Of a DNA stretch of 64,000 nt, positions 1-64,000 are shown piece after piece. Every line of letters starts with the position of its first letter. Within the stretch, counting starts at the first letter, position 1. The DNA is from Xestospongia muta. Lineage: Eukaryota > Porifera > Demospongiae > Haplosclerida > Petrosiidae. Below the pieces are notes generated by a model, which was given only the letters and a program-made list of their open reading frames with translations, searched no databases and was not told the origin of the DNA. Location of the stretch: assembly GCA_963693285.1 (NCBI GenBank), contig OY848919.1, forward strand, positions 9,357,461-9,421,460. The letters run 5' to 3'. Position numbers and translations under genes: made by a program.

Positions 1-352
1 GCCATGGTGTCATTACATGAGATATTCTAAATATTTGGAATAAAGTAGGAAAAAGGACTGTACGTTGTAGAAGTAGATAGTGCCATTGGATGTGGCAGTG
101 ACAGTCAGTCAAATGCCATTTTTAGAGACTCTGTCTCTTTACAAATTTGCGTATTTTGTAAAGTTAGCATAGTTTTTGTAACTCTTACTATGTCAGCAGT
201 CTTACGACAGCAGCAACTCCTTGTAAATATATTTGATTTACTCAAGGTAAGTAAAATTTGCCATAACTTCAAATAGTACTTTTTTGCAAAAATTTGCACA
301 TTGAAATTATAGAAAATTGTATTTTGTATCTATAGTAGTTTTAATGGAGCAA
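1..352. repeat. Direct repeat copy 1 (about 350 bp)
   Basis: This segment recurs at 912-1257 in the same orientation with scattered substitutions and small indels. Inside it, 190-246 reads as a 19-codon open stretch from an ATG up to a consensus donor (gtaagt at 247). In copy 2 the ATG is GTG and the frame is shifted. It could be a duplicated first exon or an interspersed repeat that mimics one; the protein is too short to identify. The copy may extend left of the window. Confidence 0.7.
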
Positions 353-911
353 CTATTATTAATAATACTTGCTATATATAGTATTATTAATAATACACAT
401 AAACTCTAATGTAATCAGAATTCTGCCAAGCAAATAAACTTAGTATATTGATAATTAATAAATGAACAATTTTTATATACTTTAATTGGCAACTGGTCAT
501 TACATTGATTTATTACAATAATATATCAAAGATATAATTTTTTTAGGAAGTATTAAATGTAATTGTATAAATTAGACATGTAAATGATTTAACTGCAATA
601 CAATGTTCCTCAAAGCAGCTGTGTGATTAGTTAATAATATAATAAAAACAATACTACATTAAATCAACCTGAAATCCAATAATGATATGTTGGTATTGTG
701 ATTCTATTCCTCATGGTGCGAGTCAAATTTATAATTTTCCATACGATATGTATAATTACTTGAAAGCTAAAATGAATTTTTTGTCATGTCCTAAAGGAAA
801 TTTCTGCTAGTAATAGCTTTTGATTATTGTATGCACTGATGTACTGTATGGTGGTTTGCTTGAACAAACTCAGTGTACCAATTATGCACAGGTTCTGGTA
901 TGTTTACAATT
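353..911. other. AT-rich spacer, no gene seen
   Basis: Low-complexity AT-rich DNA between the two copies of the 350-bp direct repeat. No open frame, splice-bounded exon or recognisable domain was found on either strand. Confidence 0.5.
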
Positions 912-1257
912 GCCATGCACTTATTACATGAGATATTCTAAATATTTAAATAAAGTAGGAAAAAGGATTGTATGTTGTAGACGTAGATAGTGCCATTGGT
1001 TATGGCAGTGAGAGTCAGTCAAATGGCATTTTTTAAGACTCTCTTTTTGCAAATTTGCGTATTTGTAGAGTTAGCATAGCTTTTGTAACACTTACTGTGT
1101 CAGCAGTTTCACGACAACAACAACTTCTTGTAGATATTTTGATTTACTGAAGGTAAGTGAAATTTGCCATAACTTTAAATAGTAATTTTTTGTGAAAATT
1201 TGCACATTGAAATTATAGAAAATTGTATTTGTATATATAATAGTTTTATTGGAGCAA
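912..1257. repeat. Direct repeat copy 2 (about 350 bp)
   Basis: Diverged copy of 1-352, same orientation. The exon-like stretch of copy 1 is broken here (GTG instead of ATG, one-base shift before the donor). Confidence 0.7.
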
Positions 1258-1456
1258 GCACTTGTTCTGTCTTGCCAGTGCTCTTTGAAAGGTGTTTTTG
1301 ACCTTTGTCTTACATTGACTTGGTATTACTTAACTTTTGTCGTTTGTCTTTCAAATTTTATACTTGAAGATACTGTTGTTGCTGAGTTAGAACAGATTAA
1401 AGTACATTGCCAGCTAACAGACATACAAACACACACACGCACAGAAGCAAAGTACT

Positions 1457-1492
1457 TTAACCCTCGTCCACGCACTGATCGACGAGGGTTAA
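1457..1492. repeat. 12-bp perfect hairpin
   Basis: Arms ttaaccctcgtc (1457-1468) and its exact reverse complement (1481-1492) flank a 12-base loop. It sits next to a CA-rich tract. It could be a foldback element remnant. No gene is recognised from here to 2118. Confidence 0.6.
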
Positions 1493-2118
1493 TTAAACAT
1501 AAAATTAATACGCATTGTTTGAACTTGTATTAATTAAGTAAATTCATATCCTGTGAATAGAGTATGGTGAGATAGCTATAAACAAGTTAAAATCAATTAG
1601 CTACCACTACCTCTCTTATCTCAATCAAGCAGGATTGTTCAATAACAAATCGTATCATCTTAAAAGGATAGTCTAATAAGTGACAGTGAAGTGTTTTACT
1701 GAACAAAATTATTAAAATGAATGGTTGTTAGTTCAAAATCATGATTTTAAAAGTATTCGGTGTTGAGCCTGAGTAAACCCAAATAGGAGCATGCACAGTC
1801 AATAAATGGTATATATTTGTTGGTCATGTTTATGGCCTTTTTAGGTTCAGAGGTCTTTAATATAAGAGACCAATGTCCATTTTGATAAACACTTGGAACA
1901 AATTGATTGATGAGTTAATAAACATGTTGGTTTCAGGAACATTGCTACACAAATGTGTTACAGTAGCTTTAGAGGTGCCTGATATCTTTGACTAGGCATC
2001 ATTATAGAATTGTGTAGCAATATAATCCATCCACTCCTCTGTATTTATTATGGATTCAACCTCAGCTTCGCCCCAACAATGCTTCCTGCTATAACTGTTT
2101 CTTTGCAGCTATATATAT

Positions 2119-2183
2119 TAGTCTCGCGTAGCCAACCCCTCCCCTTCAAACCTGTAGGGGGAGGGGCTGGCTACGCGAGACTA
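2119..2183. mobile_element. Foldback MITE-like hairpin
   Basis: A long imperfect palindrome: tagtctcgcgtagcca followed by a C-rich run is mirrored by a G-rich run and tggctacgcgagacta, with a loop of about 10 bases. CpG-rich ends on an AT-rich background are typical of terminal inverted repeats of small non-autonomous DNA transposons. A diverged relative of one end lies at about 2712-2765. Confidence 0.6.
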
Positions 2184-2215
2184 TATACATATACATAATT
2201 TCTATATACATATAA

Positions 2216-2398
2216 CGAATTTCGAACAAACGCTTGTGTAGAAATGGTTGCTACACAGCCATCTTAAGCAGGAAATGAATACAATTTGGTATTCATATAG
2301 GACAATAAGTGGCCTTGTCACATATTGAATGGTAATAACTTCCTGTTCAAGATGACCGCATAGCAACCATTTTTACACAAGCGTTTGTTGAAAATTCG
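2216..2398. mobile_element. Inverted-repeat MITE of about 183 bp
   Basis: The left arm starting cgaatttcgaacaaacgctt (2216) is matched, reverse-complemented, by the right arm ending at 2398. The arms are about 65-70 bp with a few mismatches, around a short centre. No coding capacity. Confidence 0.65.
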
Positions 2399-2941
2399 TT
2401 TGCGCGTTAAGTACCATTTTCGCATTTATGGTCACATATATTAACAAAATACCTATATCTTAACATAATAGTGTAGAATGACATTATTAAAGCACAAAAA
2501 AACATAACTGTACATACAAGTCATGAAAAGAACATGCAAACCACTTTCACTTAAGCTAACAGTATTTATGATGACATTACCTAGACAGCAAGCTGTGTAA
2601 AGTGGTAATTACATGGGAAAATTTTTACACTTACCGTATGTTGAGTAAACCGAATAACTTGATAGAATTGCAAGAAGGAGGAATGAAGAGAGATGCTGCT
2701 TTTCGGCCATCACTGGTTGCTTCGCTAGCCCATCCCTTTAAGGGAGGGGCTGACACGAGAATCTGTAATATAACGTTATACAGGAAGTAGGCTATAAATG
2801 TTAAGTTCATGAATAATGATAAAATGTAGTTGCTAAGATCATGCCAGAGTAGGAGGCTCTTGCAAGGTAATTCTGTATTTCTTGAGCTAGAATTTAAGAT
2901 AGTGTATTTATATGTAAGGGTTTTGCAGCTAGGTGTATTCA

Positions 2942-2943
<2 letters not shown>

Positions 2944-2976
<33 letters not shown>
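2944..2976. repeat. (TA)n microsatellite
   Basis: Uninterrupted TA dinucleotide tract immediately left of the TIR element beginning near 2993. Confidence 0.9.
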
Positions 2977-2978
<2 letters not shown>

Positions 2979-2992
2979 TACACTACTCAGGT

Positions 2993-3673
2993 GTAATAAG
3001 TCAAGGCATGGCCAGACCCTCGCGTGCCGGAGGGTCAGGAAAACTACGCACACTAAACTTGTTCTGCTGCAAGGGAAGTGACATCATTACTATCACTGAC
3101 ATGGCTGAGATTATAGAAAAAGTAGAGAGGCGCCTTACAGACTTGGGTTTATTCTAAAAGAATAACAGAGGGAAGTAATTTCTGCTTTTGTTAAAGGGAA
3201 TGATGTCTTTGCTGTGCTACCTAATGGATTTGGTAAAACACTATTGATCAGTACTGATAATGCAGTCAACAGCATCGTCAGCATTTTTGTGAGTGCTTGA
3301 CTCCAATCTCTCAAGACCGTATAGTGCTGAGACACAAGAGCAGCACATTCTTCCAACATATCCATCATATAATGACTCAGTAGTCATTAACATCAACATC
3401 AATCTTCAGTTCATCAAATTGTTCTGCTACTACCCTTTTTCAAATTGGCAAGGCTTTTGAGCAGGCATCAGTCAGCATGCTACATCTGTCTGTAGTCCGA
3501 TGAGTGATATCTTTCTGACAGCAATAGCAATACAGTGTCATTTTTAATTTCAAACCGTGCAGTAAACTTGTTGCAGCCCCAGCCGAAGCCATTCAACTCA
3601 GAACAAGTTTAGAGTGCATAGTTTCCTGACCCTCTGGCAAACAAGGGTCAGGCCACGCCTTGACTAAGTGTAA
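2993..3673. mobile_element. Non-autonomous element with about 75-bp terminal inverted repeats
   Basis: The sequence from 2993 (gtaataagtcaaggcatggc) to about 3068 is matched, reverse-complemented, by 3597-3673 with scattered mismatches, so the 0.68-kb segment has long terminal inverted repeats. The interior carries the start of a RecQ-like helicase on the plus strand (3101-3246) and unidentified sequence, including an open minus-strand stretch at 3135-3368. No transposase is visible. The element was therefore either mobilised in trans or is a deletion derivative of a helicase-bearing element. Confidence 0.7.
3101..3246 (+). pseudogene. RecQ-like helicase N-terminal fragment (broken)
   Basis: The ATG at 3101 opens a short helical stretch (MAEIIEKVERRLTDLGLF). 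The frame then shifts by one, carries a TAA where a Glu codon would be expected, and continues as QREVISAFVKGNDVFAVLP followed by NGFGKT. This matches helicase motif 0 (Gln) and the Walker A loop of RecQ-like ATP-dependent DNA helicases, which usually read LPTGxGKS. Nothing of the later helicase motifs follows inside the element. Identification rests on the motif pair; the lesions are one frameshift and one nonsense codon. Confidence 0.6.
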
Positions 3674-4135
3674 TAGTTTTTAAGTGAATAAGAGGGGCTC
3701 AAGCTTTTATAGCACCTATTTGGCCTACAAGGTACTGTATAAGCCCTATATATACTTGTTCTCAGAGCCTTCCTCTCTTAGCAACAATGCCAGACTAATG
3801 TTATTGTTTCTAGAGCTTACCTTTATAACCATTTTGGTGCTCTCAAAAACTGGAAACAGTTGACGGAATAAAAGAATTCCCTTTCCCAAGCCTTATATAC
3901 CTGTTGTTTTTTTAAGGAATATAGTACAAGGAATTAGGAGTTTGGGAATAGTGCCTATAAAGTAGTAGTATAATGAATATATAGTAACTTGGAAGTAAAA
4001 TAGATGTCTGTCTTTGACTTCTGTATCATAAAGTACAGATATATTGTTGCTTATACTATGTCAGCCCCTCCTAAATAAACCTTTTAATTTGAGAGAGTGG
4101 GTGGCTATACATGACTACTATGAGACTTTCAATGA
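3674..4135. other. Spacer without recognisable gene
   Basis: AT-rich sequence between the TIR element and the CARD-like relic. No supported exon or RNA gene seen. Confidence 0.4.
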
Positions 4136-4510
4136 ATGAAATATAACAAAATGCCAGATTCACATTTCTTAAGCCTGCAACCTTTACTGGAAAATGTACT
4201 TAGAAAATATCATTCTGCGTTATCAGATCTTGTGTCAGATTCCACCAACAGATTCACTCTAGCATGTAAATTGTATAGTGCTCGTCTTATTACACAAGAC
4301 TGGTATAATTGTGCTACAGATAATAGTCTAAAGACAGACATAGAAAAAGGTCTACATTTGTTAGAAGTCTCGTGTCCGTTATTAAGACACAGCCACAACT
4401 AACTAATTTAATTGACACTGAATAAATGTGAGGCATTCAAGTTGTCACTAAAAAGTTGCAGCATGATCTTTCAAATACTGATGTATTTGCTTTGGCATCT
4501 GAAAATGTTG
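4136..4510 (+). pseudogene. CARD-like / module-X-like domain relic
   Basis: A helical stretch (ENVLRKYHSALSDLVSD, then LYSARLITQDWYN, then KTDIEKGLHLL) is open from 4136 to about 4365. Similar helical sequence resumes after at least two frame changes (LNKCEAFK, then KKLQHDLSNTDVFALASENV) and ends at a consensus donor gtaagt at 4511. The pattern of amphipathic helices with a central LIT/LIS motif resembles CARD/Death-fold domains and is the layout seen in module X of the genes at 33.9, 48.8 and 61.5 kb. The family call is by pattern only. The frameshifts argue that it is a dead exon. Confidence 0.4.
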
Positions 4511-4783
4511 GTAAGTATGTATTCGATGGGTTTTTTCAATGCAAAGGGACAACAAAAGAAATTGCTTGTTAAAGAAGCAAATTCTAAAGTTATATGAAAA
4601 TAAGTGAAGTGAAAAAGATTAGATACTTCTAATACACTACCTTTGAATGTAAGTTGCATGGCTTCTTTGTGTCTAATTTAATTTCTGGTATAAAGTTGAT
4701 GGAAGCTAAGAAAACACTTCTGAATAAAGCTAACTTCATGACTTATGATCAAGATTGATTTAGAAATAGTGACGAAAATGTTT

Positions 4784-5420
4784 AGTTTTTTACAGGATTG
4801 ACCATCTGGAATTCTCTGAAAAAAATTCATAATTGACTTTAGCAAACACTGTCCTACGTGTGCTGTTAGCTGTTATTATTGGCTGTTTTAAGAATTCATA
4901 GATAGACCATCAGACTTACTGGCTAGAGCACTGGCATATTTTAATTATAAGCACCATAATACTATCAATTACCTTATTGGTATCACACCCCAAGAAAGTT
5001 TATGCTTCATTTTAAATGGATGGATAGGAAGGGTGAGTGATAAATACATTGCCGAAAATTCTGGACACTTGAACAAAAAACACAAGGTGCTGCCATTTTT
5101 GATGACCACGTTTTCCATATCCTGGACTCTATAGGAATCTACTGTGCTACTGTAACAATACTGACATTTGCAAAGGAAAAAAAAAGCAATTTTCTAGTGT
5201 GGAAGTTGAACAGACACGAGACATCACTAATGTTTGAATTCCTGTAGAACAAGTGATTGGAAACATTTGAAAAAGTATAGATTTCTCAGTACACTTCAGC
5301 CAATTGATTATTTAATATGTAAAGGTGAATTATCTCCAATGCTCGACATAGCAGTAACAGTTACTTGTTGTCTGTGTAATGTTTGTTATTCATTTATCCC
5401 ATTGACTAATAAGAAGTGTT
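4784..5420 (+). pseudogene. Harbinger-type (DDE_Tnp_4) transposase relic
   Basis: Frame-shifted but clear similarity to the DDE nuclease domain of PIF/Harbinger-like transposases. It includes [20 protein letters not shown] with the expected first catalytic Asp, followed by [14 protein letters not shown], then [18 protein letters not shown], a damaged stretch, and the C-terminal part LSTLQPIDYLICK and LCNVCYSFIPL. Several stops and frame changes are present, so it is inactive. The right end abuts the (TAA)n tract at 5433, into which the first RT element is placed. Confidence 0.65.
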
Positions 5421-5432
5421 TGTTAAATAATA

Positions 5433-5472
5433 ATAACATTAATATTAATACTACTACTACTACTACTACTAC

Positions 5473-5509
<37 letters not shown>

Positions 5510-5510
5510 T
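5433..5510. repeat. (AAT/ACT)n microsatellite, 5' flank of RT element 1
   Basis: Imperfect AAT repeats, an ACT stretch, then about 13 perfect AAT units ending four bases before the ATG of RT element 1. Confidence 0.9.
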
Positions 5511-8500
5511 ATGGCGTCTCGGTACTGTAAATGTATGAGCTCTGAGATTTGTGTAGCCTGTTCATGTGCTCGCCAGCATACACCTTGCTAGAAATGTTAT
5601 CCATCAAGGGTTGGCCGTTGTTGGAATTTTCCTCACCATTCAAATACATCTTGGACCTCGTCCATATCCAATAGTGAAGATGATTCTGAAGTTCACGAGG
5701 GAGATCACCATATTGTACTATGTGTCGCCACCGCTCCCTGTTCTCAGCCTTCCTCCATTTTCATTTTATCCCAGCCTTCCTCCGTTTCCATCTCGTCCCA
5801 GCCTGTAATCACTCTCTCTTCTTCACCTCAATCTCCCCAGGTTGTTGAATTACCCTTGTTTCGTCTGTTATCCAATCCTCATTTCCAGTGGAATGCTCTT
5901 TCAGATGATGAATGTGTAGAGTTAGTTAGCCAATGCTACTCAAAAGCAGTTCATTTGATTCCTAATTTGTTTAAGATTCCTTATGGAAAGCAAGGTAAAT
6001 GTTTTTAAAGAGTTAACACGTCCTTTTGTCTCTACTCTGAGGATTCAGTCATGGAGTACATTGCTTTGAAGGCTGCATTTGTATTTCCATTGCTCTTTCT
6101 ATAAAAACCCCACCATAGATCTAAAGCTAAAGAGCATGCCACCGCTCTTGGACGCACCTTGAAATTATGGCAAGATGGTTTATTTGCTGATTTGTTATAT
6201 GAAGGGAACACCATACAGAAGCAGTTTCAGAGCAGTCACCGTTTTATAAAAAAACTTGGTCTTCTAAGTTTGTTCTCACATTTTATGTTTGATGGCAAGG
6301 TCAAAGCTGCTCTACGTGCTCTAAATGAATCTGGTTCCAAGGCAGGTCAGCCTCTCTCTGATTTTGATCCATTCTTGGTACTGTTTGAGACGTTTTATTT
6401 AAAAAACACCCTGATCCCACACCTGTCTCTTCTGCTAACTATTTATTGACTGAGACACCTCCTTCGGATCATGAACCGCATTCTGTCAACTTTGAACAGA
6501 TTCTGATTAGAAGAATGATTTTGTAGATGGATGGTGCTGCTGGCCCATTGGGTTTGGATGTGTTGAGTTGGAAGAGAATGTGTTCATCCTTTCGTAGAGA
6601 GTCTGAAGACCTGTGTGAGTCAATTGGGAGTATTGGAAGGAAACTTTGTGTCGATTGGGAGTATTGGAAGGAAACTTTGTAGAAGCTATGTGGATTCAAC
6701 TGGAATTGAGGCACTAATGGCAAGTAGACTGATAGCATTAAGTAAAGTCCTAGGTGTTTGTCCGATTGGGGTAGACGAAGTATGCCGTAGGTTGATTGGG
6801 AAAGCAGCAATGACTGTAATTCAACAAGATTTTATAGAATTTACTGGGCACCAACAACTGTGTGGTGGTCAAAAGTCGTCATGTGAGGCCATTGTTCACT
6901 GTGTGAGAGAGTTGTATGACTCTGGTGAGATGGAAGAAATTCTCTGTTTTGATGCATCCAATGCATTCAATGCTCTTATAGAGGTTTGGCTCTGTGTAAC
7001 ATACTTCATCTATGCCCCTCCTTTGGACATCTGGTTATTAAAAATTACCAGTCACATAGTTCTCTGTTTATTGATGGTGACTCTATATTGTCTAAGGAGG
7101 GTACTACACAGGGAGACCCTCTGGCTATGTCTATGTTAGTAGTTGCTTCAATTCCACTGATCAGGGAACTAGACAAATTGACGGATGTGATACAGTTAAG
7201 ATGCGCAGATGATGCCACTGAAGAAATGAGTGAGGTAAGGAAATGGTGGGATAATATTAATACACTAGGTAATAGTACTACTAATATACTACTTTCCTAA
7301 TGCGTGTAAGACCATTTTGTTGGTTAGAGAGGAGTTGTATGAGAGAGCATGCAGATATTTCGAAGGGTCAAATCTTATAATTAGGACTGATAGTGTTAAA
7401 CTCTTGGGGTCTCCAATTGGTACTGAAGCATTCATGGAGTCTAACATTAAGAGCAAGTTCAAGAGTTGGAGCGCAGATTTGGATTTGTTGTCTGATATTG
7501 CTAAATCTCAACCACAGGCCGTTTATGCAGCATTTGTACATGGAGTTTATAGTAGATGGACTTATTTTTTTAGGTCTTGCTATGTCCCAGTTGATCATCT
7601 CAATTGTTATGAGGAGAAAATTCGGTTTATTCCAGCGCTATCAGGAAGGAGCTCCATCAATGACCTGAACTGTTTTGATGGGATGGGTCTAATCTATTCT
7701 ACTCAGTATTCCAATAGTCAATATCAGGCTTCCTTAGCAATTACTCGACCTCCCGTTGATTGTATATTGAATGGTGAGAGGGAGCCACTGTACAAAGTAA
7801 TTGTAAGACAGGTGGAGTAAGTTGATGAGCACTCGAGTAAATGAGCAAATGAGTGAAGCTGAGGGCATTATCTGTGAGAGAGAGACTGGATAGTGACCAT
7901 CAGTGGCTAATGGATGTGGCTAGTGAGCGTGGTGCATCTTTTAGGTTATCTGCCTTACCACTTAAGGAGTTCGGGTTCGATCTACATAAAAGCTCATTCT
8001 GAGATGCCATCTGTATTAGATACGGATGGCAACCACCTCAACTCCCCTCAGCCTGTATTTGTGGCAAGACTTTTAACGTAGATCATGCTCTCTCATGTCC
8101 ATATGGTGGATTTTCCACTTTGCAACATAATGAATTACGAGATTTAACAGCTGTTCTGACAAAGGACGTATGCCATAATGTTGCCAGAGATCCGCCACTT
8201 CAACCTTTATCTGAGGAACTGCTGGTGCTGACGGTGCAAAATTAGATTTTGCTGCTGATGGGTTTTGGGGGACTCCAGGTCAGAGAGCTTTTTTCGATAT
8301 TAGGGTGGTTAACCCTTTCTCCAGTACATACTAGAATCTGTCTTTATCATTAGTGTATAAGAGGGTAAAGAAAGAAATGAAGAGAAAATATGACCAGAGA
8401 ATTCGTGAAATAGAGTATGACAGTTTCTCCCCTCTTGTCTCTTCCACTAGTAGTGGCTTGGCTCTCATTTCTTCACTAATATATAAATGTATAGCCACAC

Positions 8501-8680
8501 TTCAGTCGGAAAAGTCATCCAGGTCCTATAACTCAGTCATTAATTACATAAGGTGTAAACTATCATTTTCACTTTTTTCGTTCCACCATCAGGTGTCTTA
8601 GAGGGATAAGGTCCACCTTTCCCCCGAACCACAATGTTGAAATTAATGTTGCTATCTCTGATGGTCACATTCTATCTTAA
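5511..8680 (+). pseudogene. Zn-finger / reverse transcriptase / endonuclease-like ORF (element 1)
   Basis: The N-terminus has a cysteine cluster (CKCMSSEICVACSCARQHTP) with a stop right after it. The RT core near 6700-7300 shows motif A FDASNAFN, the GTTQGDPLAMSM motif and the catalytic CADDAT. A C-terminal part (about 7980-8680) has the CxCG...HALSCP...HNELRD zinc-binding motif and FFDIRVVNPF, the region that in RLE-type elements would hold the endonuclease. The catalytic aspartates are present, but many frameshifts and stops separate the pieces (for example near 5587, 6450, 7300 and 7820). The last codon block ends at a TAA at 8678-8680. The R2/R4-like (restriction-like endonuclease) affiliation is inference. 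Confidence 0.7.
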
Positions 8681-8769
8681 ATTTAATTATATTTTTGTTT
8701 CAGACTTGTCTAATTCTCTTCTATCTTAAATATCAGTGTTGTACTTTATTACTATTGTGTACAGTGTGC
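5511..8769 (+). mobile_element. Non-LTR-type RT element 1 in a TAA microsatellite
   Basis: A plus-strand retroelement copy whose open frame begins at the first codon after the left (AAT)n tract. Its 3' end runs directly into another (AAT)n tract at 8770. No long terminal repeats are visible. Together with elements 2 and 3 it suggests that the microsatellite is the insertion site or the element tail. The copy is inactive. Confidence 0.7.
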
Positions 8770-8873
8770 AAATAATAATAATAATATTATTATTGTCTAA
8801 CTTGCAAAAAAAATAATAATGATAATAATAATATTATAATAATAATGATAATTTTTATTTTTATTTTTAATAC

Positions 8874-8909
<36 letters not shown>

Positions 8910-8930
8910 GTAATAATAACAACAACAATA
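8770..8930. repeat. (AAT)n microsatellite between elements 1 and 2
   Basis: Two AAT tracts with a short AT-rich interruption. It serves as the 3' flank of both element 1 (plus) and element 2 (minus), which are tail to tail here. Confidence 0.9.
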
Positions 8931-8997
8931 ATTATTTAGTAGCAAGAATAATGGATGGAGTCAAAGGATATAGAAGAAAAATTAAGATGAAATAATA

Positions 8998-11900
8998 TTA
9001 GAAAGATAATTGACTTTCAGCTGCCTGAAGGTCAAAAGGGGAGTCCAAAACTGGTTGAGAGAGCGAGGATCTTGCTCCTCCAATACACATGATGGAGGAT
9101 CTCAAAAGTGCATAGCTAATGCAACATCTAATCAGTCTCATTGACATACAAAAAACAAAATGCTTCTTCTCTGCCAACATAGAGGCAATTCGTTTACAAA
9201 ATGTAGTAGCAACCTTATCCAACCCTCCGGAAGAAGAGAAAATCAATGGAGTAAATGATGAATGCTCAACTTCCCTTACACGTTGCTCATATTGACGGAT
9301 TTTATCTAATTCGTGTCTCCTATAGACAGCATCCAAAGGTGTTTGCAGATTTAACAGAGCAAAAGGGTTGAACACTTGTATATCAAAGTAGTTTCTTTTA
9401 AATCTACCACCCCAAATGCCGTCAGCAGCAATATACAAATAAGCATTAGCGTATGTGTTGGCAGTGAGCAGATTCATATGTTCTCCGGAGATTCATATGT
9501 TCTCCAGAGAGAGGCATACTTTAGATAGTAGAGAGGCAATAATATCTCTGACTTCGTTGTGGCGGATTGATGGAAAACCTCCTTTTGGGCAAGACAGGGC
9601 ATGTTCAGCACCAAACTTGTTGCCACAAACACAATGGAAGGTGGTATCTGGGATAGTCCAGTCGTAACGCAAGTATAGGGCATCTTGAAAAGCCTGCTTA
9701 TGTAAACTGAAGCCATGTGACTCCAAAGGTAAAGGTGACAGCCAGATAGAAGCTCTTTTTTCTCTTGAGAGGTCCATATTATGTTGAAGTGAAGGAGCCA
9801 CTTGAGATCTCAGGTCATTAGCCTGTTCCACTTGCATCTTTAATCTCTCTAATAACAAATTAGATTTAGTCTCACGTTGCTCTTCCAAGCATGACATAGG
9901 ATGGAACTCAATGTCAGGAGAAAAAAATTGATCAAGGGTGAACAAATTGACACAGAAATAGAGTAATGATCAGCTAGCAAGTGAGTTGGGTTGACCAAGC
10001 CCAACCCATCCAGGTGTATAGGTAAGGCGAAAAGCCTTCAATCAAGATCACCAACCTGATTAGAGGCTGTCAGAGCTGAAATAAATCTTGACCGAATAAC
10101 AATCTCCAATGGAGCAAAACTCTGCGAGCCAGCCGAGAGACAACAGAAATCAATAACACGAGAGAAAAAAGTCCACTTAGCTGAAACGCCATGAATAAAG
10201 GTGGCATAAGCAGCCTGAGGTTCTGACTCAGCGATAAAACTAAACTTCTTTACTTCCTCTGACCAGATCTTAACCTTCTTCTCTATGACTTTTTCCAGAA
10301 ATGAGCCAGAACCAATGACACCACCAAGATACTCAACATCTTCTGAGACAACATTGACATTAGTTCCAGAAAAATAGACTCAGCTGATTGGAGGGAGTCA
10401 GAATTTACTAATAAATGGATTTTTGAACTATTTGAAAAGTAGCCATATTGAGGACCTATCTCACAAAGCCTGTCCCATCACCTCCTGAGATCACACAGGT
10501 TGCCTCCAGCTGTGGAGTCATCAGCGCACCATAATTGATAGGATGCAAGACCTTCTAGGTGACAAATCAGAGGTTTGGTTCCAATTGCATACATTGCCAT
10601 TCCTAGAGGATCACCTTGAATGGTTCCTTCCTGAGAAGATAGAACTGACTATTAACATGTAAGAAGGCAGGAGACTTGTATGTATTAATCAGAATTGGTG
10701 CAAGACCAGGACAGACAGATCGGACAATTCTAAGAGTGACAGCACAATTCAAGCTGTTGAAAGCATTGGAGGCGTCTACAAAAAGTGAGGCTTCATTAGT
10801 GTCAAATACACTAGACATGCAGTGAACTGAGGACTCATAATCAGAGTCAAAACCAGTACAAAACTGATGAAGGCCAACAGCATGCTGAAGGTCCTGTTTA
10901 ATGTTCCTCATGACTGCCTTTCCAATGATACGACGGCAGACCTCCACCACTCCAATAGGATGAAGTCCAAGGTCTTTGTCTAAGGGAATCAAACGGCAGG
11001 AGGTGAATGCTGACAAACCAGCTGGATCAACATAGCTGGTTCATATCTTTCTACCAAAAGCTGCAATGGATCTACACAGATGGATTGACTTCTACCATAA
11101 TACGAACACCAATAATGCCAAGACAAAGCATCAGCACCAGAAAGCCCAGCAGAGTTATTCGTGTGAAGAGCAGCAAAGCGAATTTTTTCTTCATTGGGAG
11201 CTTCAAAGATTGAGTAGGGAAAATAATTCTCAGGTGGTTCATTCATGAGTGCATCTGGGTGGGGTGAATGACTTTTTGGATGCTTGTCTTTCAAAAGCTG
11301 TAGGAGAGTTCTACAGCTCCATCAGGGATAATCTCGTTCGGATCTAGAACATCTTTCTGATTGACAGAAGAGAGAAGACGAATTACATCTCTCTCTTTGC
11401 CTTTTGAGTAATTGGGCAAAGATGTGAGCAAGATTAAAGTCACATTTATGTCTACGAGAAGGAAGGACAGGTGATGTTGAATAGACTGACCCTCCTTGAG
11501 AAGCTTAAGAATACCTTCACAACTGTTCCAAAGAGGTAATTAACGTTCCAAACATCGAAGGTGGTCTTTAAGCTAGGATTTTGAAAAATGTTTTTTAAGA
11601 ATGAGAGCTGGAAAAAGCATGGCTCCTTTGATAGCATAGCTCTCAATAGCAGAATCACTTGCATAAGCATCAAACAAGTCTGCCAGTTTCTGAACAAATA
11701 GAGTGGCTGAATTGCCAAGAGATTACTCCGCTAGTACACAATCTGGTCATAAACAAACTCAACAGCAGAGTGAAAGTCCGGAGGAGAGGAAGTAGCAGGT
11801 AGCAGGGTGATTGAATAGGTCTGAAGACCAGTAAATCCGAAGAGACGAGGGCCACGTGGTTAGTAGGATCAAAATGGCTGCCATCCACAGTGAAATGGGG

Positions 11901-12082
11901 AAGCCAAGTATCACTTGGAACGGAGAATTAGATGAGTCCAAGCATGCTTCAGAGGAAGAATGGTCATTGCTAGCTGGAGATGTATTGAAACAAGAATTAC
12001 TATGAGAGGGAAGACAATTATGACAGTTTTTATTGCTCAAAACACATGAACAATGAACACACTTGCCACTATGGCAACACAA
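8998..12082 (-). pseudogene. Zn-finger / reverse transcriptase / endonuclease-like ORF (element 2)
   Basis: Reading leftwards from 12082: a cysteine cluster (CCHSGKCVHCSC, then CHNCLPS) without a preceding ATG; a damaged linker; RT motif A FVDASNAFNSL near 10770; QGDPLGMAMYAIG and the catalytic WCADDST near 10540-10610; then HCVCGNKFGAEHALSCPKGG and SIRHNEVRD near 9500-9620; then GIWGGRFKRNYFDIQVFNPF and a long helical C-terminus ending at a stop at 8998-9000. Frames change repeatedly. One break is caused by a 19-bp tandem duplication at 9471-9508. Inactive. Confidence 0.7.
9471..9508. repeat. 19-bp tandem duplication inside element 2
   Basis: gattcatatgttctccgga (9471-9489) is followed at once by the same 19 bases with one change. 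This shifts the frame between the zinc-finger part and the endonuclease-like part. Confidence 0.85.
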
Positions 12083-12124
12083 ACAATAATAATAAAAAAT
12101 AATAATAATAATAATAATAATAAT
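12083..12124. repeat. (AAT)n tract between head-to-head elements 2 and 3
   Basis: About 42 bases of AAT repeat separate the 5' ends of two oppositely oriented RT elements. It ends directly at the ATG of element 3 (12125). Confidence 0.9.
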
Positions 12125-15100
12125 ATGGCAGTTCAGAGTCAGAGCCAGAGATGCTGTGTGCGCAATGGACCTAAAGGTATCTATTGTAATTGCTCTTGTG
12201 CTAAGAAGAGCTCCAAACGCTTCTCCTGCCGTCCTAGGGCTTGGAATGCCTGTCTTAACACAATCAGGACCACGTCCATCGCTTCACAATCAATAGGCAC
12301 ATCAGTGAGTCAGCCATGTGATGTTACAACATCCGAGCTACCACCTTCTCTGCCTGAGCCACCTCTCTCTGCCCTAGACCCTGTCTCTCTTGTTTCCCCG
12401 GCTCTCCAGAATACCTCACCTGAGAGTACTGATATAGATAAACTTATGATGAGAGCCTTTGGGGCCACATTATGTCCCACCACAGTCCCTGACATCTCAG
12501 CTAATGATTGGGTTAGATGGTGGCATGCCATTGCACATCTAAAAGGCAGACTGGAGGATCAGTTGGTCATAAGTATGTTGATTTGTTGACTATTGAGACC
12601 TCTCATTTAGCAGCTGGAAACTATCCTTTTGAGAGACTTATAGTCTTTTCAGCTGTAATACTTCAACATAATCATATGGTATGAAAGCGGAAGGATATTA
12701 GAAGAGTGTTAGAGAGACATTTGACTATGTAGACTAATGATGAGTTTGACTATCTTGTTGGAGAAGCAGTGAAATGTGACAAGTCTATTAGAACACAGAC
12801 TCCTAGGGTTGATGACAGTCACCTAGTAACTGCTTTTACGAGATTGATGCTTCAAGGAAAAGTCAGAGCAGCCATGCGGTGGCTGTCAGAGCAATCAAAA
12901 GAAAAGGTCGTGCCATCTCATTACACAGTCGAGGTGAAGGACCAAAATGGTTCGTCATTTACTATGTCTGTTTTAGACGTTCTGAAACAGAAGCATTCTG
13001 CTCCACATTGCCCTCCAGACGTTACTCTACTAAAATGTGAGTCACTTCCACTTCGTTTGGACCTTGAGGTTACTGGGGCGCATATCCACCATGCTGCTTC
13101 ATACACACAAAGAAGTTCTAGTCCAAGTGGTACTGATGCATGTCATTGGCAAGATGTCCTGCTTTGATATGGTGCCCACAGTGAGCACCTTCATGACTCT
13201 ATTGCAACATTAATATGTCGTCTTCCCAACTCGGTCACCCCATGAGATGACATTCAAGCCCTCGTGGCTTGTCAGTTAGTGGCACTTGATAAGTGCCCTG
13301 GAGTCAGGCCTATTGGCATTGGTGAAACATTGAGGAGAATTGCCGGCAAGACAGTCTTGCTAGCAAGATGTGATTTAGAAGATATTTATGGTACCTCACA
13401 GCTCTGCGGTGGTGTGCGTTCTGGTATTGACGGTGCTATCCATACTGTATGTGATCTTTTCGATGAACACCAGGAGGAAGGGTGGGGTGTTCTTCTCATT
13501 GATGCTTCTAACGCCTTTAACAATATCAATCGTCAGGCAGTTCTTTGGAATTTTCGTGTACTGTGGCCTAGTTGTTCATTGTTTTTGTTCAACACTTACA
13601 GGGGCTGGGCCCCGCTCATTGTTGTCGATGCTAATGAGTTACTGTATAGTAGAGATGGGGTCACTCAAGGGGACCCACTTTCCATGTATATATACACTGT
13701 GGCCACTCTGCCTTTGATTTCACACATTGGAAGACCTAATGTTGGAACTGACATTTGGTACGGGGACGATGCCTCTACTTGTGCACCCCTCCATGAATTG
13801 GTGGACAGGTTTACTATGCTGCTTCGACTTGGTCCATTATATGGCTATTATCCAGAACCCAAGAAATGTGTACTTATAGTTTATCATGACCATTTTACTA
13901 CTGCTTCTGAATTGTTCAAGCCATTTGGAGTGAACATTACAAATAAGTCATAGATTGTTAGGCAGTGCCATTGGCTGTGTTGACGGGGTTAATGCTTATA
14001 TTGAGAAGTGTGTGACCGACTGGGTTTCCCTCATTAAGAAATTGGTTTTAGTTGCTGAATCACAACCCCAATTTGCTTACTCTGCCCTCACTAGGTCTAT
14101 TCAATCCAAATGGGCATACCTACTGAGAGTATCACCTGACTGTGCCCGTTATTCGACACATTGGAGAGTACTATTTCTGGTCAACTATTGCCAGCTATAC
14201 TAGGAAGTGAGGTGTCCTTTTCCAAGAGGGTGATGTTCTCACTACCCACTCAAATGGGAGGTCTCAATGTCCTCGATCCAACTGTCACTTCCTGTGCTAA
14301 CTACACCACATCTAGGAGGCTAACTGGTTCTATTGTTAAACCATTGAAGCAGATCAGCAGTTTTGACTATGATGAGTTTCACAGTCACTATGTTGAAGTT
14401 CAGGAATCAATTACTAATGAGAGAGAGGTCAATTTGGAGAGGATATTTGAGGACATCTTTACGAAACTTACCTTTAGTCAACAGAGAGCTATCTTGAGGG
14501 CTAAAGATGAAAAGATATCATCATGGCTTAACGTTATTCCAGTGGGTAAGCACCACTTTAATCTCTCTGCCCAGGAGTTCAGGGATGCTCTTGCACTAAG
14601 ATATAAAAAACCTTTGTTTTGTTCCTTCCACCTGTGATGGCTGTGGAGCTCCCTTTGACCTCTCTCACACTCTTGTTTGTAGAAAAGGTGGACTTGTTAC
14701 TCAGCGACACAATGAGATTTGTGACGCTTTTGGCGACCTCTCTTCATTGGCTTGGAGTCAAGTCATCAGGAGCCTATGGTAAAAAAAGCCAATCCTCTAT
14801 CTGGGAGTCCGACTTTGGTAGCTGAACTTTCTGTTCGTGGTGTCTGGGTCCTGATATTAGGATCATATATACTGACGCCTGGTCTTATCTGGACCGACCA
14901 CTGCTTGATGTTTTCTCAGCTGCTGAGTCTGAGAAGAAGAAATTCCATCAGGCATGTTCTGATAGTAGGGCTCTCTTCACACCATTATGTATTTCTGTTG
15001 ATGGCTTGCTAGGAAGAGAGGCTGCAGTATTTGTTAAACGTATTGCTGAAAGATTATCATCAAATTGGGACCACAATTATTCTTAAGTTCTTGGTTGGAT

Positions 15101-15221
15101 CAGGACTCATCTCACTTTCTCTATTCTTCATGCCACCACCTTATGTCTCAGGGGCTTTCGTACAATGTGGCGATCCATCAATATTTCTGATGAAACCCCT
15201 TTGAATCTTATAATGACCTAA
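12125..15221 (+). pseudogene. Zn-finger / reverse transcriptase / endonuclease-like ORF (element 3)
   Basis: The best-preserved copy. The N-terminal cysteine motif (CCVRNGPKGIYCNCSCAKK) is open to 12589. The RT domain (13264-13953) shows VRPIGIGETLRRIAGKTVL, motif A LIDASNAFNNI, VTQGDPLSMYIY and the catalytic WYGDDAS. The C-terminal part has CDGCGAPFDLSHTLVC with RKGG and QRHNEICD (zinc-binding), then LSVRGVW, YTDAWSYLDRP and AESEKKKFHQAC, a D...E-x-K arrangement compatible with a PD-(D/E)xK endonuclease. It ends with a TAA at 15219-15221. Stops at 12587-12589 and 13951-13953 and several frameshifts inactivate it. Endonuclease assignment is by pattern. Confidence 0.72.
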
Positions 15222-15286
15222 AGTCTAACCTGTATTACTTATTACACTTTATTTTTGTTCTATTTTGTTGTATTTTATTGTACTTT
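12125..15286 (+). mobile_element. Non-LTR-type RT element 3 in a TAA microsatellite
   Basis: Plus-strand copy whose ATG is fused to the left (AAT)n tract and whose 3' end runs into (TAA)n at 15287. Its C-terminal region differs clearly from elements 1 and 2, so it represents a second subfamily using the same kind of site. Confidence 0.7.
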
Positions 15287-15370
15287 ATAATAATAATAAT
15301 AATAATAATGATAATAATAATAATAACAACAATAATAATAATAAAAATAATAATAATAACAATAATAATA
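15287..15370. repeat. (TAA)n microsatellite, 3' flank of element 3
   Basis: Interrupted TAA/AAC repeats between the 3' end of element 3 and a truncated copy of the element-2 3' end. Confidence 0.85.
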
Positions 15371-15476
15371 ACAACAACATTAATTATTTAGTAGCATGAA
15401 TAATGGATGAATCAAAGTATATAGAAAAAACATTAAGATGAAATAAGGTTAGAAAGATAATTGACTTTCAGCTGCC
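15371..15476 (-). mobile_element. 5'-truncated copy of the element-2 family
   Basis: About 105 bp nearly identical to the 3' terminus of element 2 (8920-9025), in the same minus orientation, flanked on both sides by AAT/TA repeats. Such 5' truncation is the signature of target-primed reverse transcription. Further AAT repeats continue to about 15555. Confidence 0.75.
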
Positions 15477-15554
15477 AATATATATTATATATATTATAAT
15501 AATAGTAATGATAATAATAATAATAATAATAACAATAATAATAATAAAAATAAT

Positions 15555-16140
15555 TTATTTTTGACCTTTACATCATCTGATGAACTACACATAGGCTGTG
15601 TATCATATGTGGGATCACCTGATGAAACTTGAGTTTGTTTAGGTGAGCGAGCAAAATTATCTTACAAGCATTTTAGGTAGCACTGCAGGTCGAAAAATGG
15701 GTTCTGCTTTCTCTAAATTATCTTTCAGAAACAAAATAGGATCTTGTTCAATACACTCAATATGAAGATTGTTTTCTGTATAAATAACAAAATCACAATA
15801 GCTTGCTCCAGTACAGAAAACCTGGGCTTGTACTTACATAGTGCAATGGATCAAGACATATTCACATTAATGTATACGTAACTTTACTTGATAAAAGTAA
15901 GAATGGCTTTTCTTCATAGTCATGATCATTGCGTTATCAAAGTTTCTTTGTAGGCAGAAGTGATTGTCATCACATACTGTATTCAATGTCTGATCCTTGT
16001 GACTAAACGGGCACTTAAAAGTTTTAAAAGCACAGTGTATTATATATTGTACTTTTATACTGTAACTAAGCTAAATTTCACAATTCCACAGACATAATAT
16101 TTACATTCAACAACTCCATCTGCAGAATATAGATCTAAAA
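15555..16140 (-). pseudogene. YqaJ-type exonuclease relic
   Basis: Reading leftwards: DLYSADGVVECKYYVCGIVK; after a gap KCPFSHKDQTLNTVCDD and NHFCLQ; then KKSHSYFYQ; an insertion of about 50 nt with stops; then VQAQVFCTGASYCDFVIYTE and EQDPILFLKDNLEKAEPIF ending in LPKML; a one-base shift; then FARSPKQ. This succession (DGxVxCxC, KCPF, HxYYYQVQ, CDFVV, LPELL) is the YqaJ/lambda-exonuclease-like domain found in several metazoan transposons. The gaps at 15834-15880 and near 16035-16070 may be decayed introns or insertions. Not functional as it stands. Confidence 0.65.
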
Positions 16141-16885
16141 TTAATATTCAAAAAACTTTTTGCAAACTTCTTGTCATATTAAGTATAACATATTGATATA
16201 GATAGTTTCTCTAAGAGTAACATTTGTCACATAAACTGCTGAAATCTCCATTTATTAGAAGCGCTCAAAACGAGACCTACAAAAGACCATGCGTTGTAGG
16301 TGAGGGTGTTAACTTAGTTAGTAACTTTAGTGTTCAAACTGTCTATATGCAGTTATTGAATCTTGAGTGTCATTGGCTAAATAAAACACAGCACAGGTAT
16401 AGACAAAAGTTGAACAAATTCAATTGTGTCAATGATGCTTAAAGACCTTGTCTCAACAATACCTAAGTCATAATGAAATGATTATATATCATATAAAGAA
16501 ATACTGTAAAGAATGAAATTAAAAGGTTTTGATCAGGTTTGAGTTAAAAAGGAAACCGGTTGGGGAATAAGAAATTAAAGAATGATGTAAATCAAAAACA
16601 ATTTGGCAGTTTACCTAACTTAAAATAAACACTTTCAATGTTGTTGTTAGTCTCCCCAAATGTTAAAACACCAAGTGAATTGTTGCCTAAACAAGCCTTT
16701 AATAGTGTATTAGATTGAAAAGAATCATTATTTATATCACTCTGTCCTATATACATTTATAAATTGCTACTATGGTAAGAAGTGCATGACGTGTACTTTA
16801 GGGGTTTTCTATTATTCTTTGTATAACTACATTTTTAGTAGTACTATACATGGTGATACAGTTTTAAGCTACAAAATAAACAGAG
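16141..16885. other. Spacer without recognisable gene
   Basis: AT-rich DNA between the YqaJ relic and the transporter pseudogene. A short open stretch at 16224-16442 shows no recognisable motif. Confidence 0.4.
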
Positions 16886-18456
16886 ATGAAGTATGAAAAC
16901 TTGTGCGTTCATTCTAAAGGAGCTCTTGTGGTACTAGCAACAAGCATGTTGCTAATATCTACTACACTAATGTCAGGAGGTCTTTCCACAACTTTCATTG
17001 ATAATTATTCGTTTGCCATCTTTGCTGTTGTTGGACTTCACTATCTCTCTTATCCTTTTCTTGGTTTGTTAGGTGAGAAATGGATGAGATATAAAGTCAT
17101 ACTGGTTGGAATAATATTAATGTTTGTTGGATTCTTTATTGTCGTGGTTACATTAGTGATTTTAAACTTTACACATCTAAACGGCATTGCTGTAGTTAGT
17201 ATATGTTTAGGTGCAACACTTCCATATTTTTTGGGATATGGTATATTTGAAGCTAATATGATCCAATTTGGTACTGATCAACTTCAGTTTGCACCATCTC
17301 AAGAGTTAAGTAGTTTTGTTTATTGGGTTTTATATATTAACTATTCTTTATTAGCCTACTGCTTACAAAAATACCATTTATTTTACCTTCACTTGTATTT
17401 TTGGTTATGGTGTGCTTATTGTCATCATTGCAGTCTTGTCTTTTCGTTGTTTCCAACATCACTTAGTTATTGAGCCAGCTCAACATAATAATCCTATCAA
17501 ACTAATATGGAGAGTAATGAGGTATGCTTTAACTCACAAACAACCAGTTAGACGTAGTGCCTTTACATTTTGAGAGCTTCCACCATCCAGACTAGACCTA
17601 GGTAAAGAGAGATATGGAGGACCATTTACTACTGTACAAGTAGAGGATGTCAAAAGCTTTTTATACATGCTTAGTATTGTTTTAGGGACTTCTGGATATG
17701 GATTTCTTGACACTAAGAACAAAATTTCTGATCAATACTTAATTTTTATTCCAATGGATTATCCAAACAATTTCATAGCAAATCTGCTACTGATATATCC
17801 TCTGGCAGTTCCATATCTTTTCATTGTATTTGCTGTTCCTTTATACCAATTTATAATTGTTCCTTTTTTTTATGACTACATTCCTAGTATGTTGAAACGT
17901 ATATGGATTGGACTAGTGGCTCTGTTAGTAGAATTAGTCATGACAAGTCTTATTAGCTATTTCATGACTAGAGATATCACAAATGCTTTAATCATTGACA
18001 ATATGTGTTTGACCTTCACTAACAACATAACCTTTCAAAATGAACTACAATCAGATATACTCACCTTACCTTTCTATATCATGGCTCCACCTTACCTTTC
18101 TATATCATGGCTCTTCCTCAGTTTTCTTTGTTCATTTCACAAGTATTGAGTTTATTTTAGCTCAAGGTCCTCGTACTATGCAAGGATTGTTAGTTGGAAT
18201 ATGGTTCACACACTTTAGCATTTATTATTTAATGTTAACCTTATCTAGTTCTTGGTGAGGTTGTCACTGGGAGTATTATGTTGTTAAATCAAGTGTTGTT
18301 TTAATCTCAGTCATTGTTTATACTATTGCTGCATATAAATACAAGTACAGACAACGTAATGAACTATCTGATGTTAATGAGAGACTTATCATTGCAGAAT
18401 ATACTGAAAGACAACTATTGCAGGAATATGGCACAAATGATGAAATTCCTTATTAG
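16886..18456 (+). pseudogene. POT/PTR family (SLC15-like) peptide transporter, broken
   Basis: The ATG at 16886 opens a polytopic membrane protein with the POT signature GYGIFEANMIQFGTDQLQF, followed by SSFVYWVLYINYS, then NPIKLIWRVMRYALTHK, then RRSAFTF and LPPSRLDLGKERYGGPFTT with VQVEDVK. This is the proton-coupled oligopeptide transporter family, which imports di- and tripeptides at the plasma membrane. C-terminal membrane segments continue to TNDEIPY and a TAG at 18454-18456. The lesions are a frameshift near 17385, a TGA at about 17571, a tandem duplication of about 25 bp near 18065-18115 that shifts the frame, and a TGA near 18256. No introns are obvious, so a retrocopy is possible. 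Confidence 0.75.
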
Positions 18457-18656
18457 ATGAACAATAACATGTCAATAACTGATTTTCATAATTATGACGA
18501 CTAAAATAATGCAATATCCACTATAATAATTTACGCAATTGGTTCCAATTTGTCAATGACTTAATTTTTAGATTTGTTGGCTTAGCTAATACGATTGAAT
18601 GTTACCTATAACTTCTAATTTCATGAGTTATTTTATGTTATCTTTATATGTCATTT

Positions 18657-18745
18657 TATGAGTTTTGTTCATCTCAGTTGTTGTTTACACTGTTGGTCTG
18701 TATTGATACATGTATAGACAATGTATCTGATGTCAATCAGATAGT
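18657..18745 (+). pseudogene. Second partial copy of the transporter C-terminus
   Basis: About 90 bp reading FISVVVYTVGLY, a stop, then YMYRQC repeat the end of the transporter just upstream (ISVIVYTIAAYKYKYRQ), with two stops. This points to a partial tandem duplication of the 3' end that later decayed. Confidence 0.6.
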
Positions 18746-18932
18746 TACAACAACTATACAATCTAGCCTAGACCTTACTTTATAAAGCACACACTTTCAC
18801 TCCTAATTTGGCTTTTGTTTTCTCGTGACTTGACAAGTGACAAGCGAGTTGACAAGTGACCTAAAGTAAATATGTGTGTAGCATTAGAGACATTATTACA
18901 GGTAATGAGGGTGTGACAGTTGATATGCTCAA

Positions 18933-19013
18933 CCTCATTCTCTTGGTATAATTACGAATAGCTTGCACCTATACAGGCTTAGCCATTCTCCAATTATACC
19001 TCGCAGAATGAGG
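18933..19013. repeat. Inverted repeat next to the DIRS-like element
   Basis: cctcattctcttggtataatt (18933-18953) pairs with aattatacctcgcagaatgagg (18992-19013) around a loop of about 38 bases. It lies immediately beyond the end of the recombinase frame and may be part of the element terminus. Confidence 0.6.
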
Positions 19014-19022
19014 TCTCACATC

Positions 19023-19827
19023 TCAACTTTGCAGGTTAAAAGCCCTAGATAATACAACCTGACCAAACGACGGCATGTGAGGTCTACAATAGAACCTTTC
19101 AAAAACTGATTGTGATGACCAATCTCCTGCTTCCAGGATTTCTGGTATTGATATACCAGCTAATGGTGCTGCCATTGTTGTTGCTTCTCTCACTGAATGA
19201 GCTTTACAAATAGAGGTGTCAATGCCTGCCTTTGTCAAGGCTGACTTAATCCATCTGGTGATAGTAGCACTCGTAGCAGGGCTAAACCCTAAACCCTAAA
19301 CAACTTATCCTTGTAATCATCATCCTTACCCTCTCTGAATTGCTTTGTTCAAAGTATATAATCCTGGAGAGTACTCACAGGACAAAAAGTAGGATTATCA
19401 GGCAGTGGAGGGAAAAAGAACTCGTTTAATGACCGACCTGGTCTGCTCGGCTAAGCCAAGTGGCTTGCTATAAAGGTAGCTCCTTTTGGCATGAATTTGA
19501 GCAGTGAAGTTTTGCTAAGTCCATTGATCGACAAAGCCTGGAAAGGGCTAATAAGGTGGTCAACTTCATTGATAAAAACAATTATGATTTATTGGATGTT
19601 GTCTCACTACTAATCCAATTCAGAACAGTAGAAACCTTCCAGGTAGTTTTATAACGCGGTTGAGGTGGTCTTGAATTAAATACACGTTGTAGCATCCTAG
19701 ATACCATTGGGTCTTGTCCTATCTGATAGTCATCCACTTTCTCATGAACAGCAGATATTGATGAACGATAAGAATTTATCGAACAATACTGGTAACCCTG
19801 CTCGTACAACTCAACTAAGAAATTCAA
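19023..19827 (-). pseudogene. Tyrosine recombinase of the DIRS-like element
   Basis: Reading leftwards: a core-binding region (INSYRSSISAVHEKVDD, DPMVSRMLQRVF); then a damaged middle with LLALSRLCRSMDLAKL, the expected place of the first catalytic Arg; then the C-terminal box AHSVREA with SIPEILEAGDWSSQSVFERF and Y, carrying the H-x-x-R pair and the tyrosine nucleophile. Stops and frameshifts between 19240 and 19580 make it inactive. In DIRS elements this enzyme integrates the cDNA in place of an integrase. Confidence 0.75.
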
Positions 19828-19835
19828 GACATCTG

Positions 19836-21553
19836 CTATAGGACAAGAAATGGGATTTCTATCCCTTGAATGACACCAGCCCTCCTACTTGTGAAAGAGT
19901 GAGTTGTAGTTTGAATTCGACTTGGATCTCCATGATGCCAAGACAAGGCTTGAAGCTTGCTCAGAAAGTTCTTCCTTTTGGCAGCCTTCCCTGACATAGG
20001 CCAAGCGGCCAACTGAACCGTGTCCCCCATAAAGGGAGGAGGAACTGGGCGCACTTGCCACACCATCTCCCTGTGTACTTGTAGACGGTATGGATACCCT
20101 ACCAGAAGTGACAACAATGTTGGATACCATACCTGCGTTTTCCATACTGGAGCTATCAAAACCACATTGGCCCTCTGGTACCGAACTTCTAACAGTACTC
20201 GAGCAATTAACCCCAATGGTGGATTTGCATATCCCCAAAACTGATTCCATCATTGTAAGAAGGCATCTGTTGCTTCTGCCTGGGAGTTTGGTTTCCAGCT
20301 GAAGAACTGTGGGACCTGGTATGTCAGCCTGGATTCAAACAGATCCACATTTATCGGACCAACTGTTTCGACTATCCTCTGAAATAAGCCTGGGTGAAGT
20401 TTCCAATCCCAGTGATCCCTCATATGTCTGGACTCCTCGTCTGCTATGATGTTCTGACAACCTGGAAGGTGCTTGGCAGAAAGCATGATTGCTCTCTGCA
20501 TGCACAACCCTTAACATTCTTTTGCTAGGGCTATGAGTGGTCGGGACTGGACACCCCCTCTCTTGTTGATGTATGTCAGTGCTGAGACATTGTCCATATA
20601 GAGGTATACTGTCAAATGTCTCTTGCTCTTCATAAATAACTGAATTGCCAGAAATGCTGCCAGCAACTCCAAGTAGTTGATGTGAAATTGACTTTCCTCG
20701 TACCTCCACAGCCCACCTGTCCGAACCCCATGACAAACTGCTCCTCAGCCCAGTTTTGAAGCATCTGCCCAAATCTTTAGGAAGCAAGACAGTGGTTTCA
20801 GACTGGACCCATTCCAAAGTTTTCCCTGCTCCACCCACCACAAAAGCTTCTCTCTCTCTTGGTTTGTCATAGAATTGGCTGAGTTTAGGTGCCGTTTGTG
20901 TGTAAGGGTGGCATGTTTCGCTCCCTGCAGAGCCCGATAGAACCGAGGAGCTGGTAGGGTGGCTGGTGTTGCTGAGTTGGCTCTTCCGATGAATTGTGCT
21001 AACTCCTTTCCTGATATGGATGTTTAGGCCAGCATGCTCCTTGCCTGATTGCGAATTCTGCCCAATTTCTCCGCTGGGAGGGCAACGGTCATTGATCTGG
21101 AATCGATCTGGAATCGATCCACAACCCCAGAAACTCCATTGACTGCTTAGGGTCCAACAAAGACTTCTTGTAATTCACGTCGAACTCCAAGGCCTCAATT
21201 AAGACCACCATCAGTCTGGCCAGCACCTGGGCTTCCTCCTTTGATGGAGCTAGCAGAAAATTGTCGTCTATGTATGTTATCATCCGACACCCAAACTGTC
21301 TCATCCAGGCCTGACTATTTTGATGAACACTCTGGAATGATAGGCCAAATGGGTGACATGTGAACTCGTAAGTCTCCTTTTCCCATTGGAAACTCAACCA
21401 CTTCCTATCCTCTTGCCTGATCGGCAGTACAAAGTAGTAAAAGGATCTGAAGTCCCTTTTTCCCAATTCTTCTTGGCTGTTGCTAACCAGCCTGCCTTGG
21501 GAGCTTTGGCGAATACTTTTTTGAGAGGCATATACATTTCTTGTGTAATGCAA
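19836..21553 (-). pseudogene. RT C-terminal half and RNase H of the DIRS-like element
   Basis: The frame starts with FVLPIRQEDRKWLSFQWEK and YEFTCHPFGL, then MITYIDDNFLLAPSKEEAQ with the YIDD catalytic motif of RT, then KKSLLDPKQSMEFLG. The RNase H part follows in shifted frames (KRHLTVYLYMDNVSALTYIN, then LPGCQNIIADEESRHM and DLFESRL). The linker to the recombinase ends at 19836. Frame changes near 20335-20840 break it. The RT N-terminal half is absent on this strand and lies inverted at 21780-22190. Confidence 0.75.
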
Positions 21554-21667
21554 TCGCTTATGTGTATTATTGACAAAATACTTAATTTTTCTTTAATTAG
21601 AAACATGGATTTATGTGGGGTTTTATCAGTCCATCTACTACAGTACTTTTATTTTGTCCTTCTTGGA

Positions 21668-21806
21668 CACCCCCAGCCATTCCTTCTTGGACACCACAGG
21701 TCAGTCCTTCTTGGACATTGTGTTGCTTGGAGGGAACTTCGTTCCAAAACGTTTTGGTGGCTTTTGACTCCAAGAGGATTGTTGCTGACCTCTTCTCTGA
21801 TTGAAA
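21668..21806 (+). repeat. Inverted-repeat arm 1 in the DIRS-like element
   Basis: Contains three imperfect copies of tccttcttggacac and then the segment ending near cctcttctctgattgaaag. It matches the reverse complement of 22265-22382 with few mismatches, apart from an extra stretch of about 14 bases. Confidence 0.75.
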
Positions 21807-22190
21807 GGGCGGCTGAGTTGACTTCAGATCCTTGGGTGTTACAGACAGTACAGGGCTACAGCCTAGAGTTAGTTACAGCTCCAACCCAATCATCTCCTCC
21901 AAGGCAGGTGCATTTGCCAGGAAGGCAAGAGACACTTATGAGGGAGGAGATAAAAGTTTATTAGAAAAAGGGGCCATAGAGAGGGTGAGGGTGCCACACC
22001 ACCCTCAATATATTTCACAGATGTTCTTTGTCCCAAAAAAAGGACGGATCAATGAGGCCAGTGTTCAATCTGAAAGGACTGAATCAGTTCCTACACTGGT
22101 AACATTTCAAAATGGAAAAGGTTCAGATGATCAGAGATCTCATCCAAGAAGGAGATTGAATGGTCAAAATGGATCTGAAGGTTTTTTCAA
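21780..22190 (+). pseudogene. Inverted N-terminal half of the DIRS-like RT
   Basis: Plus-strand frames read RAAELTSDPWVLQTVQGYSL, then LMREEIKS and LLEKGAIERVRVPHHPQY, ISQMFFVPKK, then FNLKGLNQFL and MIRDLIQEGDWMVKMDLK. These are the first RT blocks, including the approach to motif A (DLK...). The piece stops where the minus-strand RT piece begins (...FYYFVLPI), so together they would span one RT domain broken at motif A. Confidence 0.7.
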
Positions 22191-22264
22191 AGTGGTTTTT
22201 TTGAGGTGGTTTTTTTCAAGGCAGCCATTCCAAGGGCGGAAGTGGGAGCACCTTTCAAGACCGC

Positions 22265-22382
22265 CGCCCTTTCTATCAGAGAAGAGGTCAACAACAATCC
22301 TTTTGGAGTCAAAAGCCACTAAGTTCCCTCCAAGCAACACAATGTCCAAGAAAGACTGACCTGTGGTGTCCAAGAAGGAATG
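22265..22382 (-). repeat. Inverted-repeat arm 2 in the DIRS-like element
   Basis: Reverse-complement partner of 21668-21806. Together the arms form a palindrome around the inverted RT fragment. Confidence 0.75.
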
Positions 22383-22385
22383 GAC

Positions 22386-23195
22386 CCTAATTTATACTTG
22401 TGAGCATGTGCCTATTGTAGGAGCTCCACCTTTCATCCCTATTCACTATGTTAAAAGAGGCTTTTCCATTCATATTCAGTTAGGTTAATAGTGTTTACAT
22501 CAGTAGTTAGTTTAGCATGAAGAGAGAACGTGTGTAACTATTTTTGTGTATGTAGATACTATGTTAATAATAGGAACACTGTATAGCACTTTTTTGAAAT
22601 GTTTAATCAAGTAATGTTTCTCGATAATATATATGTGTGTGTATGTGTACTTCGTTCATGTCCCTGCACATTTATAACAGTTATGGCAAAATGATATTGA
22701 TAAGTTTGGCTTATCTCCTAGTTCTGAACTACCATTATGTCATTTTCTAATACATACTGATGATAGTCCAGATACTTTTGAGTATTTATAGTATATCCTG
22801 TTGAAGTGAAGGGTATAACACCTCCACTGAATATAACAATTCATCAAAAAAGATCATGTATGACCTAGTATCATAAATTATTACTTGTTATGATTATTAT
22901 AAATATAGCTTTGACATTGTTGCTAGCTGTTTATGTACTAATATGTATGAATTTTGTAATAATAACAATGGTCCAGCATCCCATTATTGTAGTTCTAACA
23001 ATTAGAAATACATGAAAGTCTATTCTACAGTACATTTAATGCAATGATATTATTAACAAAAAGTATACATGATGTTAACTTTATTGCATCAAATAATTTA
23101 TTACATACATTCAACTTGTATAACCATATATTGGTGAAATCAACTAATCAATTATTTGATATATTATGCTCAATAGATATTGACAACAGGGAAAC
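22386..23195. other. Spacer, possible exon trace near 22690-22790
   Basis: AT-rich. A splice-acceptor-like tataacag at about 22680 is followed by an open stretch of about 35 codons (including FGLSPSSELPLCHFLIHTDD) that ends in a stop. No family recognised. The part at 23110-23160 resembles sequence at 46490-46540 and 49375-49420, which points to a shared repeat. Confidence 0.3.
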
Positions 23196-23409
23196 ATGAA
23201 GGTTCTCACAGAGCATTATGCTGATCTGTCTGGCTTGTTAAAACCTTTAATAGCAGATCTAGCTAGAAGAAATGTTTGCTGTTGGTCTTATTAGTAATGA
23301 TGTACTAAAGAAACCTACCTACAGTAACATCATGGGTGACTTCCTGACAAGAATAAATTTTATGAAAAATCACACTGAATTACAAGAACATAATAAAAAA
23401 GTTATCTAG
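23196..23409 (+). pseudogene. Module X relic (Death-fold-like domain)
   Basis: The ATG at 23196 gives KVLTEHYADLSGLLKPLIAD. A one-base shift near 23270 then leads into MFAVGLISNDVLKKPTY and IMGDFLTRINF, then HTELQEHNKKVI and a TAG at 23407. The helix pattern and the spaced motifs H-Y-A-D-L-S, G-L-I-S, K-x-P and the tract before E-H follow module X of the genes at 33.4-33.9 and 61.0-61.5 kb. The frameshift and early stop indicate a dead exon. It is preceded by an acceptor-like tgacaacag. Confidence 0.55.
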
Positions 23410-24957
23410 ATGGTCATGTACACATGTCTAACACCCCTCAAGTTGAGTGGACTGAAATAATAAAAAGAGAACTACACAGTGAACTAAACTTCATGGTAGA
23501 TTAGAGTTGATATAATATAGCTGTAAATTTAGCTGATATCATGTTATTGTTAGTGTTGTTGTTGTTTTTATAAGCACTGAGATTTAAATAGCAAAAAAAG
23601 CTGAATAAAGCATACATTGTTATTATTACTGTGATGTTACAAGTTCCACCATCACTCAGAGCATGTGGACAGCCACACCCTTTTGAGAAGTACATAAACT
23701 AAGTGAATTAAACTGCTAGGATTAGTTTAATGTTATTATTTGTTTAAAAGTTTGATTCTGATGTGTTTTCCAATTAGATATTAGCTGTTTAAAAGATATT
23801 GTAAATAATCTGAGACTTGTCTCACTTAGCCAAGCTTTCCACCTTCCTCCCCATGGAAAGGAAGAGATAGGGTGGGTATAACTCTTATTTACCTAATGTG
23901 AAGTTTATATTTTCACTAATGTCTTATTAATATATATATTAACATGACATAGCAACTATAGGAAATATATACTCAGAGAGTATGGCAAGTGCATGGTTCA
24001 GTAATTGATGTGATAATGTGATGATGACTTTCACATATCAATTTTCTTATCAAGTCCCTCAATCTATTTATGTATGTTTAGATATTAGTGACTGTCCACT
24101 TTAATATAATAACTTTTCTCTAATGATAGATAATATTGCTCTTAGCCTCCATCTCTGAACATTACATAGTAAAAATAATTTCATTTTGAGAACTCATACT
24201 TTTAAAACATCAGGGCCAATGTATTGTTATTATAACAAGCGGTGGGTAAAAGAAATGTGGAATGTTAAATTAATAACTGTGTGTTATTTTGACACCATAT
24301 AATGTCAAAACAAGTGCATGTCTTTTAAATTCAACCTTCATTGTAATGTTAACAGTTAGTCATCATTTTAACATCATGAAAATTGTTAATTATTTCCTTC
24401 AATACTCCAATTAAGACATACATAAAAAGAGTTGTCAGTTTGTGAAAAGGAGTGATGTATATGCGAAACAAAATAATCAGTAAGATCCAGCAATGATTGA
24501 AAACAATTTTAAGAGTCTAATTTTTCCGACACAACATAACAACAGTAATGTTCATGTACACCATTTGACTGATATTTGGTAACCCTAGCAACAGGTTTCC
24601 TTGCCAAGAATTATAATTCGGTTATAACTCCAAATGATGGTAAAATACTATCAGATCCTAACACAATAACTAAGTGAGCTTAATAATCAGTACTTCCAAT
24701 TTTAATTCATTTAGGCCTACAAAACAAGACATGTTACACAATGAACTCCAATGAGATATATACCTATATGTAATATAACTGATGTCTCAATATTGGAGAA
24801 TAAACTTTTCATGGCAGAAATGATATCAGGTGAAGCTTGCTGTAATGGAAGACTAGTTGGAGCTAATTGATTATAATAAAGTTATAATTATGATTGAGAA
24901 AGATCAATATTAACCTGAAATGATGGCATGTTTATATACATGGTTTTACAGTAGTGA
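23410..24957. other. AT-rich spacer, no gene seen
   Basis: No open frame with a recognisable motif and no convincing exon on either strand across about 1.5 kb. Confidence 0.4.
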
Positions 24958-25416
24958 TTTTTAAATTACGTGTCTCTGGAGGTGTTCAAACTTCTCATTA
25001 AGTTAACAACTTCAAAGAGAAAGAAGGATACTTTGTCTCATGTATTACTCTCAGTGAAAGTAAGGTTCTTTTCTGATACAACACTGCTAACTCTATTATT
25101 TCAGTCTGGCACACCACATGATGACGTTTTTGGCAACTGTAACCAATCAATGATAGTTTCATTATACTATTCAGAGAATCCAAGTAGGAATTACTTATAC
25201 GTTATGGTTAAACAAGTCCTGCTACAACACACTCGAAATTTTAAAGAAGCCATCTTCTTTCCTGTTACGGTAGTATGTTTTCAATTTGGAATATGATAAA
25301 TCAGTTCTTGAGCCTTTGCTTTTCATCAGGAATTTGTTCTAAATTTAAAAGAAGAAGGAGTACGATCTGGTGTATACACTACTATCACAAATCGATTGTC
25401 TAGGGCTACTGTGAAA
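24958..25416 (+). CDS. Three small exons of an unrecognised (death-fold-like?) gene
   Basis: Three consecutive stretches are open in one phase and bounded by consensus splice sites: about 24958-25059 (donor gtaagg), 25105-25269 (acceptor tttcag, donor gtagta) and 25330-25416 (acceptor tcatcag, donor gtatga). All junctions are phase 0. Spliced, they read through KKDTLSHVLLSVK, then SGTPHDDVFGNC, YLYVMVKQVLLQHTRNF and KEAIFFPVT, then EFVLNLKEEGVRSGVYTTIT. The helices ending in an EGxxSxVYxxIT motif resemble CARD-like domains, but the call is only by pattern. No start codon or further exons were found, so this is either part of a longer gene or a remnant. Confidence 0.35.
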
Positions 25417-26149
25417 GTATGAACACACATAACAGTTATTTGAAACTAATATCTTATACTTTATTGTTCATTATGTACCTTTCATTACATCAATGTTGAT
25501 TGTAACAAACCATTATAATATCAAAAGAACCATTAATCTAGTGTGTGTGAATGTGTTTGCAAAATAACAAAAACTTGTTAAAATGACAGTAATATTCTTG
25601 TCATTGTAACTTTTGATGTTTTTTAATATTTTTAACTACTTTATTTGTTAATACAGCAACAGAGATGTAAACAGAGATGCTGAAACTATTGGATAAAATA
25701 AGTAAAGTAAAAAGACATTAGAGTTGAGGTCAGTGAGACAATTGTCACAACAGAGAGCAAGAGAGGGAGATACAAGGATAAAAGTCTACATTAAAAAAGG
25801 AAGGTAAAATGAACACAGAAATAATTGTGATTGCAAACTTAGCAACTTCGCTGTGTGCATGACAATAATTTACTATAGAATCTAGCATTATAAAGAGAAG
25901 GGCTTAACAATCAACTATAGTATATGTATACACACTGAATGCTAATAGCAAATGTTAGAATGCAGTCTAAAATGAGTGATGCAAGAACATTTGTGATGGA
26001 ACAATTTAAGTCTGCTTTCAAGTAAAAGAAAGGTAAATTGAAACTTATACTATAAAGTAGTTTAGTTTATATTTCTAGTACCTAGCAGTATGTATAATGA
26101 TGATCCACTATCATCACCTGTTAAACACTTATCAGGTATACAGTGAAGT

Positions 26150-27350
26150 ATAATACTACTGTAATAAATACCTAGATCATAATCTATACATCATAAATGT
26201 AGTCATCAGAGCATCTTCTATAAATGTAGTCATCACAGTATCTATATATTATAGTATACAGTAATATAATGTACAGAGAGTAGGCCATCATCTTTAGGGA
26301 TTCTTGAATTAAATTCATATTGCAAATGACAATGCTTATAATATTTCAATAATGGAAGGAAGACTTCAGTCAATGACATTAGTTGTCTCCTTGTATTATT
26401 AGGATATAGTTATATGATAATCAACCATTGAGTGGGTTATTTAATAAAGTTTAGTAATAACAATGTTTTAATCATTCTATTAGAATCAGACCTTTTACGA
26501 TGTTACACTCCACATAGCCATCTTAGCTGAGATGTATCATGTTGTGGCTATTCAGATCACGATTACCTGCCTACTCATTTCACTATTACCTTCAGTCAAG
26601 TCTCACTGTACACACCAATAGCTATTTCCAATGAAATCCCTGAAACCTTTTCGAATGGCAATACCAGTTATGAAAAATATTGCCATCAGTCCAGCTATGA
26701 CAGAGCCTTTCAGCTCAATGCCTAATATTCCTCTTGAAGAGACAGTTTACCAAACAAATCTAGACCTCAAGGTCTTTCTTTTCTAGAGAAAAGATCTGGA
26801 GGTAATTATTCCAGGACTATAATTGCTGATAATGTTATATTAAAAGCTATATTGCATGTTCAGCATCAAAACTGAAGTAAACATCAAGCATGTCACTTAT
26901 AAGCTCATTAAAAGACAATTTAAAAGAATAGTTGAATGTAAAGGACAGGAAGTAGTTGAGGATGCTATAAAGAGCATACAAACTCTGTGGTACTGTGGAA
27001 TCCAAACAGCTTCACAAGCAAAAGAAGTGTCCAATATCAGTTCATTCTCATTGCATAGTCTAGGAGTTAAATTAGAAAGTCAATGGTCACACTCGATATT
27101 TACATGTAATTACATGATGAGGAATTGATCTTTTGAAGTACTGAGACAGAAGATGATGATTGAATCCATAACAGGGAAAGACAGACACTAAATCTACACT
27201 AAATTACTGACAGACACTAAATTACTGATGATGAATACAATACTGGAGATGATATGTTTTCAATTTTTGGTCTTAAGTGCCACCAGTAAGGAGGATTGAG
27301 CCCAACTTGACAACTAATTCATATGTAGCCTTCTTGTCTGCAATGTTCAA
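26150..27350 (+). repeat. Diverged duplicated segment, copy 1 (coding remnant)
   Basis: Collinear similarity with 34540-35450 in the same orientation: a shared stretch with taatctatacat and ataaatgta, a block around atttccaatgaaatccctga, the tail with cagatgatgat and aggaaa, and a downstream block. On the plus strand 26500-26690 and 26856-27126 are open. The second reads VNIKHVTYKLIKRQFKRIVE and then ECKGQEVVEDAIKSIQTLWY. No family recognised. It is probably the remains of a duplicated gene. Confidence 0.5.
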
Positions 27351-27435
27351 CCAGAATGCATTTCTGTTTTCCAATTAATTTATTTTAAATAAAAAATATG
27401 ACAAATATGTAAATATGATAACAATAATACAAAAA

Positions 27436-28001
27436 CTAAAACCGGAGATAATTACCATTAACGAATAATTCACACAAACTGTTATTATAAACTAATACAT
27501 TCTGAATTTGTTGTATACCATATTCAGTAATATTAGGACAGTTAGTGAGGTATAATACTTTTAATGTCTTATTGTTTATAACAATATCACAGATTTGAGG
27601 CACATCCTTGTCAGTGATGTTATCATCACCATACAAGTACAATGACTTGATTGTATTGTTACTACTGAGAGTGGTAGTTAGTAAATGATATGTATCTGGT
27701 AAAAGAGGGGAGGAAACAAGCTGTAGGTACTCAATTGTTTTGCTAGAAGTTACTACTTGTACTAGTTCACTGACACAGTCACTGTCAAAAGGAGTGTTTA
27801 CTATATCAAGTCCAATTACTAGACATTCATTGATATCAGATAATACTGTTAGTAAACTATCAGGAAATAATAAGTTCAGTTTAATACTCCATGTTGTGTG
27901 TTGTCGTTTCTTTAATTGATGTATCACTTCTTTGCATTCTGCCACAGTAGGTGAAGTAAGTGTAACACTATCGCTAGTCCATTTAACACTTTCAGTGTCT
28001 A
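27436..28001 (-). CDS. LRR exon of the X-DD-Y-coiled-coil-LRR gene
   Basis: The exon is entered after an acceptor (ttgtag) at 28001 in the phase left by the previous exon. It has a consensus-like donor at 27455-27450 (gtaatt) or, if unspliced, a stop at 27436. It encodes about 182 residues with ribonuclease-inhibitor-type leucine-rich repeats of 27-29 residues (TIEYLQLVSSPLLPDTYHLL, TIKSLYLYGDDNITDKDVP, TLKVLYLTNCPNITEYGIQQ, NSLCELFVNGN). Such repeats form the ligand-sensing arc in NLR proteins. No further LRR exon was found to the left, so the arc is short or truncated. It follows the coiled-coil exons in the same phase. Confidence 0.65.
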
Positions 28002-28952
28002 CTACAATAAAACAATAGATATTTTATATATTTTATACACTTAACAACAGCTATACACACATTAATATGTTCAACTACAATTATAGTTGCTTAAAGAATA
28101 AGAAGATACCATTACTGTGTTAGGTTACTATAAAAACATAATTTAAGCAGATAATGAGCTAGTTAGGATAAAGTACATCAATTGAGTCAAAGTTACTGAA
28201 ACTGGCACACAGAGCATTGAGTTGTTAAACAGCTGTCAGTAAACTATGTCTTGCATCACAAGATACTAAGTTGATTTACAAGCAATGTACACTAACATTA
28301 TGTAACAAAATGTTTGTGAAATGCTGTGTGTTTTGTTTTTGTAATTTATTTCTCTTTGTAGATTAAATTTCATTTTCATAACTTTATTTGCCATAGTAAT
28401 CTAGTCAGTGTTATTACCAAAATTTAAATATCATACTTTACAAATGCCATGATTTAACAAAATGTAGTATTATGGTATGATACGAAAATATATGTTGTAC
28501 TATCTATAATACATACACATTTGAATCAAACATTGAATATTATAAAGTATGTAATAAAGGTGACATCATTTTAATATGTCAGGACACTGAATATATATGA
28601 TGTGACTATAGAACTAAGTTAAAATAATAGTCTTCAAATTGTATTCAGATACTTGATTGCTTTATCCTTTAGGAAGTAATTACTTATATTGCTGGAGGTA
28701 GCTGTATGCACTGATATTAAAATAACTACTTTTGAAAAGTAAATTTCTGCTATCAAATATTTCTCAGTAAAGTAACTACTAAGATTTATTCATGTTTTGT
28801 GGAATAAATTTCACATGTAGTTGCTGAGCATGAATTCGAAGGAAGATATATCACAATTTCTACATGTGTGCTGTATTCTAGTATACACTTACCATGGAGT
28901 ATATAATTTAATTGCATCCATTATAATGTCTAAAGTTATGATGTCAACTTAC
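28002..28952. other. Intron of the LRR gene
   Basis: AT-rich intron between the last coiled-coil exon and the LRR exon (minus strand). No additional exon recognised. Confidence 0.4.
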
Positions 28953-30777
28953 TTGGTAGTTTATCATCTGCCTGTTGGTGATCCTGTTCATCTCTATTTT
29001 TTGCTGTTAATTGATTGATCATTTTATCTTTCTGTGTCAATTGATGAGTAAGTGAACTAATCACTTCCTGTAATTTTGCAATCTCTTGTTGTTTGTCCAT
29101 AGCTACAAAGTAAATAATAAAATAATTGAAAATCTTTAATAGTTACATAATACTTTCTTGGACATTTGATGTGAGGTTCTCTAATGTTTCCATCTTGTCA
29201 ACTAGCTCATATGCCTCTATGCCTAATGTAAAAAATTAAAGAAAATGAATTACAAAGTACAGTTTTATATAGAACTTGTATGACTACCTTTTAGTTTGGT
29301 ATCAAGTGGTTCTTCAAGTTGTTTACTTAGCTGTGGATGACTAGTTTTAAGGAGATCTCTGATCTCTAATATCCGAGACTTCAGTTCTATAAGAAACAAC
29401 AGATAAAGTAAAGAGTTATACATGCTACCTTTAATGTTCTGTGTTAAATGAACATTTCTTTCCTCTTTCTCTCTCAGTTGTAAAGTAAGATATGTTATCA
29501 TCTCTTGTAATGATTGCAGCTCCTTCTGTAATTCTGTAGAATACAAAGTACATGTATAGCACATGTACATTAATATATTATATTTAAACATAATAATTAT
29601 ATATAACAACAAGAGCCCATAATGAGAAAGGACAAGAAAGTGAAAGGAGCATTAAATCCTAAACAATTGATTAAAATTCTAGGTATAGAGCTCTAGAAAT
29701 ACTGTTCTATATTTAGAACAATATTGATATTACGATTATGGGTGTGACCTCTGCATGGAGCATATTTCTTCATTTTATACACGTGGTTGTGCCATTAGTC
29801 TTGTTTTCTCTAGAGAAAGTCTATACTACATAATCACAATGTATATAATAAATTACTTCAAGTTAGAGCTTATAAGAGTTTCATGCTCTTTCTTGTCTTT
29901 TATCATTAACAAATAAACTATTTTTTATTGTATGTTAGTTCTCACCTTTTTGTGTTGACTTTAACTGACTAACTTCTAATGACATTGTCTTTTTCAATTT
30001 TGTACCAATTATATTTGAATCTATAATAAATTATACTAATAATTATAATCTTATGTAGATTTTGTATATCAACGATAGGCTTGTAAAGACATATCATAAC
30101 ATTTTCTTTTTTTCTTACCTTTCATGTTCTCCTCCAGTTGATTGATTCCTCTTTCTCCTCTGGTCATTATTTCTATATTCAATGATTTTATTTCCATTTG
30201 TAATGCTTTTATCTTTTCTTGTTTGTCTTCTAATAGTTTATTAGTTACTATACAACATAACCATATTACCAGTATGGTGTGCAACCACTAATAGTACTAT
30301 AGCTCACATTCTTTATGCTTGGTCAACTGTTCAATCTCTAATGTCTTAGCCTTATTCATTCTATCCAAAAGTTTCAGCTTCTCTGTTTATATCAGGTACA
30401 TAGATATATTTCTATTGATGTACATGTACCTGAAAAAGTGTATGTTGATGATTGGTCTTGTGGTCCTTCTCTTTCCATACTGTGTGCTAGTAATAATGAA
30501 ATTTACATAAGTTAAGGCAGAGCTGACTGTCATTAGCCCCTATGCAGTGAAGGCAATTAATCACACTGAGTTAAGAATATAATATGATGACCTGAGAGCA
30601 AACTAGTAGCTATGCATGTGATGACACAATGTAGTATAGGTCAGAGTACATATATAAATAGATATAAAATACTAACTTTGTTTTGTGTCTTCTCTCTCTA
30701 AATGTTCTTTAAGAATATCCTCTTTTGTTTGCAGTAACTTAACAAGTAGAGATACTTCTGGTTTCTCGGAACATGAT
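28953..30777 (-). CDS. Coiled-coil cassette exons of the same gene
   Basis: Eight splice-bounded small exons on the minus strand: 30677-30777, 30308-30382, 30119-30247, 29946-30020, 29429-29533, 29288-29386, 29154-29222 and 28953-29102. After the first, the lengths are 75, 129, 75, 105, 99, 69 and 150 nt, all multiples of three, and all begin and end in the same phase. They encode heptad-rich, charged helices such as KEDILKEHLEREDTKQ, QEKIKALQMEIKSLNIEIM, ELQSLQEMITYLTLQLREKE and QEIAKLQEVISSLTHQLTQK, that is, a coiled coil. Any exon could be skipped without breaking the frame. The coiled coil connects module Y to the LRR exon and would allow oligomerisation. Confidence 0.6.
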
Positions 30778-30817
30778 CTAATATAGGTCATAGATGAAAG
30801 TGTATTTAAAATAAGAC

Positions 30818-31904
30818 TTACAACATAGACACCAGATCAACATTAACTTTGTAAGATTCGATAGACTTGTTCCATTCAATGTAAGTGAACAGCTTGGATT
30901 CAGGAGAGCCTTTCTCGAATACTACTGTAGGAAGACTAAATACTAATTCAATACAGCCTTCATTGTAATCATGGAAGTGTAAGATAGCACCACTTTGAAA
31001 ACCCAACAATTTGGCAAGGTTGCGTTGAATAGCTTTTACTTCTCCTCCAGTTATGATGAGATCTGCAGACACTTTAAGGACAATCTTGGTACGTAGAGAT
31101 TGATTGTAAAATGGAGCACATGGTATCTCAAAAATGGAGCATTTTAAATATGGAATTAGATGTTTATCTTCATATTCCTTTAAGCTCTTCCTTTCAGATT
31201 CATCTCCCAAAACCTTAACTATTACTTGAAATGATTCATAGTTGAACCATGTGCAGTGTTTGGACAACTCAGAAAACACATCATACACACTGTCATCTCT
31301 TTGAAAATCAAACACAATTGGTCGACTTTGATGGCCTTCTGAAACACCATAGCTACGTACAATAGATTGAATGACTTTTGGATGAACTTCACGTTTAACA
31401 AATGATTGTATAAGCTGAGCAACAAAGACAGTATAAGCTTCACGTACATCACGATTGTCATCCATTAGCTTGTTTCTTACTGCCTCTTTTTCACACACTG
31501 ATAAATCTTTTTCAGTTTGGGTAGCGATTTTCTGCTTTCTCTGGAGCAAGATGAGATGTCGCATTTAGCAGCAATGGTGTCGTTCTTTTTGAAAGATATC
31601 TCAAAATAGATTCAGCAACAAATTGATCTTCCATTTTTAATAAAGCTTTTACCAATTCTTTGGAGGTAGCTGCACAACCCATTTTTCTTTTCCATGTCCA
31701 CAACATCTCATTCTTCTTTTGTATATCACTTTTATCACTGTGTGAAATGCTAAATACCATTTGAGTTGATAAACCAAGACAATGGCCAGCTGCTATATAG
31801 TCATCATTCATATGTTGTGAGACCTCAATTGAAAACTCCATCATCACACCCTTTCTCTAGTTCTTCAAATGAGAGCCCATACTGTCTCAATAGAGTTGAA
31901 AGAT
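30818..31904 (-). CDS. Death domain plus module Y of the same gene (two frame breaks)
   Basis: The exon enters at 31904 after an acceptor (tttaatttag). It begins with DLSTLLRQYGLSFEELEKG, shifts frame near 31850, continues as the Death domain (EVSQHMNDDYIAAGHCLGLS, EMLWTWKRKMGCAATSKELV and VAESILRYL), and shifts again near 31560 into module Y (YDVFSELSKHCTWFNYESFQ, VIVKVLGDESERKSLKEYED, then a beta-rich part with KIVLKVSADLIITGGEVKA and CIELVFSLP). It exits through a donor gtaagt at 30821-30816. The same order, Death domain then Y, occurs in the gene at 54.7-62.3 kb. The two frame breaks mean either a decaying gene or assembly errors; the rest of the exon is clean. Confidence 0.6.
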
Positions 31905-33404
31905 CTAAATTAAAAATGACGGGTTTACAGCATACAACAGAAATATTCATGAGTTAATTTTATTGTAGGGTGCATACAGCATGCCAGGTAATCCTATAAT
32001 TGTCCCAGACCATGTTGTGATATAACTTTATAAAAAGGTCATGTCCATTTCACACTGTACATTCTAAGTGACAAATAATGAACTGCTTGACAAGTAATAA
32101 ATTTTATTATAGTCTTTACTGTATGTGCTGCAATAAAGTAAACCTTTAAAGCTTCTTTTACTTTTGAACTAGTTGGAAAATTGATTTCTATCTTCTAGCA
32201 TTTTGACAGCTAGATATCAAAAATTCAAACAACACTAAACAATAATAGATTAATGGCATCCATTAATGCAATATAAATCAATAGGAGAGAAAAGCATTTT
32301 CTGCATGCTTTAGGACATAGTAAATTGTATACACTTAAAATCATTAATATATTAAAATGTACATCAATATAATCATGACTGATGAACATTAGTGGAGACA
32401 GACATTGATTATTAGCTATGAATGATACACAAAGGTCAATGCAAACATTTCAACTATTAATGAGGGTGTGGTTAAATATTCACTCATACTAATTGCAAAA
32501 TAAACTCTAGTTTTTTCACAAAGACTTTACAGAGGATTTAATGGAACTACTTACAACTGTTAGTGCTATAATGTAAAAATTAGTGTATTAATTCATCCTA
32601 TTGTATTATTTAGAATGTATTGGTTAAATTATAGTTAATTTTACTTACTTAGTTTATAGTTATTGTACTGATATATAAACAACATATATATTAACATGTA
32701 CACTTGTTTACTAACACAATCAAAGAAATATCCATTTAACATTAAAAGATTACAGCAGTAGTATCTATTGTTACTTTTTTCACTTTTATTCTCTAGTATA
32801 ATTCTATTAAGCTCATGGGGTCAAGTATATTCTTTACAGAGCGTGTCATATAATCAACCATAAAATAAGTTTGTTTACATGTGACTACTGTATTTATTTC
32901 TTGCTCATGGCTTCTATTATTGGGCAATATACTACAATAATTTCATTTGGGTTTCTTAATTTGTTTTAGTAATTGAGTTACACTAGTTTGGGTTTCAATA
33001 TATAATATATGGAGTTAAGTATATAGTGTTCAGAGTGTGTCTATATAGTCAAACATATGTATGGATTTTGTTTGCATATGACTATATTTAGTTACAGATG
33101 CCTTGTTGTGAAATAATATTTATTTCCTGTTCATGGCTTCTATTATTGGGCAATATACTATAATAATTACTTTGCGTTTAATAATTGTTTTGTAATTAAG
33201 TTTTGTGTTTGTAGATAACACAATAATGGAATGGACATTGTATTGATGAAACTATGGTATCAAAGGACATTGTTCAATTGACATAATGTTTTACAAGTGA
33301 TGTGCAACAAAAATACTAAACACAGTATCTTCATTTATAATACTAATTTCAAAGTTTATGCTAGACCAGGGAATAGTTGATCCTGTGTGCAGCACCATCA
33401 GACA
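31905..33404. other. Intron-sized gap with a tandem repeat
   Basis: Presumed intron between module X and the Death domain exon. It is AT-rich, with a diverged tandem duplication at 32819-33200. No other exon seen. Confidence 0.4.
32819..33200. repeat. Diverged tandem duplication, period about 195 bp
   Basis: Two copies share blocks such as ggcttctattattgggcaat at about 32910 and 33130, with many substitutions around them. Confidence 0.65.
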
Positions 33405-33884
33405 TTAATTTAATGTATCAATAACAATTTCTAGTTGTATTTCTAATAATGTTTGGACTTCAATTTTGGTTATTAAGCAGAAATTAATCTTATTTATGCC
33501 AACAATACATATTAGAGTTGAAACATCTACTAATGACATCACCAGTGACATACTGTATTGAAGATCTAATGTTGATAGACTTGCCACCAGATTCCTACCA
33601 GCAATTGCTGCTGGTCCTCCAAGATCTTCAAGAATTCTAACAAGGCATTCACAGTGTGTCTGTACTTCCTCTGCAGTATTCCTCAACTTCAATCCTGTTG
33701 TAAATGAATTAGCTATGTCAGCAAATTTCTCGCCTCTCATAACGGACGCGGTTATAAGACTAGCGGCAAATGCTTCCTCACTAAACTTTGTCATACATCC
33801 TCGTAGAGCTGAACTGAGGTCAGCATATTGAGAATTAAAGGTATTGATAATGGCTTTCTTATAACTTTCGAGTAAATCATCCAT
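33405..33884 (-). CDS. Module X first exon of the X-DD-Y-coiled-coil-LRR gene
   Basis: The ATG at 33884-33882 starts MDDLLESYKKAIINTFNSQY and continues ADLSSALRGCMTKFSEEAFA, ASLITASV, FTTGLKLRNTAEEVQTHCEC, LVRILEDLGGPAAIAGRNLV. It is a helix-rich domain of about 110 residues with the module X landmarks L-I-(S/T), H-C and G-G-P...A...L. It resembles Death-fold domains in size and helix pattern, but I cannot assign it to a named family. The true donor is uncertain, and the open frame runs on to 33405. An NRF1-type palindrome lies 68 bp upstream of the ATG, which supports this start. Joining it to the Death domain exon at 31904 is inferred from module order in the 54.7-62.3 kb gene, where the order is Death domain then X. 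Confidence 0.55.
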   Translation of the reverse strand: MDDLLESYKKAIINTFNSQYADLSSALRGCMTKFSEEAFAASLITASVMRGEKFADIANSFTTGLKLRNTAEEVQTHCECLVRILEDLGGPAAIAGRNLVASLSTLDLQYSMSLVMSLVDVSTLICIVGINKINFCLITKIEVQTLLEIQLEIVIDTLN

Positions 33885-33951
33885 TTGTCAAGAAGAAAGG
33901 TGGAGCTTGTAAAAATTAATATGAACGCCGTACCATAGGCTAAATACTGTT

Positions 33952-33963
33952 TGCGCATGCGCG
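33952..33963. promoter_or_regulatory. NRF1-like palindrome upstream of module X exon
   Basis: tgcgcatgcgcg fits the NRF1 consensus YGCGCAYGCGCR and is a rare CpG-rich island in an AT-rich region. It lies 68 bp upstream of the start codon at 33884. A related sequence sits at the start of units B and C (47025, 49908). Confidence 0.45.
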
Positions 33964-34539
33964 TAATTATTATATGCAATATAATAACATGAAATGAAAC
34001 ATTTTAAATAAAATGATGAACAATGTGATGAATTTTAATAAGTATGATGTTTTATTTACAACATGAGTTTAAACATGGCTTCAAACTGTCCAGTTTGTCA
34101 TTTGTACGGAGATTTAGTTCATGTATAATAATGAACTCAGATCACATCTATAATTGTGTTGAGTGATTACTAGTTTCAGCATCACCATTATCTGATATAA
34201 ATTTTATTTTAATCCAAATTTAAATGTACAAACCAAAGTATCTTAAAATAAAATAAATTAGTCAATAAATGATATTATGATAGTGATGTGATATAGTCAA
34301 ATGACTCTTAAGTTAAATACCTTCTATTTTTAACTTTAGACTTCTCCACTGGAAACTAAAACACCTCAATACAGATCTGCTAGCTCCTTAACTTAGCAAA
34401 ATATCTCGTTGACCAACAGAAGAAAATAATTTTTCAAGTATGCACATGTATATGGCATGTGGTGACAATGATTACAATTTTACAAATCACAACTGCACCT
34501 ATTTCAATAAAATCATGATGCATTGGACCATCATTATAA
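33964..34539. other. Spacer without recognisable gene
   Basis: Upstream region of the module X exon. AT-rich, no exon or RNA gene supported. Confidence 0.4.
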
Positions 34540-35450
34540 ATCCCCAGCCCTAATCTATACATTATAAATGTAACCGTCACACTATATCTATATAGGTATA
34601 TGTCCAAATATGGTAATTAGGATCAAATAGATATCTGTACCATGAAAATGAAAGAGTGTTATAGCAATAGCAATAGAGTTAGCAAGCACTTTCTTAAGAT
34701 GGTAAATCAACAAGTAATACCTTCTTACGAAGTGACCTTACCCATGTCATGTTCATCAATTTACCTTGCCATATGTGTTCGTTGATCTGACCCATCCAAC
34801 TACTTTGGCAATATATAGTAATATTCATGTCCACCAAGATGTTATACCATGATATGGTTATCCAGATGACTACTATACCACCTAGTGATTATCACTATCA
34901 TCGTCAGTCAAATTTTACTATATCTTTCACTTGATCTATTTCCAATGAAGTCCATGAAAACATTGTTCGAATACCAACACTACTTATGGAAAATGTTCCA
35001 ATCAGAGCCTTTAAGTTAATATCTGGCAGTTCTCTTGAAGAACTAGACTATCAAACATTGATGAAAGCTATATTTCAAGATTTTACTATTCCTGAAAAAC
35101 CAACTAGAAGGAAGCACTCAAATCAGTTTGTTACCTGAACATAATATAGGTAAACATAAACATCTATACTAGCAAACTCATTGTCAATTTTACATAAAAA
35201 GGAATTGAACTCTTCATGATAAGAGAACAGATGATGATGAGAGAACTTATCACAGGAAAAGAGTCATGGAAATTTGTAGCTGATTTGAATATTTGAATAA
35301 ATTACTAGAGTTAATGTCTTTCCAAAGTTACTTTTAAGTGTCATTGGTAGAGATCTCTTTGTCAACTTGACATGCACTTGAGACATACCTGTCCAGATTA
35401 CATTGTTCAATCAGCTGTATTACACTCTTCTCTCATTCCAATAAAACAGG
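34540..35450 (+). repeat. Diverged duplicated segment, copy 2 (coding remnant)
   Basis: Collinear partner of 26150-27350. The stretch VHENIVRIPTLLMENVPIRA, AFKLISGSSLEELDYQTLMK and IFQDFTIPEKPTRRK is open here, followed by REQMMMRELITGKESWKF. Stops and indels interrupt it. The protein family was not recognised. Confidence 0.5.
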
Positions 35451-37047
35451 AGAATTGTGATGACTGCGATTCTACAGATGATATCATTACATCCTTGCCT
35501 TCTGGTTTTAACTCTCATTAGATCCTAAGTAATCAATCATACTCTCAGATCTGAAGACTACTCTAAAGACTACCACTCCAACTACAAGGACATTATGACT
35601 CATTTTCATCAGGTATACACACATCCTCAGACGACAGTTCACTATTAAGCAAAACACCTTTGTATATACCGAGTTATCACAGAATATATTCTGTGTCCTC
35701 TGTCACAAAGTTAGTATTATTCAAACGAGAATCCAGTCTCACTCCTTTACTTCCACAATCATTATCTCCTAGTTACATCTTTTACCATTTTCCATCTCTC
35801 CCCAGCACAACTTTTACAAAAAGTAGAATTCACTCACTTTCAGTACTTATTAGAGATTTGTTCTAGACAATATGAGCATATGTACTTCTTCAGGCAATCA
35901 TCCTCCAAAAAATGATTCCTGTTACAGTCATTGAAGCACTGTCCTCCATCTTTGCATGCTAAATATTAATCTTAGTGAAGTTTGTTATGCTACTTGTTTT
36001 TGGTTATGTTGTAATTTAAAAAAAATTAAGAATTTTACTTTTTTTGGATAAGATTGTATAACTGACATATACAAATTCAAAAATCTTTGCAAGTGTACTT
36101 TTTACTGATCAAGATCATTTAGTTATTTAGAAGCCTCCCTAAACCAGAATTAGTGCTCATAAATTACTAACTATTATATCTAGTTATCCTTTGTTCTGTC
36201 ATTATCAATTTTCACTTCAGTTCCTTAAACTGGTACCTGCATTAATGTTTGAGTAATATTCTATAAACTTTAGATTTATAAAACAAGATCTGTAAAGTCA
36301 GGTATGCAGGATATAAAAATAAGATGTAAAATCATTACAATGCCAAATGTTCATATTCATGATATGATATATGTCACATCACCTCAGGTTATATAATATA
36401 CCATCATACCTCAAATGTATGTGTTCAATATTATCTGTAGTATTGTCAGTAATATTATCTTAGTATGAACACACTTAATATAATATTGACATCAATACCA
36501 GTTAAAACATAGATATAATTGAGAAAATTAGAATTGCTCATATTTAAGTCATTTTTTGAGTGTCCATTGTATGCATTGCACCAAGCTATGTTATAAGACC
36601 CTTAATATACATATTATACAGACACACACACAGATATATATAAATTTTTTATACAATATAAATGACCATGATCACCAAGGTTTATATAAGGTTCAAGAAA
36701 ACAACACTTATCATATGTATGACTATGAATAAGCATACAAAGTAAAAAACAGATATTTCTATATTTTGCCTATTATAAGAAAGCCTGTATAACTATAGTG
36801 AATATAGTCCAACCATATTGTTACATCATAATTATTTTTAATAAAAGCTACTGACAATTAATTAAAGAAAACCTTCATTAAAAATGTTTAATTACATTAC
36901 TTACAATCAGTGTAAAAAATACATTCTAATAATGTTGATATTTAAGCAATAAAGAACAAACACAGATCTATAGTTACAAAAATTAATGTATACAAAAAGA
37001 TAGCAACAACAATAAAAAATTTAATGTATATAGTAAGTTAATATTTT
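35451..37047. other. Spacer with one Ser/Thr-rich open stretch
   Basis: 35617-35865 is open on the plus strand and Ser/Thr/Pro-rich (for example SSDDSSLLSKTPLYIPSYHR) and could be an exon of the gene remnant to its left. The remainder is AT-rich and shows nothing. Confidence 0.3.
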
Positions 37048-38860
37048 TCACTTATTATTAGAGATGTCAGAGTAAGGTGGAGGAGGAGGAAGCCTCAGTA
37101 TACCTACCTCCACAGTGGGTCCTTCTACAGTGTTATGATCAGACCCTCCACGAGTTGCATTTAGAATTCGTAGGCTGTTTTAGAAGATACCTTGATACTC
37201 CATTATATTCCAATTGATGACAGATGACATCAGCTTCATATTGACTGTAGTAGGTATCAGCACAGATATTATCCCATTGTCCATTGATATAGATCTGTAC
37301 TAACCATAGTAATAAGAGCGTAAGGCATATCTATTACAATAAAGATGTGCAGTACCAAAACCAATATGTCTAGATGCTACATCAACATAATAACATAAGA
37401 ATGATGTTAGTAATAAGCTCTAAAGTCAAATTCTTGAGATTAAGATTATAAGACATTTCTTAGATATTCAATGTAATTACATATATAATACTCACAAATT
37501 AATCCAGAACAAGTAGTCTTTGAATTAGAAGACTTTGAATATGAACTGCTGTAAACTAATAAATACAAAAATCATAACAATAAACTCAAGTAATTAGATC
37601 ATTTAACAAATTGTGCAATTTATTTATATAACAACTTACTACATGTGACAGTAATATCTTCATAGTGGTTACAGCTAGTTATTGAAGTTGATGGACAGGA
37701 ATTACTAGTACCATAACATGTGTCAGAGGAAGCATTATACATGTTTGTACTCCAAATTAGTTGACTAGAAGTAGCCAGTCTAAATTAATAACAAATAATG
37801 CAATATGTTCCTAATGCTTGATAACCAAATTAAGCAAAACTTAGAAGTTTTATATTATTTTTAAAATGACTCCAAATATTAAGTATATATACTTTTTGTT
37901 TCTTACAGGTTAAGGTGATCATAATTATATAGTTTGAGCATCAGTAGAGCTAAATCCATCATCACATATTGTCCCCCACTGTCCATTACAATAGACTTCT
38001 ACGTCTCCCTTATTAGAATAATTTCCTCCCTGACAACATGTCATACCAGAGAAAGGATTACTGTTCCAGATTTTAGTGGTGTCTGTACCAAACAGAAAAA
38101 ATGCTAAAGAAATATCTATACACTTACAGCAGTACACAGTAGCATCATAAGAGTTAGTGTTAATACATCCACTATCAATGTATGTAAAGAATGAACACTG
38201 AAATATAGTAAGGTAGTTGCTACTAGCACAGTTGAGATCATCCATCTTCATAGACAGTGTGCATGTCAGTGCCATAACTAAAAAGAGATATTCAAAACCT
38301 GACTAGTTATGTGTATGATTATAACTTCTACCTCACTAATCCGCTCTAGTGTAACTAGATGCTTCAGTATATCCCAATTGATGACATATGACATTAGCTT
38401 CAGTAGAACTGCAATAAACATCATTACAGATATTACCTCATCCATTATTGTAATAGACCCTCACAATGCCATAGTAATAGGATGATGAGGTATACCCATT
38501 ACGAGATAAACTTATAGCACCATTTCTTGGAGTATCTAGATAGAAGTAGATCAATATGCTCTAACTACCAAACTAATAGAGGTAAGTGCAAATTCATAAA
38601 CATCGTAAATATTGCTATTAATACTACAAACTAAGTGAATGTTAGTAAAAAATAGTATGAGAATTCAATAGTTGATTAATGTAAGCAGTGAAATCTTCTT
38701 AATGAGGTAGAGTCACTATTAACAACAATTAAGAAAATAATCTATTTGAAATCATAATTTTTAATTATTATTAACTGACATTTACAAATTAGTCCAGAAC
38801 AAGTAATGTTTGTATTAGATGATTTTTAATAAGATGTGCTGTAAACTAAAGGAAATATTT
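37048..38860 (-). pseudogene. SRCR-domain receptor, decayed, with PPPPY tail
   Basis: Reading leftwards: a short exon near 38785-38850 (with a stop); exon 38337-38535, an SRCR domain start (YYGIVRVYYNNG, a TGA at 38440-38438 in place of the conserved Trp, GNICND, then EANVICHQLGY); exon 38128-38277, its second half (DDLNCASSNYLTIFQCSFF, DSGC, YDATVYC) with a one-base shift near its start; exon from 38082 (GDVEVYCNGQWGTICDDGFS), stopping early; exon 37640-37779 (YEDITVTC); short exon 37496-37548; an SRCR half near 37170-37300 (VQIYINGQWDNICADTYYSQ, ADVICHQLEYNGVS); and a tail ending VGILRLPPPPPYSDISNNK with a TGA at 37050. SRCR domains are extracellular ligand-binding modules. The PPPPY tail would bind WW domains. 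Lesions in each SRCR copy suggest a dead gene. Confidence 0.6.
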
Positions 38861-40021
38861 ACATGCATCCAAGTAGTTAACGAGAACCTTTTTTCATTAA
38901 AATATAATCAAAAAAATCCAACAATCATCCCAACAATATTTAAAGAAGGTAAGAAAATGCTGTAATGTTGCTGCAATAATTCATGATAATAGCATATAGA
39001 TTGAATTGAAATACTTGATATAAATCCATCACAGAAATTATATAGATAAAAAAGTTGTTTCAAGATTGTATAGAATGTATTATAAGATTACTTATTAACA
39101 TTAACTATATTAAAAGTAATGTCTTCAGGATTAATACAAGTAGTACTTCACATTATTGATAGTTACAAAACAATTATTCAAGAATTGTTAATTTTAAAAA
39201 TCTTTTATGAAAATAAATGAGATCAATTACTAATTTAGTGACCAAATTAGAAGATAGCACTGTGAGAAAAGGGTGCTATATACTTTGTTTCATAGCTTAT
39301 TATATTGAAATAAAGCACTTATAAGCTTTCTTAAAACATCTATATATTGATGTAAGTATGCAGTCTATAAGTACTTATTATTACATTGCTATATAGCATC
39401 GTACATTTGCTAGTTTATTACATTTCTTTCCTATCTATATCAATGCTTTCACAATATTTGTATGGTTAGGTATTCTCTGATCAAGGTTTACTACATAACA
39501 ACCTATGCATGCTATTAATACATCAAAAGGTGTATGAATCATTAATAGATGTAAGGTAATTCCATAATTATCATGATATTGTAATTGTTTCATCATTATG
39601 CTAAAACTACAATGTGCTATAGATTACAGGTCAAAAATTAATGGTAATGGCTTTTGACTGGAATAATAATACAAACTTTGTCTGTCTATAATTTAGCTGT
39701 ATGGTTGTGTCATCGATTATTGCACAACGTGAAGGAAACCTAAAAACAGGGACAAATGAAGCAGGTAACATGTTATCGGTAACACTAGCTAACAATATAA
39801 TTTTATTAAGATGGTACTAGGATATATCAGAAATCACTTAAAGAAGCAGCAAAAGGGAGGGAGATCTAATGAAGCACTCGCAAAAGTCCATATAACATTT
39901 CGTCAAAACGACTAAAATGAAAATATAACCATAAAAATAAAAAATTTAAACTATATTTCTGTTGTTTCTAGCTAATTGAAAGGCGAGTAAAAGCAGTAAA
40001 AAGACTACAGGTGAAATGAAG
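38861..40021. other. Spacer without recognisable gene
   Basis: AT-rich, with no supported exon. The sequence at 39840-40020 has a few basic, helix-like open stretches of unknown meaning. Confidence 0.35.
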
Positions 40022-40200
40022 TTATGGCAAGATGTAACACCTGACATGATGCCAGAACAGGAAACAAATGTTGACAACGATCAATTTTTCGTCACATTAT
40101 ATGATATCGCTCTAGATCTCAAACCTTGAACAAATTCATTGAAACGTTAGACCAAGAAATTGCCAAGAAAACAACATCTTGGCTAACAAAATAATTTACG
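40022..40200 (+). other. Possible transposon-protein remnant
   Basis: An open stretch reads LWQDVTPDMMPEQETNVDND and continues to ALDLKP and a stop. The W-x-D-V-T-P-x-M-M pattern reminds me of a conserved motif in multi-copy invertebrate element proteins, but I cannot name the family. Confidence 0.2.
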
Positions 40201-41103
40201 GCGATGTTGTCAATAAAAGAATTCCTGAGAACATTCCGACATGGAAATGGTAGATTAGCCCTAATGATATACCTCTAAAAATAGTCCTAACAATGCCTGT
40301 ATAATTGATAAAAATAGTGACTTGGAAAATAAATCTGAAAATGAATTGTTCAATTGTGATGAGAACTTAGCAACTTTATTACTTTTGACGTTCTAAATCG
40401 TAACATTGTTTTATTATTATTCTCAACTTTTGAGAATAATATTCACAAAAATTTGCTATCAAATCATTAAAAAATTATTAACAAAATAAAATTAATAGCT
40501 GCTGATATTATAGCATTGTCCTGTAACAATATCTTAGTTATAGAATAGTTTTTAGATAGTACAGACCTGTCATAGTACCAGTATAGGTGTATATAAAATA
40601 TTGAAATAGTTATGCTATAACAACATGCTTATAAATGTCTTCTATAAACTGTCTGTCATATGCTATTGTTTTTACTTGTTATAAGCACCACTAAAACACA
40701 TTTATACTAAAGTAACAGTACTGTTTTAGACATTATTTTCAAACTTATCACAGTCTTTTTGGATAGTGTAGTTTTATAGAAAGTAGATTATACAAATGCA
40801 AACAATTATTTTTATTCTGGAGACACTAAGAAAGCAAAGCTTTTCAATAAATCTAGCCTATTACTGCACAAGGCAAACCCTGTGTATCTATGTATTCCTA
40901 GTAGTAGTTAGATTCTCTGTATGAATGGAAACAAAGGGAATTAAATGGTGATTATATTTGTTTAAAGCTGCAATTAAATTTTTTCTGTAATCAAATTTTA
41001 TTAGAAAAACAATTAGCACAAATTAAAACTGAGGTAATTAGATTCATGTGAAAAAAAGGATCAAAGATACCACCCATTACAAAAGTTGTAGTGATATTAA
41101 TGA
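40201..41103. other. Spacer, 3' flank of the collagen gene
   Basis: AT-rich, no exon or RNA gene recognised. Confidence 0.4.
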
Positions 41104-41972
41104 TTACTTGGTACATATCACACAGGCTAACTCTTTAGCTTCATCATATGGAGGACAGAGTACACCAGAACATATAGGTTCAACATGATGGAAAAGAGCT
41201 CCATCAGTGTTAGCAACACTTCCTGGTATACCAACAGAATGTTCATCAATACATTCATATGTTGAAGGCTTATAATCAAACCTTTCAGCCATAAGATATC
41301 CTCAATATTCTTTAGTCCATGATGTAGGACAAGTTATTTTAGCTGGTATCATGAGTACTGTTGTGCGATTAGAGACATAACATATTGCACATGGTACATT
41401 GTGATTATGAAGACCAGATAGAGATTCTATTGTAACTTCATACTCAGCAGCATATATTTTTGAGCCATGACTATTTTTACCAGATTGATATGCTAAGTAC
41501 TCTGGATCATTAGGTAGACATAAGTGATTACTTGCTCCTCCTCCTTTGCTGTAACGACTACCTGCAGCCTTTCCACTGTAAACTAAGGTAGCACCTGTAG
41601 GACATGTTGTTTTACCCCATCTTATATAACTGACTCCTCCATTCTTTGGTGCTTGTGGTCCTACAGGACCTCGTTCTCCTTTCATTCCGCTTTCTCCTTT
41701 GTCTCCTTTCAAACCTTGTGCTCCATCTCTACCATCTCTACCATCTCTTCCTGCAATACCATCTTTACATCTCAATATTTCTTGATATTGGGATTTGCAA
41801 CAGAGAGAGATGTTAGATGGACTTGATATATCTCTCTTTGTTAAGTCATTTGCTATTTTATCTGTGTTGGATAGAATAACACAACATTACCAATTGTTGT
41901 TACAGTACCTTCTTGACTTGCTACTGTGATACTAAACATCACTAATATATGCAAGAACAGTTCTTGTTTCAT
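41104..41972 (-). CDS. Short-chain (spongin-like) collagen C4-type protein with one in-frame TGA
   Basis: Two exons: 41909-41972 encodes a signal peptide (MKQELFLHILVMFSITVASQ), and 41104-41861 the rest, with a 47-nt GT-AG intron. After a short linker come about 12 Gly-X-Y triplets (GRDGRDGRDGAQGLKGDKGE onward), then the C-terminal globular domain typical of sponge short-chain collagens (SYIRWGKTTCPTGATLVYSG, SNHLCLPNDPEYLAYQSG, HNHNVPCAICYVS, LMIPAKITCPTSWTKEY, GALFHHVEP, ELACVICTK). A TGA at 41304-41302 (codon 208 of 274) interrupts an otherwise intact frame that continues perfectly to the conserved end. This is either a very recent pseudogene, a polymorphism or sequence error, or stop readthrough. 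The protein would be secreted to the sponge extracellular matrix. Confidence 0.8.
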
Positions 41973-42214
41973 TTTTAGTCTCTTTGACTGATAATGTAGA
42001 GCTAAAAGGCATTCTTTTATTCAAACTGTATAAGGTATCCAATAGTTAAAGGTATGTATGTCTCAAGTAGGAAGTGGTTTAAGGGTAGACTTATAGTAAA
42101 GTGTCACATGATCTGTGGTGTGCTGTCGTCTAAAATAGAAATTCTGGTGAACTCTACCTAGTAACCTTTGATGTAAATTAAGCTTATTCGATAACTTATT
42201 GGTCTATTTAGATA

Positions 42215-43235
42215 AGGTATAGTTTGAAGTTGTGTGGCTATGTGGAGCTCACCTGATGTAATTTGTTTTTTATGGCTATGTGGAGTTCATCTGTTATGAT
42301 GTGGTTTGAAGTTGTATGGCTGTGTGGAGTTCACCTGATGTGGTTTGAAGCTGTGTAGCTATGTGGAGTTCATCTGATGTGGTTTGAAGTTGTGTGGCTA
42401 TGTGGAGTTCATCTGATGTGGTTTGAAGTTGTGTAGCTATGTGGAACCCGATTTGGTTTGAAGTTGTGTGGCTATGTGGAGTTCATCTAATGTGGTTTGA
42501 AGTTGTGTAGCTATGTGGAGTTCACTGGATATGGTGAAGTTGTGTGGCTATGTGGAGTTCACCTGATGTGGTTTGAAGTTGTGTGGCTATGTGAAGTTCA
42601 TCTGATGTGGTTTGAAGTTGTGTAGCTATGTGGAGTTCACATAATGTAGCTTGAAGTTGTGTGGCTAAGTGAAGTTCACCAGATATGGTTTGAAGTTGTG
42701 TGTGTGGCTATGTATAGTTCACCTGATGTGGTTTGAAGATGTGTGGCTATGTGGAGTTCACCTGATGTGGTTTGAAGATGTGTAGCTATGTGGAGTTCAT
42801 CTGATGTGGTTTGAAGTTGTGTAGCTATGTGGAACCCGATTTGGTTTGAAGTTGTGTGGCTATGTGGAGTTCATCTAATGTGGTTTGAAGTTGTGTAGCT
42901 ATGTGGAGTTCACTGGATATGGTGAAGTTGTGTGGCTATGTGGAGTTCACCTGATGTGGTTTGAAGTTGTGTGGCTATGTGAAGTTCATCTGATGTGGTT
43001 TGAAGTTGTGTAGCTATGTGGAGTTCACATAATGTAGCTTGAAGTTGTGTGGCTAAGTGAAGTTCACCAGATATGGTTTGAAGTTGTGTGTGTGGCTATG
43101 TATAGTTCACCTGATGTGGTTTGAAGATGTGTGGCTATGTGGAGTTCACCTGATGTGGTTTGAAGATGTGTAGCTATGTGGAGTTCATCTGATGTGGTTT
43201 GAATTCTGTGGCTATGTGGAGTTCACTTGTGCTGC
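42215..43235. repeat. 39-bp minisatellite with 388-bp higher-order period
   Basis: About 26 copies of a monomer of about 39 bp built on ctgatgtggtttgaagttgt and gtggctatgtggagttcac, with small indels. A variant monomer containing ggaacccgat occurs at 42443 and again at 42831, and the sequence around it repeats nearly exactly at that 388-bp spacing, so a block of about ten monomers was duplicated recently. Coding looks unlikely because indels shift the frame. Confidence 0.9.
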
Positions 43236-44112
43236 AATGAGTATCAAAGAGACTCGATTGCCCAAACAATTGAAGTATATTAAGTACATGATCATAAGGT
43301 AATACTTGTCATGTTCTATTAAATACAGCTGATCATATAATAAACGTGCTTTATATTACTACTTATTATTAATTGACAGGTTGTGACTGATTTATTACTT
43401 CATTATAAAACCATGTCTATTGACAACCAAATGAAGTCCATTTAACACAGTATGTTATCATGGTAACCATTGTTCTTAGCAAGACCCTTTCATGAGCTAA
43501 TAAATCATATATTTAAAGCTTATGATGATCACAAATTGCTGTAACACTAGTACATGTGGTCTATTATAATGAGACAATGATATCATTAAATACAAAAATA
43601 CTGATATCTCTCATGATCTTCAATTGCTCAGAACCACACCTCTTTCCTGAAATGTTATGCAGAAAAAGTCTTATTCAGAACAGAATGTAATTTATTTAGG
43701 TCACTACATTGTACAAGTGAAAACAACCTCATAAACAATTCATAGTATTACCTCTTTTTTAGATGAATATACTATTGAGTGGTTTTTAGATTTGGAATTA
43801 TTTGAATGTCACTAATTGTAGGAGGAGCTAATATCACATTATACACTAGCTGGGTGTGGTTTGAGTAGTATAATTCATGATATTCTACCTGTTTTTACAG
43901 CATGGAATTTAGAGTTCCTTGGTAGCTTTGTAATCAGTAAAACTATCAAGTCATGAGGCCTGAGTTTATTCCCTAGTCAAAGTGTTCATTAGACTCTCTT
44001 TTTAATTATACACGTAATACACATTATTATACTTATAAGTATATAATTACAATGATAATAGCAAAAAGACACAATATTTACTCATCTTACTTTTAGGCTT
44101 TAGGCTATAGCT
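43236..44112. other. Spacer without recognisable gene
   Basis: AT-rich DNA between the minisatellite and the helicase relic. No exon supported. Confidence 0.4.
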
Positions 44113-44238
44113 ATGAGTATGTTGTCACTACAGCTGCTTTTGCAATGGGTTTGGATTGTCCAGATGATAGTAGATTTATTAACTGAGGACCTCCATCTGT
44201 TTAGGAGGGTTACATTCTAGAAACTAAAGGAGCAGAAT
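44113..44238 (+). pseudogene. RecQ-like helicase motif V-VI relic
   Basis: One frame reads YEYVVTTAAFAMGLDCPDDS then RFIN, a TGA, GPPSV, a TAG, EGYILETKGAE. This matches RecQ-type helicase motifs V and VI (usually TxAFGMGxDxPDxRxVIHxGPP and QExGRAGRDG) with stops where Trp and another residue belong. It is a separate fragment from the N-terminal piece at 3101-3246. Confidence 0.6.
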
Positions 44239-45672
44239 AGAATCAATTTTAAGAAACTGCATAATTAAGTTTCATTATAATCATTATTTCATTCAAAACG
44301 AAAAATTAGTTGCAAATATGTAGAAAATATTATGAAGAATTATGGTCAAAAACAGAAGAGTTTGTAGACACACATATATATTACTATTTAGTGATTTTCA
44401 AATGACTGTAGGATGTACATGTACATTGTTAACTTTAAGTTTATTATGATTAATGGTTCAATTGTATGTTTTTGCAATCTAAATTTCATCCTTGCAAATA
44501 TTAATGAAGTAGGTATTTGAAATCCTTATGTATAATCTTAATAAGAACATGTACAGCTTAATGAAAGTCAAGAGATAAAACCTATAAGATGATGTCTGTG
44601 ATTTTAAGTAAATGAAGAAAGTTAGACAAATATTCATCTCCTGTGTCTATATTAAATGACCAATAACCAGTGGAAGAAGCTGGACCATGCAAAACCCACA
44701 TTTGCATAACTAGGTAATATAAGCTAAAAACTATATATAAATTCAATATGTTGAACGACATTGACACATTAAGCACATGTATAATCAATACATGCAGTAA
44801 ATACAAACTAGTAAGATAATAATTCATTCTATTTAATCCCCACAGTAACATGTCAAGAATATGAAAATACAACTAGACAAATTTAAATTCAATAAACCTA
44901 ACCACGTTGTTGTAGTTTGGTGTTGGACCAAATTAATGCAATCTTTGAAAGTGAGAATGTTTTATCAGAGTCAGTGAGCCAAGTTAATAAACATTAAATT
45001 TTCATCAATCCTGTCAAGAGTGTTACAGTAAGATACCATGCATTACTTTCTAAACATTTTTCATGAAATATCTGTGAATACCTGGAGTCATTACTTTCTG
45101 ATCACCACTTGTCATTCATTTCATTGTATCCATCACCATCTATTACCTGAAAATGCATAATTTGGTTTACTAGCCATGTCTCATTTTAAAATAAGACCCT
45201 ATAAAGGCTTCTACTTTTAAGAGTTGCTTGTATAGATATAGGTCATTAGTTCACTTTTAGACTACCAGATTTTAAGCTAAACATAAATATTTCAAGCATG
45301 TGGGTAATGAAATGGAAAACTTAACTAAAGTTTGTTATTTTTTAGCTCTTGGGCATCAATATCATCAATGTTACTTGTCTCTGAATTCTCATCGGAACAC
45401 ATGGGAAGTTGTACAGGTACTGTATAATGCTATTTGATTGAATAAACTGATTTTAACATACATGTACTTTAATTAATGATCTAAATGATATAATCTATAC
45501 TATGTTACTGCAATATTTACACTTATATGTGTTTACAAAGCACATCAATGTTCACACAACACACCTATGTTTACACTTACTTGTATTTATATATGTATAC
45601 AGGCTTTACATTTGACTCAATACTTTATCTAATTATACATCATGAACTGTTAACTAATGTTAACATCTGCAG
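44239..45672. other. Spacer, one possible exon near 45345-45415
   Basis: A stretch of about 70 bp between an acceptor-like tttttag and a gtactg donor is open on the plus strand but unidentifiable. The remainder is AT-rich and shows nothing. Confidence 0.3.
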
Positions 45673-46330
45673 TATCAAATCCTTGGAACAGTATATATTG
45701 AGAGTCTGTGATCAGAACTTGAAAATCTCCAACAGAGCAACATACCAGACTTATTAACTAAGCTTTTACAAAGTTGGAGTAATATACAGACCGAGGTGAC
45801 TTGGGATAATATTATTGCTGCAATCAAGAAAAGATTTGTTGGACAGGTTCATATTGCTGAAGAAATAGAAAAGTATGTTTAAATGCCAATCCAGGTGGAG
45901 ATACCATCCAAAGAAGTGTAGCATTAGATTCAAATGCATCATATGCATTAAAAAAGTACTAGTCAGCCACAGATCTAGAAATTACGAAAATATGCCATCA
46001 AAATGATTTTATTGTATCATGATCATATTCAATGTAAATTTGGAATGAAAATCTGAGAGAGTAGATTCAAACGAATAAGAAAAAAGAGATTATGCATTAT
46101 CTAACAATGATGTAAGGTCATCAAATATGTGTAAACCATCAAAAGGGAAGAGTCATTATAAAAAGGAAGGAAAACCCAAAGAACATGAAATATTTACATG
46201 TGATAGCTTGTATCAACTTGTTTATTCATTTAATATTATTACAGAACACAGAGACAAAGATCAGAAGACAGTAATTCTGATGAACATCATTCACTCTGAA
46301 AAACACACTGCAAAAGCTGATTTGTTGATT
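45673..46330 (+). pseudogene. Unit A: decayed Death-domain gene with basic tail
   Basis: Exon 45673-45870, between acceptor atctgcag and donor gtatgt, encodes the second half of a Death domain (LENLQQSNIPDLLTKLLQSW, EVTWDNIIAAIKKRFVGQVH, IAEEIEK) after one in-frame TGA. About 250 bp further on (46080-46330) lies sequence homologous to the tail exons of unit C (CKPSKGKSHYKKEGKPKEHE, then RDKDQKTV). The donor after that tail exon is lost (at instead of gt). Module X is absent. It is the leftmost member of the tandem family continued by units B, C and D. Confidence 0.55.
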
Positions 46331-47003
46331 TAACCACTATTTGGTTAAACATGTTGCGTAATATAAACTGAAAGTAAACATAATATAGCTTTGATTACTT
46401 TTGTCCTACGGAAATCATTGTTTATCAAATAAAAACGTTTTTGTTTCTTTTAAAAAATCAATTTTTAGTTTTAACATTTTGTAAACAGTTTGCTACATAC
46501 AACCTATATAACCATATATTGGTTAAATCAGTCTTACAGTGCAAAGTTTACTTCAAGAATCTGACTCATAACTTGATAGTAACTAATAGTGATCAACCTA
46601 TAAAGCAAGGTGAATATTTATTTATAGATTTTGTATATTTTTGATTTATACTTGAAAAATAATCAACCTTTTATTATATAACATTACTCCTATAATACTA
46701 TAATGAAGATTATATTAAGTCTATATCTTTCGTCTTAACTGTTAGATACAAAGACAAGTCATTAAAGCTAACTTTTTGTAATCCATATTTCACAGTATGT
46801 CTGTTACAACATTAATTCATACATAGCAATTATTATAACTGAAACAATGACGTCAACTCTAAATAGTTTAGACTATACTGTTGTGTACATTATGACAACA
46901 ATAATTTTGATAATGTTAACGATAATTTTCTATTATATACCTAATATTCAACACATCATTAGTACATATATCATCTAGATCTTGTTGAACTCCACATACG
47001 CTC

Positions 47004-47036
47004 TATATAAATAACCTCCGTATACTGCATGCGCAG
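47004..47036 (+). promoter_or_regulatory. Unit B core promoter: TATA box and NRF1-like site
   Basis: tatataaata (47004-47013) lies 12 bases before ctgcatgcgcag (47025-47036), a near-palindrome related to the NRF1 site at 33952. The spacing places transcription start near or just after the CpG motif. That makes the ATG at 47059 a better start than the one at 47029, which is inside the motif. The arrangement is identical in unit C. Confidence 0.5.
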
Positions 47037-47058
47037 ATTGTACGAGCATAACCCGGAG

Positions 47059-49195
47059 ATGAACGTTGTGTTTTCCAGTCCAATGGCAGAACAAGCAGAT
47101 GATGCACACTTCCAACAGTTTTTGAACAAAAGACCAACTCTTGATGAGTTAATGAAACTTGTTGGAGTTAGTGAAAAGTGGTACGAGTTTGGTGTGCTTC
47201 TGCGTTTACCCCCCAATGAACTAGATGCTATAGAAGAACTGAATCAAGACCGTGACGCTGATTTCAAAGCTTTAAAGATGTTTTATTTATGGCTGGATAT
47301 TAACCCGAATGCTAAAAGAAGAGAAGTTATAGAGACGCTCCGGAATAAAGCTATAGGTGAGAGTGCTATAGCTGAGGAATATGTAAAGGCATTAAAAGTG
47401 GGTGAGTGATACATATTATATTACTAAACATTATCTATTAAACGTTGGTACCTAGCTTAGCTTATTGCTGAGAGTATACATGTGTGTTTGTGTATCTGTA
47501 TGTCTGTTACTCTTGTATGACACTATAACTCAAAACACTTAGTCCTATAACTATATGGTAACTGATAAACTGTTTTTGTATCAGATTCTGTTCCTTTGAA
47601 GTATATCAATATTGAATAAGACATCCTAACAATTCCAGATATAAGACTGAATTGTCCTTTCACTGTCTTCTTAAAAGGAATAGCAGGGTGTATATAGTAA
47701 GCAAGTAAAATGTACTCAGGTATTTGGGTGCACACCAAAAATTAACAATAAAATGTGACCTGATTTGCAATAATAGACCACTTCTGTCAAAACATTTGTG
47801 ACATGATTTATGAAAATGATCACAGTTAAACATCTCAAAAAACACTCTTGCATACATATATGTAGTTACTATGAAGAGCTATGCATATATAACAACTGTA
47901 TGTATACAAAACTGTTTTTGAGTTGTTTTAACAGTGGCTTTTTTCTATAATCACATCAAAAATATTTAAACAGAAGTAGCCTTTATTGTAAATCCAGGTC
48001 AAAAATATTCACTAAGGGGGAACTTATATATGAATATTTGGAATTAGAAAGCACATGATTAAAATGGTTTAACGAGAAATTTTATGAAACTTCACAATGT
48101 GGAAAATTAGAGACACCGGATAATCTATTTACACAAGATTGTAGCCAAAGAAAATCTGATTTAATTTTATGAATGTGAAGCAGTATCAAGTTGTTTAGCC
48201 AAGACTGAAGCATTGTTGAATGTAAGTAGTTCGTTATTTGTTGTAGTGCCTGATGCACTTCTGTAACCTCGGGAAATATAAGCCAAGTCACTACTCTTGA
48301 GACTTTTTATTATACAAGTTTTATAGCATGAGTATAGCAAAAGACCTAATCTCTGAAGTGGTCATAAAGTAGTCACTTTCTGAATCAAATTGCTTAATAG
48401 GAATGTCTCTCAACAATCTTACTTCCAAATTCATGTCTAGGAAACCAATAATCAAGTGGCCGATGAGGCTTATCTACAACTTCATAAAGACTATTCTCAC
48501 TTATGCTATATACACGGGTAATGTATGCAATGAACAATTATTAACATTTATACAATAATTTGTTAATTAAGGTGTAGTAATGATGAAATAATGAATTTTA
48601 GCTAAAAGCAAAAAACGTCGTCAACCCATTGCCTGATTGGTGCTACAACCCTGAATAGTGAGTGCAGTATACAATGTACATACTCACTACTAGTGTCCAT
48701 GATCTATTTACTTTCTTTCAATGCTATATTGACTAAAAGTGTGTATTTCAATTGTTTAACAACAATAATAAAATATTATGCTAGTTATAACTGTAAATAT
48801 TATTATAATGATTGAAATTATTCCTTTTTCTCCTTTTAGAAGATGATGCTAACAGGTTGGGACAAGTTATTGAGAGAAACCTTGTTAAACATTTTATTTC
48901 ATTACGTGAGATGTGTTGGTATGATCTACATCGCCTAGCTGATCAGATGTATCATGCTGACTTGATTAGCTTAGACGTCCAGTGGTCACCTACATTTGAT
49001 AACGTCGTGGCTGAATTAACAGTAGAACTGAGTTTAAGGAAGAGTATTTCTCAAATAGAGCAATATTGTACCCAATTACTGTTAGTACTTACTGCTAGGG
49101 GAGGTTTATGCGCTCAAGTTAGTCAAGCCCTTCAACAGGACTGGATTAAAGACAGCAGACATGAATGTGGAGTAGAATTACAACTAGGTGTGTAA
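47059..49195 (+). CDS. Unit B: Death domain plus module X protein
   Basis: Exon 1 (47059-47401, donor gtgagt) encodes MNVVFSSPMAEQADDAHFQQ, then a Death domain (LDELMKLVGVSEKWYEFGVL, LNQDRDADFKALKMFYLWLD, EVIETLRNKAIGESAIAEEY). Exon 2 starts at 48840 after ctccttttag in matching phase and encodes module X (QVIERNLVKHFISLREMCWY, MYHADLISLDVQWSP, QIEQYCTQLLLVLTARGGLC, ALQQDWIKDSRHECGVELQL). Reading on gives a stop at 49193-49195, for 232 residues. A donor at 49188 could lead to further exons, but the basic tail exons found in unit C are missing here. Death domains recruit other Death-fold proteins. The role as a cytoplasmic adaptor is inferred. No frame lesions. Confidence 0.7.
47402..48839. 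other. Intron of unit B
   Basis: About 1.4 kb between the Death domain and module X exons. It is conserved as the equivalent intron of unit C (50285-51653) with small indels. No exon or RNA gene recognised inside. Confidence 0.55.
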
Positions 49196-49886
49196 TTAAA
49201 ATGTCTACATAATGTTACAAATTACAGGTTGCATAATATAAAATGATAGTAAACATAATATAGTTTTGATTACTTTTGTCCTATGGAATTTATTGTTTAT
49301 CAAATAAAAACGTTTTTGTTTCTTTTAAAAAATCAATTTTTAGTTCTAACATTTTGTAAACATTTTGCAACATGCAACCTGTATAACCATTATATTGGTT
49401 AAATCAACCAATTAATTTTACAGTGCAAAGTTTACTTTAAGAATCTGACTCATGACTCGATAGTAACTAATAGTGATCAACCTATAAAGCAAGGTAAATA
49501 TTAATTTATAGATTTTGTATCTTTTGATTTATACTTGAAAAATAATCAACCTTTTATTATATAACATTACTCCTATAATACTATAATGAAGATTATATTA
49601 AGTCTATATCTTTCGTCTTAACTGTTAGATACAAAGACAAGTCATTAAAGCTAACTTTTTGTAATCCATATTTCACAGTATGTCTGTTACAACATTAATT
49701 CATACATAGCAATTATTATAACTGAAACAATGACGTCAACTCTAAATAGTTTAGACTATACTGTTGTGTACATTATGACAACAATAATTTTGATAATGTT
49801 AACGATAATTTTCTATTATATACCTAATATTCAACACATCATTAGTACATATATCATCTAGATCTTGTTGAACTCCACATACGCTC

Positions 49887-49919
49887 TATATAAATAACCT
49901 CCGTATACTGCATGCGCAG
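49887..49919 (+). promoter_or_regulatory. Unit C core promoter: TATA box and NRF1-like site
   Basis: tatataaata at 49887-49896 and ctgcatgcgcag at 49908-49919, identical in sequence and spacing to unit B. Confidence 0.5.
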
Positions 49920-49941
49920 ATTGTACGAGCATAACCCGGAG

Positions 49942-52784
49942 ATGAACGTTGTGTTTTCCAGCCCAATGGCAGAACAAGCAGATGATGCACACTTCCAACA
50001 GTTTTTGAACAAAAGACCAACTCTTGATGAGTTAATGAAACTTGTTGGAGTCAGTGAAAAGTGGTACAAGTTTGGTGTGCTTCTGCGTTTACCCGCCATT
50101 GAACTAGATGCTATAGAAGAACTGAATCAAGACCGTGACGCTGATTTCAAAGCTTTAAAGATGTTTTATTTATGGCTGGATATTAACCCGAATGCTAAAA
50201 GAAGAGAAGTTATAGAGACGCTCCGGAATAAAGCTATAGGTGAGAGTGCTATAGCTGAGGAATATGTAAAGGCATTAAAAGAAGGTGAGTGATACATATT
50301 ATATTACTAAACATCATCTATTTAACGTTGGTACCTAGCTTAGCTTATTGCTGAGAGTATACATGTGTGTTTGTGTATCTGTATGTCTGTTACTCTTGTA
50401 TGACACTATAACTCAAAACTCTTAGTCCCATAACTATATGGTAACTGATAAAACATTTTTGTATCAGATTCTGTTCCTTTGAAGTATATCAATATTGAAT
50501 AAGACATTCTAACAATTCCAGATATAAGACTGAATTGTCCTTTCACTGCCTTCTTAAAAGGAATAGCAGGGCTGTGTAAGCAAGTATAATGTACTCAGGC
50601 ATTTGGGGGTGCACCAAAAATTAACGATTAAGTGTGACCTGATTTTCAATAAGGGACCACTTCTGTCAAAACATTTGTGACATGATTTATGAAAAATGAT
50701 CACTGTTATGCATATATAACAACTGTATGTATACAAAAGTGTCTTTGACATGTTTTAACAGTGGATTTTTTTATTAATGACATCACAAATATTTTGCCTG
50801 AAGTAGCCTTTATTGTAAATCCAGGTCACAAATATCCGCTAGGGGGAAACATTTATATGAATATTTAAATTAGAAACCACGTGATTACAATGGTTAAAGA
50901 GAAAGATTATAAAACTTCACAATGTGGGAAATTAGAGGCACCGGATAATCTATTTACACAAGATTGTAGCCAAAGAAAATCTGATTTAATTTTATGAATG
51001 TGAAGCAGTATCAAGTTGTTTAGCCAAGACTGAAGCATTGTTGAATGTAAGTAGTTCTTTATTCGTTGTAGTGCTTAATGCACTCCTGTAACCTCGGGAA
51101 ATAAAAGCCAAGTCACTACTCTTGAGACTTTTTATTGCACCAGTTTTATAGCATGAACATAGGTATAGCAAAAGGCCTAATCTCTGAGATGGTCATAATG
51201 TAGCCACTTTCTGAATGAAACTGCTTAATAGGTACGTCTCTCAACATTCTTGCCTCCAAATTCACGTCTAGGAAACCGATAATCAAGTGGCCAACTTCAT
51301 GAACACTATTTTCACTTATGCTATATACATATGAAATGTATGCAATGAACAATTATTAAGATTTATATAATAATTAATTAATTAAGGTGTTAGTAATGAT
51401 GAAATAATTAATTTTAGCTGAAAGCAAAAACACTGGTCAACCCATTGCCTGATTGGTGCTACAACCCTGAATAGTGAATGCAGTATACAATGTACATACT
51501 CACTAGTAGTGTCCATGATCTATTTAATTTCTTTCACTGCTATAATGACAAAAAGTGTATTTAAAGTATTTAACAACAATAATAAAATATTATACTAGTT
51601 ATAACTATAAATATTATTACAATGATTAAAATTATTCCTTTTTCTCCTATTAGAAGATGATGCTAACATGTTGAGACAAGTTATTGAGAGAAACCTTGTT
51701 AAACATTTTATTTCATTACGCGAGATATGTTGATATAATCTACATCGCCTAGCTGATCAGATGTATCATGCTGACTTGATTAGCTTAGACGTCCAGTGGT
51801 CACCTACATTTGATAATGTTGTGGCTGAATTAACCGTAGAACTGAGTTTAAGGAAGAGTATTTCTCAAATAGAGCAATATTGTACCAAATTAATGTTAGT
51901 GCTTACTGCTAGGGGAGGTTTATGCGCTCAAGTTAGTCAAGCCCTTCAACAGGACTGGATTAAAGACAGCAGACATGAATGTGGAGTGGAATTACAACTA
52001 GGTATATAATTAAAACGTCTACATAATGCCAGGTAGTCATAAGATTAGTTTGACCCATTTGTGTCAAACACAACCTGTGATATCAATTGTCATATATATA
52101 TATATATATGAGCTTTACAAATGAAATTTTAAATTATTGCTATAGCTCATCTCATATGTAGGTGATTTTATGAATAGTTTGTTGAATTTTGATGGTTTTA
52201 TATGACTTTTAATTATCTATAACTGTGAATAGAGTTATTATAAAAGTATCAGCTATAATGTATGATGTTTTTCATTTTAATGTAACATTTTTAAAACCAT
52301 TAATATAAAGTTAACTGTTCTTGATGTTGTATTAGATGCAACTACATCATCACAGAACAACTTAAGAGTACCAGTTGAGCTACAGAGATTTGAATGCAGT
52401 ATGTTATTTCAATAATTTGATTGTAACATTCAAAGTTAACAGGAAAAAGAAAAAGTGAGGGTATGGATTCTGATGAAGATACATCATATCAGAAACAAAG
52501 AGCTTATGATCACAATTCATCTTCTGATGAAGATTCGAGGTCATCAAATAGACTCAGAAAGGAAGAAACAGGAGGGAGACATCACACAAGGAAAAGAAAA
52601 CAAAATAGAAAGTCTAAAGAGCATGAAAGTATTATATGTGATAGCTTCTATTAACTTGTATATTCATATTATTACAGGACACAAGAGACAAAGATCAGAA
52701 GACAGTGATTCTGATGAACAATGTTCATTCAGAAAACACAAAGATTACTGTAAAGGATCTGATTCATCACTTGATGGTAACTAA
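49942..52784 (+). CDS. Unit C: Death domain, module X (with stop) and basic/acidic tail
   Basis: Exons 49942-50284, 51654-52001, 52336-52398, 52443-52628 and 52678-52784, all with GT-AG borders and compatible phases, would give 348 residues. The Death domain differs from unit B by only a few residues (for example WYKFGVLLRLPAIELD). In module X a TGA at 51731-51733 replaces the Trp codon of unit B, leaving a 140-residue Death-domain-only product. The downstream exons remain open and encode a tail rich in Lys/Arg and Ser/Asp (RKRKSEGMDSDEDTSY, RHHTRKRKQNRKSKEHE, RHKRQRSEDSDSDEQ) with nuclear-localisation-like clusters, ending at 52784. Their intactness suggests the stop is young or that the ancestral gene had this architecture. 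Confidence 0.65.
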
Positions 52785-52899
52785 TAGTGATCAATGTATA
52801 AATAAGGTAAATATATACTGTATATTTATAGGATATGTTTATTTCTTATTTATATTTTAAAAAATAATATATCCTTTTATTTATAACATTACTCCTATA

Positions 52900-53460
52900 A
52901 TACTATAATGAAGATTATAATTTTTAAATTTATATTCTTTGTCTCACCTGTTAGATACTAAGACAAGTCATCAAATGTAACTTTTTGTAAACTATATTTC
53001 ACAGTATGTCTATTACATCATTCATTCATATATAGTAATTATTATAACTGATACAATGACTTCTACTCTAATTAGTTTAAGATATACCGTTGTGTACATT
53101 ATGGTAACAATAATTTTAAAAATTTTAAAGATTATTTTTTTAAAATCAGTACAAATTTCTTATTGAATTCCACATAACTACTGAGCTATATATATCACTA
53201 TATATGTTCTGTGTATAACTGACTACAAACCTTCATTGTTCCACCCTAATTATAGGGTTTGAGCATATGCACATTCTATGATCCACACCCTGGGGATAAA
53301 CAATTTGCTTTCCACCAACTAGGCCAGAACAAAGTGTTGATACGAATTTCCAAATAGTTTTTGAATGAAAAACATACTCTTACTGAATTACGTAAATGTC
53401 AGAGTTGATACCAGTAGTACAAGTTTGGTATACTAATAGTAACTTGCTCTTCTTTTAGAT
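52900..53460 (+). pseudogene. Unit D: decayed promoter and Death-domain exon
   Basis: 52980-53130 matches the promoter-proximal sequence of units B and C (around acagtatgtct and gttgtgtacattatg). 53260-53440 is a badly eroded copy of their first exon, recognisable in pieces such as ttttccaccaa, ggcagaacaa-like and cagtagtacaagtttggt sequence. No open frame survives. It marks the right end of the tandem array. Confidence 0.5.
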
Positions 53461-54692
53461 AGTAGCCTATTTCTTTGATTGTTTTAATTTATCAAGCTTC
53501 ATCTTGCCATTTGAAGCGTCACATTATGTTATCAAATTTTTAGTCCAACCTATCATTATTGCAGATCAAGTTGCACTATTACAATTTCCTAGAACCTTCG
53601 TGTCTGTCGTTAGGTGATAGTGATTGGGTTTGGGTTGTGAGACTATATTGACAAGGGTTACAGCATTTAATTTATGTGTGTACTTTATTTACCAAGTATT
53701 AGTCCTCTTCTTTACGTCTATCTTAACTAACTAGTAGACAGTGAGTGTGTGACATTAGTAGACATAATCTTTACTTAGAGACCTGAAATGGACAGGGATA
53801 GAAGCAGTTTTACAAGAGGATGTACATGTGCCTATAGAAAGTGTTAACATATCAATCAGTATATATTACCACCTATCATATTATATTAACACTTATTAGG
53901 TACTAGTATGAACACTCTAACGAGTACTTACATAGCCAAGAGCAGCTAGTACAGTTTAGGGTCAATAAGCCCCTTTTCCACCTCTCTGTGTATAAGATGA
54001 AATCTGAAATAGCTAAGACTTTGCAATACTAGTCTTAAACTTCTATAAATATAATAACTAGTGTATAACTAGTGATTATTACATTGATATTGTCAACATC
54101 TCACTTATTCTACAGTTCATGTGTGTCATGATCAAATGATCAAAATCTGAATCCAACATATTGGCTACTGACACATTTAGCAATCAGTGATGTTTGGTAG
54201 GCTGAAAAATAGAGGCTAGAAGTTGACATACACAATTAGACTGTTAAACATAAAATATATATCTATTACCTAATATCATGTTGCTAAACAGCCAATAAGG
54301 TAAACCTGTTTTATGTTATTCCATCTTTGTTTGTGTCATTTCAATCTGTAGAAAATTAAAAGGCACAAAGTGATTTAATTAATTAATAATGACAACATCT
54401 GTTGCTATAACAAAGTGATAATCATACGATTAGCTTTTGTTCACAATAATTCTATGTAGTATCTCATAAATCAGGAAATGAACTTTTTTTTAAAAATAAA
54501 TTAGTAATTCTATTGTCACAAAGTAATAGGTGATATGCATGATTATGTAATAACAAAGGGGACAAAAGGTGAATGGTGACAATATGAGTGAGATGTACTA
54601 AAATGTATCCATGATTTTAATGTTAGTACTAAGCTAAAGACGAATTGAATAAAGTTCACAAATAATAATACTATTTAAGAGGAAATGTCTTA
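53461..54692. other. Spacer, 3' flank of the ankyrin gene
   Basis: AT-rich, no exon or RNA gene recognised. Confidence 0.4.
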
Positions 54693-57600
54693 TCAATTAC
54701 TAGTGACAACATATATTTCATTAGTTTCTGTCTTGTTGTCTTGTTTTGGTTTATTTTTGCTGTATTGCTTTACACTGATATCTTTAAATCTATGAGTAGG
54801 GTTTAAGATAGATAGAGTGAGTGAACTAAGTATAGATGAGATGTCGGACATCGACAATCGTAATCTCTTTTCTTTTGTCTTCTTATCGAGAGTTTTTAAA
54901 TCTTCATAAATTATTGAATGTTTTAATTCAGTGGTTAATTGAAAAGGAGTAGCTGAAGCTTTTTCCTTGTCAGACATTAGTAATGATGACTTCAATTCTA
55001 TCTCCTGTAATTGTGATGCTGTCTGACCTCCATATTGAGTTAATAGCTGGCTAATGGCTTCTAGTTCAAGTACATTAGCATCATCTAATGCTGTGTTCTT
55101 GTTAACAACAATGTTAGGATTAGCACCATTCTTTAGGAGTGTTTCTACTACTGAAATGGATTTGCTTCCTCTTACAGCAAAGAACAAAGGAGTCAAACAC
55201 CAATAACTTTCTTGTTTATTGACATCAGCTCTAGCAAGTATGAGAGCATCTACTATATCAACATGTCCACAAGATGAAGCTACCATGAGTGGAGTAAGAC
55301 CAAGTACAAGTGGAGTATCTGGACTGACTAATGTCTTCATTACAACTGTACCTAAATCTCCTTTAACACATGAATCTAATAATTCTCTCTGGTCATTAGT
55401 GAGGTGTGAAAGTTTCCTTGAGAGGAAGGTAACGAGAGTTGGATGACCACCATAACATGACTTAACAACTGATTTTTCGATCTCATCAGAAGTTGGTTTA
55501 ACTTTATCTAAAAGCATGTCAACAAGGTCTATGTTACCACCAAAAGCAGCTAGTGAAAATGCTGTTGATCCATTGTGCAGTGACAAATGGGGATTTGCTT
55601 GCGATTTAAGTAAAGTTTGAACTACTTTAACATTTTTATAACAACAAGCTAGCATTAGAGCAGTCCATCCATCTTCATTCTGAGTATTAGTGTCAGCATG
55701 TTCTTTGAGTAGTAGTTCAACAACCTGGTGATGACCATTTAGACTAGCTAACATTAGAGCAGTCCATCCACCTTTTCCTTGGTGATTAATGTTTGTGTGC
55801 TTTTTGAGTAAAAGTTCAACGATCTGGGTAAGGCCATGATAACTAGCTAGCATTAGGGCAGGTTCCCCATCTTGTTTCTGAGTATGAATGTCGACATGTT
55901 CTTTGAGAAGGAGTTCAATGACTTGGTGATGACCATTTTGACTAGCTAGCATTAGAGCAGTCGCTCTATTTTCTTTCTGAATATTAATATCATATTCTTT
56001 GAGTAGTAGTTTTATGACTTGGTGATGACCATTTTGACTAGCTAGAATTAGAGCAGTCACTCCATCTTTTCCATGCAGATTAATATCAGCATGCTCTTTA
56101 AGTAATAGTTCAACAACTTCGTGATGACCATTTTCACTAGCTAGCATTAAAGCAGTCCATCCATCTACTTCCTGAGTATTAATCTCAACATGTTCTTTGA
56201 GTAGTAGCTCAATGACCTGGTGATGACCAGTTTCACTAGCTAGCATTAGAGCAGTCAGTCCATTTTTTGCCTGGAGATTAATGTCTGCATGCTCTTTGAG
56301 TAGTAGTTCAATGACATGATGATAACCATTTTGACTTGCTAACATTAGGGCAGTCACTCCATTTTTTTTCTGACTATTAACGTCAGCACGTTCTCTGAGT
56401 AATAGTTCAGTGACCTGGTGATGACCATTTTGACAAGCTAACATTAGGGCAGTTGCTCCATTTTCTTTCTGAGAATTAATGTTGGCATGTTCTTGGAGTA
56501 GTCGTTCAATGACCTGGTAATGACCATTTTGACTAGCTAGCATTAGAGCAGTCACTCCATTTTTCGCCTGGTGATTAATGTCAGCATGTTCTTTGAGTAG
56601 TAATTCAATGACTTGGTGATGACCATTTTGACTAGCTAGCATTAGAGCAGTCACTCCATTTTTTCCCTGGTGATTAATTTCTGCATGTTTTTTGAGCAAT
56701 AGTTCTACAACAAGGTGATGACCATTTTGACTAGCTAGCATTAGGGCAGTCCATCCAATTTCTTCCTGAGTATTAATGTTGGCATGCTCTTTGAGTAATT
56801 GTTCAACAATTTGGGTGTGACCATTTTGACTGGCTAGCATTAGAGCAGTCAGTCCACTTTTTGTCTGGAGGTTAATGTCAGCATGTTCTTTGAGTAGTAT
56901 TTCAACAACCTGATAATGACCATTTTCACAAGCTGCCATTAAAGCAGTCCCTCCATTTTCTTTTTGAGTATTAATGTAAGCATGTTCTTTTAGTAGTAGC
57001 TCAATGACATGGTGATGACCATTTTGACTAGCTAGCATTAGAGCAGTCATTCCATTTTTATCTTGAATATTGATATCTATATGTTTATTAAATAGGAGCT
57101 TAATAGCATCAATATTGCCATATCTGGCAGCTTCATGAATATTGCTATCAGCATAAAGGCTTATATCAAGCTCCATTAGAAAGGATGCTAACATATCATC
57201 TTCAGCCTTTATAGAATTTTCAAGGGCATGCCTGAAGCTAAAACTATGGTTGTAATCTTCTATTAAAATAAGTTGATCACCAATATAAACTTCATAAACA
57301 CCAACCTGATACACGAACTCTCTTTTCTCTACTGCATTGACTATAAGACAGTCTAACTGAGACTTGGAAACTACAAACTTACAGACACAAGCTGATTCTT
57401 CCTCCTCAATTATTATGTGATTCAAAATAGAACTTGCATTAGGAAATACGTAATTGAGAAATTTGTGTAAATGGGCTACATTTTTCTGCTGCCATTGTTC
57501 ATGAAACTTGATGAACATTGTACATCTCCTTGTTGTAGTAACTTGTGGTTGAAGTAATGGTATGTGTTTCATAGCCTGTCCAAAGAGCTGTAGCTGAGTA

Positions 57601-59674
57601 CTTTCTTCAAAAGCCTTAACCATGCTAATGTAATGTTGTAAATTATTTTGAAGTTTGCCTACAATAAACTTGTCCACTATTTTCTTTAGTAGGTCTACAT
57701 TTAGGAAATAGCAATGAGGTTGAATAGCATTGGAGAGTTGGTCTATGTTGTCAACCTTTAACTCATTATCCCCAAGATAATGATGAAGAAATTCTATGAC
57801 ATCAACAAAAAGAACACTTCCTTCCAGTATTAGTTCCTGAAGACTTGATAGAGTTGTTGTTTTGAGAACCGTAAAGCTATCACTAATTTTTAAAAGTTGT
57901 TCAAGTACCTCTTCCTTCTTTTTCTTAGTCTTCACAACATTATACTGTTGTAACAATTTACAGATATCCTCTCTTTTTTCTTCTCTTGCTTTAGCAGCAA
58001 TACTCTGGCCATTAATGGAGACATTAGATATAGCACCAGCTGTCAGTAGTAGTTCTATAACTTGAGATGACTTGTGTCCTGTTATAGCATATACTAGTGG
58101 ACTGTACCCATCACTGTCTGTACTATTGACATTAGCTCCTGATTGTAACAGTACTTGTACAGTCTCTTTATGTCCACAAGCTGAGGCTATCATAAGAGGA
58201 GTGATACCATTGACTAGTGTACAATTTACATTCACATTGGTGTTGTAAATATGGCTTTCTGTGAAATCATTATCTCCTTTGGCACATGAAACAAAAATTT
58301 GGAATTCTTCTGGTGTAAAAAATTCAAATAGCTTTACTAATGAGCTGATAATAAGTTGAGAGTGTCCATAATGACATGCTGTAGTGAGGACTGATGTTAC
58401 TGCACTTGTTTTCTGGCTCTCTGCTAGATGTTCAAGTAATACTTCAATTATCTCCATAGAATTTTGTCGTGTAGCTACAGTGAGTGCTGTATCATCATTT
58501 CTACTAGTAATAAGTTGATCAGCATTAAATTGAAGCAATAACTTAACGATCTTAAAGTGAATATTTTGACATGCTATTATAATAGCTGTGTAACCATCAT
58601 CTTTTTGTATATTAGGATTTGCCCCAGTTTGGAGTAGATAGTTGACTATAGCGTAGGAGTTTGTATCACATGCTAGCATCAATGCAGTGTAGCCAGTGTT
58701 ATTTTGAATGTTAGGATTAGCTTCAGCTAATATTAATGTTTGTACAACTTGTTCATACCCTCCTTTGCTAGCTAGCATTAGTGCTGTACAACCCTCTTCA
58801 TTTTGATAATTGATGTTATCAATTAAGTTAAGCAAGAATTGAACAGCTTCATCATCACCAAGTCTTGAAGCCTCTAGTAATGCTTGGTCAAAAGAAAATT
58901 GTTTTTGTTCTTCTTCTTTCAAGATAGCTTGACCATTGATAATAAGTTCAAAGATACCAATGAGTGATGCAAATTCTTTCTTTATAGTAACAATTTCCAA
59001 GATATAGTCTAACTTTGATTGAGGTACAAGTAGAGTAACATATACTGACCCTTCCTCCACTCGTATATGAGTCATTCTCTGATGAAACATGTGATTTACA
59101 AGTGTTTTAAAGTTCTCCAACGTTTTCTTCCCCCATTGATGATTAAGTTTGATAACCACTTCACAAGTAATAGATGTGACTTCTGGATTTGGTATCAATG
59201 CTTCTTCAACTGCATTCTTGAATTTGTTAAGTGTTGTTGATTGTTTAAATTCTTCAAGCTGTTGTTTGTAAGTCTGCATATCCCTGTGCAACTTTTCTTC
59301 CATAATAAAGTCTTCATTTATTATATTTTTTACAATAACATCTAACACTTCAACATCGAGGTAGCTGTAATGAGGCCAAAGGACTTCATAAAGTTTGTGG
59401 ATATCTGTAGTATCTGTTAGCCCTTTTACTCGGAAATACTCTCCAAGATAACTTGCAATATCAATGAATGTACGTGTTCTGCTTTCAATTAATTTGTTGA
59501 GAGCCTGCTTAGTATTTTCAACTAATTTTACAAACTTATTGTACAGACTATTCAATTTTTCAGCTACAGGATCATCTGGAATGACTGTTATTTTTTGGAG
59601 TTGTCTATTCACTGAGAAGAAATCAAAACGTGAAGATTTATCTTCTTGTTTTGCTGTTTCCTCAATCTTATCAC
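54693..59674 (-). CDS. Giant exon: module Y, ankyrins, module Y, ankyrins (2A-DD-X-Y-ANK gene)
   Basis: The exon starts at 59674 after an acceptor (aacaag) in phase with the preceding exon and is open for about 4.98 kb to a stop at 54693-54695. In order: linker (EETAKQEDKSSRFDFFSVNR); first module Y (KLYEVLWPHYSYLDVEVLDV, IVKNI, KLHRDMQTYKQQLEEFK, then a beta-rich part VVIKLNHQWGKKTLENFKTL and EGSVYVTLLVPQSKLDYILE); about eight degenerate ankyrin repeats (GCTALMLASKGGYEQVVQTL, GYTALMLACDTNSYAIVNYL); second module Y (IQPHCYFLNVDLLKKIVDKF, MFIKFHEQWQQKNVAHLHKF); and about 20 ankyrins, of which roughly 14 are almost identical (TALMLASQNGHHQVIELLLK). The basic C-terminus ends at TSN. No nonsense or frameshift. 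Ankyrins bind proteins or other ligands. Together with exons to the right the protein is about 2,013 residues. Confidence 0.85.
55655..57090 (-). repeat. 99-bp coding tandem array (ankyrin repeats)
   Basis: About 14 head-to-tail 99-bp units, each encoding one 33-residue ankyrin repeat, with unusually high DNA similarity (for example tgatgaccattttgactagc recurs). One unit is a codon short (KEYDINIQKE instead of KEHADINIQKE). The homogeneity implies recent unequal exchange or gene conversion. Confidence 0.9.
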
Positions 59675-59727
59675 CTTGTTAAAAAAGAAAAATGTAGTTA
59701 ATAGCAATGAAATTAACATTACCTTAC

Positions 59728-59787
59728 CTGCAAAACTATTAGCTATCTTTGATGAGTCCAGTTTAGCTTTATTTGTGTAATGAGAAC
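59728..59787 (-). CDS. 60-nt linker exon of the 2A-DD-X-Y-ANK gene
   Basis: Bounded by acceptor ttttatag and donor gtaagg. Encodes GSHYTNKAKLDSSKIANSFA in the phase (1) required by both neighbours. Joins module X to the giant exon. Confidence 0.65.
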
Positions 59788-61039
59788 CTATAAAAATAGA
59801 AAGTATTAATGTATTAGGATCTTTGTCAGGTCTAGCTGGCAGCATGAAAGATATACTGAACAAAAATAAAGCAAATAGCTAGATCAGGTGTATATACAAG
59901 TCACACATTCAGTAAATTACTTGTCTTATTACCGTATGTATTTGTAGCCCTAAACCTATACACATTCAACAAAAATGACAACCTTAACTTTTGTATATAA
60001 GAATCTGCACATGTTACAAGGGTTGGTATATGTCATTATGTGAGTACACTAAAATAGTTGGCTAGAGTCTCTCAGATAATTCATCAGTTAAGCAACTATT
60101 CAAATCTTAGAAGAGTAGTAGCCCTCAATTTCTGTAGTAGCTAATTTCTGTCAAGAAATGTGATTTTATTTTTTCTACTAAATTTTATTGCTTTTATATT
60201 AGACAAAATTGCCTTTCATGTGCTAAGACTTTACCAGATAGATCACACAATGAAAATAATGAATTATTGCTATATACTGGTACTTAGATACAAGACTGTG
60301 GGGAATTAATTACAAGGACTAATGTAGAATCGTATTTGCATATAATTGACAGCAACAACAGGTGGTCAATAATGTATATGAAATGATACATGTTTGGAAT
60401 AAAGATCATATGCTATATGTACATAAACTATTAATACTGGTATACAGTATAATCACATAGCACTAAGGAGAAGTACTAATATTATCACAGTTACACATGA
60501 CAATTATTATAAAACATTTATTAGAACAATAGTTTTGATAACAATAGAGTGATGTGAAATGTTAAGTAAGAATTATATGGTACTACATTTGTTATAGCTG
60601 GTACATGGTTGTTATTATGTTGATACTATAAAATTTAACACTGCAAAAAACATTTATTGGTTCTCTGATAAACACACACTATGACATTATGGTATAAGAG
60701 TAAACTTCCTCATAGATTAGAGTATGATGTTTACATGAATAGTGTGTGGTGAGTATGTTTGTATACACTATTATAGTAATATATTGAACTTTATTTCATA
60801 AGTATATAATACAATAATTATATAATGTATTTATAGACTAATGGAGGAGAGTTTATTTGTCACAGCTTGTTTATTTTACTATCATAATTTCACACAAAAC
60901 AGCTATGATAAGAAATCAATTGGAATGTTGCTCTACCATTGCTATTTTATTGGTTAGAACAATTTTAACAATGAAAAACCTATATATTTGTTAAACTTCA
61001 TCTCAAACATATGGACTATCATCATTTTGTATGACTAAC
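59788..61039. other. Intron of the 2A-DD-X-Y-ANK gene
   Basis: About 1.25 kb, AT-rich. No further exon recognised. Confidence 0.5.
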
Positions 61040-61519
61040 CTTGTTGTTTAATTTCTTGTTCATAACATGTAAGATCTAGTAAAATATCACACTCTTTTTT
61101 CACTTCCTCTATCCAGTCTTGACATAACTTTTGAGCAGCTAATTCAGTTGGACCACCTTCACTAGAGAGGCACTGTAAGAAAAGTTGGCAATGTTCCTGC
61201 AACTTTGGAATATTGCTTGCTAATCTCATTCCACTTTCAAATTCATCGATCAGTTTGTCAATAGCTGGAGACTTTCTCACAGATTCACTTATCAGCCTTT
61301 TAGAATACATTGTTGCAGAAATTTGTGGTAAACATCTACTTAATTGGTTACTTAAGTCAGCAAAATGACTTGTCAGAACACCTTTCAACACTTTACGAAC
61401 TTCATCACATTCTGTAGTACTAGTACCTTCAATGTCCCCATATACAGATTTATCACAGGAAGAAAAAGTTTGGCCTTTAATCTGGTCACTTTGGCCTTCT
61501 TTCTGTCTTTCTGTTTGCC
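61040..61519 (-). CDS. Module X exon of the 2A-DD-X-Y-ANK gene
   Basis: Exon with acceptor ttaag at 61519 and donor gttagt below 61040. A polar linker (GQTERQKEGQSDQIKGQTFS) precedes module X: VRKVLKGVLTSHFADLSNQL, MYSKRLISESVRKSPAIDKL, IDEFESGMRLASNIPKLQEH, CQLFLQCLSSEGGPTELAAQ, KLCQDWIEEVKKECDILLDL. The landmarks L-I-S, H-C, G-G-P and the closing D-W are shared with units B and C and with the 33.9-kb gene. The helix-only composition and length of about 110 residues suggest a Death-fold relative; the family is not recognised. Confidence 0.7.
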
Positions 61520-61750
61520 CTTAATATAGAAAAGAAGCAGTAATAATTGAGTTTAGATGCATGCGCTATCATTCCAGTTCCACTACATTTAATAGAGTAA
61601 ATCATACCAGAGCTGTACCAAATATTAACTGTATCCTTCAATACATTATATGAAACCAATAGAAGATACCTTGTTATGTAGTTTAATAAACTACTATACT
61701 ACATTGATAATTAAAGTAATAGTGTCTAATTAACTATTCACAGTAGATAC

Positions 61751-62041
61751 CTTCATTTTTAATATCTAGCTGTCTTTTCATTGTAGTAGCTACATCCTTA
61801 TCACCACAATTCTCAACAGCTGAAATGAGTTCTTCCCAACAGGGGACAGTGCCATTTGTGATCCACCATTGTAAACCTTCTTCTAAAGCAAAGTGATAGT
61901 CCTGATCATTGGTCGCCATTTTCTTAAGCCTTCTCCTCTCCTCCAGTGACACACCTAGAAGACTAGTGAGTTTTGTCCATTTATCTTCAACAATAAAACC
62001 GCTCTTAACAAGAAGTCGTAGAGCATTATTTGATGTCAACT
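61751..62041 (-). CDS. Death domain exon of the 2A-DD-X-Y-ANK gene
   Basis: Acceptor cttcaatag at 62041 and donor gtatct at 61750. Encodes ELTSNNALRLLVKSGFIVED, then KWTKLTSLLGVSLEERRRLK, QDYHFALEEGLQWWITNG, CWEELISAVENCGDKDVATT and MKRQL, a complete Death domain of about 90 residues with the conserved Trp near helix 1, the W-W of helix 4 and the C-terminal A-x-x-(L/M) helix. Its first residues follow the 2A motif by only two residues, so the released downstream product would begin with Pro-Lys-Thr and then the Death domain. Confidence 0.75.
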
Positions 62042-62097
62042 CTATTGAAGTATTTGAAACATCATCCCATCATTTATATGTTTTAATATTTACTTAC

Positions 62098-62326
62098 CAG
62101 TTTTAGGTCCAGGGTTGAGTTCAACATCACCTGATAAAATTAATAAAAGTATGAGAAACAAAGCCAGAGAGAATATCAAACTACTACCACCCTCATCTCC
62201 TGGCGTCAGTAGTAACTTGAACCATCCAGGTGTATCAGTGGTAGAATGAGTCGTTTTAGAAGTATATGGTATCTGATGACAATACCATAACCCAATAGCA
62301 GCTCTCCATTGAGTGATATCAATCAT
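62098..62326 (-). CDS. First exon: hydrophobic leader ending in a 2A StopGo motif
   Basis: The ATG at 62326-62324 begins MIDITQWRAAIGLWYCHQIP. A polar middle follows, then the hydrophobic run SSLIFSLALFLILLLILSG, leading directly into DVELNPGP and a donor gtaagt two codons later. D-V/I-E-x-N-P-G-P is the invariant 2A signature that makes the ribosome skip the Gly-Pro bond. The hydrophobic run could act as a signal or membrane segment when skipping fails. In sea urchin NLR genes such N-terminal 2A leaders are known to give dual targeting. The longer in-frame start at 62332 is GTG, so the ATG is preferred. Confidence 0.8.
62105..62128 (-). promoter_or_regulatory. 2A ribosome-skipping site (DVELNPGP)
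   Basis: Codons for Asp-Val-Glu-Leu-Asn-Pro-Gly-Pro. Skipping is expected between the Gly codon (62108-62110) and the final Pro codon (62105-62107). Upstream context LLLILSG resembles known active 2A peptides. Confidence 0.85.
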
Positions 62327-62332
62327 TATCAC

Positions 62333-63239
62333 CTACAAACATTCACTATACCAAAAGATAACTTCCTCTACATATATAGTAATCTTTTAACACTCTAATG
62401 CACAGGAATCTATTATACACAATTGAACAGCTCAGCAATACTATACTGCCATCATAAATATAAATTAAACTATGCTATATAGAAACACACTAGCTATGAC
62501 CATATATGGTAAATATAGTAATTGAGTCATGTGAGCTAATTTTAACCCACTGCAGTAAGTTTAAAAATAAATTGTTATTAGTTTAACTGTTATTTCTTGT
62601 TAAATTTCAGTTATGTCAAGGAAAATACTAATATATGAACTGAGTTCTTTTCATGTTTATGTATGTAGAATAAATGTCAATCACCAGAAACATCAGAGTT
62701 TGGACAGAAAAAATCTACTAAGAACAATAAATATTTAATTCTTATTTTACCCACAAATTTGTCATATGTAATTCTAAAATGGCTGTAAAAATCAGCATGC
62801 TAGTCTCCTGCATTTTGGAGTAAGAGAGTTTGAACTGCCATGTCAGAAGTATTCAATATCCCTACAGACTCAAAACATGTAATATTGTACAAAAATTGTT
62901 ACAAGTTCTTTGGTACAGATTTTTATTCCAACTATAGCTGTAAACTCTTCTACAAGTCATGTCTAACTGACAGTAAAATCAGTTGGTTTCAAACTCTCAC
63001 AAAATTACACTACACACCCCTATTCACACCCTTATAATCCGCATGGGTTGAAAACTGCTATTTTGGTGCAATCTCTCAGATAGTAATCATCACTTGAAAT
63101 TAGGTAGACTAAAGATGCTTTCTTAGCTACCTTTGAAGGATAAACTGTGTTTTTTTGGGAAAGAAAACCAAAATCACAGTTATCATGGCAATTTCATATA
63201 TTCACAGCTGCTTGACTCTGGTTCCTGTCTACGTCATAA
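62333..63239. other. Intergenic region upstream of the 2A gene
   Basis: Presumed promoter region of the minus-strand gene. AT-rich. No TATA/NRF1-like pair like that of units B and C was seen, and no exon. Confidence 0.4.
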
Positions 63240-64000
63240 ATGTGGACCAAGGTGAGGATGGAACAAGCATTGAAAGCAATTACTATGAATGGCATAAGTG
63301 TCAGGAAGGCAGGAGCCAAATGTAATATTCCTAAGAGTACCATTTATGATAGGCTGTGTGGGAAAGTGCTCCCTGGTGTTGTCTGTGGAGCTCCAAAATA
63401 TTTATCTAACTCTAAAGAGGAAGAATTAGTATCATTTTTAGTTGGATGTGCTCAAATAGGATTTGGAAAAACTCGTAGTGGTGTGATTTTGCTAGTTGAA
63501 AAGTTGTTAAGCAGTTGTGAAGTCGAGAAAGAGATGCCAAGTGGGTGATGGGATATTTTTTGTTGAAGGCATCCAAATACTACTTTAAGAACCCCAGCTT
63601 CATTATTAAAATCTAGAGCTATAGTTACTAATGAAGAAGTGATTGATCAATATTTCAATATATTGGAAGAAGCTCTCAAAAAATAATTTATTAGATAAAC
63701 CTTGTCAGATATACAATTTAAATGAAACTGCTATACATTTAGATCCTAAGCTACTTAAAATAGTGTCACATTGTGGTGAGAAAAACACAGAGATCCATTG
63801 TAAATATTAAAAAAGAACAAATAACTATTGTTGCGGGTGAGAGTACAAGTGGTAGTTACTTACCACCAATGAGAATATGGACACAAAAAGTTTGGACTCT
63901 GAGCAAACTATTGGTGAAGTACCAGAGACAATGCACAGTTTTTCCACAAAAGGATGGATGGACATGTAACTGTTCAAATTTGGGTTCTTGTAACATTTCT
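63240..64000 (+). pseudogene. Pogo-like transposase, decayed and cut by the window edge
   Basis: 63240-63548 is open and encodes a psq-type and CENP-B-type DNA-binding region (MEQALKAITMNGISVRKAGA, IPKSTIYDRLCGKV, EEELVSFLVGCAQIGFGKTR). After frame changes the DDE domain follows: ITLRTPASLLKSRAI-like sequence near 63580, YNLNETAIHLDPKLLKIVSH near 63715, VNIKKEQITIVAGES with GSYLPPMRIW near 63805, and GEVPETMHSFSTKGWMDM near 63915. The first catalytic residue of the pogo DDE core (normally N-x-D-E) is Asn here, and several stops are present, so it is inactive. It continues beyond 64000. Confidence 0.7.

Follow-up and report, generated by a model that had tools for sequence, protein, structure and literature searches.

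A multi-copy, putative N-terminal StopGo leader, probably maintained by selection, opens a Death-domain/ankyrin gene in the sponge Xestospongia muta

N-terminal StopGo leaders on immune genes are already known from sea-urchin NLRs. In Strongylocentrotus purpuratus, NLRs bear 26-residue N-terminal 2A signal leaders, for which recoding of approximately 80% in vitro, together with dual localisation, has been reported (Roulston et al. 2016, PMC4981915). Several changes to hydrophobic residues near the motif reduced recoding, and the accessible portion of that report mentions no function for the released leader peptide. In the available sections of Li et al. 2026 (PMC12846837), the StopGo classes include those whose upstream motif is L-rich, closes with (A/S/C)G and is combined with D at p12. 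Separation ranged from about 93 to nearly 100% for the motif classes assayed there (1, 3, 4 and 6), motif 6 being active, and among cellular genes StopGo is said to be rare. PMC2978324 reports that, in some translocated proteins, the 2A reaction is inhibited by the sequence immediately preceding the 2A.

The gene described here lies on the minus strand of a 64,000-nucleotide stretch of the Xestospongia muta genome, referred to below as the window (contig OY848919.1, positions 9,357,461 to 9,421,460). Exon 1 (62326-62098) comprises a 74-codon putative StopGo leader followed by two codons and one base, and ends in a phase-1 donor. The frame from the ATG at 62326 reads MIDITQWRAAIGLWYCHQIPYTSKTTHSTTDTPGWFKLLLTPGDEGGSSLIFSLALFLILLLILSG-DVELNPGP-KT. 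Residues 1-16 (62279..62326) form a conserved N-terminal segment with the family pattern MIDxxQWRxxIGLWxC, derived from an alignment of 26 leaders. A hydrophobic run, LIFSLALFLILLLILSG, occupies residues 50-66 (62129..62179) and is the Kyte-Doolittle peak of the leader (2.90, 17-residue window). It adjoins the octapeptide DVELNPGP at residues 67-74 (62105..62128), which conforms in frame to the StopGo core (D/G/C/N)(V/I)ExNPGP. Seven residues, 67-73, separate the run from the predicted skip at the G73/P74 bond. A preliminary description of this DNA had reported a hydrophobic run and a perfect 2A signature in the first exon, and both were confirmed. Just upstream of the leader, an ORF on the plus strand (63240-63548) resembles a transposase-type helix-turn-helix by eye.

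The same description had likened the leader to those of the urchin NLRs, and the comparison was upheld against the accessible text of PMC4981915. As in the urchin, an N-terminal hydrophobic stretch stands directly before D(V/I)ExNPGP, the genes appear to be of the Death/NACHT immune type and there are many copies. However, the urchin leaders, compared by description only, have 26 residues, whereas the leader here has 74, with a conserved N-terminus, an exon of its own and a phase-1 donor. Also unlike the urchin case, it is found on a NACHT-less ankyrin gene and upstream of COR-A, CHAT and GBP exons. The viral L-rich StopGo sequences (motifs 2 and 6 in the available sections of PMC12846837) share with it an LLLLSG-like hexapeptide, D at p12 and the canonical octapeptide; in the window leader, the end of the hydrophobic run, LLLILSG, precedes the D and was assigned to this upstream class by eye. 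In contrast to the viral sequences, the leaders described here, which are putative StopGo elements, are N-terminal first exons of animal genes, not parts of a polyprotein.

The donor of exon 1 is AAAACTG/GTAAGT, its last exon base being 62098. A predicted GT-AG intron of 56 nucleotides (62042..62097) leads to the acceptor TTCAATAG/AGTTGACA, with exon 2 starting at 62041. The predicted spliced product reads NPGP-K-T-E-L-T-S, in which two codons after NPGP are followed by a split codon; the splice to the Death exon two codons after the 2A, as originally proposed, was thus borne out by the gene model. In 50 of 54 leaders, the donor GT stands at a distance of exactly 7 nucleotides from the end of NPGP. 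Furthermore, among 12 loci, all picked for having a Death exon, a GT-AG intron of 48-185 nucleotides with the spliced frame KTELTS or near it was recovered in 11, the exception being L004. It was considered that the leader exon might not be joined to the Death exon at all and might, for example, form a small transcript of its own or be a first exon that goes unused. In favour of this, read-through past the donor meets a stop after two further codons. However, the donor and acceptor with a single frame across the join in 11 of the 12 loci tried, and the spacing of 58-75 nucleotides between the 2A and the Death match in 58 of 66 intact copies (among the best 81 of 115 matches), make this very unlikely.

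The gene model, built from splice sites and frame, has five exons with every intron in phase 1 and encodes a complete protein of 2013 residues. Exon 2 (61751..62041, minus), flanked by phase-1 introns, is the Death-domain exon. The Pfam match to Death (PF00531) has E=0.0017 and 18.9 bits, below the cut-off of 22.6; the paralogous exon in L014 is barely over it at 23.2 bits, and those in L015 (17.6 bits) and L045 (19.5 bits) are under it. The predicted fold consists of six helices with a pLDDT of 78. Its top seven PDB matches are all death domains, namely Fas-FADD complexes, FADD, another death-domain complex and p84, with TM scores by query of 0.65-0.77 and Foldseek E values of 0.02-0.09, none reaching E<=0.001. 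By this model, window exon 2 is predicted to fold like a Death domain. Exon 3 (61040..61519, minus) encodes a domain designated X, which has no confident Pfam match and has relatives in L049 and L054. Exon 4 (59728..59787, minus) is a 20-codon linker placed by splice sites and frame only. Exon 5 (54693..59674, minus), supported by the ORF, Pfam and the gene model, encodes a domain designated Y and then ankyrin repeats up to the stop. The Pfam scan of exons 2, 3 and 5 gave no NACHT at E<=1, in agreement with the NACHT-less host gene of the preliminary description. The Death fold, and the closely related leader-Death units upstream of NACHT exons elsewhere in the genome, resemble animal NLR/Death proteins. 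Unlike animal NLRs, the window gene was found without a NACHT, and its C-terminus is made of X, Y and ankyrin repeats. Domain Y (58920-59603, minus), which separates X from the ankyrin repeats, matches no Pfam family; L050 contains a relative (26%), and the AlphaFold model of Y is of low confidence (pLDDT 63). A relative of domain X occurs in another window gene (33405-33887, minus; 27% over 91 residues), which also carries an LRR-like stretch, seen by eye, at 27436-28023.

The abundance of the 2A signature was determined by DNA pattern searches of the 158-Mb genome. DVExNPGP occurred at 66 sites and DIExNPGP at 84, against none for either reversed pattern, and a looser 2A pattern occurred at 158 sites against one for its control. 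The number of 2A sites in the genome therefore exceeds chance. A search with a blended 74-residue leader gave 190 candidates, of which 150 were scored. At least 128 of these matches were stop-free, and the exact octapeptide was present in all 122 stop-free matches that reach residue 74, a few of which span just part of the leader. Exon 1 of the window gene is one copy of a multi-copy leader family. The preliminary description had proposed looking for the same leader in other genes of this genome; the outcome, with at least 122 leaders carrying the exact octapeptide and the Death-exon result described below, was strongly positive.

The remaining six stop-free matches were L073, L077-L079, L092 and the frame-shifted L093. 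The first five are full-length, in-frame leaders without NPGP. In L073 and L077-L079, which form one cluster at C1:14.53-14.58 Mb, NPGP is changed to NPAT or NPIN with the frame kept, and all four stand before Death matches containing stops. L092 falls outside this pattern of decay because there is no Death match close by. The N-terminal leader motif, searched as DNA, gave 169 sites against 9 in the control. Of 100 listed sites, 18 had a stop inside the motif and 58 of the other 82 had a 2A site downstream. Eighteen of the 24 stop-free sites lacking a 2A were inspected; four were the in-frame leaders L073 and L077-L079, and the others appear broken or unrelated. Of 151 listed 2A sites, 29 lay outside leader matches and were retroelement-like sites or diverged or broken leaders. 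A tandem array at C14:5105797-5215603 contains eight decayed leader copies with stops, approximately 2.2-2.5 kb upstream of intact leaders. Additionally, the leader of L009 (C1:562596-570606) belongs to a diverged class, MVDISIWRARIGLFN...AGDVEVNPGP, with TPR and CHAT exons downstream; its four database relatives have all kept the 2A.

The association was also approached from the Death exon, which as sole query, blind to the leader, gave 115 matches genome-wide. The best 81 were compared with a list of 2A sites restricted to the contigs concerned, and 66 of them were intact, meaning that they had no stop, an identity of 60% or more and a length of 80 residues or more. Among these 66 intact copies (from the best 81 of 115), a perfect 2A site lay on the same strand less than 300 nucleotides upstream in 60 and less than 3 kb upstream in 64. 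Death matches with stops had a 2A site upstream in three of nine cases within the same best 81; intact sites lie within 300 nucleotides at C1:14584866 and C6:7179936, and at 922 nucleotides from the weak match C12:3407948. The notion that the 2A occurs only in intact genes was dropped, since intact sites also precede Death matches containing stops.

Selection on the leader was evaluated with 53 distinct leaders that the motif pattern had picked up; the pairs are not independent, and the pN/pS values are ranges over divergence classes. The ratio was lowest in SGDVExNPGP (0.06-0.15), a stretch for which leaders picked by motif are biased. The first 14 residues gave 0.26-0.31 and the hydrophobic run 0.28-0.35, compared with 0.66-0.91 in the variable middle. 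The N-terminal 14 residues thus appear to be under purifying selection. These values bear on whether the leader is an ordinary signal anchor with an inactive NPGP remnant, the proteins being membrane-bound Death, NLR or ankyrin proteins. The hydropathy of the run would suit an anchor, and NLR transmembrane domains are reported in the accessible part of a Dysidea avara paper, which credits Amphimedon queenslandica with the first report of membrane-bound NLRs. However, the octapeptide is retained at 122 of 122 leader ends (150 of 190 candidates scored), stands near 60 of 66 intact Death copies (best 81 of 115) and shows stronger constraint than any other part of the leader, in a sample biased by motif picking; the signal-anchor explanation is therefore unlikely. 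As to the earlier suggestion of a secretory or membrane-directing leader, the apparent constraint on the 14 N-terminal residues does not suggest a bare signal sequence. Taken together, these sequence comparisons make it probable that exon 1 is a selectively maintained leader that separates by StopGo.

Most likely, StopGo would release a small hydrophobic leader peptide and a cytosolic Death-domain protein, with a minority of the product remaining tethered. During synthesis of the leader, the L-rich stretch together with DVELNPG in the exit tunnel would block formation of the G73-P74 bond. The leader would then be set free as a 73-residue peptide with its hydrophobic segment near the C-terminus, and translation would restart at the proline to give a Death-domain/X/Y/ankyrin protein without a signal. 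Where the bond does form, the run would emerge as a signal anchor and the same protein would be tethered or secreted. Given the length of the exit tunnel, the hydrophobic run, which stops only seven residues short of the reaction point, should still be within the ribosome when G73 is reached. Targeting factors would not have acted by the time of the decision, so that the ribosome and the sequence of the leader, and not those factors, would determine the split ratio. Transcription, splicing, skipping, localisation and the fate of both products are, in this scheme, inferred.

The anatomy of the gene as given in the preliminary description holds up. Its two-output reading with dual targeting goes beyond the evidence, and the tethered form may be minor, as the StopGo classes assayed in the available part of PMC12846837 are highly efficient (about 93 to nearly 100% separation in reticulocyte lysate). 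That a tethered fraction is put to biological use is possible, though somewhat doubtful. A variant of the same core reading, comparably plausible though short of probable, holds that StopGo is essentially complete; the leader would then work as a small membrane peptide, and tethered product would be negligible. The efficiency of the assayed classes is in line with complete StopGo, as is the conservation of the 14 N-terminal residues, which a bare signal seemingly does not need. However, the urchin leaders, of similar logic, yield both products at about 80% recoding in vitro (accessible portion of PMC4981915), and the hydrophobic run is conserved too, although this is compatible with both alternatives. 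Constraint on the N-terminus suggests that the released peptide may matter in itself, and a function for this peptide is plausible.

To characterize the genes that follow the leaders, Pfam was run on 74 of 80 ORFs of at least 75 residues in 17 leader loci of approximately 8 kb, covering about 6 kb downstream; one L021 ORF was covered in a pooled scan only. At E<=0.01, the ORF counts were Death 8, GBP 2, NACHT 2, COR-A 2, CARD 2 and CHAT 1. Death was located in L014, L015, L018-L020 and L027, NACHT in L011 and L014, CHAT in L009 and GBP in L024. COR-A was above the cut-off in L017 and below it in L015, and CARD was under its cut-off of 23.9 in both L014 (23.4 bits) and L018 (19.5 bits). No confident domain was found within about 6 kb downstream in seven of the 17 loci (L016, L021-L023, L025, L026 and L028), GBP matches lying at or just past the edge of the retrieved stretch for L022 and L023. 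Matches to ACDC, Presenilin, XisI, Med28, Serine_rich and similar families were below the cut-off and were discarded. In L050, ankyrin repeats follow the leader-Death pair. Except for the leader-to-Death connection, we infer from strand and distance that these domains belong to one gene with the leader.

The association with NACHT was analyzed using 98 NACHT hits and 171 leader or 2A positions. A leader or 2A site lay less than 8 kb upstream on the same strand for 48 of the 98, compared with three in a strand-flipped control. On the same strand, 19 of the 98 had such a site downstream, which tandem arrays would lead one to expect. A tree was built from 40 of the 98 hits; one clade held 17 of its 20 leader-bearing NLRs, together with one leaderless NLR, and three fell elsewhere. 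The supported branches demand at least two changes, and long branches make the tree rough; a single gain of the leader by one NLR ancestor is unsupported on it.

The window Death exon is 92% identical to that of L015 and 81% to that of L014, so that one leader-Death pair has apparently been joined to several kinds of C-terminus. Leader exon and Death exon, with phase-1 introns around the latter, may move as a cassette before varied C-terminal modules. A broader and tentative extension, which we regard as rather unlikely in full, is that this shuffled cassette serves as a common N-terminal module for much of the innate-immune repertoire (NLR, ankyrin, ROCO-like, CHAT and GBP), each gene giving a conserved and functional 73-residue membrane peptide, a cytosolic sensor and a tethered fraction in a ratio governed by the state of the ribosome. 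If this were true, translational stress could retune many immune genes together in an early-branching animal.

A profile of the leader matched 638 proteins of a protein database at E<=0.01, 120 of which were listed. The octapeptide was retained in 121 of the 124 database leader proteins examined. Of these 124, 73 were less than 90% identical to any of 53 leaders from this genome and can be further paralogs, alleles or proteins of other species. NPGP joined to the start of the Death domain was found in none of the 124 with the one pattern used, in a database apparently composed of unspliced ORF calls. Likewise, a spliced 906-residue query from the window protein matched nothing in it at E<=0.001, perhaps because it holds ORF calls without introns. 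No confirmed relative was found in collections of viral and prokaryotic contigs.

As far as searched, the features that appear new are that the leader is long and conserved and has an exon to itself, that NACHT-less and NACHT genes share it, and that it occurs in so many copies. No earlier description of these features was found in the literature listings and passages searched; one may exist, for instance in the eukaryotic 2A catalogue of Rao et al. (2025) or in the work on sponge NLRs by Yuen et al. (2014). More than one hundred stop-free leaders with the exact octapeptide in one animal genome, with apparent constraint and on several gene types, point to broad cellular use of a ribosome-skipping trick mostly known from viruses. 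The family offers a natural system for studying the purpose of incomplete skipping and any role of the released leader, and it raises the question of whether the location of numerous immune-type proteins depends on a single recoding step. Gene annotation could easily miss such leaders or label them as transmembrane segments.

Another possibility considered was that the leader derives from a 2A-bearing non-LTR retrotransposon of this genome, having been inserted recently and carried along passively since. APE-type elements of this kind (Odon et al. 2013, as cited by others) resemble the leader in having an L-rich run and D(V/I)ExNPGP near the N-terminus. Such retroelements do coexist with the leader genes: in the retroelement-like L010 (C1:10508043-10516053; ORFs 4917-6227 and 2884-3654, minus), one ORF carries LLLLLLLLCGDVEVNPGP and a PHD finger (6e-11), and another carries a reverse transcriptase, RVT_1 (8e-20). 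Unlike the leader genes, L010 runs from its 2A into the PHD finger with the reverse transcriptase downstream, and has neither the MIDxxQWR segment nor a splice to Death, whereas the window leader is followed by Death and ankyrin domains and not by endonuclease or reverse transcriptase. Moreover, the leader is under constraint, its splice junction is conserved, and its N-terminal pattern was not found in the retroelement-like sites L002, L006, L007, L010, L012, L013 or L047. A recent, passive insertion is thus highly improbable; a remote common origin of the 2A stretch is conceivable. Within the window itself, several ORFs at 6567-14637 resemble reverse-transcriptase fragments by eye.
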